Source: Saprospiraceae bacterium
GTDB taxonomy: Bacteria; Bacteroidota; Bacteroidia; Chitinophagales; Saprospiraceae
Length of the DNA stretch: 44,924 bases
Direction: 5' to 3'
NCBI GenBank assembly: GCA_020627825.1
Contig: JAHDGD010000015.1
Location: forward strand, 1 to 44,924
Of the stretch, positions 1 through 44,924 are shown one piece after another. The notes under the pieces are model-generated. The model searched no databases. It was not told the origin of the DNA and saw nothing but the letters and a program-made list of their open reading frames with translations. A program made the translations under genes and the position numbers. Position 1 is the first letter of the stretch, and each line of letters opens with the position of its first letter.

Positions 1-123
1 TTTACATGTGTTAGATATTTTTTAAAGATTGACAAATCAACTGGGATTCACGTTATATTAATACCTGTACTCATAGGTTTTGATTATGCTGGGATACTGT
101 TCACCTTTAAGAAATGGTGGTGA
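1..123 (+). CDS. Possible 3' end of an unidentified gene (partial)
   Basis: The first reading frame is open from the window edge to a TGA at 121-123, giving 40 residues that end in a hydrophobic stretch (HVILIPVLIGFDYAGILF) followed by FTFKKWW. This could be the tail of a membrane protein that begins outside the window. An open frame of this length can also arise by chance, and no family is recognisable, so the call is tentative. Confidence 0.25.
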   Translation, partial: FTCVRYFLKIDKSTGIHVILIPVLIGFDYAGILFTFKKWW

Positions 124-218
124 ATAATTGATGACCAAACTCATACCGTATTGGCAATAGATTATAAATGGTATAGACCGCTTCGCATAAACAATAAAGC
201 AGTTAATCCTTAATAATT

Positions 219-298
219 ATTGTAGTTCGGGTTTTTATAGAACCTCATGAATAAGATGTTTACTCTGATTTTTTGCTAATGCAATTTTTCCCGAACTC
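219..298. repeat. Inverted repeat with CCCGAACTCAG core (copy 1)
   Basis: GTAGTTCGGGTTT on the left faces TTTTTCCCGAACTCAG on the right, with about 50 bases between. It lies just past the 3' end of the minus-strand M4 peptidase. The same arms recur at about 6578-6618, 21282-21542 and 41178-41200. It may act as a terminator-like hairpin or be a small dispersed element. The gene-free stretch 124-321 holds nothing else I can support. Confidence 0.5.
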
Positions 299-321
299 AG
301 TATAGTAATCGAAAAAGGTTA

Positions 322-3300
322 TTATTTCTTTACCAGTCTTTTTATGATATTCCCATTTTCAGTCTTGATCAGGGCACTATAAATTCCTGAATTTAGATGA
401 TCCAAATTCAGCTGAATTTCCTTGCCATTTAAATGCTGATTGAATACTTCACGACCATCTATTGTGTATAATACCACTTGTTCTATTTCGTTTAAACTGT
501 GAATGAAAAGGATATGGTCCACTGGATTCGGTGAAATCGATACATTAATAATACTTTCTTCTGATGTAGAAGAAATAACACGTTCACCATTGCTAAATAC
601 AACAGGGAATCGCTCGTCATCAATTAACTCAACATGTGAATTGAACACAGCTGTTATTTTATCATCTTCCAATGCAGATAAACTTATACTCGACCCAAAA
701 AATCCTCCACTTTCATATACCAATTGATTGTCGGAGTTATTGAAATTTGGATATCCCAATTTATCATTAGCATAAACTTGACTTATTTCGTTCGCTTCAA
801 TATTTGCGGCCATAACGCTATAATCACTATTCTCAATTAAGTCAAATGCAACGATATAAGGAGAATTTTTACTAAAAGTAGGGTTTCCTACACTGGTGTT
901 TTCAGGTAATTGTGTGAATAACTTTTGAATTTGTCCATCAGCAAAAGTATTATTTGATTTATTGATGACATTTATAAATCCTATGTCCCAATAAGAAATT
1001 TCTCCATTACTACCTCCACTAATAGTACTTTGTGCATCATACATAATCCATTCTCCAGAAAAGTCAAATTCCATCGCATCAGCAAAGTCAACATCTCCAG
1101 TAGTTGTCCCATCCTGAGAAAAAGTAGGATTGTATAAAGTGAAAAATTCTTGAGCACCCGTTTCCAGACTAAACACAATAATCTGATTCGTTATCTGCTC
1201 AGTTAATACTGCGATCCAAGTTCCATCTTTGGAAACAACAACATTTCTCCATACTCCTTGATCATCAAATACATCCCCAGATACTTGACCTGTTGTCCAA
1301 TCTATATTGATAACGTATATGTTATTATCCTCTCCCACAAAGAATATCATTTCCCCATTATCCGTTATGCTCGGTTTACTTATGTGGGCTACATCAATTA
1401 AAGGATCTGCTATAAGATCTAGACTATTGTTTCTTAATCTTACCTGCGATAAATCTGGCTGACTTGATAACAAGAAATCATCTCCTGGATTCATTTCTAC
1501 ATCTTCTTCGTAATCCGTACTTAATCCTCCTTCACCAATACCCACTGAACCAAATGCTGCAGAAACGGCATCAACTATAGCCTGATCGTATAAATCACCA
1601 GCCGCCTGTTCAGCAGCAGCACGCATATCTTTAAAATTAGAACTCGCCGATAAATACGTAGTTAGTGCTCTATAAAAAACACGTTCAGCCTTATCTTTAC
1701 CTACACCTGCTGTTTCAGCAAATAAGTAATAAGCGTGATTTACTATTCCACTGTTGATGTGTACACCTCCATTATCGGCAGATCCTGTAAATTGTTCGCT
1801 TACATTTTTTGGTTGAAAACCAGGATCACTTAAGGAATTTCCCCCATTATGAGGATCACTCATACTACGCATCGCACCAGAAGGAAACGCTGAAGTTTTA
1901 ACAATATCTTCTCCTATTAACCAATCATCTCGATCAATCATTGCGCCGAATATGTCTGCAAATGATTCATTTAAGGCTCCACTTTCACCTTGATAGGTCA
2001 AGTTTGCTGTTGCTTGAACAACACCATGTGACATTTCATGACCGGCAACATCCAATCCCTCTGCTAAAGGAGTAAATGCAGTATTTCCATTACCATAAAA
2101 TAATGCAGCCCCATTCCAAAATGCATTGTCAAATCCTCCTCCTGTCTGCGGGTCAGAAATATTTATTAATGAAATAATATTTCCACCTTCATTGTTAATA
2201 GAATTTCGATTATGTGTATTTCGGAAATACTCATATGCCTCGCCACCATTATAGTGAGCTGAAACAGATATTTTACTTGCCCATGTATTGTCTGTAGATT
2301 TCACATGATCGTAATCAAAGTTATTGTTTTGAGGATTTGTGTTCTGCCCATCTATGGTCCATATAACACCTATAGGTTCATTTGGCATAGTCGATTGCGA
2401 AGAATTAAACATGTCCCTACTTGCGTCAATCATATAAAAGGTGCCATCTACTTCATACGTATTTATCGTTCTAGTGGTATTAGATAGGTCAAGTGCATCA
2501 GCAACTGCTGGCCCGTTCATAACCATAGAACAATTCGAAGTTGCTCCATGAGCATGATGATGAAGTGAACAAAAGTTTTTAAATGAGTCAAGAATTTCTC
2601 CATTTTTAGCATCTATATAATAGGTGAATTCCTGCTGAATGTTAGCATATGCTTTAATTCGATAAACCAAGCGATCTTCTTGATTGATAGTTTTTATCAT
2701 TAATTCCACCTTTTCGGTGATTTCGGGAACAAGGAATTTTTGATCTTCCTTTATTTTTTTATATATCCCTTTAGCTCTATAAGAATCAATTACAATATTT
2801 AACGCTTCTTCTTTAGATAAAACGACAGTACTGCTTACACTTGGTACATCTTTTAATCGTCCGTTTGCAAAGTGTATTAAATTATCAGTAGCATGTAATT
2901 TTAACTCTGCACCTTCTATAGGAACTCCATTTACAAGTTGTTGAACGCTGAGGTGAATCATTCCAAGTTGATCTACTTGTGTTTGGGTTATAGTATAACT
3001 CAACTCGCCTCTTAACTCGTTTATCTCAAATATGCGTTGCATATACAGTTCAACTTGTTTTTCAAGTGATAAACCAACTTGTTCATTCAGATACCCTTTG
3101 AAAGCAATTCCTTTCTTTCCGTCAAAAGATGTAGCAAAAATTTGATGCTCAATTTGATCGGTTTCCAACCGTACCATATTCGCAAAATCATATCCTTCTT
3201 TTTCTTGACTGTTTTTAATGTCAGGAAGAAATAATGGATTTAACTGAAAATGCTCTCCAGTTGATTCACTTCCTTCTATGTTTTTAAATTGACCAAAAAT

Positions 3301-3360
3301 GGGGCTTACGCCCAAAATAAATAAAAAGGATAGGATGAATGTTTTTTTGTATATACCCAT
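322..3360 (-). CDS. Secreted M4 (thermolysin-like) metallopeptidase with T9SS sorting domain
   Basis: This is a zinc endopeptidase, probably secreted and released or anchored at the cell surface by the type IX secretion system. A signal peptide covers about residues 1-23, ending FGQ. An FTP/PepSY-like propeptide spans roughly 60-260. The M4 catalytic domain (about 280-610) carries the zinc motif HEMSH at 441-445, the third ligand Glu465 in GALNESFAD, and the active-site His534 in GGVHINS. Residues about 640-930 look like repeated beta-propeller (PD40/WD40-like) blades, for example DNGEMIFFV and FSGEWIMYD, which is an addition to the minimal M4 architecture. The last 75 residues (SPNPVDH...GIYSALIKT) form a T9SS type A sorting domain. 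The ATG lies 2 bp after the upstream lipoprotein gene, so the two are probably co-transcribed. Family and catalytic residues are clear; the substrate is unknown. Confidence 0.93.
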   Translation of the reverse strand: MGIYKKTFILSFLFILGVSPIFGQFKNIEGSESTGEHFQLNPLFLPDIKNSQEKEGYDFANMVRLETDQIEHQIFATSFDGKKGIAFKGYLNEQVGLSLEKQVELYMQRIFEINELRGELSYTITQTQVDQLGMIHLSVQQLVNGVPIEGAELKLHATDNLIHFANGRLKDVPSVSSTVVLSKEEALNIVIDSYRAKGIYKKIKEDQKFLVPEITEKVELMIKTINQEDRLVYRIKAYANIQQEFTYYIDAKNGEILDSFKNFCSLHHHAHGATSNCSMVMNGPAVADALDLSNTTRTINTYEVDGTFYMIDASRDMFNSSQSTMPNEPIGVIWTIDGQNTNPQNNNFDYDHVKSTDNTWASKISVSAHYNGGEAYEYFRNTHNRNSINNEGGNIISLINISDPQTGGGFDNAFWNGAALFYGNGNTAFTPLAEGLDVAGHEMSHGVVQATANLTYQGESGALNESFADIFGAMIDRDDWLIGEDIVKTSAFPSGAMRSMSDPHNGGNSLSDPGFQPKNVSEQFTGSADNGGVHINSGIVNHAYYLFAETAGVGKDKAERVFYRALTTYLSASSNFKDMRAAAEQAAGDLYDQAIVDAVSAAFGSVGIGEGGLSTDYEEDVEMNPGDDFLLSSQPDLSQVRLRNNSLDLIADPLIDVAHISKPSITDNGEMIFFVGEDNNIYVINIDWTTGQVSGDVFDDQGVWRNVVVSKDGTWIAVLTEQITNQIIVFSLETGAQEFFTLYNPTFSQDGTTTGDVDFADAMEFDFSGEWIMYDAQSTISGGSNGEISYWDIGFINVINKSNNTFADGQIQKLFTQLPENTSVGNPTFSKNSPYIVAFDLIENSDYSVMAANIEANEISQVYANDKLGYPNFNNSDNQLVYESGGFFGSSISLSALEDDKITAVFNSHVELIDDERFPVVFSNGERVISSTSEESIINVSISPNPVDHILFIHSLNEIEQVVLYTIDGREVFNQHLNGKEIQLNLDHLNSGIYSALIKTENGNIIKRLVKK

Positions 3361-3362
3361 AA

Positions 3363-3779
3363 TTATGGAGCTTTTGATTGTAAAATACTGTATAATATTT
3401 GTAATTCTTTATTCGTATTATTAGAAGACCAAACAAGTCTTTTCTTGAATTCACCTTTTTTAAATTCTATGTATTGATAGGTGTTGCCAGGTGTATTTAC
3501 GGTTAAATCTTCGATTCCTAATGTTTCATAGCACGTGAATAATTGTTCTGTTTCAGTTTTCTGAATTCTTCTTACAAAAGTATAACTCGTTCCTCTATTT
3601 TCAAGTGTAAAAAGTTGGCCATTATCGAGCAGTACCGTTCCATTTTCAATTCCGCTGAATCCTCCGCCATCACCAAATGTAATGATATCTCCTTTGTATT
3701 CCAATGGGTTCACAGTTCTATAACTACACGATATGCAGAATAGTAGGATAAGGGTGAGAAAAGAATATTTTTTAAGCAT
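3363..3779 (-). CDS. Small putative lipoprotein of unknown function
   Basis: The 138-aa product starts with MLKKYSFLTLILLFCISC, a lipoprotein signal peptide with the likely lipidated Cys at residue 18. I place the start at the ATG at 3779 rather than an upstream in-frame ATG at 3839, because the longer form would add 20 polar residues before the signal peptide. The mature part is short and mostly beta-strand-like, with no catalytic motif I recognise. Its stop is 2 bp from the start of the M4 peptidase gene, so the two form an operon. A role in peptidase maturation or inhibition would be only a guess from position. Confidence 0.72.
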   Translation of the reverse strand: MLKKYSFLTLILLFCISCSYRTVNPLEYKGDIITFGDGGGFSGIENGTVLLDNGQLFTLENRGTSYTFVRRIQKTETEQLFTCYETLGIEDLTVNTPGNTYQYIEFKKGEFKKRLVWSSNNTNKELQILYSILQSKAP

Positions 3780-3875
3780 TATTTTTTTGTGGTAAAAAAA
3801 TCTATTCCAATTTAGACACTGTAACAAGTTCTTTAACAAAAAGTAAAGGCTATAAATTCAATTTAAACAAACATA

Positions 3876-4913
3876 TTATGAATTAAGTGGTATTAATGCT
3901 CGATTGATATCACGAACAAGTGTAGGTCCATAATAAACCATACCACTATAAACTTGAATTAAACTTGCCCCAGCCTTAAGTTTTTCTATAGCCGCTTGAG
4001 GTGAATCAATCCCACCTACTCCAATTATAGGAATTTTCCCATCACTATTTTTATGGAGGAATCGAATTACTTCGGTACTTCTGTCTTTTAAAGGGGCACC
4101 ACTTAAACCACCATTACCTATTTCTTTTACCTGTTTTGAATCCGTTTGTAAAAGAGAACGGTCAATCGTGGTGTTCGTAGCAATAAGCCCATCTATTTTG
4201 GTATCTTTCACAATATCAATGATGTCAAGTAATTGATCATCGGAAAGATCAGGTGCAATTTTAAGAAGGATTGGTTTTTGTTTTGGTTTTGCTTTATTTT
4301 GAAGTTGCAGCTGATTAAGTAAAGCTGTTAATGGTTTTTTATCCTGTAATTCACGCAAGTTCGGTGTATTGGGTGAAGATACATTTACAACAAAGTAATC
4401 AACATAGTCGTATAATTTCTCGAAACAAACTGCATAATCATTGGTCGCTTCTTCGTTTGGTGTCACTTTGTTTTTTCCAATATTTCCTCCTACTATACAA
4501 TTGATTTTACCTTTCTTTTTTAAACGTTCGACCAAGGCATCTACACCTTCATTATTGAACCCCATTCTATTAATCAATGCTTGATCTTTAGGAAGTCGAA
4601 ATAATCTAGGTTGTGGATTTCCTCCTTGACCGACCGGAGTAACTGTGCCAATCTCTACAAACCCAAATCCTAGTTTTGACATGGCATCATAATATTTTCC
4701 ATCTTTGTCGAAGCCAGCTGCCAGACCTACAGGATTATCAAACTCAAGCCCGAAGAGCGTTCGTTTTAATTTTGGGTCTTGAACCCTGTAATTTTTAATA
4801 AATAATTGTCTAATTAATGGAATTCCAAGAATGAATTTCCACATAGAAACAGTTAAACTATGGGCTTTCTCAGGCTTAAACCGAAAAAGAATAGGTTTTA
4901 AAAGTTGATACAT
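3876..4913 (-). CDS. pyrD: Dihydroorotate dehydrogenase (quinone), class 2
   Basis: It oxidises dihydroorotate to orotate in pyrimidine synthesis, passing electrons through FMN to membrane quinone. At 345 aa it has the usual class 2 length. The N-terminal amphipathic helix ([19 protein letters not shown]) that binds the inner membrane is present. Other class 2 hallmarks are the [11 protein letters not shown] loop with the catalytic Ser near 180, [18 protein letters not shown], and the phosphate-binding GVGGI plus [11 protein letters not shown] near the C-terminus. Its ATG overlaps the nadC stop by one base (TAATG), so the two are translationally coupled. Confidence 0.97.
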
Positions 4914-5779
4914 TAATCTTTGATTACTTTTAAACTCAAATCAAGTTGTCCTGCACTATGTGTCAAAGCCCCTGATGAAATATAATCGACTCCAGTTTTA
5001 GCAATATTCCGTACTGTTTTCAAAGTGACATTTCCACTTGCTTCAACTTCGTATTCGCCATTTATAGTTTGTACAGCTTCCACCATGATAGGAAGTTCAA
5101 AGTTATCTAGCATAATTCTAGTTACACCCCCAACTTCCAAAACTTGATGAAGTTCAACAAGATTTCTTACTTCTACAGTAATACCAAGTTGCTTTTTATT
5201 TTTTTCTAGATAATCCAGTACATTTTTTATCGCTTGACCCACAGAACCACATGCATCGATATGATTATCTTTTATCATAATCCAGTCGTATAAACCATCT
5301 CTATAATTCATACATCCGCCTGTTCTTACAGCATATTTTTCAAGGAATCTCATTCGTGGCGTAGTTTTTCTAGTGTCCAAAATACGGACATCAAGATCTT
5401 CCACTTCAAAGGCAAATCGATTCGCTAAACTTGAAATTCCACTTAAACGTTGCATCGTATTTAAAACCAATCTTTCAGCTTTTAGTAAAGATTGACTATT
5501 CATTTCTATGATAAAGGCAATGTCTCCATATTTAACTTCACTTCCATCTTTTATAAGCTCTTCAAAAACAGCCGTTTTGTCTACTTTTTTAAAAATGTAT
5601 TCAGCAATTTTTACTCCACATATTACACCATCATCTTTTACGATTAATCTTGCTTTATCACGTATTTCACTAGGAATGCATGCTTGAGAAGTGTGGTCAC
5701 CATCACCTACATCTTCTATCAATGCTTCTTCTATAAAACGATCAAGTTCTTTGAGGTTAATTCCTTCTAGCGTTTCCAT
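4913..5779 (-). CDS. nadC: Nicotinate-nucleotide pyrophosphorylase (carboxylating)
   Basis: It converts quinolinate and PRPP to nicotinate mononucleotide in de novo NAD synthesis in the cytoplasm. The 288-aa length is normal. Signature segments include [60 protein letters not shown] and the C-terminal VEASGNVTL and [13 protein letters not shown], which cover the phosphoribosyl and quinolinate sites. It is the first gene of a two-gene operon with pyrD; both enzymes make a nucleotide precursor. The gap to divergent comF is 92 bp. Confidence 0.97.
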
Positions 5780-5871
5780 ATTTTCTGATTAACTACACAA
5801 ATTAACTAATTAAAATTCAATGTTTCTATGTGTTTGTATGAAATATACTTTTTAATTGATATATTTAATAC

Positions 5872-6576
5872 ATGAAAAACAAACTCCTTTCTCTGAATAC
5901 ATACAGAGGTCTTCTGCATTTATTTTTCCCGAAGCTTTGTCTTGCCTGTGAACAAGAAACACCTCTTAAAAATAATGTTCTTTGTCTAGATTGTCAACAA
6001 GAACTCTACTACACAGATCATATAACCAAAGATGACAATGAATTTAAAAGGATGTTTTATGGTCGGCTGAAAATTGAGAAAGGGGCTGCCTTATTTTATT
6101 ATCGAAAGCAAACAACAATACAAAAGCTGATTCATCAATTTAATTACTCTGGAATAAAGAGTATTGGTAAAATATGGGGAAATGAATTTGCTCAGTTGAT
6201 GATTGAAAATGGATGGAAAGAATCGATAAATGTTGTTATTCCTGTTCCTATGCATTGGCGAAAAGAGCGAAAAAGAGGGTATAATCAAGCTAGTGTATTT
6301 GCTGCTGGAATTGCCGAAATTCTGGCGTGTATGTTTTACCCAGATGGCTTAATTAAAACAGAACCGAATGAAAGTCAGACTAAAAAGTCTAGAGCGGAAA
6401 GGGTAGAGAATGTTCGTCATGTTTTTCAACTTAATGATCAGTACGATCTTGCTGGGAAACACATTTTGTTGGTAGATGACGTATTAACAACAGGCGCTAC
6501 ACTGGAGGCTTGTGCACGAACGCTACCTTCTTCTTGTAAAATTTCCATGGTGACTTTAGCTATAGGCAGATTATAA
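5872..6576 (+). CDS. ComF family phosphoribosyltransferase-like protein
   Basis: The protein is a ComFC/GntX-type member of the type I phosphoribosyltransferase fold, a family associated with DNA uptake or DNA and nucleotide handling. The 234-aa product has an N-terminal four-cysteine zinc-ribbon-like motif (CLAC at 23-26, CLDC at 38-41). Next comes the family motif PVPMHWRKERKRGYNQA near 124-140, and then the PRPP-binding loop VDDVLTTGAT at 201-210. It stands alone, divergent from nadC and convergent with the sigma-factor operon. The reaction it catalyses, if any, cannot be read from sequence. Confidence 0.9.
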   Translation: MKNKLLSLNTYRGLLHLFFPKLCLACEQETPLKNNVLCLDCQQELYYTDHITKDDNEFKRMFYGRLKIEKGAALFYYRKQTTIQKLIHQFNYSGIKSIGKIWGNEFAQLMIENGWKESINVVIPVPMHWRKERKRGYNQASVFAAGIAEILACMFYPDGLIKTEPNESQTKKSRAERVENVRHVFQLNDQYDLAGKHILLVDDVLTTGATLEACARTLPSSCKISMVTLAIGRL

Positions 6577-6577
6577 C

Positions 6578-6618
6578 CTGAGTTCGGGTTTATTTTCTTG
6601 CAATAAACCCGAACTCAG
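6578..6618. terminator. Perfect inverted repeat between convergent genes (CCCGAACTCAG copy 2)
   Basis: CTGAGTTCGGGTTTA at 6578-6592 is perfectly complementary to 6604-6618, and the stem extends by two more pairs around a 7-base loop. It fills the 48-bp gap between the comF stop and the stop of the convergent Spy-like gene, so a bidirectional terminator is the simplest role. There is no long T-run on either side. The same arm sequence recurs elsewhere in the window, so it may also be a member of a dispersed repeat family. Confidence 0.65.
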
Positions 6619-6624
6619 AATTCT

Positions 6625-7113
6625 TTATCTACGATTATCTCTCGACATCGGCCTACTCCCTCTTTTATCTTTTCGATTTCCAGCTCTATCAAGAATTTCT
6701 TTTTTGAATCGAGCTTCTACTTTGAAAAGCGTAATGATCCTTTTATTGCCTATTATAGGTTGTAGTTCCTTTACCATTTGTTCATGAATTTCAGCTCTCT
6801 TGAATTCATTTCGGATATGATCATCAATTAATTGAGCGGCTTCTGCATCTGTTAATTGAGAATGATCTTTCTTCCCTTTTCTAGGCTGTCTCAATTCTTT
6901 TAATTGCTCTTGATACTTATTGTAAACAGGCCAGAAAACTTTACTTTCTTCTGCTGTTAAATTGATCTCCTTTGTTATGTAAGCAATTTTTAGTGTTTCA
7001 ATCCTTTCTTGTCGATCTTGTCGGAAATTTTCTCTTTGAGATCTATTGTCTTCCCTTTGTCCAAAGATTGTTCCGCAAAAAAGAAGAGCAAGACATAATA
7101 ACGTGTATTTCAT
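6625..7113 (-). CDS. Spy-like periplasmic protein, probable sensor partner of the ECF sigma factor
   Basis: The 162-aa product has a signal peptide (MKYTLLCLALLFCGTIFGQ) and a charged, all-helical mature part. Segments such as LTAEESKVFWPVYNKYQEQLKELR and a basic, disordered tail (KDKRGSRPMSRDNRR) resemble Spy/CpxP-like proteins and the proteins named sensor of ECF-type sigma factor in Bacteroidota. It is the third gene of the sigma / anti-sigma-like / sensor operon, 8 bp after the second. By analogy with Spy, CpxP and CnrX it may bind unfolded proteins or metal in the periplasm and signal to the anti-sigma. This is inference; no metal site is evident. Confidence 0.75.
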   Translation of the reverse strand: MKYTLLCLALLFCGTIFGQREDNRSQRENFRQDRQERIETLKIAYITKEINLTAEESKVFWPVYNKYQEQLKELRQPRKGKKDHSQLTDAEAAQLIDDHIRNEFKRAEIHEQMVKELQPIIGNKRIITLFKVEARFKKEILDRAGNRKDKRGSRPMSRDNRR

Positions 7114-7121
7114 AATTTTTT

Positions 7122-7520
7122 TTAATTTAATAATTGTTGTTCAAGTTCATCAAGCACTTCATCAATTCCTTCTATTTCAAGAAGATCCTCTGTATAGATG
7201 TCTTCATTTTCAAGTAGGTATTCACTGTCGAATGTATCATTCGAAAGATCTACATACGTGTCATCTTGTTCCTGCGTAAGTACAGAAACCCCGAAAAAAA
7301 GTAACAATACTGCAGCTGCAATTGACGCGTATTTTGCAAGACTGATGTAAAGACTTTTATTTTTTGATGTGTGTTGTTGATTGTTATTTTTTGGGCTCGA
7401 GCCCAAAATTATTTTTTCTTCTAACTGTTCAAAATATCCTTCTTGCACAGCCTGACCGTATTGCTTATGCTTAGTATTTTGAGAAGTTAATAACTCTTTT
7501 AATTCGTTTAGCTCTTTCAT
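7122..7520 (-). CDS. Small single-pass membrane protein, probable anti-sigma factor
   Basis: The 132-aa product has a cytoplasmic N-terminal half (MKELNELKELLTSQNTKHK...), one membrane segment near residues 70-87 (ASIAAAVLLLFFGVSVLT) and an acidic periplasmic tail rich in Asp and Glu. It starts 6 bp after the ECF sigma gene and precedes the Spy-like gene, the usual position and topology of an anti-sigma factor. It lacks an obvious zinc-binding HxxxCxxC motif. A 20-bp perfect palindrome with core GGGCTCGAGCCC lies inside the gene at 7389-7408 and encodes part of ILGSSPKN just before the membrane segment. Confidence 0.72.
   Translation of the reverse strand: MKELNELKELLTSQNTKHKQYGQAVQEGYFEQLEEKIILGSSPKNNNQQHTSKNKSLYISLAKYASIAAAVLLLFFGVSVLTQEQDDTYVDLSNDTFDSEYLLENEDIYTEDLLEIEGIDEVLDELEQQLLN
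7389..7408. repeat. Perfect palindrome GGGCTCGAGCCC (copy inside the anti-sigma-like gene)
   Basis: TTTTGGGCTCGAGCCCAAAA is a perfect 20-bp palindrome inside the coding sequence. The identical core with longer A/T arms recurs at 18653-18676 and 43029-43052. Variants lie at 15430-15448 and 20510-20532. Confidence 0.8.
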
Positions 7521-7526
7521 ATGATT

Positions 7527-8066
7527 CTATTTTCCTTCAAGAATTGTATGCTTAATCTTTTGTGTTGCATGGTGATAACTTGCTTTTAATGCACCTTCGC
7601 TTGTTTCCATGATTTCACTCATTTCTTTATATGACATTTCTTCAAAGTATTTCATATTGAATACTGCGCGTTGTTTTGCAGGTAGCAATTGTAAAGCATG
7701 CATCAGTTTCTTCATGATTAGCTCAGGTGTAGGTGCTTCATTCTGTATCTTATCACCTTGATGCTCAATTGATATTGTCCTATGCCTTTTTCTTTTTTCT
7801 ATAAAACTTATGCATTCATTCGTTGCAATTCTGTATATCCAAGAATACAATTTGGATTGTTGTTTGAACCCATGAATTCCTTTATGAATTTTTATAAAAA
7901 CATTTTGTACAATGTCATCTGCATCTTCATGATTGTTTACCATTCTTCGAACATGCCAATATATCCTTTCCTTATACAAATGTACAAGTTGCCGAAATGC
8001 CTCTGCTTGAGTGCTGGAATTTTGCAAGCTTTTTACTAATTCTATGTCATCCATTTCTATGCCCAT
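7527..8066 (-). CDS. ECF-family RNA polymerase sigma factor
   Basis: The 179-aa protein has the two-domain ECF layout. The sigma-2 domain (about residues 24-93) contains NNHEDADDIVQNVFIKIHKG and LYSWIYRIATNECISFIEKRKR, which recognise the -10 region and bind core polymerase. The sigma-4 domain (about 120-176) contains LLPAKQRAVFNMKYFEEMSYKEMSEIMETSEGALKA, a helix-turn-helix for the -35 region. It leads an operon with the membrane anti-sigma-like and Spy-like proteins, so it is probably activated by an envelope signal. ATG codons at residue 1 and residue 5 are both possible starts. Confidence 0.93.
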   Translation of the reverse strand: MGIEMDDIELVKSLQNSSTQAEAFRQLVHLYKERIYWHVRRMVNNHEDADDIVQNVFIKIHKGIHGFKQQSKLYSWIYRIATNECISFIEKRKRHRTISIEHQGDKIQNEAPTPELIMKKLMHALQLLPAKQRAVFNMKYFEEMSYKEMSEIMETSEGALKASYHHATQKIKHTILEGK

Positions 8067-8243
8067 CTATAGGTTGGACTTTTAATTTAAGGAAAGGTTT
8101 AATTTTTATTTAATTTTTCATTATACAGCAGAATAAAGCGTTAATGCGTCTTTCAAATATAGAGCTTAAGAATCATTATGTATTTATTCGTATTTTTATT
8201 GTAAAATGTCCGTAAAAAAAGAATGCAAGATTAGGCGATTCTT

Positions 8244-8251
8244 TACATTTG
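8244..8251 (+). promoter_or_regulatory. Candidate -7 promoter element (TACATTTG)
   Basis: TACATTTG matches the Bacteroidota -7 consensus TAnnTTTG, 27 bp before the ATG of the CXXCH/T9SS gene. No good TTTG box is present 19 bp upstream, so the promoter call rests on the -7 box and position only. Confidence 0.4.
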
Positions 8252-8278
8252 ATCATTCAATAAATCTAATTATAAAAT

Positions 8279-9100
8279 ATGAAATTAAAATTTACCTATG
8301 TAATCTTTTTATTTGCTGGTGTGATGACCTTTATGATGAGTCATTCTGGTGGAAGAGCCGCTCAATTTAATGAGGGGAATACCGGGGCGCCGGGTGATGA
8401 TTCCAAAACATGTGGAACTTGTCATTCAGGAGGAGCTTTTGGTGCAGATATTGTTATAAGTCTTGTCGATCAGGATGGAAATGAAGTCACTGCTTATCAA
8501 GGAGGTCAAACGTATACAGTTAATGCTACAATCAATACTACTGTTGGTCCAGGAGGATATGGATTACAGATGGTAGGCTTAGTTAATTCGGATAATTCCA
8601 ATGCTGGTGCTTTTGCTAATCCTTCCACAAATGCACAATTATCAGTTGCTGGGGCAAGAACATATTTAGAACAAGCTGGACTTTCAGCAATGAATGTTTT
8701 TTCTACAGAATGGACAGCACCTTCTGCAGGTGCAGGATCAGTTACTTTTTATGCTGCTGGTCATGCTGCAGATGGTAATGGACAGACAACAGGAGATCAA
8801 GCAGTAACAGCTTCTTTTGAATTTGAAGAAAGTATTGTAGAATCTACAATTGATTTGAAAAGAGCTGATTTTACCATTTCTCCGAATCCAGTTCTTGATA
8901 GGACGACTATTCAATTTGAAAGTTTTATTGAAGGAACATTGTATTTAAGCAATGCAGCAGGTCAATACATTTTAACTCAAGATATCAATGGAACCCAGCA
9001 CTTTCTTGATGTATCTAGTATTATTCCTGGAACTTATTCACTTTCTGTTATGGATAAAAACAATCAGAAAGTTTATTCAAAACAATTGATTAAAATATAA
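8279..9100 (+). CDS. Secreted CXXCH-containing protein with T9SS sorting domain (choice-of-anchor-V-like)
   Basis: The 273-aa product starts with a signal peptide (about residues 1-28). It then has the segment TGAPGDDSKTCGTCHSGG, whose CGTCH at 45-49 is a c-type heme attachment motif. A beta-rich domain follows to about residue 185, with AGHAADGNGQTTGDQ near its end. The C-terminal 75 residues (FTISPNPVLDRTTIQF...GTYSLSVMDKN) form a T9SS sorting domain. The overall layout resembles proteins annotated in Bacteroidota as having a choice-of-anchor V domain, often distantly related to Reeler or DOMON-like domains. It is single, divergent from the sigma operon, and its stop is 2 bp from the convergent trpA stop. 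Heme binding and redox or adhesive function are unproven. Confidence 0.78.
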   Translation: MKLKFTYVIFLFAGVMTFMMSHSGGRAAQFNEGNTGAPGDDSKTCGTCHSGGAFGADIVISLVDQDGNEVTAYQGGQTYTVNATINTTVGPGGYGLQMVGLVNSDNSNAGAFANPSTNAQLSVAGARTYLEQAGLSAMNVFSTEWTAPSAGAGSVTFYAAGHAADGNGQTTGDQAVTASFEFEESIVESTIDLKRADFTISPNPVLDRTTIQFESFIEGTLYLSNAAGQYILTQDINGTQHFLDVSSIIPGTYSLSVMDKNNQKVYSKQLIKI

Positions 9101-9102
9101 TT

Positions 9103-9885
9103 CTATTTTTTTATAGAATGTATAAATGAAGAAATGGAGTCCTTTGTGGCTCCATTTTTTGTTAAATGCTTGATAAAAGCACTGCCTATTATAGCCCCAT
9201 CACAACGTGCGTTAATAAATTCATACATTTCATTGTCTTTAATTCCGAAACCAGCTAATACCGGATTTTGAAGATTTAGACTATTTATTTTCGCTAAATA
9301 AGCATCGGTATCCATTTTACTTCCTTCTGTTTTACTGCTTCCTGTCGTACTTGAGCTAGATACTGCATATAAAAATCCAGAACTCAACGAGTCCAAGAGA
9401 ATGATTCTCTCTTTTGAAGTTTCAGGAGTTATAAGAAAACTGAAAGACAATTCATGTTTTTTCAATAAGGATTGCCACTCATTCTGAAATTCAATAATCG
9501 GAAGATCGGGAAAAATGAATCCATCAATTCCTACTTTGGCAGCCTGATTGATAAATTTTTCTACACCATATTGCAATACTGGGTTTACGTATCCCATCAG
9601 AACAATAGGAATATTTGATTGATTTCTTAGATCTGACAATTGTTGGAATAGAACGTCTATTGACATTCCATTTTGTAATGCTACTTCTGAACTTTGTTGG
9701 ATGGTAGGGCCATCAGCTAAAGGGTCACTAAATGGAATTCCTAGTTCAATGATATCTGCTCCAGAGGCTTCTAGCGATTTGATAATGTGAAGTGTATCAT
9801 GAAGACTTGGGTAACCAGCTGTAAAATACGTATTTAAAGTAGAGCCTGATTTTTTATGTTGGAAATATGAAACGAGTCTATTCAT
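9103..9885 (-). CDS. trpA: Tryptophan synthase alpha subunit
   Basis: It cleaves indole-3-glycerol phosphate to indole and glyceraldehyde 3-phosphate and channels the indole to TrpB. The 260-aa TIM barrel shows the catalytic Glu in [21 protein letters not shown], the Asp in [11 protein letters not shown], and the phosphate-binding motifs GFGIKDN and [12 protein letters not shown]. Its ATG overlaps the trpB stop by 4 bp. It is the last gene of trpEGDCFBA. Confidence 0.97.
9132..9160 (+). terminator. Probable terminator of the CXXCH/T9SS gene, inside trpA
   Basis: AAATGGAG at 9132-9139 pairs with CTCCATTT at 9150-9157 and is followed by a T-run. The hairpin lies 32 bp past the plus-strand stop, within the last codons of convergent trpA, so the trpA C-terminal sequence would double as a terminator. 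A weaker hairpin (ATTCTAT/ATAGAAT, 9100-9119) lies between the two stops. Confidence 0.5.
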
Positions 9886-11060
9886 TTTGCATAGTTTATA
9901 AAAGTGTCTAAATCTTTGTCTCCTCTTCCTGACAAGTTGATCACTACATTGTCGGATGAATTAAATTGTATTTTGGATAAGATGGCTGTTGCGTGTGCAG
10001 TTTCGAGTGCAGGAATAATGCCTTCAAGTCTTGTTAATTCGAATGCAGAATCAACAGCTTCTTTATCTGTGCTTGAATAGAATTCTGCTCTTTTCGTGTC
10101 AAATAAATGTGCATGAAAAGGGCCTATTCCTGGATAATCTAAACCAGCTGATATACTATGCGGTTCAATGACCTGGCCATCTGATGTTTGCATCATGAGA
10201 CTTTTACTTCCATGCAGAACACCAATAGAGCCTAAAGCTGTAGTAGCAGCACTTTTGCCAGAATGGACACCTTCTCCTGCGGCTTCCACAGCAATCAATC
10301 GAGTGTTTTGGTGATCGGTAAAATGGTAAAAGGCACCTGCTGCGTTTGAGCCTCCACCTACACAAGCGATGACAGCTGAGGGAAAGGCAGTTCCTGTTTT
10401 CTCTTTAAGTTGCCATTTTATTTCTTCACTAATGATGCTTTGAAATCGGGCAACCATATCGGGATATGGATGCGGACCTACAACAGAACCAATGAGATAA
10501 TATGTTTCTGGATGATTGATCCAATCTCTGATGGCTTCATTAGTAGCATCTTTCAGGGTTTTACTTCCTGAGTGGACGGCTTCCACTTTAGCACCAAGCA
10601 TTTCCATGCGGTTTACATTGGGGGCTTGCCGAACAACATCTTTTGCGCCCATATATACAATGCATTCAAGTCCCATAAGAGCACATACAGTTGCTGTTGC
10701 AACACCATGTTGACCAGCACCAGTTTCGGCGATGATTCTAGTTTTACCAAGGTGTTTTGCCAACAAGATTTGACCGATTGTGTTATTGACTTTATGGGCG
10801 CCTGTATGGTTGAGATCTTCCCTTTTGAGGTAGATGTTCGTGTTATACTTTTCACTTAGGCGACTTGCGAAATATAGCGGGCTAGGGCGTCCAACATAAT
10901 CTTTCATCAAATCATCAAAAGATTTTTTGAATGAAGGTGTATTTATGATGGAAAGATAATTGGTTTTTAATTCTTCAATATGAGGATGTAACATTTCTGG
11001 AATGTAAGCTCCACCAAATTTTCCATAATATCCATTTTGATCTACTGCATACTTATTCAT
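9882..11060 (-). CDS. trpB: Tryptophan synthase beta subunit
   Basis: This PLP enzyme condenses indole with serine to tryptophan. The motif [15 protein letters not shown] holds the PLP lysine; [24 protein letters not shown] and the C-terminal NLSGRGDKD bind cofactor phosphate and the ring. I choose the ATG at 11060 ([22 protein letters not shown], 392 aa), the normal TrpB N-terminus. It is preceded by AAAAAGGAATTC. The in-frame ATG at 11096 would add 12 unusual residues and a longer overlap with trpF. The chosen start overlaps trpF by 8 bp and the stop overlaps trpA by 4 bp. Confidence 0.96.
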
Positions 11061-11682
11061 ATGAATTCCTTTTTGTGTACTGTTTAAGTTTTTCAATATC
11101 CTTTATTCCTGGTTCAATTTCGAAACCGCTATTCAGGTCGACTCCTATGCATAATGGGTGCAGATTTATCAGTTCATCTATCGAAATGGTGTCATCTATT
11201 CCACCACTAAGTAAAAATGACTTTTCGAAAGAGAGCTTTTGAAGTAGACTGTAATCCCATCTTTTACCATTGCCACCATATGATTTTCCTCCACTATCTA
11301 GTATAAAGAGATCCACATCATTCTCGTAACTACTAATCTCCTTTGTAGTTAAGGTTTCCGTGACGCGAAATGCCTTGAATATTAATACATTTCCTAAAGA
11401 ATGGAGATTGAGATGATGTCTTAATTCTTTAATATAAGCTACATCTTCTATTCCATGAAGTTGAATTCCTGCTAAATTATAGGTTTGAATTGCCGTTATT
11501 ACACCAGCTATTGAATGATTAACAAACACCCCTACTTTTTTAGTCCTTGTTGCAGGAATATTGTACTTTCCCACATAGCGCGGACTTTTATCATAAAATA
11601 TTAACCCCATATAATCAACCCCCAATTGATCGAGTTGAGTAATATTATCAAGCTTTCTCATCCCACATACTTTAATGACCAT
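11053..11682 (-). CDS. trpF: Phosphoribosylanthranilate isomerase
   Basis: It isomerises N-(5'-phosphoribosyl)anthranilate to the ribulose form (CdRP). The start chosen is the ATG at 11682, giving [14 protein letters not shown] with the catalytic Cys in KVCGM, and 209 aa. A longer frame from 11748 adds 22 residues that read trpC sequence in another frame. Other signatures are [47 protein letters not shown] (catalytic Asp), LLSGGI and GVDLNSGFE. It overlaps the end of trpC by 11 bp and the start of trpB by 8 bp. Confidence 0.95.
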
Positions 11683-12484
11683 ATCCCTTATTGTGTAGTT
11701 TAAAAAGAGCATCAATAAACTGCTTAGCTTCTTTGCCTGGGCTATCATTTTTCATAAAATGTTCGCCCATAAGAAAACCTCTATACCCAAAATTGTGTAA
11801 CTTTTTAATAAGGTGTATCGAGTCTAATCCACTTTCTGAAATAAGGACTTTATCTTGGGGTAGGAAAGATTTCATTTCTATAGAATGATCAATGGAAACT
11901 GTAAAATTTTTTAAATTCCTATTGTTTACACCTATCATGTCAACTTCTTCATATATTTTGGGAAGCTCCTCTTTTTCATGTAATTCTAAGAGAATCTCCA
12001 TCTTTAACTCATGAGCTAAATCTGTAAATTTGATAATTTCTTCCTTGGTTAATATGGATGCAATGAGAAGTACAACATCAGCTCCCATTGATTTAGCTTC
12101 ATGAATTTGAAAGGGATCAATCATGAAATCCTTACGTAAAATAGGACCATTGAAAGAAGTTCTAGCTTTTTGAAAATCCTCTTTACTCCCTCCAAAGAAA
12201 TGGGAATCCGTTAAACAAGAGATTCCTGAAACACCTGCTTTAGCATAATTATTCACAATAACAGAAACGTCTGCATCTGCGTGAATCCATCCTTTTGAAG
12301 GACTCTTTCTTTTAAATTCAGCAATGACGCCACTACTTTCCTGCGCACTCAATGCCGTTGATAAAGAATGAGGTGATTGGTAATAATAAGGTGATTCCAT
12401 AAAATTTTGAATGGAAACAGTTTGCTTCAATTGCTCCACCTCTATTCTTTTAAATGCTACGATTTCATCTAGTATATATCCCAT
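11672..12484 (-). CDS. trpC: Indole-3-glycerol phosphate synthase
   Basis: It decarboxylates and closes CdRP to indole-3-glycerol phosphate. The 270-aa TIM barrel shows VIAEFKRKSPSKGWI with the catalytic Lys, the substrate loop, GISCLTDSHFFGGSKEDF, ILRKDFMIDPFQIHEAKSMGAD, IGVNNRNLKNF, LISESG and GFLMGEHFMK. It is monofunctional here, since trpF is a separate overlapping gene. It starts on the last base of trpD (1-bp overlap). Confidence 0.97.
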   Translation of the reverse strand: MGYILDEIVAFKRIEVEQLKQTVSIQNFMESPYYYQSPHSLSTALSAQESSGVIAEFKRKSPSKGWIHADADVSVIVNNYAKAGVSGISCLTDSHFFGGSKEDFQKARTSFNGPILRKDFMIDPFQIHEAKSMGADVVLLIASILTKEEIIKFTDLAHELKMEILLELHEKEELPKIYEEVDMIGVNNRNLKNFTVSIDHSIEMKSFLPQDKVLISESGLDSIHLIKKLHNFGYRGFLMGEHFMKNDSPGKEAKQFIDALFKLHNKGYGH

Positions 12485-13470
12485 TAACCTATTGCTTTTT
12501 TAAAACAGTTAAAAGCCGCACAACTCTCAAGTGACTTTTGGGCGTAAGCCACACACGTAGTGTAATCTTCTTCCATTCCACTTGCTTGGATCGCTAGTGC
12601 AGAATTAGCAAGCACTACCTGTTTTTGGGCTTTGGTCCCTTCGTTTTGAAGGACATTAACAAAGATTTTTGCAGCATCTTTGATCGTTTGACCTCCATAA
12701 ATATCCTGTTCTTTTAAGGTTTGAAAACCAAGCTCTGAAGGACTCTGAATCCGGTCTGATGATCTTCTCACAATTCGTGTATTCCCGGTAAGAGAAACCT
12801 CATCATATCCGTCCAAACTGTGAACAATGGTGTGTCGAGTTTCCAGTTTTTGGTATACATATTTATATAACCTCATTACTTCTTGATGATACACACCAAT
12901 CAGCTGGTTTTTGGGCTTGGAAGGATTTACCATTGGTCCTAAAAGATTAAAAATACTACTCATGCCTAGCCCCTTCCTTACAGGGCCTACAGCCTTTAAG
13001 GCCGGATGAAACAAAGGCGCATGAAGAACACATATGTTGTTTTCTTCAAGTTGCTTTTCAAGTTGACTTTGGTCATTTGTAAAGGTGTAACCAAGATGCT
13101 CTAAAACGTTTGATGATCCACATATGGAGGAAACACCGTAATTCCCGTGTTTAGCCACTTTTACTCCTGCTCCAGCAACAACAAAGGCTGATAAGGTTGA
13201 GACATTAAAAGTATTTTTCCCATCTCCACCAGTTCCACATAGATCGATTGCATTGTAACCGCTAAAATTGATAGGAATTGCCAATTCAAGAAGTGCATCA
13301 CGAAAACCAAGTAATTCATCTACCTCTACATTTCTCATCTTATAAACTGTGAGAAAAGAAGCAATCTGAAATGCGTTATAGTCTCCTTTTGCAATGTTCA
13401 GAAAAACAGTTTTTGCCTCTTGTCGGCTCAAACTGTGATTCAAGAATAAATGACTTAATATCTCTTTCAT
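12484..13470 (-). CDS. trpD: Anthranilate phosphoribosyltransferase
   Basis: It joins anthranilate to PRPP. The 328-aa protein has the glycine-rich PRPP and magnesium loop DLCGTGGDGKNTFNVST near residues 76-92, KHGNYGVSSICGSSNVLEHLG, the GPVRKGLGMSSIFNLLGPMVNPSKP segment, and SLDGYDEVSLTG. No glutaminase domain is fused; TrpG is separate. The start overlaps the trpG stop by 4 bp (ATGA). Confidence 0.97.
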   Translation of the reverse strand: MKEILSHLFLNHSLSRQEAKTVFLNIAKGDYNAFQIASFLTVYKMRNVEVDELLGFRDALLELAIPINFSGYNAIDLCGTGGDGKNTFNVSTLSAFVVAGAGVKVAKHGNYGVSSICGSSNVLEHLGYTFTNDQSQLEKQLEENNICVLHAPLFHPALKAVGPVRKGLGMSSIFNLLGPMVNPSKPKNQLIGVYHQEVMRLYKYVYQKLETRHTIVHSLDGYDEVSLTGNTRIVRRSSDRIQSPSELGFQTLKEQDIYGGQTIKDAAKIFVNVLQNEGTKAQKQVVLANSALAIQASGMEEDYTTCVAYAQKSLESCAAFNCFKKAIG

Positions 13471-14039
13471 TTTAATGAATTTGTCCAGTTTTCAATAATT
13501 ATTTTTCCTTTTGGTGTCAATATACTCTCAGGGTGAAACTGAACACTTTGTATAGGATATGTTTTATGTCTCATGGCCATTATTACCCCATCATGAGTAC
13601 GTGCAGTAACTTCTAAATCGTCAGGTAATTCTTCTTCGTTGACAATCCAACTATGATATCGTGCAGCTTCAAATTCCGCTCCTATGTTTTTTAATATGCC
13701 ATCTTCTATAATGGTGTTCACAGGACTTGAGATGCCGTGATATACTTTGGGTGTGTTTTTTAGGCTTCCGCCAAAATATTGACCAATCGCTTGATGGCCA
13801 AGACAAACACCAAAAATAGGAAGCTTATCTGCATATTGTTCAAGAAAAGGCATCAGTAACCCTGCTTCTTCAGGAATCCCCGGACCAGGAGAAATAACAA
13901 TTCCATCATATGTTTCAAGAGCATCCAATTTCAAGTGCGTATTTCGAATGACATCGAGATCAACAGCTGGAATATCTTCTAGCATATGCGCTAAATTGTA
14001 CGTAAAGGAATCGTAATTATCAATTAATAGTATGTGCAT
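13467..14039 (-). CDS. trpG: Anthranilate synthase glutamine amidotransferase subunit
   Basis: This class I glutaminase supplies ammonia to TrpE. The 190-aa protein has the oxyanion strand SPGPG, the nucleophile Cys79 in GVCLGHQAIGQYFGG, and the His169/Glu171 pair in SVQFHPES. It begins on the last base of trpE (1-bp overlap). Because it sits in the trp operon, anthranilate rather than 4-amino-4-deoxychorismate synthesis is the expected main role, although such subunits are sometimes shared. Confidence 0.96.
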   Translation of the reverse strand: MHILLIDNYDSFTYNLAHMLEDIPAVDLDVIRNTHLKLDALETYDGIVISPGPGIPEEAGLLMPFLEQYADKLPIFGVCLGHQAIGQYFGGSLKNTPKVYHGISSPVNTIIEDGILKNIGAEFEAARYHSWIVNEEELPDDLEVTARTHDGVIMAMRHKTYPIQSVQFHPESILTPKGKIIIENWTNSLK

Positions 14040-15418
14040 TATCGGATTATTTTTTCTGCTAATTCAATGGCTTTTTTCAAAGCACCCAATTTATTATGTA
14101 CCTCTTGTAATTCATTTTCAGGAATTGAAGAAGCTACAATACCTGCTCCTGCTTGATAGTATAGAGTATGATCTTTGCTTAAGAATGATCGAATAAATAT
14201 GGCATGATTTATATTTCCATTGAATCCTATGAAACCAATAGAGCCACCATAAAAATTTCTCGATGTCGGCTCATACGAATCTATCAATTCAAGGGCTCTA
14301 TATTTCGGAGCTCCTGATAACGTGCCTGCCGGAAAAGTGTCACCAAAAACTCGAACTGAATTGGTATGTTCTTTTAAGGTGCCTTGGACATGGGACACAA
14401 TGTGCATGACATGACTAAAAGATTGAATTTCTTTATACTTTACGACTTCTACATTTTTTGCATTTCTACTTAGATCGTTTCGAGCAAGATCAACGAGCAT
14501 TACATGTTCTGCATTTTCTTTTTCGTCTGCTAAAAGCTCTTTTTTACTTTGTTCATCTATAGTGGGATCTCCTGTTCGTTTCACAGTTCCTGCAATAGGG
14601 TCGATATGAGCTTTGCCTTCGGCAATACGAATTTGAGTCTCAGGACTTGAACCCATTAAGTGAAAGTCTTCATAATCAAAATAGAAAAGATAAGGTGAAG
14701 GGTTGATTGCTCTAAGTGCCCTATATACATTAAAGTCGTCCCCTACAAAACCTTGTTGAAATCTTCGAGAAGGTACTACTTGGAATACATCTCCTCTGTG
14801 ACAATGTTGTATGCACTTTTGTGCTATTTCTATAAAGTCTTCATCCTCCATGTTACTAATTTCTTCGCCTTGCTTTTCAAATGGGAAATACATACTTCCT
14901 GTTTTGAACGTTTGTTCCACTAGACTATGCAATTGACTGGACTGACCAACTTGGAGGTTCTCATAGAATTGAACAGTTTGGTGAAAATGATCAAATGAAA
15001 TTATAAATCGGTAAAAGATCAGATGAATATCAGCCACATCATGTTTCGGTTTCTCTTTAAATGTTATATCTTCAAAATAAGGAATAGAATCATAAGAGAT
15101 GTATCCATATAAACCACTGCTAGGAGATTCTGTATCTTCTAATTCGAAAATATTCATAAATTCTTGAATACCTTGATCTACAGTTTTGGATGTAAGCTGT
15201 ACATTTTTATGATCAACAATAGCATGTACTTTGCCGTTTTCAACTTTTAATTCTGCTATTGGAGAACAACCTATAAAGCTAAATTTCCCTTTCTGGATGT
15301 GGAAATCAGTACTTTCAAGTAAAGCGCACATTCTGAATTTATCTCTTAACTGAAGATAGGTTTGGACAGGTGTGATCTTATCCGCTAAGTATTCTTCTTT
15401 TACTGTTGTGATTTTCAT
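14039..15418 (-). CDS. trpE: Anthranilate synthase component I
   Basis: It aminates chorismate and eliminates pyruvate to give anthranilate, the first committed step. The 459-aa protein contains the feedback-site LLEST motif near residue 33, GDVFQVVPSRRF, PSPYLFYFDYEDFHLMGSSPE, DPIAGTVKRTGDP, HVMLVDLARNDLSR and GTLSGAPKYRALELIDSYEP, all chorismate-binding signatures. It is the first structural gene, 39 bp downstream of the attenuator hairpin. A GGGTTxAACCC palindrome lies 12 bases upstream of the ATG. Confidence 0.97.
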   Translation of the reverse strand: MKITTVKEEYLADKITPVQTYLQLRDKFRMCALLESTDFHIQKGKFSFIGCSPIAELKVENGKVHAIVDHKNVQLTSKTVDQGIQEFMNIFELEDTESPSSGLYGYISYDSIPYFEDITFKEKPKHDVADIHLIFYRFIISFDHFHQTVQFYENLQVGQSSQLHSLVEQTFKTGSMYFPFEKQGEEISNMEDEDFIEIAQKCIQHCHRGDVFQVVPSRRFQQGFVGDDFNVYRALRAINPSPYLFYFDYEDFHLMGSSPETQIRIAEGKAHIDPIAGTVKRTGDPTIDEQSKKELLADEKENAEHVMLVDLARNDLSRNAKNVEVVKYKEIQSFSHVMHIVSHVQGTLKEHTNSVRVFGDTFPAGTLSGAPKYRALELIDSYEPTSRNFYGGSIGFIGFNGNINHAIFIRSFLSKDHTLYYQAGAGIVASSIPENELQEVHNKLGALKKAIELAEKIIR

Positions 15419-15429
15419 TTTTCTAATTT

Positions 15430-15448
15430 TTTTGGGTTAAACCCAAAA
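15430..15448. repeat. Palindrome TTTTGGGTT-A-AACCCAAAA upstream of trpE
   Basis: Nine-base perfect arms around one central base, between the attenuator terminator and the trpE ATG. It resembles the GGGCTCGAGCCC palindrome family with the CTCGAG centre changed. It could fold in the trpE ribosome-binding region or be a protein-binding site. Confidence 0.6.
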
Positions 15449-15456
15449 TAAAATGC

Positions 15457-15490
15457 AAAAAAAAATCTTCCCGAGTGACCCGAGAAGATT
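15457..15490 (-). terminator. trp attenuator terminator
   Basis: On the minus strand AATCTTCTCGGG (15490-15479) pairs with CTCGGGAAGATT (15475-15464) around a 3-base TCA loop and runs into nine T residues. Two of the 12 pairs are G-U wobbles that exist only in the minus-strand RNA, so the element is built to terminate transcription entering trpE. Confidence 0.88.
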
Positions 15491-15544
15491 CGATATATCA
15501 TATAATACAATACTAAAATAGGGTCACAAAATGTACATTTTATG
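15475..15544 (-). promoter_or_regulatory. trp attenuator: competing hairpins
   Basis: Three mutually exclusive pairings are visible on the minus strand. Segment 2, GTGACCC (15527-15521), spans the leader-peptide stop TGA and is perfectly complementary to segment 3, GGGTCAC (15481-15475), which lies in the upper part of the terminator hairpin. Pairing of 2 with 3 would break the terminator. A separate hairpin, CATAAAAT/ATTTTGTG (15544-15525), takes up the first bases of segment 2. A ribosome stalled on the Trp codons would cover this hairpin and favour antitermination; one that reaches the stop would cover segment 2 and favour termination. Confidence 0.82.
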
Positions 15545-15580
15545 CCACCACCAATTAGTTGTATGTATTGTTTTATTCAT
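15524..15580 (-). CDS. trpL: trp operon leader peptide
   Basis: A short ORF starts with ATG at 15580 and ends with TGA at 15524. It encodes the 18-residue peptide MNKTIHTTNWWWHKMYIL with three consecutive UGG codons. Its stop lies inside the antiterminator segment GTGACCC and about 34 bases before the terminator stem, the geometry needed for ribosome-mediated attenuation. The peptide itself is probably not functional; its translation senses charged tRNA-Trp. It was found by reading the gap upstream of trpE and is below usual gene-calling length. Confidence 0.85.
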   Translation of the reverse strand: MNKTIHTTNWWWHKMYIL

Positions 15581-15721
15581 ATAAGCGTAAAGCTATAATT
15601 AATTTTACTTAATTTTTGAATCCAAAGCCTTAAAATTTATTTAAGAAGATGTTTTTTACAACTGTTTTTGTAGGTATTGTGTTACTTATGTGGTTTGAGA
15701 ATCAATAGAATATCATTGCAA

Positions 15722-16207
15722 ATGAAATATTTAGTTTTAAGTTTCTTTTTAGGGTGCATGATCGTGGCAAATGCACAACAGATTCCAGTTTACACAGATT
15801 TTGAGAGTTTTGAAAAAGAGGTACTTGATATACAAGATGATAAAATTTATGTCATCAACTTTTGGGCTACTTGGTGTGGCCCCTGTGTTAAAGAATTGCC
15901 TTATTTTGAATCTTTAGAAAGCGAATATAAGGGGAAAGAGGTCATTACTATACTAGTTAGTATCGATTGGAAGACTAATTTAGACCGTAAAGTCATTCCA
16001 TTCGTTCAAAAGAAAGGACTACAGAAACAAGTGATTTTATTTGACGATCCCAAACCAAATAATTGGATTGACAAAATCGATTCTAGTTGGACTGGTGCAA
16101 TCCCTATTACCTTAATCAAATCGAAGAATAAACAAGATTTTTACGAAAAAGAATATCATTCGACGGAGGAAATCGTCGCTGATATCATGAAATTTATAAA
16201 TAACTGA
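15722..16207 (+). CDS. Secreted thioredoxin-like (TlpA-type) disulfide oxidoreductase
   Basis: The start is taken at the ATG at 15722, giving MKYLVLSFFLGCMIVANAQ, a clean signal peptide, and 161 aa in all. An upstream ATG at 15677 in the same frame would add 15 residues before it. The thioredoxin fold carries VINFWATWCGPCVKELP with the redox pair Cys52/Cys55, and the cis-Pro region appears as GAIPITLI. It probably reduces periplasmic disulfides, for example in cytochrome c maturation or oxidative protection. It lies 28 bp before another thioredoxin-fold gene. Confidence 0.9.
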   Translation: MKYLVLSFFLGCMIVANAQQIPVYTDFESFEKEVLDIQDDKIYVINFWATWCGPCVKELPYFESLESEYKGKEVITILVSIDWKTNLDRKVIPFVQKKGLQKQVILFDDPKPNNWIDKIDSSWTGAIPITLIKSKNKQDFYEKEYHSTEEIVADIMKFINN

Positions 16208-16235
16208 ACCGAGCGTAGCTCATAAAAAATGAAAT

Positions 16236-16853
16236 ATGAAACAATTTACTCTATTTTCAGCACTCCTTGTTCTAGTCCTAGGATTAGCCTCTTTTACTAT
16301 TAATTTTTCAGAAAAAGCTGAAGGTTATGATATAGGAGATAAAGCCACTGACTTTTCATTGAAAAATATTGATGGACAAATGGTTTCTTTGGCAGACTTC
16401 GATGATGCAAACGGTTATATTGTCATCTTTACTTGTAATCATTGTCCTTATGCTGTTATGTATGAAGATAGAATCATTGAACTAGATAAAAAATACAAAA
16501 AGCAAGGATATCCTGTTATAGCTATAAATCCAAATGATCCGGATGTAAAACCAGAAGACAGCTTTGAGAATATGAAAGTAAGAGCACAAGAAAAAGGGTT
16601 TACATTTCCTTATTTAATAGATGAGGGGCAAAAAATATTTCCACAGTATGGGGCTACGAAAACACCTCATGTATTTTTATTAGATAAAGACATGGTCGTT
16701 CAATATATCGGATCGATTGATGACAGCGCAAGAGATGCAAGTCAAGTAGAGGAAACATTTTTAGAAGATGCGATTGTTTCTCTACAGATGGGAGAAGAAA
16801 TTAATCCTAAAGTAACGAAAGCAGTTGGATGCTCTATAAAATCAAAGAAATAA
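16236..16853 (+). CDS. Secreted thioredoxin-fold protein with CNHCPYA motif
   Basis: The 205-aa product has a signal peptide (about residues 1-24) followed by an AhpC/TSA-Redoxin-like fold: GDKATDFSLKNIDGQMVSLADF, then IFTCNHCPYAVMYEDRI with the Cys67-Cys70 pair in place of the usual WCxxC, and the cis-Pro segment GATKTPHVFLLD. This CNHCPY variant is typical of a thioredoxin/peroxiredoxin-like family found in Bacteroidota. It is probably a periplasmic thiol oxidoreductase or peroxidase co-transcribed with the preceding TlpA-like gene. The substrate is unknown. Confidence 0.87.
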   Translation: MKQFTLFSALLVLVLGLASFTINFSEKAEGYDIGDKATDFSLKNIDGQMVSLADFDDANGYIVIFTCNHCPYAVMYEDRIIELDKKYKKQGYPVIAINPNDPDVKPEDSFENMKVRAQEKGFTFPYLIDEGQKIFPQYGATKTPHVFLLDKDMVVQYIGSIDDSARDASQVEETFLEDAIVSLQMGEEINPKVTKAVGCSIKSKK

Positions 16854-16877
16854 ATTACATTAAAACGTAATTCTATA

Positions 16878-16911
16878 AAGGCTGATTTTTATAAAATCGG
16901 CCTTTTTTTAT
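16878..16911 (+). terminator. Rho-independent terminator after the thioredoxin-like pair
   Basis: AAGGCTGATTTT (16878-16889) pairs with AAAATCGGCCTT (16893-16904), with one G-U pair and a 3-base loop, followed by a run of T. It ends the two-gene operon before the convergent amidohydrolase. Confidence 0.85.
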
Positions 16912-16928
16912 ACCATTTGAAAATAGTA

Positions 16929-18623
16929 TTATTCTCCATTTTGGTATTGTATTTTACCATTAACCATTGTCCATAATACTTTGGCATCAAGAATTTCTTC
17001 ATCTGAACAAGTAAGTAAATTGGTATTTAATAATATGAGATCTGCAAACTTCCCTATTTTTAAGCTACCTTTTATATCTTCTTCAAATGCAGCATAGGCA
17101 TTTACTATTGTGTAACTTTTTAATGCCTCGTGTCTCGTCATGGCTTGTTCTGGGAAAAATGGAGACTCAAAATCAGGTCTTTTTCTTGAGACGGAGGCAT
17201 AAAGACTTAACAATGGGTCTACATCTTCTACGGGTGCATCCGTTCCATTTGTTACAATAGCACCTGCATCAATTAAGGACCTCCAAGGATATGCTCCTTC
17301 TCTTGCTCGCTTTTCGCCTAGTCTTGCCACGACAAATGGTGAATCACTTGTGCAATGAATGGCTTGCATACTGGCAATTACACCAAGAGATTTGAATCGA
17401 GGTATATCATCTGGATGAAGGTGTTGTGCATGTTCCATTCGCCAGCGACTTTCTTTCTGATCACTATACTTTGATTCGATTAAGTCAAGGATTTCTCGAT
17501 TCCCTCTATCTCCTATTGCATGGATACATAATTGCATGTTATTCTTTTTTGCCAACTGGGCAATTTTATTGACTTCTTCAAGAGACGTCGTGTTTTGTCC
17601 ACTGAAGTTATCTTTATCGGCATAGTCTTCAAGAAGCCATGCGCCATAACTACCTAGGGCTCCATCAATTTCTGTTTTTATTGCTCGACAGGTAAAAAAT
17701 CCGTTGCCTTCATTTATGGTCTTTATCCCCTCAAGTTTACCTGACATTTCCTTGCTTGAGCGGCGAATCATTGCCCATAATCGCAAACGTAAATCTCCAT
17801 TTTTTGCCATAGAAGTATAATCTCTTATTTCGTCAAAAGAGGATCCTGCATCTTGAAAACTTGTTATGCCCTTTTTCAGACATTCATCCATAGCTAATTC
17901 AAGAGATTCCTTCCAGTTTTCATGTAGTTGATCAGGGTCGATACTGTTTAAGTAGTCTTGATGAAGAGACCGTATAACTTGCATAGCTCGTTCTTCAAAA
18001 ACACCGATAGCCTCTCCCTTTTTGTTTCGAATAATGGCTCCACCACTAGGATCTGCCGTTTCAATGCTTACATTCGCCATTTCCATGGCTTTAGCATTTG
18101 CAAAAAGCCCATGACCACTAGCATGGATAAGCATTACAGGATTATCAGGACTTATTTCACTTAATTTTTTATGATCTGGATACCCATAATATGTTTCTCC
18201 TGGATAAGCATTCCATTTTTCTTGATGCCATCCTCTGCCTGTTATCCATTCACCAGGTTTGGCTGTTTTAACTCGTTCTTCCACCAATTGAACAATTTCA
18301 TCCCAGCTCTTCGTTTTTAATAAATTTAGCTCTTGAAGACTTTTACCTAAATTCGAAAAATGGCCATGACCTTCAATAAATCCAGGCATTAAAAATTGAC
18401 CTTTTGCGTCAATAATTTTTGTATCCTTATTGGCATTGCGTAAAGAAAGGTCGGAATCGCTAATATCTTGGATAAGACCATCTTTTATAGCAATGGAAGT
18501 ATAGGTGCTATTATTTTCTTCTGCTGTAAATATTATAGCATTATGAATGATTACATCAGCAAAATTTTCACTTTTGCAGCTAAAAACCATAAAAATCAAG
18601 AATATATAAAAGGGAGTTCTCAT
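16929..18623 (-). CDS. Amidohydrolase family lipoprotein (YtcJ-like)
   Basis: The 564-aa product begins with a lipoprotein signal peptide (MRTPFYIFLIFMVFSC, lipidated Cys16). An amidohydrolase-3 type TIM barrel flanked by a small beta domain follows. Metal and catalytic motifs are PGFIEGHGHFS with HxH at 86-88, the conserved GRGWHQEKW, a Lys-containing KTEIDGALGSYGAW, CIHAIGDRGN, MEHAQHLHPDD and NGTDAPVEDVDPL. Such proteins hydrolyse amide or N-acyl bonds, and the substrate cannot be told. It is transcribed alone, with a 24-bp perfect palindrome in its 5' leader 30 bases before the ATG. Confidence 0.9.
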   Translation of the reverse strand: MRTPFYIFLIFMVFSCKSENFADVIIHNAIIFTAEENNSTYTSIAIKDGLIQDISDSDLSLRNANKDTKIIDAKGQFLMPGFIEGHGHFSNLGKSLQELNLLKTKSWDEIVQLVEERVKTAKPGEWITGRGWHQEKWNAYPGETYYGYPDHKKLSEISPDNPVMLIHASGHGLFANAKAMEMANVSIETADPSGGAIIRNKKGEAIGVFEERAMQVIRSLHQDYLNSIDPDQLHENWKESLELAMDECLKKGITSFQDAGSSFDEIRDYTSMAKNGDLRLRLWAMIRRSSKEMSGKLEGIKTINEGNGFFTCRAIKTEIDGALGSYGAWLLEDYADKDNFSGQNTTSLEEVNKIAQLAKKNNMQLCIHAIGDRGNREILDLIESKYSDQKESRWRMEHAQHLHPDDIPRFKSLGVIASMQAIHCTSDSPFVVARLGEKRAREGAYPWRSLIDAGAIVTNGTDAPVEDVDPLLSLYASVSRKRPDFESPFFPEQAMTRHEALKSYTIVNAYAAFEEDIKGSLKIGKFADLILLNTNLLTCSDEEILDAKVLWTMVNGKIQYQNGE

Positions 18624-18652
18624 CTTTTTAAATATTTACTTTACTTTGATTT

Positions 18653-18676
18653 TTTTTTGGGCTCGAGCCCAAAAAA
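18653..18676. repeat. Perfect 24-bp palindrome with GGGCTCGAGCCC core
   Basis: Core GGGCTCGAGCCC flanked by six T on the left and six A on the right, making a perfect palindrome. It lies in the divergent gap, 30 bases upstream of the amidohydrolase ATG. It is identical to 43029-43052. No T-run follows the stem on either strand, so it is not a standard terminator. Confidence 0.85.
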
Positions 18677-18797
18677 GAGGCAATGGTAAAACCATTTAAT
18701 TGTCGTCATGTTGGTTAAAGCGTATTGTCAAATTATGAGTAATACGTATTAGTTTGCAAAATACAATTTCTTTTATTTAATAGAAACGTCATCCTTA

Positions 18798-19781
18798 ATG
18801 GTACATTCTTTTAGTGACATCAGAACTTTATTTTCAAGTTTTTTAAGTGAAAACTTATTTTACAAAGAGCCACAATCCTTATATGATCCTATGAATTATC
18901 TGATAGGATTAGGAGGAAAACGCGCTCGACCAGCAATGGCATTAATGGCTCATGAATTATTTGGTCCTCTTACAAAAGATGCTTATCGAATCGCAATGGC
19001 TATTGAAGTCTTTCATAATTTCACATTAATGCATGACGATATTATTGATGAAGCGACGCATAGAAGAGCTCAGCCTACCGTACATCATAAATACAACACA
19101 AACGTAGCTATTCTATCAGGTGATGCCATGATGATTGAATCCTATGAGTGGATAAGTAAAATAAGCAAAGTAGATTTAATTCCATCTCTTTATTCTACTT
19201 TCAATAAACATGCACTTGGTGTCTGTTATGGTCAACAGATGGATCTTGAGTTTGAAACACGAAATGATGTAACAATAGAGGAGTATATTGAAATGATTCG
19301 ATTAAAAACTGCTGTACTATTGGGATGTGCAATGTCAATGGGAGCACGGGTGGGAGGTGCTGATAAACAAGCTCAAGAACATTTGCAGTTATTTGGAGAA
19401 AATATAGGGATCGCGTTTCAATTACAAGATGATTATTTAGATACATACGGTGATCCTGAAACATTCGGAAAAAGAATAGGAGGAGATATTATACAAAACA
19501 AAAAAACCTATTTATACTTAAAGGCTTTGGAACTAGCTAATGAAGAACAGCGAGATAGGTTGACCTTATTATATACGGATCAACATCAACTCACAGATGA
19601 AGAAAAAGTAAAGGAGGTAAAAGATATATTTAATACCTTAGTGATTCCGGAGTACGTTCTTCAATTAATGGATGCCTACAATAATCTCGGTATTTCTCAT
19701 TTGAAGGCACTCGGGCTAGAAGAATACAAGTATCAAGCTTTGCTTGATTTATGTTCTTATTTATTACAAAGAAATAGTTGA
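18798..19781 (+). CDS. Polyprenyl diphosphate synthase (trans-isoprenyl, short-chain type)
   Basis: It condenses isopentenyl diphosphate with an allylic diphosphate. The 327-aa all-helical protein has GGKRARP at about 39-45, the first Asp-rich motif DDIID at 80-84, and the second Asp-rich motif DDYLDTYGD near residue 216. Phe75 lies five residues before the first motif, a position where bulky residues limit chain length, so a C15-C20 product is more likely than a long quinone side chain. That is an inference only. Its stop overlaps the ATG of the next gene (TGATG), so translation is coupled. Confidence 0.92.
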   Translation: MVHSFSDIRTLFSSFLSENLFYKEPQSLYDPMNYLIGLGGKRARPAMALMAHELFGPLTKDAYRIAMAIEVFHNFTLMHDDIIDEATHRRAQPTVHHKYNTNVAILSGDAMMIESYEWISKISKVDLIPSLYSTFNKHALGVCYGQQMDLEFETRNDVTIEEYIEMIRLKTAVLLGCAMSMGARVGGADKQAQEHLQLFGENIGIAFQLQDDYLDTYGDPETFGKRIGGDIIQNKKTYLYLKALELANEEQRDRLTLLYTDQHQLTDEEKVKEVKDIFNTLVIPEYVLQLMDAYNNLGISHLKALGLEEYKYQALLDLCSYLLQRNS

Positions 19782-20770
19782 TGAATAAACATACTGGTGC
19801 TATCGTTATTTTAGCATACCCTGAAGAGTTTGTATCTATGATACCCGCATGGTATAGAAAGCCTCTTGAATGGATAGGTATGGTCAATCATGGAAAAATT
19901 GCAGCAGGACATGCAGCAATGGCACTCATTAATAAAGAAACTGGGGATGTCCATTATGGAGATTTCGGTCGTTATATAACGTCTTTCGGGTATGGTAGAA
20001 CACGAATGGCAGACACTGACCCCGATGTCTATTTTGATTATAAAGTAGCATGTAAAGATGGCGAGATAGTAGATAAAGTAGCATTATTTCAGCATATTTT
20101 TGAACATCCAGAACGTACACACGGAGGAGATGTGATGTACGTTTCATTGAATCAAGATATAGACTTTGATTCGTGTTTCGCCTTTATGGATAAGATGAAT
20201 AAACGGGGATCAATGATTTATGATCCATTTGGCAAAGGAAGATCTAATTGTTCAAGATTTGTTTTTGATAGTATTTTAGCAGGAATGACGAATCCTAAAG
20301 CTAAGCGACGCCTCAAGCGAAAAAATCCATTGACTTCTTCTCCATTGGGGAATGTATTTCATGGAACAAATGAAGCATCTTATGTTTTTAAGCCTAGTGG
20401 GTACGAAAAAGTGCGTAACAAATCCATTTTTGTCGTTTTAAAACATCTATTTAAAAAAGCACCAAAGCCAGCAGATAATCAAGTTTCGGAAGAAGAATTG
20501 CAGAAGCAATTTTTGGGCTTGAAGCCCAAAAAGAAATGGTCATATCTGGGTGGAGTAGGAGATCAAGCATATATTGTGTTGAATGAGGTTCATGAGAATA
20601 CTTTATCCATTCAAAAATATGGCCAAAATCATCAGCTTACGTATGAGAAAGATTATGTGAAACATCCTGAGTTTGTGCCAGATGATGAATTTGAATTTAT
20701 ACATGATTGCAATGCATGTTGGATCACTGTTCAACAAAATGGACAGACTTTTAAAATGGAGGCTTGTTAA
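19781..20770 (+). CDS. Protein of unknown function with papain-like (NlpC/P60-type) signature
   Basis: The 329-aa protein has no signal peptide. I use the ATG at 19781, which overlaps the upstream stop as TGATG, rather than the TTG at 19778. It resembles a Bacteroidota-restricted uncharacterised family (possibly DUF6695; from memory). Two segments look catalytic: NHGKIAAGHAAMALIN with His44, and GKGRSNCSRFVFDSI with Cys157. A His before a Cys in an NCxxF context is the order seen in circularly permuted NlpC/P60 and LRAT-like thiol enzymes. The C-terminal 90 residues form a separate beta-rich part. A linker (FLGLKPKKKW) is encoded by an 11-bp-arm palindrome at 20510-20532. Pairing with a prenyl synthase suggests, weakly, a lipid-related role. 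Confidence 0.75.
   Translation: MNKHTGAIVILAYPEEFVSMIPAWYRKPLEWIGMVNHGKIAAGHAAMALINKETGDVHYGDFGRYITSFGYGRTRMADTDPDVYFDYKVACKDGEIVDKVALFQHIFEHPERTHGGDVMYVSLNQDIDFDSCFAFMDKMNKRGSMIYDPFGKGRSNCSRFVFDSILAGMTNPKAKRRLKRKNPLTSSPLGNVFHGTNEASYVFKPSGYEKVRNKSIFVVLKHLFKKAPKPADNQVSEEELQKQFLGLKPKKKWSYLGGVGDQAYIVLNEVHENTLSIQKYGQNHQLTYEKDYVKHPEFVPDDEFEFIHDCNACWITVQQNGQTFKMEAC
20510..20532. repeat. Palindrome TTTTTGGGCTT-G-AAGCCCAAAAA inside a coding sequence
   Basis: Eleven-base perfect arms around one central base, inside the gene of unknown function and encoding part of FLGLKPKK. It is a variant of the GGGCTCGAGCCC family. Confidence 0.7.
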
Positions 20771-21216
20771 AAAATTACTTTACAATTTAGCCATTCATCT
20801 TCTATGGTAGCGTTATTCTTTTTGTAAAACTTAATAGCTGGAGCATTCCAGTCGAGTACTTGCCATTTCACCATTGTGGCATTTTCTGATTTAGCTTTAT
20901 TAATGAATGCGTCGTATAGTTTTTGCCCTATACCATTGTGGCGATATGCTGCTTTTACAACGAAGTCTTCTAAATACATCATTCTGCCTTTCCACGTGCT
21001 AAATGTTAAATAATATAAAGCCATACCAATAATTTCGCTATCTGTAGTGGCAACTAGAGCATCAAATGTTTTCTTTTGAAATTCTGTTTCATAATAAGAG
21101 AGATCGAGAACAAATTGATCTTCCGCATTTTCATAAATGGCCAAGTCTCGAACGAGTGAATGAATGGCAGGCATGTCAGTGAGAGTTGCACTTCGAATTT
21201 GAAAAGAATGGTTCAT
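20767..21216 (-). CDS. GNAT acetyltransferase, spermidine/spermine N-acetyltransferase-like
   Basis: The 149-aa protein has a single GNAT fold. Motif A appears as YLEDFVVKAAYRHNGIGQKLYDAF (the acetyl-CoA pyrophosphate loop is RHNGIG). The segments ALYYLTFSTWKGRMMYLED, VKWQVLDWNAPAIKFYKKNNA and the DEW near the C-terminus follow the SSAT (diamine N-acetyltransferase) subfamily. The likely role is acetylation of a polyamine or other small amine. Its last 4 bases overlap the convergent upstream gene. Confidence 0.87.
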   Translation of the reverse strand: MNHSFQIRSATLTDMPAIHSLVRDLAIYENAEDQFVLDLSYYETEFQKKTFDALVATTDSEIIGMALYYLTFSTWKGRMMYLEDFVVKAAYRHNGIGQKLYDAFINKAKSENATMVKWQVLDWNAPAIKFYKKNNATIEDEWLNCKVIF

Positions 21217-21281
21217 CTTTTTTTAGCAAAGGTATAAAATGGCTTAATTCTTTACTATTTGGCAAGATGTAGAAAAGAAAT

Positions 21282-21542
21282 GTATAAACTTGAGTTCGGG
21301 ATTACTAGCTCGCAATTGATTGTGTCGTATGTAATTGATTTTCAATGAATCATGTATTCTTCGAATATTGATTATTCTGGAAAATCAATTCTATTCCATA
21401 CATTTTAAAGGAATTACAGAATTCCACAATCTTTAGCTTTGCAATATTTCAATGTGGCTCGCCATATTTTCAACAAAAAGCCTTGATTAATGTGTTAATT
21501 TTAATTTTTGCTTTCACAATTAATTCTGAACTCAGTTTATAA
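21282..21542. repeat. About 260-bp element bounded by CCCGAACTCAG-type inverted repeats (copy 3)
   Basis: TATAAACTTGAGTTCGGGATTA on the left faces the inverse of the right arm TTAATTCTGAACTCAGTTTATA, with a few mismatches. Inside, AATTGATTTTC (21333-21343) and GAAAATCAATT (21380-21390) form another perfect inverted repeat. No ORF is present. It lies in the 488-bp gap upstream of rpsL, and a MITE-like or regulatory-hairpin nature are both possible. Apart from this element and the rpsL promoter I see nothing in 21217-21704. Confidence 0.55.
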
Positions 21543-21577
21543 ATATATTTTAATTAACAAAAATATTGGCATAAGCA

Positions 21578-21608
21578 TTTGGAATACAAATAAATAGTGC
21601 TACATTTG
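21578..21608 (+). promoter_or_regulatory. Promoter of the str/S10/spc/alpha ribosomal operon
   Basis: TTTG (21578-21581), 19 bases, then TACATTTG (21601-21608) exactly matches the Bacteroidota primary-sigma consensus TTTG-N19-TAnnTTTG. Transcription would start near 21614, leaving a leader of about 90 bases before rpsL. Confidence 0.85.
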
Positions 21609-21704
21609 CATTCCCTTTTGACGGGGGTAGCTGTATTTTTGTGTTTAAATCATTGATATTCAGCTAATAAGAACGATTTTTTATAAATATATTGAAATTA
21701 GGTT

Positions 21705-22079
21705 ATGCCTACAATTAATCAGTTAGTAAGAAAAGGACGTAAGAAAGTTATCGTAAAGAGTAAATCTAGAGCGTTAGAATCATGTCCACAAAAAAGAGGA
21801 GTGTGTACACGTGTATATACGACAACGCCAAAGAAGCCTAACTCAGCGTTGAGAAAAGTTGCAAAGGTGAGATTGACCAATGGACTAGAGGTGATTGCAT
21901 ATATTCCAGGTGAAGGCCATAACCTACAAGAGCACTCGATTGTATTGATTAGAGGAGGAAGGGTAAAGGATTTACCAGGTGTAAGATATACAATTGTAAG
22001 AGGTGCATTGGATACTGCAGGTGTAACTGACAGGCTACAATCAAGATCGAAATACGGAACTAAGCGACCTAAAAAATAA
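21705..22079 (+). CDS. rpsL: 30S ribosomal protein S12
   Basis: The 124-aa S12 sits at the decoding centre. [21 protein letters not shown] holds the PKKPNSA loop in which lysine changes give streptomycin resistance, here with wild-type lysines, and [12 protein letters not shown] and [18 protein letters not shown] follow. It is the first gene of the str cluster, behind a consensus promoter. Confidence 0.98.
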
Positions 22080-22100
22080 GCTTCAAATCTTTAAAGGAAT

Positions 22101-22565
22101 ATGAGAAAAAGAAGACCAAAGAAACGAATTATTGCTCCAGACCCGCGTTTTAATGACACGATGGTTACGCAATTCGTTAACAACTTAATGTTGTCAGGAA
22201 AGAAAAATGTGGCGTTTACTGCGTTTTACAATGCGATGGACATTGTTGCAGAAAAAACAAGTGAAAACCCACACGAGATATGGCAAAAAGCATTAACAAA
22301 TGCTACACCTTCAGTAGAAGTACGTTCGAAAAGAATTGGTGGTGCTACTTTCCAGATACCAACTGAAATCCCAGCAAGAAGAAGAACTTCTATTGGAATG
22401 AAGTGGTTGATTCGATTTTCAAGAGAAAGAAGTGGAAAAGGAATTGCTGAAAAATTAGCTAACGAAATAATCGCAGCAAGCAAAGGAGAAGGAGCATCAG
22501 TGAAAAGAAAAGAAGATACGCATAGAATGGCAGAAGCTAACCGTGCGTTTGCTCACTTCAGGTAA
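22101..22565 (+). CDS. rpsG: 30S ribosomal protein S7
   Basis: The 154-aa primary 16S-binding protein organises the head of the small subunit. It starts MRKRRPKKRIIAPDPRFND, with the basic N-terminal arm and the conserved segments VEVRSKRIGGATFQIPTEI, RRRTSIGMKWLI and KREDTHRMAEANRAFAHFR. It lies 21 bp after rpsL. In E. coli S7 represses translation of its own operon; no equivalent site is evident here. Confidence 0.98.
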   Translation: MRKRRPKKRIIAPDPRFNDTMVTQFVNNLMLSGKKNVAFTAFYNAMDIVAEKTSENPHEIWQKALTNATPSVEVRSKRIGGATFQIPTEIPARRRTSIGMKWLIRFSRERSGKGIAEKLANEIIAASKGEGASVKRKEDTHRMAEANRAFAHFR

Positions 22566-22601
22566 TCACATTTTATAAACATATATTGATTTTAAAAGGC
22601 T

Positions 22602-24737
22602 ATGTCTAAAGATCTAAAGTACACAAGAAATATTGGTATCGCTGCACACATCGATGCCGGAAAAACCACAACAACAGAGCGTGTATTATTTTACACAGGA
22701 TTGAGTCATAAGATTGGAGAAGTTCACGATGGAGCTGCTACAATGGACTGGATGGAACAGGAGCAGGAAAGAGGTATTACAATTACTTCTGCTGCAACTA
22801 AGACAAAATGGAACTGGAAAGGACAGGACTATCCAATGAATATCATTGATACTCCTGGTCACGTTGATTTTACGGTTGAGGTAAATAGATCTTTGAGAGT
22901 TCTAGATGGTCTTGTGTTCTTATTCTGTGCTGTAAGTGGTGTTGAGCCTCAGTCTGAAACGAACTGGAGACTTGCTGATAACTATAGTGTTCCTAGAATT
23001 GGATTTGTAAACAAAATGGACCGTTCAGGTGCTGATTTCTTTAATGTTGTAAAAGATGTTGAAGAAAAATTGGGTTCTGTAGCGATTCCTTTACAGGTTC
23101 CAATTGGAGCAGAAGAAAGATTCAAAGGGGTAATTGACTTGATTACAAACAAAGCAATTGTTTGGAATGAGGATGATATGGGTATGACGTATGAGGAGAT
23201 TCCAATGCCTGAGGATCTAGTTGATGTTGCGAGTGAATGGAGAGGTAAATTGCTAGAAGCAATTGCTGAGTATGATGAGACGTTAATGGAAAAATTCTTC
23301 GAAGATGAAGATTCTATTACAGAGCAAGAAATGATAAACGCTGTAAGAGGTGCTGTACTTGATAATAAGTTCGTGCCAATGATGTGTGGATCAGCATTTA
23401 AAAACAAAGGAGTTCAGGCGGTTCTTGATGCATGTTGTGCATTTTTGCCTTCACCTCTTGACATAGAGGCTGTTAAAGGAACAAATCCAAAAACAGATGA
23501 AGAGGTTACAAGAAAGCCATCGAACGATGAGCCATTTTGTGCATTAGCATTTAAGATTGCCACAGATCCATATGTAGGAAGATTGGCATTCTTTAGAGTG
23601 TATTCTGGTTCATTGGATGCAGGATCTTATGTACATAATACAAGATCTGACAATAAAGAAAGAATTTCTAGATTGTATCAAATGCATGCAAAAGATCAAA
23701 AGCCTATTGATAAAGTAGAAGCTGGAGATATTGCTGCGGGAGTTGGGTTCAAAGATATTCGTACAGGAGATACACTTTGTGATGAAAAAGCGCCTATCGT
23801 ACTAGAATCAATGGTATTCCCAGATCCAGTAATTGGGGTTGCAGTGGAACCAAAGTCTCAGAAGGATCTTGATAAATTAGGGATGGCTTTAGCAAAGTTA
23901 GCTGAAGAGGATCCTACATTTAAAGTAAGATACGATGAAGACACGAATCAAACAGTAATTAGCGGTATGGGTGAGCTTCACCTAGAAATTATTGTAGACC
24001 GTCTGAAAAGAGAATTTAAAGTAGAGTGCGATCAAGGTGCTCCACAAGTAAATTATAAAGAAGCTTTAACAGCTACAGTTGATCACAGAGAACGTCTTAA
24101 GAAACAATCGGGTGGATCTGGTTTATTTGCAGATATGCAATTTGAATTGGGGCCTGCAGATGAAGATTTCTTAGAATCTGATGATTTCAAAAATGGAAAA
24201 GTAAGACTTCAATTTGAAAATAAGATTGTTGGAGGATCTATTCCAAAGGAATTCTTCCCATCTATTATCAAAGGTTTTAATGCGATGATGGATAATGGAG
24301 TATTGGCTGGATATGGTATCGATAGTATGAAAGTGAAGTTATATGATGGATCTACCCACGCTGTTGATAGTAAGCCAATTGCATTCGAATTGTGTGCAAA
24401 GGAAGGTTTCAAATCTGCTGCTAATAAAGCGAAGCCAGTATTACTTGAGCCAATTATGAAATTGGAGATTATTACTCCAGAAGAATATACAGGTTCTGTA
24501 ATTGGTGATTTGAACAGAAGGAGAGGATTGCCAAAAGGGCAAGAGCCAAGAGCAGGTGGAGCAGTTAATATTTCTGCTGATGTACCTCTTTCTGAGATGT
24601 TTGGATATGTAACAGATTTAAGAACAATTACTTCGGGTAGAGCGAATAGTACAATGGAATTTTCACATTATGCTCCTGCTCCAAAAGGTATTGCAGAAGA
24701 AGTTATTGCTGCTGCAAAAGGTGAAGTAAAAGTTTAA
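22602..24737 (+). CDS. fusA: Elongation factor G
   Basis: This translocation GTPase has 711 aa. The G1 loop [12 protein letters not shown] spans 15-26, the switch II motif DTPGHVDF spans 83-90, and the G4 motif NKMD spans 137-140, followed by domains II-V ([30 protein letters not shown]). The sequence is a full-length canonical EF-G in its usual place after S7. No tuf gene follows; rpsJ comes next after a 75-bp gap with its own promoter. Confidence 0.98.
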
Positions 24738-24745
24738 TAATATAA

Positions 24746-24789
24746 TTGTCTATGTTAAAAAGTTGTGTATCTTTGCGCAACTTTTTAAC
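24746..24789 (+). promoter_or_regulatory. rpsJ promoter with -7 box bracketed by a 12-bp inverted repeat
   Basis: TTG (24746-24748), 19 bases, then TATCTTTG (24768-24775) fits the Bacteroidota promoter. The -7 box lies in the 12-base loop of a perfect inverted repeat: GTTAAAAAGTTG (24754-24765) and CAACTTTTTAAC (24778-24789). The repeat may be an operator, or form a hairpin that partly ends the str transcript. Confidence 0.65.
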
Positions 24790-24812
24790 AAGGTCATTTT
24801 TAAAACAAGGTA

Positions 24813-25121
24813 ATGAATCAAAAAATAAGAATTAAATTGCTTTCTTACGATCATAATTTAGTAGATAAGTCTACTGAAAAAATCGTAAAGACTGTTAAGA
24901 ACAGTGGAGCAGTTGTTTCGGGTCCGATTCCGCTGCCGACCGAGAAAGAAATTTATACTGTCTTGCGTTCTCCGCACGTCAATAAAAAATCTCGAGAGCA
25001 GTTTCAATTGAGAACCCACAAGAGGCTTATCGAGATATATACTCCTACACAGAAGACAGTAGATGCTTTATCGAAGCTAGAACTACCAAGTGGTGTAGAT
25101 ATCCAGGTTAAATTAACCTAA
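24813..25121 (+). CDS. rpsJ: 30S ribosomal protein S10
   Basis: The 102-aa S10, also known as the NusE antitermination factor, starts [20 protein letters not shown] and has the conserved [36 protein letters not shown] loop. It heads the S10 block and has its own probable promoter. The next gene follows after 100 bp. Confidence 0.98.
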
Positions 25122-25190
25122 GATTTAGTATACACTAGATTATTCTCTTAATTTATTTTTTTATCTGTTCCCAATAAAGGGAATAGTAAA

Positions 25191-25224
25191 TTGATTTGTA
25201 AAATCTTTAAATCAAAAGGTAGTG
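25191..25224 (+). promoter_or_regulatory. Hairpin abutting the rplC GTG start
   Basis: TTGATTT and AAATCAA form a 7-bp stem in the last bases before AAAGGTAGTG, next to the rplC start codon. A second small hairpin (TTCCC/GGGAA) lies about 25 bases upstream. These may tune rplC translation; both are weak structures. Confidence 0.35.
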
Positions 25225-25845
25225 AACGGTATTATAGGTAAAAAAGTTGGGATGACAAGTGTCTTTAATGACGCTGGAATCAACGTGGCTTGTACAATAA
25301 TTGAGGCACAACCCAATATCGTAACTCAGGTAAAATCAACTGATGGTCCTGATGGCTACGATGCTGTACAAATTTCTTACGGCACGGCAAAAGAAAAGAA
25401 TACATCAAATGCAATGCTTGGTCATTTTGCGAAAGCAAATACGTCACCTAAGTCTAAAGTTCTTGAACTTAGAGACTCTACATTAGAGGCTGAGCTAGGT
25501 GGTGAGATCAAAATTGAAGACGTTTTTGAGGTAGGTGATAAAGTAAGCGCTGTTGGTGTATCAAAAGGTAAAGGATTTCAAGGTGTTGTTAAACGATATA
25601 ACTTCCGTGGGGTTGGCGATGCGACGCATGGTCAGCACAATAGAGGAAGAGCTCCAGGGTCAATTGGTGCAGCTTCATATCCTGCAAAAGTTGTAAAGGG
25701 TATGAAGATGGCTGGAAGAACTGGTGGAAAGCGAGTTAAGATTAAGAATCTTGAAATTGTAAAATTATTCCCTGAACAACATCTTCTTGTAGTGAAGGGA
25801 GCTGTTCCTGGTCACAAGGGATCAATTGTATTAATCGAAAAATAG
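25222..25845 (+). CDS. rplC: 50S ribosomal protein L3
   Basis: The 207-aa L3 starts with GTG (MNGIIGKKVGMTSVF). The conserved GKGFQGVVKRYNFRGVGDATHGQHNRGRAPGSIG loop reaches the peptidyl-transferase centre, and the rest is standard. GTG is required because no in-frame ATG lies nearby. It lies 5 bp before rplD. Confidence 0.97.
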   Translation: MNGIIGKKVGMTSVFNDAGINVACTIIEAQPNIVTQVKSTDGPDGYDAVQISYGTAKEKNTSNAMLGHFAKANTSPKSKVLELRDSTLEAELGGEIKIEDVFEVGDKVSAVGVSKGKGFQGVVKRYNFRGVGDATHGQHNRGRAPGSIGAASYPAKVVKGMKMAGRTGGKRVKIKNLEIVKLFPEQHLLVVKGAVPGHKGSIVLIEK

Positions 25846-25850
25846 CAACG

Positions 25851-26477
25851 ATGAATATCGAGGTATTTAATAAAGAAGGAAAGGCAACAGGAAGAAACGT
25901 AGATCTTCCAGATTCAATCTTTGGGATTGAGCCTAACAATCATGCAATCTATCTTGCAGTAAAATCTTATTTAGCTGCTCAAAGACAAGGAACACACAAA
26001 GCGAAGGAGAAAGGAGAGGTTACGGCTTCTACGAAGAAGATAAAAAGACAAAAGGGAACAGGTACAGCGCGTGCTGGTTCTTTAAAGTCACCTGTTTTTA
26101 GAGGTGGAGGTAGAGTTTTTGGTCCACGACCAAGAACATATGAGGTGAAGTTGAACAAAAAAGTTAGTAGACTAGCTCGAGCTTCGGCTTTATCATTGAA
26201 AATGAAAGAAGGGGCTGTTAAAGTAGTTGAAGATTTCACATTCGAAGCTCCTAAAACAAAGGATTTTGCAAATGTGCTTAACTCGCTTCAAGTTGCAGAT
26301 TCTAAAAGTGTTTTAATTTCAGGCGAGTACAACAAGAATTTACATTTGTCAGCGAGAAATTGTGCAAATTCTAGAGTTGTAAATGCTAATGAATTAAGCA
26401 CATATGATATTTTAAATTGTAAAACTCTCTTAGTAAGCGAAAGTGCTGTAAAGAGTATTGCAGATACATTATCTTAA
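25851..26477 (+). CDS. rplD: 50S ribosomal protein L4
   Basis: The 208-aa L4 carries the long tunnel-lining loop KIKRQKGTGTARAGSLKSPVFRGGGRVFGPRPR, near the macrolide site. In E. coli L4 represses its own S10 operon. The leader region upstream of rpsJ here shows an inverted repeat but no clear L4 site. Confidence 0.97.
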   Translation: MNIEVFNKEGKATGRNVDLPDSIFGIEPNNHAIYLAVKSYLAAQRQGTHKAKEKGEVTASTKKIKRQKGTGTARAGSLKSPVFRGGGRVFGPRPRTYEVKLNKKVSRLARASALSLKMKEGAVKVVEDFTFEAPKTKDFANVLNSLQVADSKSVLISGEYNKNLHLSARNCANSRVVNANELSTYDILNCKTLLVSESAVKSIADTLS

Positions 26478-26494
26478 TATAGAATTGATACGTA

Positions 26495-26791
26495 ATGGCT
26501 AAAGAAATTTTAATAAGACCTATAGTTTCTGAAAAATCAGAAATTCTGTCGGAAAATATGCAGCAGTACAGTTTCATTGTAAATAAAACTGCTAATAAGA
26601 TCGAAATCAGAAAAGCTGTAGAAGCTCAATATGATGTTGCTGTTAAATCAGTCAATACGATGATAATGCCTAAGAAGTCTAGAACTCGGAATACAAAGAG
26701 TGGGATTCTAAGAGGACATCTATCTTCATTCAAGAAGGCAGTTGTTACACTTGCAGAAGGGGAAGAGTTGGATTTATACGGCGAACTATAA
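26495..26791 (+). CDS. rplW: 50S ribosomal protein L23
   Basis: The 98-aa L23 lies at the tunnel exit, where it docks trigger factor and SRP. It starts MAKEILIRPIVSEKSEIL, with the conserved FIVNKTANKIEIRKAVEAQYDVAVKSVNTM segment. It sits 17 bp after rplD. Confidence 0.97.
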   Translation: MAKEILIRPIVSEKSEILSENMQQYSFIVNKTANKIEIRKAVEAQYDVAVKSVNTMIMPKKSRTRNTKSGILRGHLSSFKKAVVTLAEGEELDLYGEL

Positions 26792-26822
26792 TTGAATTTA
26801 AGACAAGTATAATAAATAAATT

Positions 26823-27656
26823 ATGCCAGTTAAAAAATACAGTCCGGTAACACCGGGAACAAGATTTAGAGTTGGACTTGATTATTCTCAAGTTTCAAAT
26901 GATGGTCCAGAAAAGAGCCTTCTTGCTCCTATGTCAAAATCAGGTGGTCGAAACCATGATGGAAAAATGACAATGAGACAAATAGGTGGTGGACATAAAA
27001 GGAGATATAGAATAATCGACTTTAAAAGGGATAAAGAAAATATTCCTGCGAAAGTTAAGTCTATACAATACGATCCAAATAGATCTGCTTTCATCGCATT
27101 ATTGGTGTATGCTGATGGAGAAAAGAGATACATGATTGCTCCAGATAAACTACAGGTAGGAGATACCGTTCAATCTGGTAAAGGAGCTGAACCTACTGTA
27201 GGAAATGCGTTGTATTTGAGTGAAATTCCTTTAGGTTCTACAATACACGCGATTGAGATGACGCCAGGTAAAGGAGCTGCGTTAGCGAGAAGTGCAGGAA
27301 CGTTTGGGACACTAATGGGTAAAGAAGGAAAGTATGTAATTGTAAAATTGCCTTCAAGAGAAGTAAGAAGAATCTTGGCTACATGTAAAGCCACGATTGG
27401 TTCGACTTCAAATCCAGATCATGGCTTAACTGTTGTTGGTAAAGCGGGAAGAAACAGATGGAAGGGAAGAAGACCTAGAGTAAGAGGTGTTGCGATGAAC
27501 CCAGTAGATCACCCGATGGGAGGTGGTGAAGGTAGAGCGTCTGGAGGACACCCAAGATCGCGAACTGGTATTATGGCGAAAGGTCAGAAGACTAGAAATA
27601 AGAAAAAATATTCTACTAAACTTATAATCTCTAAGAGAAAGACTAAAAAACGTTAA
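26823..27656 (+). CDS. rplB: 50S ribosomal protein L2
   Basis: The 277-aa L2 is needed for subunit association and peptidyl transfer. [28 protein letters not shown] and the conserved C-terminal [21 protein letters not shown], with the essential His, are intact. The next start, rpsS, follows after 2 bp. Confidence 0.98.
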
Positions 27657-27658
27657 TA

Positions 27659-27925
27659 ATGGCTAGATCTCTAAGAAAAGGACCTTATGTATATCATAAA
27701 CTACTTAAGAAAGTAGATAAGGCAAAAGAAAGCAATAGAAAGTCTGTAATTAAGACTTGGTCAAGATCTTCAATGATCATTCCATCAATGGTGGGAGAGA
27801 CAATTGCAGTACATAATGGTAAGACATTTGTTCCTGTTTTCGTAACAGAAAATATGGTTGGTCATAAGCTAGGTGAATTTTCACCTACCAGGACTTACAA
27901 AGGTCATAGTGGAAATAGAAAATAA
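27659..27925 (+). CDS. rpsS: 30S ribosomal protein S19
   Basis: The 88-aa S19 binds 16S rRNA in the head near the A site. It has [19 protein letters not shown] and the conserved [53 protein letters not shown] core. Length and order are typical. Confidence 0.98.
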
Positions 27926-27952
27926 TTGAATAAATTTTAGAAAGTTTATCTA

Positions 27953-28330
27953 ATGAAAGCTGTCGCAAAATTAAAAAACTGTCCTTTGTCTGCAAGAAAA
28001 ATGAGAATGGTCGTTGATCTTGTAAGAGGAAAGAATGTAGAGGATGCATTGAGCATACTAAAGTATTCTAAGAGAGAAGCTGCTGAATGGGCGGAAAAAG
28101 TTCTTCTTTCTGCAATTGCAAATTGGGAGAATAAATTGGACGATGCATATAGTTCAGATGATTATGGACTTTATGTTTCGGAAATATTTTCAGATGAAGG
28201 GACATTTTTGAAAAGATTTCGTCCAGCACCACAAGGTAGAGCTCATAGAATTCGTAAAAGAACGAATCATCTAACCATAGTGGTAGAAAATAGAAAACCA
28301 ATTAGTGAACTAGAAAATAGTAATTCTTAA
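27953..28330 (+). CDS. rplV: 50S ribosomal protein L22
   Basis: The 125-aa L22 has the conserved SARKMRMVVDLVRGK start. The beta-hairpin around FLKRFRPAPQGRAHRIRKRTNHLTIVV extends into the exit tunnel. The C-terminus has a short extra tail (KPISELENSNS). Confidence 0.97.
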   Translation: MKAVAKLKNCPLSARKMRMVVDLVRGKNVEDALSILKYSKREAAEWAEKVLLSAIANWENKLDDAYSSDDYGLYVSEIFSDEGTFLKRFRPAPQGRAHRIRKRTNHLTIVVENRKPISELENSNS

Positions 28331-28341
28331 AATAACGATCA

Positions 28342-29043
28342 ATGGGTCAAAAAACAAATCCAATAGGTAATCGATTAGGAATCATCCGCGGATGGGAAAG
28401 TAACTGGTATGCAGGTAAAGATTATGGAGCTAAAGTAGTTGCTGATGAAAGAATCAGAAATTATTTGAATGCCAGAATTAGTAAGGGTGGAATAGCTCGT
28501 ATTATTATAGAAAGAACACTAAAGAGAATTACTGTTACTATTCACACGTCAAGACCAGGTATAATTATCGGAAAAGGTGGTTCAGAAGTAGATAGAATCA
28601 AGGAGGAGTTAAAGAAATTAACGGGACAAGATGTTCAAATCAATATTGTAGAGTTAAGAAAGCCTGAATTAGATGCAAATATAGTAGGTGAATCAATTGC
28701 AAAGCAAGTAGAGGCAAGAATCAACTATAAAAGAGCAATAAAAATGGCCATTCAATCTGCAATGAGAGCAGGTGCTGAAGGAATAAAGGTTAGAATTTCT
28801 GGAAGATTGAATGGAGCAGAAATGGCTCGATCTGAAGAATTCAAAGATGGGAGAACACCATTGCACACATTCAGAGCAGATATAGATTATGCTTTAAAAG
28901 AAGCATTGACAGTATATGGAAAACTTGGAATTAAAGTATGGATTTGTAAAGGTGAAGTATTAGGTAAGCGTGATTTATCTCCAAATGTTGGAGTAGATAA
29001 GAAGAAATCTGGAGGAAGAAAAAGAGGAAGAGGTAGGAACTAA
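28342..29043 (+). CDS. rpsC: 30S ribosomal protein S3
   Basis: The 233-aa S3 lines the mRNA entry channel. It has [14 protein letters not shown], the KH-domain motif [17 protein letters not shown], and the C-terminal basic tail [15 protein letters not shown] 60-bp gap to rplP follows, wider than its neighbours, and holds a candidate internal promoter. Confidence 0.98.
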
Positions 29044-29058
29044 TTCAATAAATTGTAT

Positions 29059-29086
29059 TAATTTTGCGCTCCTTTTAATAAGGAGG
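29059..29086 (+). promoter_or_regulatory. Candidate internal -7 element and hairpin before rplP
   Basis: TAATTTTG (29059-29066) matches TAnnTTTG, but no TTTG lies 19 bp upstream. It is followed by CTCCTT/AAGGAG, a 6-bp-stem hairpin, in the 60-bp gap between rpsC and rplP. Support for an internal promoter is weak. Confidence 0.35.
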
Positions 29087-29103
29087 GACATAAACAAAAA
29101 GTT

Positions 29104-29523
29104 ATGTTACAGCCGAAAAGAACAAAATATAGAAAGCAACAGAAAGGAAGAAATAGAGGACTTGCTCACAGGGGAAGTACTATTTCATTCGGTTCGTTTG
29201 CTTTAAAATCTCTAGACGCAGGGAGAATTACGAACCGTCAAATTGAGGCGGCAAGGATTGCGATGACGAGGTATATGAAAAGAGAAGGTAAAGTTTGGAT
29301 TAGAATTTTTCCAGACAAGCCAATTACTTCTAAGCCAGCAGAGGTAAGGATGGGTAAAGGTAAAGGAGCACTTGATCATTATGTAGCGGTAATAAAACCA
29401 GGAAGGATTCTATTCGAAATGGATGGAGTACCATTTGAAACTGCAAAAGAAGCATTAAGATTAGCAGCACAGAAGTTACCTGTTCAAACAAAAACAATAG
29501 TAAGAAGAGATTACACTGAATAA
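29104..29523 (+). CDS. rplP: 50S ribosomal protein L16
   Basis: The 139-aa L16 lies near the A-site tRNA. It has [19 protein letters not shown], the conserved [43 protein letters not shown] and the tail. Its place between S3 and L29 is standard. Confidence 0.98.
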
Positions 29524-29547
29524 TAATTTGGTCTAAATAATATTAAC

Positions 29548-29802
29548 ATGGCAACTAAAAAATATACTGAGTTAACTCAAATGTCTATAGATGAGCTTCA
29601 AGCGACGTTGGAAGAGACAAGAACTGGGTACAGTAAATTAAAATTTGATCATTCAGTAAGTGGTTTAGATAACCCTAAAAGGTTGACTGAAGTAAGAAAA
29701 GATATTGCAAGACTAGCTACAGAAGTTAGAAGAAGAGAAGTTGAGGCAATGTCTGCAGAAGAATTGGCTAATAGATCAAGAATTAGAACTAGAAGAAAGT
29801 AA
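29548..29802 (+). CDS. rpmC: 50S ribosomal protein L29
   Basis: The 84-aa L29 is a two-helix protein at the tunnel exit. It has [56 protein letters not shown], about 15 residues longer at the C-terminus than the E. coli protein. Order and context confirm it. Confidence 0.94.
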
Positions 29803-29813
29803 ATAACAGTATT

Positions 29814-30080
29814 ATGTCTGTAGAAGGTAAAGTAAAATTAAGAAAACAGAGAACAGGAGTAGTTAGCAGTAATGCTAGCGATAAAACGATCTCCGTTTTG
29901 GTAGAGCGTAAACTTCGTCACCCGATTTACGGAAAATTCGTTAAAAAGTCAAAGAAATTTATGGCTCACGACGAAAAGAATGAATGTAATGTTGGTGATA
30001 CTGTAAGGATAATGGAAACTCGAAAGTTGAGTAAAAGAAAGAACTGGAGACTAGTAGAGATTATCGAAAGGGCTAAATAA
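29814..30080 (+). CDS. rpsQ: 30S ribosomal protein S17
   Basis: The 88-aa OB-fold protein binds helix 11 of 16S rRNA. It has [78 protein letters not shown], all conserved S17 signatures. Confidence 0.98.
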
Positions 30081-30109
30081 GGTTTAATAACGACTATAAA
30101 TAAAAGACA

Positions 30110-30475
30110 ATGATTCAGCAAGAATCCAGACTTAAAGTTGCAGATAACAGTGGAGCAAAAGAGGTACTTTGTATTAGAGTATTGGGTGGATCGAAAAGAA
30201 GATATGCTTCGATTGGTGATACGATCGTTGTATCGGTAAAGTCAGCATCACCCGGGGGTGTAAAAAAAGGAACTGTATCTAAAGCTGTAATTGTAAGAAC
30301 AAAGAAAGAGATCAGAAGAAAGGATGGTTCATACATTCGTTTTGATGATAATGCTGTTGTTCTTCTTAGTGCAAATGATGAGCCAAGAGGTACGCGTATA
30401 TTTGGGCCAGTTGCCCGTGAACTTAGAGAGAAAGATTACATGAAAATTGTTTCTCTAGCTCCAGAAGTATTATAA
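30110..30475 (+). CDS. rplN: 50S ribosomal protein L14
   Basis: The 121-aa L14 lies at the subunit interface. It starts [37 protein letters not shown] and contains [27 protein letters not shown] and the C-terminal [13 protein letters not shown]. It is typical in length and sequence. Confidence 0.98.
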
Positions 30476-30496
30476 ATAAATTTTAATTCTATTACT

Positions 30497-30808
30497 GTGA
30501 AAGTAAATATTAAAAAAGGAGATCAGGTTATGGTGATTGCTGGAAACAGCAAAGGTAAGACTGGTGAGGTTATGCAAGTATTAAAGGCAAAATCACGAGT
30601 TATCGTTTCTGGTCTAAATCTAGTAAAAAAGCATACAAAAGCGACGCAAGAAGAAGAAGGTGGGATTAAAGAAGTAGAAGCTGGAATCCACATTTCAAAT
30701 GTTGCATTAATTGATCCTAAGTCAGGTAAAGCAACTCGTATAGGTAGAAAAGAGGTAGATGGTAAATCTGCACGATATTCAAAAAAATCTGGTGAAATTA
30801 TAAAGTAA
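30497..30808 (+). CDS. rplX: 50S ribosomal protein L24
   Basis: The 103-aa assembly-initiating L24 begins with a GTG codon and has the KOW motif [24 protein letters not shown], followed by [12 protein letters not shown] and [19 protein letters not shown]. Its stop overlaps the rplE ATG by one base (TAATG), indicating coupled translation. Confidence 0.97.
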
Positions 30809-31365
30809 TGAGTTACGTTCCAAGATTAAAAAAGCATTATAGAGAAAAAGTAGCACCTAGCTTACTTGAAAAATTTCAGTATAAATCGGTGATGCAAGTA
30901 CCGAAGTTATTGAAGATATGTATAAACCAAGGTATTGGTGATGCAACGCAAGATAAAAAGTTAGTTGACAATGCTGTTCAAGAGATTTCTCTTATTACAG
31001 GTCAAAAAGCTGTTCCAACAATTGCAAGAAAATCAATCTCAAATTTCAAATTGAGAGAATTTATGCCAATTGGTGCTAGAGTAACTTTGCGAGATGAGAG
31101 AATGTATGAATTTCTTGAAAGATTTATTTCAGTGGCATTGCCGAGGGTAAGAGATTTTAGAGGTATATCTGACAAGAGTTTTGATGGAAGGGGTAATTAT
31201 TCTTTGGGTATAAAAGAACAAATTATTTTTCCGGAGATCAATTTGGATAAAATCAATAAAGTTACAGGAATGGATATTACATTCGTAACTTCAGCAAATA
31301 CTGATGCAGAAGCATTAGCTCTTTTAAAGGAAATGGGACTACCATTCAAAAATCAAAATAACTAA
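30808..31365 (+). CDS. rplE: 50S ribosomal protein L5
   Basis: The 185-aa L5 binds 5S rRNA. It has [86 protein letters not shown] and the [20 protein letters not shown] tail. Confidence 0.98.
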
Positions 31366-31371
31366 GATAAG

Positions 31372-31641
31372 ATGGCTAGAAAATCAGTAATAGCAAGAGA
31401 AGCAAAAAGGCAAAAATTGGTTGCTAAATATGCAGATCTTAGAAAGAAATTGAAAGAAGAAGGAAGATGGGAGGAGCTTGATAAGCTGCCTAAGAATTCT
31501 TCTCCTGTAAGACTTCACAATAGGTGCCAATTAACAGGCAGACCAAAAGGATATATGAGAAAATTTGGTATCTGTCGTGTAATGTTTAGAAAAATGGCTA
31601 ATGAAGGTAAACTTCCTGGTGTAACTAAGGCAAGTTGGTAA
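31372..31641 (+). CDS. rpsN: 30S ribosomal protein S14 (zinc-free type)
   Basis: The 89-aa long form lacks the CxxC...CxxC zinc-binding cysteines. It has [33 protein letters not shown] and the conserved [43 protein letters not shown] tail. It sits 6 bp after rplE. Confidence 0.97.
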
Positions 31642-31669
31642 TTTTAAATAAAGAGAATATACAAATATA

Positions 31670-32074
31670 ATGGCATTAACTGACCCTATAGCAGACTATC
31701 TAACCAGAATCAGAAACGCTCAACAAGCGAATCATAGAATCGTAGAGATACCGTCTTCAAAAATGAAAAGAAGTATAACTGAAATCTTATATGACCAAGG
31801 TTATATTTTAAAGTATAAATTTGAAGATACTGATAATGGTCAAGGTGTAATTAAAATAGCCCTTAAATATGACAAGTTTACAAAACTTCCTACAATCCAA
31901 AAGTTGGGAAGAATTAGTAAACCAGGTTTGAGAAAATTTGTACCAGTATCAGAGATTCCTAGAATAATTAATGGATTAGGTATAGCCATTATGTCTACAT
32001 CAAAAGGAGTAATGACTGGTAAACAAGCAGTAAAAAATAATGTTGGTGGCGAGCTTCTTTGCTTCGTTTACTAA
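31670..32074 (+). CDS. rpsH: 30S ribosomal protein S8
   Basis: The 134-aa S8 binds the 16S central domain and, in E. coli, represses the spc operon. It has TDPIADYLTRIRNAQQANHRIVEIPSSKMKRSITEILYDQGYI and the C-terminal ISKPGLRKFV, with GLGIAIMSTSKGVMTGKQA near the end. Confidence 0.98.
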   Translation: MALTDPIADYLTRIRNAQQANHRIVEIPSSKMKRSITEILYDQGYILKYKFEDTDNGQGVIKIALKYDKFTKLPTIQKLGRISKPGLRKFVPVSEIPRIINGLGIAIMSTSKGVMTGKQAVKNNVGGELLCFVY

Positions 32075-32093
32075 TTTTTAAAATAAAAGAATT

Positions 32094-32648
32094 ATGTCAA
32101 GAATAGGAAAATCTCCAATAGAGTTTGATTCCAAAGTAACTTGGGATGTTTCAAAAGGAAACTTGATTACGATCAAAGGCCCTAAAGGAGAATTGAAGCA
32201 ACAAATAGATCCTGATTTAAAACTTGAGATTAAGGATGGCGTAGCCGAATTAGTTAGACCTACTGATCAGAAGCGACATAGATCAATACATGGTTTATAC
32301 CGTACTCTTTTAGCTAATTGTGTTGAAGGAGTTACGAATGGCTATAAAATTGAACTCGAATTAGTAGGTGTAGGTTATAGGTGTACAAATTCTGGACAGG
32401 TTCTAGAGCTTATTCTTGGGTATTCTCACCCTATTTATTTTGTAGTACCAGCTGAAGTGAAGTTAACTACAGTATCTGAGAAAGGTAAACCACCTACAGT
32501 TGTTTTAGAATCAATTGATAAGCAGCTTATAGGACAGGTTGCGGCGAAGATTAGAGAGTTTAGAAAAGTTGAGCCTTATAAAGGAAAGGGTATTCGATTT
32601 AAAGGAGAGGAAATTCGTAGAAAAGCAGGGAAAACAGCTGCTAAATAA
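32094..32648 (+). CDS. rplF: 50S ribosomal protein L6
   Basis: The 184-aa two-domain L6 lies near the GTPase-associated centre. It has MSRIGKSPIEF, ITIKGPKGELKQ, LVGVGYRCTNSGQVLELILGYSHP and the C-terminal KVEPYKGKGIRFKGEEIRRKAGKTAAK. Confidence 0.98.
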   Translation: MSRIGKSPIEFDSKVTWDVSKGNLITIKGPKGELKQQIDPDLKLEIKDGVAELVRPTDQKRHRSIHGLYRTLLANCVEGVTNGYKIELELVGVGYRCTNSGQVLELILGYSHPIYFVVPAEVKLTTVSEKGKPPTVVLESIDKQLIGQVAAKIREFRKVEPYKGKGIRFKGEEIRRKAGKTAAK

Positions 32649-32678
32649 TTAATTTGAAGGAATTTACAATAAAGAGTA

Positions 32679-33032
32679 ATGAAAATTTCAAAAGCACAGT
32701 CTCGTAAAAGGATTAAGAATAGAATTAGAAAGAAGTTAAGTGGTACTTCAACACTACCTAGATTAGCGGTTTACAGAAGCAATAAGGCGATTTATGCTCA
32801 ATTAATCGATGATATAAGTGCAATGACACTTGCTTCAGCATCTTCTAAAGAAAATTCTATTGGTAACTCTGGAACAAAATCTGACCAAGCAAAAGCTGTA
32901 GGCGCTTTAATAGCTGAGAAGGCAAAAGCAAAGAAAATAGATAACGTGGTTTTTGATAGAGGAGGATATCTATATCATGGAAGAATAAAAGCATTAGCAG
33001 AAGGAGCTAGAGAAGGTGGCCTTAATTTTTAA
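32679..33032 (+). CDS. rplR: 50S ribosomal protein L18
   Basis: The 117-aa L18 binds 5S rRNA. It has [36 protein letters not shown] and [28 protein letters not shown], the family C-terminus. Confidence 0.98.
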
Positions 33033-33049
33033 TCTGATACTTATTAATA

Positions 33050-33568
33050 ATGAGAGATAATAATAGACAAGCTAAATCAGCTACAGAAAATGAATTAAAA
33101 GAAAAGTTAGTTACTTTGAATAGAGTAGCTAAAGTTACTAAAGGTGGTCGTACATTTAGCTTTTCTGCAATTGTTGTCGTTGGTGATGGAAATGGTAAAG
33201 TAGGTCATGGGCTAGGAAAAGCAAGAGATGTATCAGAGGCAATTAAGAAAGCTGTAGATGATGCTAAAAAGTCAATGATTTCTTTTCCGTTAATCAATGG
33301 AACAATTCCGCATGAGCAGAAAGGGAGATATGGTGCAGGTAAGATCTTTATGAAACCAGCTGCTGATGGTACAGGAGTAATTGCAGGTGGTGCGATGAGA
33401 GCAGTATTGGAAATAGCTGGCGTTCAGAATGTATTGGGTAAGTCTCAAGGATCTTCCAATCCGCACAATGTTGTGAAAGCAACTATTGATGGCTTAAGTA
33501 AACTACGTGATGCTCATTTGATTGCTAAGCAGAGAGGTATTTCAATGGATAAATTATTTAACGGTTAA
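33050..33568 (+). CDS. rpsE: 30S ribosomal protein S5
   Basis: The 172-aa S5 contributes to decoding accuracy and mRNA entry. It has the dsRNA-binding fold segments [86 protein letters not shown] and [23 protein letters not shown]. Confidence 0.98.
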
Positions 33569-33580
33569 TTCTAAAAGTCA

Positions 33581-33760
33581 ATGGCAACTATAAAAATAAC
33601 TCAAATAAAGAGTATAATTGATCGTCCTAAAAAGCAAAAAGATACAATAAAGGCTTTGGGATTAAGAAAAATTAATCATTCAGTTGAAAAAGAAGGTACT
33701 CCGCAAATACTAGGTATGGTAGCGAAGATCAGTCATCTTGTTCAAGTGGAAGAAGTATAA
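33581..33760 (+). CDS. rpmD: 50S ribosomal protein L30
   Basis: A 59-aa gene (60 codons with stop) starting MATIKITQIKSIIDRPKKQK and ending HLVQVEEV. DTIKALGLRKINHSVEKEGTPQILGMVAKISHLV is diagnostic for L30. It is short but sits exactly where L30 belongs, 12 bp after rpsE and 23 bp before rplO. Confidence 0.97.
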   Translation: MATIKITQIKSIIDRPKKQKDTIKALGLRKINHSVEKEGTPQILGMVAKISHLVQVEEV

Positions 33761-33783
33761 ATTAAAATTTAAGATAACTAGTT

Positions 33784-34230
33784 ATGAGTTTACATAATTT
33801 AACTCCAGCTGAAGGTTCAGTGAAAAGTGAAAAGAGAATTGCAAGAGGGCAAGGTTCAGGAAGAGGTGGTACTTCAACTAGAGGTCATAAAGGTGCTAAA
33901 TCTAGATCAGGATATAGCAGAAAAAGAGCATTTGAAGGTGGTCAAATGCCTTTACAAATGAGATTGCCAAAAAGAGGTTTTAAAAATCCTAACAATGTAA
34001 CTTATGTAGGACTAAACCTTGATTGGTTATCTTCTTATTCAGAAAAATATAATGAAACTGAAATTAGTCCAGCTTCTTTAGCTGCTAACGGTATAATTAA
34101 AAAATCTGATAAAATCAAAGTTTTAGGTAGAGGGGAATTAACTGCAAAGTTGAACATCACTACACATGCAATTTCAGAGTCTGCTAAAAGTGCAGTAGAA
34201 GCAAAAGGTGGCTCTATAACTATAGCATAA
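33784..34230 (+). CDS. rplO: 50S ribosomal protein L15
   Basis: The 148-aa L15 has MSLHNLTPAEGSVKSEKRIARGQGSGRGGTSTRGHKGAKSRSGYSRKRAFEGGQMPLQMRLPKRGFKN, the glycine-rich extended part, and the IKVLGRGELTAKLNITTHAISESAKSAVEAKGGS core. It is 7 bp from secY. Confidence 0.98.
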   Translation: MSLHNLTPAEGSVKSEKRIARGQGSGRGGTSTRGHKGAKSRSGYSRKRAFEGGQMPLQMRLPKRGFKNPNNVTYVGLNLDWLSSYSEKYNETEISPASLAANGIIKKSDKIKVLGRGELTAKLNITTHAISESAKSAVEAKGGSITIA

Positions 34231-34237
34231 TATAATA

Positions 34238-35593
34238 ATGGGAAAATTTATACAGACGCTCAAGAATATCTGGTCAATAGAAGAATTACGTAATCGAATA
34301 TTGTTTACGTTGATGATTTTAGCAGTATACCGATTTGGATCTCACATCGTTTTGCCAGGTATTAACCCAGCTGGATTAAAAGCATCTCTTGGTGGAGGTA
34401 ATGCTGATATTCTAGGTTTAATTAACATGTTTTCAGGTGGAGCTTTTAATAAGGCATCTATTTTTGCATTAGGTATCATGCCTTATATCACAGCGTCTAT
34501 TATTATTCAGTTATTAGGATTTGTTGTTCCTTATTTCCAAAAATTACAACAACAAGAAGGAGAATCAGGTAGAAAGAAGATTACTCAATACACTAGATTT
34601 TTAACTTTATTGATCACAATCGTTCAGGGAGTAGCTTATCTTAGATATATAACTGGACAAGCTAATTCTTTGGCTGATGGAGTTTCACTTTCTTTATTTT
34701 GGCCTGTAGGAATAATTATCCTTGCTACGGGAACCTTGTTTGCCATGTGGTTAGGTGAAAAAATTACAGATAGAGGAATTGGAAACGGTATTTCATTATT
34801 AATCATGGTGGGTATTATTGCCACACTTCCTCAAGCATTTGCGGCAGAAATAGGATTATTAGCTTCAAATAATGCATGGTTTACCTTAATTCTCGAAATT
34901 GCTGGGTTGTTTTTAGTAACTATGGCAACTTTAATGGTGGTTCAGGGAATTAGAAGAATACCTATTCAATTTGCTAAAAGGATGATTGGAAGGTCATCGT
35001 CTAATGTTCCAGCAGCTGGAGCTCGTGATTTTATTCCACTCAAAGTTAATGCAGCTGGTGTAATGCCAATTATATTTGCACAAGCTATCATGTTCTTGCC
35101 TATTACACTTGGTGGACAGTTTGCACAAAATAATGCTTTTATTGCTAGTTTAGCAGATTGGAAATCAATTCCTTATAATATTATATTCTTCTTTTTAGTA
35201 GTGCTATTTACTTATGTGTATACTGCACTTTTAGTTAATCCTCAACAGTATGCGGAATATCTAAAAAGACAAAATGCATTTATTCCTGGAATCAAACCAG
35301 GTAAAAGTACAGAGGATTATATCGATACATTAACTACAAGAGTGACCTTACCGGGTTCTATTTTCTTAGGTATTATTTCTATATTACCCGCAATTGTAGC
35401 TCGTATGGGTGTTAATGATGCGTTTGCAATATTCTTTGGTGGGACTTCTTTATTGATCATGGTAGGAGTTGCACTGGATACGCTTCAGCAAATTGAAAGT
35501 TATTTATTGAGAAGAAAGTACGACGGTCTTGTAAAGTCTGGTAAGTTGAAAGGAAGAAGCAGTGGTATGATGGGAATTGGAGCTGGTATATAA
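34238..35593 (+). CDS. secY: Preprotein translocase subunit SecY
   Basis: The 451-aa polytopic inner-membrane channel has about ten hydrophobic segments. It is the core of the SecYEG translocon that exports and inserts proteins, and the cargo found in this window with Sec signal peptides depends on it. Signatures include FALGIMPYITASIIIQLLG, LGEKITDRGIGNGISLLIMVGI, PLKVNAAGVMPIIFAQAIMFLP, and the cytoplasmic loop YAEYLKRQNAFIPGIKPGKSTEDYID. It sits between L15 and map, as is usual. Confidence 0.98.
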   Translation: MGKFIQTLKNIWSIEELRNRILFTLMILAVYRFGSHIVLPGINPAGLKASLGGGNADILGLINMFSGGAFNKASIFALGIMPYITASIIIQLLGFVVPYFQKLQQQEGESGRKKITQYTRFLTLLITIVQGVAYLRYITGQANSLADGVSLSLFWPVGIIILATGTLFAMWLGEKITDRGIGNGISLLIMVGIIATLPQAFAAEIGLLASNNAWFTLILEIAGLFLVTMATLMVVQGIRRIPIQFAKRMIGRSSSNVPAAGARDFIPLKVNAAGVMPIIFAQAIMFLPITLGGQFAQNNAFIASLADWKSIPYNIIFFFLVVLFTYVYTALLVNPQQYAEYLKRQNAFIPGIKPGKSTEDYIDTLTTRVTLPGSIFLGIISILPAIVARMGVNDAFAIFFGGTSLLIMVGVALDTLQQIESYLLRRKYDGLVKSGKLKGRSSGMMGIGAGI

Positions 35594-35611
35594 AAGATCC
35601 ATAGAACATAA

Positions 35612-36421
35612 ATGATTTACTATAAGACAAGTGAAGAGATTGAGTTAATCAGACAGAATTGTCTATTGGTCAGCAAAACACTTGCTTTAGTTGCAAGTCT
35701 TATTAAGCCTGGAGTCACGGGTGAATATTTAGATAAAAAAGCAGAGGAGTTCATATTAGATCATGGTGCGAAACCAGGATTCAAAGGGTATAACGATTTT
35801 CCAGCAACTTTATGTATCTCTCCTAATGAATGTGTAGTGCATGGCATCCCTGCTAAGAAGGAATTTGTAGATGGAGATATCGTATCAGTTGATTGTGGTG
35901 TATATCACAATGATTTTTACGGTGATGCTGCCTTTACTTTTGCATTAGGTGAAATTTCTAGTGAGGTATTTGATTTATTGGTTGCTACAAATACTTCTTT
36001 GTACAAGGGGATTGAAATGGCTAAAGTAGGAGCTAGAATAGGGGATATTGGATGGGCCATTCAAGATTATACAGAAAAGACATTGGGTTATGGTGTTGTA
36101 AGAGAGTTAATAGGACATGGGTTGGGCAGAAATTTACACGAAAAGCCAGAAGTTCCTAATTATGGAAGAAGAGGGAAAGGTATTAAACTGAAGCAAGGTT
36201 TAGTTATTGCTATCGAGCCTATGGTAAATCTTGGAACAAAAGCAGTAATGACAGCTCAAGACGGATGGACTATAGTTACAAAGGATAAGTTGCAAAGTGC
36301 TCACTTTGAGCATACTATTGCAGTAACAAAAGATGGGCCTGATATTTTATCTAATCATAGCTTTATTTTTGATGAAATAAAAAATAACTCGGAAATTGTT
36401 GATATTTCGATAAAAAAGTAG
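35612..36421 (+). CDS. map: Methionine aminopeptidase, type I
   Basis: It removes the N-terminal Met from new proteins. The 269-aa pita-bread fold protein shows the metal ligands in DGDIVSVDCGVYHNDFYGDAAFTF, GHGLGRNLHEKPEVPNYG (His), IAIEPMV (Glu) and AHFEHTIAVT (Glu/His). The catalytic His is in CVVHGIP. It carries a slightly longer C-terminal tail after the core (FIFDEIKNNSEIVDISIKK). Confidence 0.97.
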   Translation: MIYYKTSEEIELIRQNCLLVSKTLALVASLIKPGVTGEYLDKKAEEFILDHGAKPGFKGYNDFPATLCISPNECVVHGIPAKKEFVDGDIVSVDCGVYHNDFYGDAAFTFALGEISSEVFDLLVATNTSLYKGIEMAKVGARIGDIGWAIQDYTEKTLGYGVVRELIGHGLGRNLHEKPEVPNYGRRGKGIKLKQGLVIAIEPMVNLGTKAVMTAQDGWTIVTKDKLQSAHFEHTIAVTKDGPDILSNHSFIFDEIKNNSEIVDISIKK

Positions 36422-36445
36422 ATATTTGCAGTCCGAAAAAAAAAG

Positions 36446-36664
36446 ATGGCTAAACAAGATCTAATTAAACAAGACGGAATCATTGAAGAAGCGCTTTCAA
36501 ACGCAATGTTTAGAGTGAAATTAGAAAATGGTCATTCTATAGTTGCAACTATATCTGGAAAGATGCGTATGAATTATATTCGAATCCTTCCAAGCGATAA
36601 AGTAGCAGTTGAAATGTCTCCATATGATTTAACACGAGGTAGAATAACGTATAGATATAAGTAA
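36446..36664 (+). CDS. infA: Translation initiation factor IF-1
   Basis: The 72-aa OB-fold factor blocks the A site during initiation. It has [72 protein letters not shown], the full IF-1 length. It is followed by a 126-bp AT-rich gap with a weak hairpin (AAATTG/CAATTT, 36696-36715). Confidence 0.98.
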
Positions 36665-36790
36665 TTGATTTATAGTTATTTTGTTGTGTTTTGTTAAATT
36701 GGGTTTTCGCAATTTTATAAAAATATTTAAAGACGAAAAGGCAAATTGATTTTCTGACTTTAGTAATCTTTTGATATAAAATAGGAACTA

Positions 36791-36907
36791 ATGAAAGTAA
36801 AAGCATCTATCAAAAAGAGATCTGCAGATTGCAAAATCGTACGCAGAAAAGGAAAGCTTTATGTTATTAACAAAAAGAACCCTAGATTTAAACAAAGACA
36901 AGGGTAA
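36791..36907 (+). CDS. rpmJ: 50S ribosomal protein L36 (zinc-free type)
   Basis: A 38-aa gene reading [17 protein letters not shown]... and ending FKQRQG. Only one of the usual Cys3His zinc ligands is present (Cys14); the others are Ser11, Asn27 and Phe33, so it is the zinc-independent form. It is too short for many gene finders but unmistakable between infA and rpsM. Confidence 0.96.
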
Positions 36908-36923
36908 TTATAGATTTTAGATT

Positions 36924-37301
36924 ATGGCAAGGATATCAGGAGTAGATCTTCCTAAAAATAAACGTGGCGAAATTGCATTAACTTACATCTATGGAGTTGG
37001 TTTGTCAACTGCAAAGGAAATTCTAGATAAAGTTGGTATTGATCACAATACTAAAGTTACAGATTGGACTGATGAGAATGTTAAGCAAATTTCAATTTTA
37101 CTTCAGAATGAGTATACAGTTGAAGGTGAACTTAGATCTGAAGTGCAGTTAAACATTAAGCGTTTAATGGATATTGCATGTTATAGAGGTTTAAGACATC
37201 GTAAAGGTTTACCTTTAAGAGGTCAAAGGACTCAAACAAATGCAAGAACTAGAAAAGGAAAGAGAAAAACTGTTGCTAACAAAAAGAAAGCAACTAAATA
37301 A
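36924..37301 (+). CDS. rpsM: 30S ribosomal protein S13
   Basis: The 125-aa S13 lies in the subunit head near P-site tRNA. It has [34 protein letters not shown] and [37 protein letters not shown], with the basic C-terminal tail. It opens the alpha block. Confidence 0.98.
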
Positions 37302-37328
37302 TTAGAAGCCTCATAAGTATTTAATATC

Positions 37329-37715
37329 ATGGCAAAAGATAGAAAAGTAAAGAAAAGAAAAGTTGTTGTGGGTCCTCAAGGGACAGCTCACATAAAGGCA
37401 TCTTTCAATAATATCATTATATCACTATGTAATAAGCAAGGGCAAGTAATTTCTTGGGCTTCTGCTGGTAAAGCAGGTTTTAGAGGTTCAAAAAAGAATA
37501 CTCCTTACGCAGCTCAGGTTGCTGCTGCTGATGCAGCTCAGGTTGCTTATGATGCTGGAATGAGATCAATTGAGGTTTTTGTAAAAGGTCCAGGTTCAGG
37601 AAGAGAGGCTGCAATAAGAGCAATTGATGGTGCAGGAATTAAAGTGACTCGTATTCATGATGTTACCCCAATTCCACACAATGGATGTCGTCCTCCAAAG
37701 AAAAGAAGAGTTTAA
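37329..37715 (+). CDS. rpsK: 30S ribosomal protein S11
   Basis: The 128-aa S11 lies on the platform. It has [49 protein letters not shown] and [44 protein letters not shown]. It is in the standard position after S13. Confidence 0.98.
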
Positions 37716-37745
37716 TCTATAATTCACAATTAAGATAGTCAGATA

Positions 37746-38357
37746 ATGGCAAGATATACAGGTCCAAAAACAAAAAAAGCAAGAGCTTTCGGAGAAGCAA
37801 TTTATGGCCCCGATAAATCTTTTGATAAAAAGAAGTATGCTCCAGGTATGCATGGTAATAATAGAAGAAGACGTCAAAAGTCTGACTATGCATTACAGCT
37901 TATGGAAAAACAAAAGGCTAAATATACATACGGTGTCTTAGAAAGACAGTTCCGTAATCTTTTTGAAAAAGCTAGTAGAAAAGGGGGGGTAACTGGTGAA
38001 GTATTACTTCAATTTCTAGAAACTAGATTGGACAATGTTGTATTTAGATTGGGTATTGCTCCAACAAGAAGAGCTGCTAGACAATTAGTGAATCATAGAC
38101 ACATTCTTGTGAATGGAGTTCTAAATAATATTCCTTCTGCTGCAATGCGTCCTGGTGATGTTATTTCTGTAAGAGGTAAGTCTGCTAATAATACAAACAT
38201 TGTAGAGTCGATCAATACTAAATCTGAAGTAAGAAACTTTGGTTGGTTAGAGTGGAACAAAGATAGAATGGAGGGAAAAGTTCTTGAATTTCCTGAAAGA
38301 GAGGCTATTCCAGAAAAAATAAACGAGCAACTTATTGTAGAACTTTACTCTAAGTAA
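37746..38357 (+). CDS. rpsD: 30S ribosomal protein S4
   Basis: The 203-aa primary 16S-binding protein starts [21 protein letters not shown]. It lacks the zinc-finger Cys cluster of some S4 proteins and contains the S4 RNA-binding domain ([35 protein letters not shown]). S4 represses the alpha operon in E. coli; no site was seen here. A run of G occurs at about 37983-37989 inside the gene. Confidence 0.98.
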
Positions 38358-38408
38358 TTTCTTTTATTATTTTTCATCCCATTTTTTTGACTTTATAAAA
38401 ATAGCTAT

Positions 38409-39407
38409 ATGAGTATCCTTAATTTTCAGAAGCCTGATAAAATAATTTTACAAAAAGCAGATGACTTTGATGGTTCATTTGAATTCAGGCCTTTAGAACA
38501 AGGTTTTGGACAAACTATAGGTAATTCTTTGAGAAGAATTCTTCTTTCTTCACTAGAAGGATATGCAATATCAGCGGTAAGAATAGCTGGAGTTGATCAT
38601 GAATTTGCTACAATAAAAGGTGTAGTAGAAGATATGGTGCAAATTATTTTGAACCTAAAACAAGTGCGTTTAAAAGCTGTTAATGCTTCTGATGATAGTG
38701 TTGAAGAAAAGATTTATCTCACCGTAAGTGGTAAAGAGCAATTCCTTGCTGGTGAGTTGAGTAATTCCAATAATATTTTTGAAGTAATGAATCCGGATCA
38801 TGTTATCTGTAACATGGAACCATTTGTGAATTTAGAAATCGAATTAACAGTTACCAAAGGTAGAGGATATGTTCCTGCTTCTGAAAATTTACCAAAAGAT
38901 GCCTCAATTGGTGTAATTCCAGTTGACGCGATCTATACACCAATTAAAAAAGTAGCATACAAAGTTTCAGCCACTCGTGTTGGTCAAAAAACTGATTATG
39001 AACAACTAAATATTGATGTTCAAACTGACGGAACTATCCATCCTGAAGAAGCTATTAAAGAAGCAAGTAGAATCATGATTCAACACCTTATGTTGATCAC
39101 AGATGAGAACATCACATTTGATGATGCTTCAACAAGAGAAGATAATGTCGTAGATGAGCACATCTTACATATGAGAAAGCTTCTAAAAACATCTTTAGAA
39201 GATTTAGATTTATCAGTGAGAGCTTATAATTGTTTAAAAGCTGCTAAAATAGATAGCTTAGGAGAACTTGTTAGATATGATACTCATGAGCTTCTTAAGT
39301 TCAGAAATTTTGGTAAGAAATCTTTAGTTGAAATTGAAGAGTTACTTGTACAAAAAGGCCTTACATTCGGAATGGATTTATCTAAGTATAAATTAGAAGA
39401 AGATTAA
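38409..39407 (+). CDS. rpoA: DNA-directed RNA polymerase subunit alpha
   Basis: The 332-aa alpha subunit has the assembly domain (GFGQTIGNSLRRILLSSLEGYAISAVRI) and the C-terminal domain, with LDLSVRAYNCLKAAKIDSLGELVRYDTHELLKFRNFGKKSLVEIEE, for DNA and activator contacts. It follows S4 after 51 bp. A 99-bp gap with a locally GC-rich segment separates it from rplQ. Confidence 0.98.
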   Translation: MSILNFQKPDKIILQKADDFDGSFEFRPLEQGFGQTIGNSLRRILLSSLEGYAISAVRIAGVDHEFATIKGVVEDMVQIILNLKQVRLKAVNASDDSVEEKIYLTVSGKEQFLAGELSNSNNIFEVMNPDHVICNMEPFVNLEIELTVTKGRGYVPASENLPKDASIGVIPVDAIYTPIKKVAYKVSATRVGQKTDYEQLNIDVQTDGTIHPEEAIKEASRIMIQHLMLITDENITFDDASTREDNVVDEHILHMRKLLKTSLEDLDLSVRAYNCLKAAKIDSLGELVRYDTHELLKFRNFGKKSLVEIEELLVQKGLTFGMDLSKYKLEED

Positions 39408-39506
39408 TACTATTCGATCGATCATACATTGATTGACGATCTTTAAATATTGCATTAACCGCGCTGGATTCGCTGCGTAGAGTGGTGCGAAGTAAACAAT
39501 TTTAAA

Positions 39507-39977
39507 ATGAGACACAGTAAAAAGTTTAACCACTTAGGGCGTAAAAAAGGACATAGAAAAGCTTTACTTAAAAACTTGACTATAGCTTTATTTACGCACA
39601 AAAGAATTAATACAACTTTGGCAAAAGCTAAATCTTTGAGAGTTCATGCGGAACCTCTTATTACAAAGAGTAAAAAGAATACAACACACTCAAGAAGAGT
39701 AGTATTTTCATATTTACAAGATAAAGATGCAACTAATGAGCTTTTTACAACAATTGCTCCTAAAGTAGCTGATCGTCCTGGAGGATATTTAAGAATAATC
39801 AAGACTGGATTTAGAAAAGGTGATGGTGCGGAAACTGCTATGATTGAATTTGTAGATTTCAACGAAACGTATACAAATACAAAAGCTGGTTCTGGTAAGA
39901 AGAGAAGATCAAGAAGAGGTGGAAAGAAAGCAAGTAACGTGGTTACTCCTCCTGTTCAGTCTAATGAAGAAGAATAA
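39507..39977 (+). CDS. rplQ: 50S ribosomal protein L17
   Basis: The 156-aa L17 starts [45 protein letters not shown], with the family core to [29 protein letters not shown]. About 40 extra residues ([31 protein letters not shown]) extend the C-terminus with a basic and then an acidic tail. It is the last gene of the operon. Confidence 0.97.
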
Positions 39978-39996
39978 ATTAAAGAAAGGATATTTT

Positions 39997-40028
39997 AAGG
40001 GCATGCATTCATTTGTATGCCCTTTTTT
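39997..40028 (+). terminator. Terminator of the ribosomal operon
   Basis: AAGGGCATGCA (39997-40007) pairs with TGTATGCCCTT (40014-40024), with one G-U pair, and is followed by T residues. It ends the 18-kb transcription unit 20 bp after rplQ. Confidence 0.9.
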
Positions 40029-40067
40029 AGTGGGATTATTTTTACAATTTTCCTCTAATACCATGTA

Positions 40068-40306
40068 ATACTATTGGCACTCCAAAATGCGGCATATCTA
40101 TCTACTAAAATGATTAATTTCTGCGTTGCATTTCATCCGAAACATCAAGTTTCGGTTCACAACTTAGTTTAACTCCAACGTCGAAATACTTGCTTGTGCA
40201 GGAACAGTTGTTCATTCGTCGTATCTACGGATAACTGCGTTTTACGCCTTGAACTTAATCATTTTACTAGCGATATTTAATGCGGCATTTTGAAATGCAA
40301 ATAGTG
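40068..40306. mobile_element. MITE-like element, copy A
   Basis: A 239-bp non-coding element with long imperfect terminal inverted repeats of about 50 bp. The left end (TACTATT, then CCAAAATGCGGCAT and CTACTAAAATGATTAA) matches the inverse of the right end. It has an internal hairpin CCGAAAC/GTTTCGG at 40137-40155. A second copy in the same orientation lies at 40937-41177. It has no ORF and may be a relic or non-autonomous transposon. Possible short TAA duplications flank it. Confidence 0.7.
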
Positions 40307-40361
40307 TAAATTCAAAATTGTCGCATAAATTCTTCTTAAAATAAGTAATTTCGTCCTTAAT

Positions 40362-40429
40362 AAATATCGAAGAAGCTAAGGCTTTTCCTATATTTTATAT
40401 GACGAACTTACCTATTCGTGATTGAATTT
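40362..40429. repeat. Degenerate direct repeat, copy 1
   Basis: AAATATCGAAGAAGCTAAGG and following bases to CACTTACCTATTCG-like sequence match 40799-40865 in the same orientation with scattered changes (for example AGCTAAGGCTTTTCCT against AGCTTAGGCTATTCCT). It is distinct from the MITE-like element. Confidence 0.45.
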
Positions 40430-40493
40430 AATAAATTTAAATGACATAATTTTTGGAAGTAAGAGCACTCTTTTAACTATATATAAATATCAA

Positions 40494-40526
40494 AAAAAAA
40501 ATGCGCCATGGAACTGGAGCATTTTT
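40494..40526. terminator. Orphan terminator-like hairpin
   Basis: AAAAATGC and GCATTTTT pair around CGCCATGGAACTGGA-like loop sequence (two further C-G pairs), with A/T runs on both sides, so it could stop transcription in either direction. No gene abuts it. Confidence 0.5.
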
Positions 40527-40662
40527 CTCTGTCTCTTATCCAAAGTTTTACCACAATTGATGTATAATGGGTAAGAGTGTACGCAAAAGTAAGACTAACT
40601 GCTTTATTATCATAAATTTATATACTCAAATTATAGACTATAAAAGTTAAAGTTTTTACTTG

Positions 40663-40703
40663 TACTACCCCCCCCATATATGATGAATGTCATGGGAGTA
40701 GTT
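40663..40703 (+). terminator. Orphan hairpin with C8 tract followed by a T-run
   Basis: ACTACC...CCCAT pairs with ATGGGAGTAGT across a tract of eight C (40668-40675), then TTTTT follows. It is terminator-like on the plus strand and far from any annotated gene. Confidence 0.5.
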
Positions 40704-40798
40704 TTTCGTACTTTTCTCTTTATTATTCTTTTTAACTCTATAATAAGAGCCTTTTAAGGAATTCGATTATTCGATTTACAACGTGATTTCTTTTTCAG

Positions 40799-40865
40799 AA
40801 ATATCAAAGTAGCTTAGGCTATTCCTCAATTTTATAATTCGAATCACCTATTTGTATTTTGAATG
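40799..40865. repeat. Degenerate direct repeat, copy 2
   Basis: Matches 40362-40429 in the same orientation. It precedes MITE-like copy B, whereas copy 1 follows copy A, so the arrangement is not a simple tandem duplication. Confidence 0.45.
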
Positions 40866-40936
40866 TAGCACAGACCTTTTAATAGTTTAATGGTATTAAA
40901 TTAAAAGTGTTCTCTTTGATTTCTGCTTTCGTAATT

Positions 40937-41177
40937 ATACTATTTGCATTCCACAATGCCGCATATCTATCTACTAAAAGGATTAATTTCTACCCTGCAT
41001 CCCATCCGAAACATCAAGTTTCAGTTCACAACTTATTTCGACTTCAACGTAGAAATTCTTGCTGACGCATAAACAGTTGTTCATTCGTCGTATCTACTGA
41101 TATAACTGCGCCTTTCGCCTTGGGCTTAATCATTTTATAAGCGATATTTAATGCGACATTTTGGAGTGTAAACAGTA
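40937..41177. mobile_element. MITE-like element, copy B
   Basis: About 240 bp, co-linear with 40068-40306 and by eye identical at roughly four in five bases. It shares CATATCTATCTACTAAAA, the CCGAAACATCAAGTTTC hairpin region, CAGTTGTTCATTCGTCGTAT and GCGATATTTAATGCG. The terminal inverted repeats (TACTATTTGCATTCC, and TACTGTTTACACTCC on the inverse) are retained. The A copy's CCGAAAC/GTTTCGG stem has one G-to-A change here. The gene-free stretch 39978-41475 holds these copies, the repeats and hairpins listed above, and no ORF I can support. Confidence 0.7.
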
Positions 41178-41200
41178 TTAATCCCGATCTCAGTTTATAC
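41178..41200. repeat. Single CCCGAACTCAG-type arm next to MITE copy B
   Basis: AATCCCGATCTCAGTTTAT closely matches the right arm of the element upstream of rpsL (AATTCTGAACTCAGTTTAT). No partner arm was found on the other side, so this may be a broken or solo end. Confidence 0.5.
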
Positions 41201-41475
41201 CTATTCGTTTACTACATTTAAGTAAGATTGTTTACCCAAAATTCTGTTAATCAATTTTTTGAAATGTAAAGTGAGAATTTATGTTTAATGTAAGCTAAAA
41301 TTTCGAATAATCATTTTGGATATTGCGCAATAAATCTTTTTATATACTAATTGTGGGTGTATTTTCAATACATAATATGTTGACTTTTACTATATATTAT
41401 ACTATTTTGCAATTTAGAAATACATCACTTGTACATCATGACATATTATTCATAAAAACTCTTAAACACTAATTT

Positions 41476-43020
41476 ATGCAAAAGATAAGCTTTAGGTATC
41501 TAATCCTATTGATGGCGGGATTTTTCGTATATTCTTGTTCACAGCAAGATTTTAACGAAAAGGAAATGGAAACTCCTACACCTGATCGATACACATTTGA
41601 AGAAATTAAAGAAGAAGTTATTTCATCTTTAAAGAATGGAACAACATTCTCTTGGGAGAATCAAAATGATGCAATGATTTATAGCGCAACTATGCTATCT
41701 GACTCCTTTCTTTCGATAGGGTATACAATAGATCCTGATTTCGATATTATAAAGAATATACATACTATTGATATTACTTCACCTGAATGGGTGAAAGCTA
41801 GATTGGAAATTGAAAACTTGATTCTTTCTTCAGAAGAAAAAGGATACTCAAATACAATATCTATAAGAGACCTCCAACCTTATGGGCAAGTTGATGTTCT
41901 TCCTCAAATTATTGTAAAAGTTCAATTCAAAGAAACTATTGAATTATTGCGCAATCATCCAAATGTTCGTTTTACTGAGCCATTAGGATTTAATATATCG
42001 GATGTTGTACAAGTTGATCGAAGTGATTCAGGTTGTAGTGGAAACCCTAATTATGGCATAAATACAGCTGATTATACTACAATAGATCCTGGAATAAAAT
42101 TGCCTTGGAATTTCACGAATCATAATATTGATGATGCCTGGGACAATTCTAGTCAAGGAGACAATGTAAAAGTATGTATCATTGATACTGGCGCCAGTTT
42201 TAGCCAAGACAACTTAGGAAGTAATTTTAATTCTGGATATAGTTCTGGTCGTACTGTTGAAAAATATAGCACGAAATACTCTGGTTCATGGTGGTGGAAA
42301 ACATTGGATTCTCCTGATGATCCTTGTGGGCATGGTACATCAATGGCTGGTCACGCTTCTGCTCCTCGAAGTAATGATGGGAATTCAGTAGGTGTTGCGT
42401 ATCAATCTAACTTAATGTCTATAAGAGCTGTTGAAGATGTGATCATTTCTACTTCTAATGAACGTAATGGAGTTCGAGATGCACTTGTGTTAGCTGGAAA
42501 TAGTTCGGCTAAAGTTATAAGTATGTCTATAGGAACTCCTTTTTACAGTAGTACGGTTGCTGATGGCGTATTTTATGCATATAACAAGCAAAAATTAATG
42601 TTTGGTGCTGCAGGAACATCTTTATCGTGGACGAGTTGGTACCCTGTTATTTTCCCAGCAAATATGTCACAAGTTAGAGCTGTTACTGGAGTTAAAAATA
42701 CTTCAAATCTACAGAAATGTACAACTTGTCATGAAGGTCCTGAAGTTGATTTCGTAATTATAATGGAAAGAGCTTCAGATAGTGATCGTGTTTCTGTTTC
42801 ATTAGCGAGATATAGTGATCAACCTAAATATGTAGGAGGGTCGTCGTCTGCAACAGCAACAACAGCAGGAATTGCAACTATGGTATGGGCACAAAACCCA
42901 TCTGCCACAAGAGCCACCATTTTGGATGTTTTAAAGAATGCAACAAGTTTGTATCCTAGCCGTGATAGTGATTTAGGCTGGGGAACTATAGATGCACTAG
43001 AAGCTGTAAACGGAATTTAA
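41476..43020 (+). CDS. S8 (subtilisin-like) serine peptidase lipoprotein with CXXCH motif
   Basis: The 514-aa product has a lipoprotein signal peptide (MQKISFRYLILLMAGFFVYSC, Cys21). A propeptide-like region runs to about 175, followed by an S8 domain. The catalytic triad is Asp237 in CIIDTGAS, His286 in CGHGTSMAGHASA, and Ser457 in GGSSSATATTAG, aligning with the usual GTSMAxPxxAG. The oxyanion Asn of the AAGN motif is replaced by Thr381 (FGAAGTS). A KCTTCHEG segment at 414-421 carries a c-type heme motif between the oxyanion strand and the Ser motif. Reduced or altered activity is possible. It probably acts at the outer surface. It is alone, followed by a palindrome and a strong terminator. 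Confidence 0.88.
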   Translation: MQKISFRYLILLMAGFFVYSCSQQDFNEKEMETPTPDRYTFEEIKEEVISSLKNGTTFSWENQNDAMIYSATMLSDSFLSIGYTIDPDFDIIKNIHTIDITSPEWVKARLEIENLILSSEEKGYSNTISIRDLQPYGQVDVLPQIIVKVQFKETIELLRNHPNVRFTEPLGFNISDVVQVDRSDSGCSGNPNYGINTADYTTIDPGIKLPWNFTNHNIDDAWDNSSQGDNVKVCIIDTGASFSQDNLGSNFNSGYSSGRTVEKYSTKYSGSWWWKTLDSPDDPCGHGTSMAGHASAPRSNDGNSVGVAYQSNLMSIRAVEDVIISTSNERNGVRDALVLAGNSSAKVISMSIGTPFYSSTVADGVFYAYNKQKLMFGAAGTSLSWTSWYPVIFPANMSQVRAVTGVKNTSNLQKCTTCHEGPEVDFVIIMERASDSDRVSVSLARYSDQPKYVGGSSSATATTAGIATMVWAQNPSATRATILDVLKNATSLYPSRDSDLGWGTIDALEAVNGI

Positions 43021-43028
43021 AAATATAC

Positions 43029-43052
43029 TTTTTTGGGCTCGAGCCCAAAAAA
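43029..43052. repeat. Perfect 24-bp palindrome with GGGCTCGAGCCC core
   Basis: Same 24 bases as 18653-18676, here starting 8 bp after the S8 peptidase stop and immediately before the terminator. Confidence 0.85.
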
Positions 43053-43055
43053 ATA

Positions 43056-43096
43056 AAGATCACCTATTATTCTTTTATAGTAGGTGATCTTTTTAG
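43056..43096 (+). terminator. Terminator of the S8 peptidase gene
   Basis: AAGATCACCTATTA (43056-43069) pairs with TAGTAGGTGATCTT (43078-43091), with one G-U pair and an 8-base loop, followed by T residues. Confidence 0.88.
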
Positions 43097-43227
43097 CTTA
43101 TCTATTTGCGGAAATGACTACATGAATAGAGAATATAGATAAGCAAAGCGAAATTTTGATAAAACTTATATTGTTAAGACCCTATTGATTCTATTTCCGT
43201 TGTTTGATCGGACTAAAAATTAAAAGT

Positions 43228-44924
43228 TTGAACTTTACTAGAATTTTTGACCTTATTTATTTTCAAAGGGAACGGTTCAGTTCTTCACATGCATTCAATC
43301 AGAAAATTTTAGGCCGATGGGAAAATCGATCGACTCAACAATTCATTCATCAAGCAGAGCAGCTCGCATATGGTCTTATATCACTTGACTTACAAAAAGG
43401 TGATCGAATAGGCATTTTTACTTCCTATGGTTCTACGGATTGGTTTGTAATAGATATCGCTTCCTTGATGATAGGGTTAACAACGATTCCCATCAACACG
43501 AATTATACAAAAGAAGAATTGAGGTATCTTATCGATGAAGCAGATTTGAAGTATTGTTTTGTAAATGAAGATCTGATTGCCGATAAATTAAATGATGTGG
43601 GGTTTGACAATGATCGATTGATAAGTTTCGGAAATAGTATTCGTCATTTATCCTGGAATGATATTATCGATAAAGGTAAGAACATACATCTTGATGAGTT
43701 AAAGATCAGAAAAGATGCTGTTCTAGCGCAAGACTTGGCTACAATAATATACACCTCTGGTTCTACAGGTTTACCTAAAGGGGTAATGCTTTCTCATCAT
43801 AATATTATTTCCAATATTAAATCAATAATTCCTTTATTACCCGTCAATTTTAAGCATAAAGTAGCAAGCTTTTTACCATTAAGTCATGTTTTTGAACGTA
43901 TGGTCATCTATACCTATGTTGCAGTAGGAGCAAAAATTCATTTTATTCAAAATCCTCAAGATTTAGTAAAACATCTACGCGATATAAAACCAGAGTATAT
44001 TACATCTGTTCCTAGAGTTTTAGAAAAAATTCACAATGAAATTAATCTTCGTTTAAAAAAGAAAAATAAATTGGTCAAGGGAATGGTAAAATACGCCATG
44101 AATCTTGGTGAAAAAGAGGCCAGAGGCACCTTTCAAAAATTACGAAATTCTATTTCATTTTATTTCATTGATTTATTCATATATAGAAGATGGCGTAATA
44201 TTTTGGGCGGCAAATTACAAGGGATCATAGTAGGTGCTGCTTCTATGCCAAAGCATATTGCGAGATTATATTATACAGCAGGAATTCCTGTTATTGAAGG
44301 ATATGGACTAACGGAAACTAGTCCTGTTGTTAGTTGTAATCGATTCGATCCTGGCGGGACAAAATATGGTTCTGTAGGTATACCGATTCCAGGAGTCCAG
44401 GTGAAAATCGATAAAGAAGAAGGAGAAGAAATCGGTGAAATCCTTGTTAAAGGACCCAATGTTATGTTGGGGTATTATAAAAAACCTGAATTAACTCGTA
44501 AAAGAATTGACGAACAAGGATTTTTTCATACAGGAGATATTGGTTATTTTAAAAATCGGTTTCTCTATGTGTCCGATCGAAAAAAGGACATCATCAAAAC
44601 ATCTGCGGGACGTTATATTTTTCCTCAGAAGGTCGAAGCTAAGTTAAGAACTCATTTTGCAATAGATCAAGCCATGGTTATAGGGTTTCAAAAACCTTTT
44701 TTGACAGCTCTTATTATCCCGGATTTTAGTCAGCTAAAGAAGTGGTGTTTGGATCAAAGAATTCATTGGACTGCTGGATTATATATGATCGAGAATGATC
44801 GTGTAAAGAAATTTTATCAACAAGCAATCGATGAACTTAATCAAGACCTTAAAAACCACGAAAAGATTCGAGCTTATACATTACTAGCTGAAGAATGGTC
44901 TGTTGAATCTGAAGAATATACACC
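43228..44924 (+). CDS. Long-chain acyl-CoA synthetase (AMP-forming), partial at the right edge
   Basis: The frame is open from a TGA at 43186 to the window edge, so the end is missing. The product activates fatty acids to acyl-CoA. The likely start is the TTG at 43228 (MNFTRIFDLIYFQRERFSSS), which matches the family N-terminus; no ATG lies near. Visible motifs are the AMP/phosphate loop YTSGSTGLPKG at 175-185, EGYGLTETSP at 357-366, HTGD at 434-437, and DRKKDIIKTSAGRYIFP, the hinge and CoA-binding linker. At least 565 residues are present. It resembles FadD15-type ligases. The upstream gap 43097-43227 shows no second gene. Confidence 0.93.
   Translation, partial: MNFTRIFDLIYFQRERFSSSHAFNQKILGRWENRSTQQFIHQAEQLAYGLISLDLQKGDRIGIFTSYGSTDWFVIDIASLMIGLTTIPINTNYTKEELRYLIDEADLKYCFVNEDLIADKLNDVGFDNDRLISFGNSIRHLSWNDIIDKGKNIHLDELKIRKDAVLAQDLATIIYTSGSTGLPKGVMLSHHNIISNIKSIIPLLPVNFKHKVASFLPLSHVFERMVIYTYVAVGAKIHFIQNPQDLVKHLRDIKPEYITSVPRVLEKIHNEINLRLKKKNKLVKGMVKYAMNLGEKEARGTFQKLRNSISFYFIDLFIYRRWRNILGGKLQGIIVGAASMPKHIARLYYTAGIPVIEGYGLTETSPVVSCNRFDPGGTKYGSVGIPIPGVQVKIDKEEGEEIGEILVKGPNVMLGYYKKPELTRKRIDEQGFFHTGDIGYFKNRFLYVSDRKKDIIKTSAGRYIFPQKVEAKLRTHFAIDQAMVIGFQKPFLTALIIPDFSQLKKWCLDQRIHWTAGLYMIENDRVKKFYQQAIDELNQDLKNHEKIRAYTLLAEEWSVESEEYT

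Follow-up and report, generated by a model that had tools for sequence, protein, structure and literature searches.

Organization of the trp Operon and Its Leader

The DNA analyzed here, hereafter the window, is a stretch of 44,924 nucleotides from a Saprospiraceae bacterium (contig JAHDGD010000015.1 of assembly GCA_020627825.1). Its minus strand carries a trp operon in the order trpEGDCFBA, the seven trp functions being named by their best family models. The first gene, trpE (15418-14039, minus strand), encodes anthranilate synthase component I. It is named by its best NCBIfam match, TIGR00564, at 446.1 bits, which lies under the cut-off of 517.7; the protein stays below the cut-off of every one of the 25 families shown (of 26). 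The remaining genes, trpG, trpD, trpC, trpF, trpB and trpA, occupy 14039-9103 on the same strand and were assigned by NCBIfam matches. Among them trpG, trpD, trpC, trpB and trpA each pass one curated NCBIfam cut-off, and trpF passes none among the families shown. The upstream neighbor is divergent, running on the plus strand from 15677 onward, so that a terminator in the trp leader ends no upstream gene.

Ahead of trpE lies a leader peptide ORF of 18 codons and a TGA stop (15580-15524, minus strand), encoding MNKTIHTTNWWWHKMYIL and recognized by reading of the sequence and by comparison with relatives. It holds three consecutive Trp codons, UGG UGG UGG (15553-15545, minus strand), a run that is common in the surveyed loci described below. 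The stop codon (15526-15524) lies within the segment GTGACCC (15527-15521, minus strand), which was delimited by the same two means and is taken as the antiterminator segment; it begins 17 nt past the last Trp codon. When the minus strand is read, the original prediction of an 18-codon ORF with three UGG codons and a stop inside GTGACCC is thus exact to the base. The string TGGTGGTGG has one copy only elsewhere in the window, at 42289 on the plus strand, in frame within a 514-residue ORF whose product by eye resembles a secreted subtilisin-type protease and which is no leader.

A promoter -7-like element, TAGCTTTA (TAnnTTTR), is found at 15595-15588 on the minus strand. It occupies the same place as a perfect TAnnTTTG element, TAGCTTTG, in the same-genus locus L002, and the window has A for the last G. 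TAnnTTTG, which we take to be the Bacteroidota -7 promoter element, occurs in 56 of 100 loci within a 70-nt stretch whose end lies 24 nt ahead of the Trp codons, compared with a mean of 7.42 (maximum 14) in 50 shuffled sets.

RNA Structures of the Leader

Folding places an intrinsic terminator stem-loop of 13 pairs (-14.8 kcal/mol) at 15491-15463 on the minus strand, 44 nt from trpE. It is followed by a tract of nine U (15465-15457), read from the sequence, the first of which are also paired in the stem. Folding and a complement scan identify the antiterminator target GGGTCAC (15481-15475, minus strand) at the top of this hairpin, made up of 3 nt of the 5' arm, all 3 nt of the loop and 1 nt of the 3' arm. 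The complementarity of GTGACCC to GGGTCAC atop a terminator with nine U had been proposed earlier and proves exact, with the target at the terminator apex. When the stretch after the Trp codons was shuffled, none of 60 shuffles reached this match. In an unrestricted duplex test the pair is unremarkable, since 41 of 98 foreign segments pair with the window terminator equally well or better.

The proposed hairpin competing for the first bases of GTGACCC is likewise borne out. The inner protector hairpin (1:2), CATAAAAT-GTAC-ATTTTGTG (15544-15525, minus strand), appears in the MFE fold and is backed by the native-versus-foreign test described below. Its arms, at 15544-15537 and 15532-15525, are pairable at all eight positions with one G-U, and the ATTTTGTG arm has GTG in common with the antiterminator segment. 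Two further helices of the MFE fold enclose this hairpin on the minus strand, namely a middle helix of ACUAA (15559-15555) with UUAGU (15516-15512) and an outer helix of AAUACA (15569-15564) with UGUAUU (15509-15504). The 124-nt leader as a whole folds at -32.4 kcal/mol. Its 200 dinucleotide shuffles average -19.47 (sd 2.9), giving z -4.46, and not one of them folds as well.

Leaders and Terminators Upstream of trpE

The upstream regions of trpE were read in 110 loci. Thirty of these come from the family and order of the window and make up 30 of the 34 close TrpE matches in that group; the other loci are the best 80 of at least 592 by TrpE similarity and no random sample. A short ORF with at least two adjacent Trp codons (WW) was found upstream of trpE in 101 of the 110. 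In a test of 108 loci, limited to ATG starts and at least 150 nt of upstream sequence and using 20 rounds of dinucleotide shuffling, WW ORFs occurred in 100 loci against a shuffled mean of 1.45 (maximum 4), and ORFs with WWW in 87 against a shuffled mean of 0.05 (maximum 1). A terminator follows the leader in 99 of the 101 loci; the exceptions are L020, in which the hairpin has a weak U run, and L098, in which the assigned ORF is a false match inside a trpB-like gene that is itself preceded by a WWW ORF.

The nine loci without a WW ORF are of several kinds. L044 and L066 offer less than 50 nt of upstream sequence, the sequence of L108 breaks off inside a trpB-like gene, and L079 has no leader within the stretch examined. 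L056 has a WHW leader and then a hairpin. In L097 and L105, a WWW ORF stands ahead of a gene resembling trpB by eye, which is followed by trpE. Since the WWW ORF precedes the trpB-like gene in these two loci and in L098, the switch would stay at the front of the operon. The last two, L051 and L092, have leaders with one Trp codon (NNGWHF and NKNGWQG) and keep the terminator-like hairpin; these are possibly weaker or decaying switches.

Tandem Trp leaders, each followed by a terminator-like hairpin, were observed within about 370 nt upstream of trpE in L033, L037, L047 and L067, the first three of which are Draconibacterium or Prolixibacteraceae by title. The peptide of the first leader is a conserved INTIWLPWWGLL, which reads SIWLWWG in L067, and the second is a Trp-run leader (WSWRW in L067).

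Comparison With Same-Genus Relatives

A trpE of the window type was found in two of the three other genus genomes examined (L002 and L003), and the third, G003, yielded distant TrpE-like matches only. In L002, whose TrpE is 78% identical, the leader MKRIKLHNRFCWWHKTYSLVTQ has WW, and the pairing is GTGACCC:GGGTCGC with one G-U. In L003, whose TrpE is 72% identical, the leader MNCISLHTNNTWWWHYRTPMDPITIV has WWW. Covarying changes were sought in these relatives, and the L003 pairing GATGGACC:GGTCCATC is indeed changed on both strands, while that of L002 is kept through its G-U. Neither relative has kept the terminator and lost the Trp codons or the pairing. The leader stop is less constant in position: L002 has it beginning 2 nt beyond the segment and L003 14 nt beyond, so that it overlaps the segment in one of three genus members, the window alone.

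A fold of the three genus sequences pairs the columns of the outer helix. In their MAFFT alignment, five pairs are changed on both sides, three in the outer helix and two in the terminator; several pairs are broken in one sequence, and two of the three outer-helix pairs changed on both sides in some sequence are also broken in some sequence. Little was gained from this three-sequence covariation because the antiterminator columns of L003 are misaligned by one base.

Pairing of the Segment With the Terminator Apex

To compare loci, 12-nt windows were set at fixed, rising distances from the last Trp codon in 95 loci, and each was paired with the terminator apex of its own locus or with the apices of other loci. 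As the windows are fixed, the test cannot choose its own answer. The 95 loci are what remains of 99 after the near-duplicates L075 and L101 (Saprospiraceae by title, with leader peptides identical to those of L019 and L021 from the family of the window, a match that places the window in Bacteroidota) and two loci with a doubtful ORF pick (L012 and L067) are dropped; these four are still included in the counts 101/110 and 99/101 above and in the 99-locus complement scan below. The permutations in this and the following tests carry no model of kinship among the loci.

For the stretch that lies 15-27 nt beyond the Trp codons, pairing with the native apex averages -8.76 kcal/mol, compared with -5.41 for foreign apices and -6.45 for the best of 5000 permutations (n = 95). 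No native advantage was seen in the same loci for windows over the Trp codons or starting at least 24 nt after them, and this absence in neighboring windows makes shared base composition an unlikely cause. Among the parts of the terminator, the apex gives -9.30 native versus -5.96 permuted (n = 95) and the outer 5' arm a weaker signal (-4.33 versus -3.42, n = 95); for the outer 3' arm the signal is absent (-2.81 versus -3.21, n = 90).

Protector pairing was detected in the same way. Between +0..12 and +14..28 relative to the Trp codons, the native mean over the 95 loci is -5.64, and the minimum of 3000 permutations is -4.43. The stretch -21..-6 before the Trp codons also pairs natively beyond the permutation minimum, both with +28..42 (-3.72 against -3.35) and with +36..56 (-4.44 against -3.51). 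The stretch -33..-18, which holds most of the outermost helix of the window, does not beat all permutations, and the rows for the arm -45..-30 (values near 1050) are meaningless.

The exact-complement scan covered 99 loci. In 63 loci no more than 6 of 60 shuffles reached the apex match, in 49 no more than 3 did and in 14 none did; the limit of 6 is lenient, with about 10 of the 99 loci expected to pass by chance. In the other 36 loci, which include seven Chitinophagaceae and three Chryseobacterium by title, more than 6 shuffles reached the match, so the apex reading is not established for all loci. Within the 63 scoreable loci, the segment begins 16-20 nt past the last Trp codon in 50, most commonly at 17 (23 of 63). 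The match reaches further into the 3' arm in 48, further into the 5' arm in 13 and equally into both in 2, and the stop codon shares bases with the segment in 30. If the four doubtful or duplicate loci are left out, the counts 63, 48, 13 and 30 become 61, 46, 13 and 29.

The overlap of stop codon and antiterminator segment had been considered unusually direct. This view does not hold, as the overlap is absent from L002 and L003 and present in nearly half of the scoreable loci; it is thus ruled out as a special feature of the window locus and is a local detail.

By energy, all three genus members favor the 5' arm and loop by at least 2 kcal/mol. For 25 loci among L004-L030, 21 favor the loop and 3' arm and 3 the 5' side; for the 67 remaining loci, the corresponding numbers are 38 and 18. 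Statistical comparison across the phylum supports a predicted geometry in which the terminator apex is captured, with a shift of register in the genus of the window. A broader reading, toward which we lean but slightly, is that the trp attenuators of Bacteroidota belong to a single ancient class that has a geometry of its own, in which the spacing of the segment is near-constant and the apex is captured through the loop and mostly the first bases of the 3' arm. The genus of the window would then have shifted the register to the 5' arm and loop and kept the spacing. Within this one-class reading, capture of the apex would make antitermination a kinetic race at the hairpin tip.

Timing of Folding and Proposed Mechanism of Attenuation

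For folding, a ribosome was assumed to cover 12 nt from the A-site codon. In stepwise folding with the ribosome stalled on the middle Trp codon, no fold is better than the antiterminator (-13.4) while 11 to 5 nt of the stem are still missing. Once complete, the terminator is favored even though the ribosome is stalled (-17.5 kcal/mol), at a mean pair probability of 0.96; over the five ribosome positions examined, this value stays at 0.96-0.97. Purely thermodynamic antitermination is ruled out by the preference for the complete terminator despite the stalled ribosome, and antitermination must be kinetic, that is, a matter of timing. In a comparable folding snapshot of 95 loci, at least four segment-apex pairs were present in 67 and absent in 28.

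The leader very probably attenuates transcription of the trpEGDCFBA operon by a ribosome-mediated mechanism. It combines a cognate-codon ORF, a terminator before the first gene and an antiterminator that excludes this terminator and has comparative support, though 36 of 99 loci fail the shuffle limit. Comparison of sequences establishes the anatomy, the conservation and the locus-specific complementarity of the attenuator. Ribosome-mediated trp attenuation, the reading first proposed, is also the best supported one, given the occurrence of the leader, the locus-specific pairing and the pairings in the genus. What the window holds is probably an RNA switch ahead of the trp genes that is tripped by the ribosome at tryptophan scarcity, and very probably a real attenuator that is ordinary in kind.

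The following sequence of events, including transcript start, stalling, masking and Trp dependence, is one that we infer for the window. RNA polymerase would start just upstream of the leader ORF, with a ribosome trailing. When charged tRNA-Trp is scarce, the ribosome would stall on the UGG run, and its downstream edge would open the hairpin of CATAAAAT and ATTTTGTG. The freed GTGACCC could then pair with the emerging GGGTCAC before the 3' arm of the terminator exists, and transcription would proceed into trpE. When Trp is plentiful, the ribosome would reach the stop inside GTGACCC and mask the segment, so that the terminator would form and transcription end at the U tract. If the leader is not translated, the protector hairpins would keep GTG to themselves, and the terminator would be expected to form too.

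Other explanations were weighed against this attenuator. The hairpin could be a constitutive terminator or transcript-end hairpin beside a chance Trp-rich ORF, with no regulation involved, a view that agrees with the preference for the complete terminator at all five ribosome positions tried. It is very improbable all the same, given that the upstream gene is divergent and leaves no transcript needing to end at the leader terminator, that WWW ORFs are so widespread (87 of 108 loci) and that the segment-apex match is specific to the own terminator. Even smaller is the chance that the leader ORF, or some ligand, acts in another way. T-box, tryptophan-binding RNA or other ligand-sensing leaders control trp genes in other phyla, and such a leader might control the terminator here, the ORF being incidental. 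No Rfam family, T-box included, was found at gathering in the window, and the 19 matches listed up to E 10 for 15380-15680 in a permissive scan contain no T-box, the best of them being the trp leader-peptide family RF01692; this reading is accordingly given scarcely any weight. As little is given to a boost of trpE translation by ribosome re-initiation after the leader ORF. Re-initiation has been proposed for short leader genes at a spacing of about 10-14 nt, and for Bacteroidetes a peak of leader genes at 11-14 nt from the structural gene has been reported (PMC4833913). Here the trpE start lies 105 nt past the leader stop with a strong terminator between, and re-initiation needs neither runs of Trp codons nor complementarity to the apex.

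Relation to Known trp Attenuators

A leader-peptide trp attenuator is a kind already described for Bacteroidota, and the family is named by RF01692 (Bacteroid-trp). The original prediction had pointed to comparative predictions of attenuators in some Bacteroidota; it was right that the kind is known, and the precedent is this named family. Table 1 of the source article classes Bacteroid-trp, from Bacteroidetes, as an RNA (y) that is cis-regulatory (y) and no switch (n) (Weinberg et al., 2010; PMC2864571). In a passage of a 2019 paper, Bacteroid-trp is placed ahead of the Flavobacterium psychrophilum trp operon and likened to the E. coli leader (PMC6414381). A passage of a 2010 survey states that leader-peptide systems had, to its authors' knowledge, been shown only in Proteobacteria and Actinobacteria, to which the survey adds Firmicutes (PMC2965389). 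An earlier survey would most likely be found in Lopatovskaya et al. (2010), which is cited in PMC4833913.

On the window leader, RF01692 aligns over its full length (1-131 of 131) at 15597-15482, upstream of the trp genes, with the top bit score and lowest E-value among the matches listed for 15380-15680. The score of 32.2 bits (E 0.036-0.049) stays under the gathering score of 49, and a search of the own genome with RF01692 found nothing at E <= 0.001. As the alignment of the model stops inside the 5' arm of the terminator, the model does not include the antiterminator-terminator pairing. The window attenuator shares with the family its phylum, its location before trp genes and the full-length alignment, and differs in its score and in that pairing. 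It is very probably homologous to RF01692, with the place and architecture of the family, yet it is no formal member by score.

When 20 test loci taken from the 110 were scanned, RF01692 was found at gathering in two, both of them Flavobacterium; L108, among the 18 misses, has no leader. In genome scans, which used stricter filters and in which the trp operon is not necessarily present in every genome, the family was found at gathering in none of 60 genomes of the order (2 at E <= 0.01) and in 8 of 118 genomes of the phylum (10 at E <= 0.01). Judged by anatomy, in contrast, almost all of the trpE upstream regions read here contain a leader. What is added over RF01692 is this reach across loci and the geometry of apex capture, which differs testably from the E. 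coli design.

Like the window leader, E. coli trpL (NC_000913) has Trp codons in a short ORF and mutually exclusive antiterminator and terminator structures before trpE. The segment begins about 14 nt after the Trp codons in E. coli and 17 nt after them in the window. In a calculation like that for the Bacteroidota loci, with the apex taken as the loop and 5 nt on each side, the E. coli segment prefers the 5' arm and the preceding bases (-11.8) over the apex (at best -6.5), whereas the target in the window is the apex. The window thus differs from the E. coli type, in which the 5' arm and the preceding bases are targeted instead of the loop. The stop codon of E. coli trpL lies 9 nt after the Trp codons and ahead of the segment, whereas in 91 of the 101 loci the leader stop follows the Trp codons by at least 18 nt.

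Other Amino-Acid Operons

An improved model would allow annotation across Bacteroidota and a search for attenuated his and other operons. The ilvD family (PF00920) has no match in the genome of the window and is present in 14 of 14 control genomes; its absence from a genome that is 96% complete means that synthesis of branched-chain amino acids may be missing. At the homoserine-dehydrogenase locus, the open frame begins 66 nt in, which leaves almost no upstream sequence to examine. Leader-peptide attenuators are also a known kind in his operons. Contig C20 of the same genome (L116) carries on its minus strand, at about 761-824 in the reversed locus, the His leader MNLNLHIHHHHLLSQRRVRC. A terminator-like hairpin comes after it, the distance to hisG being about 80 nt. 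Like the trp leader, the His leader has a run of cognate codons and then a terminator-like hairpin before the gene, with a different amino acid and gene, and the genome may thus have a second attenuator of this kind.
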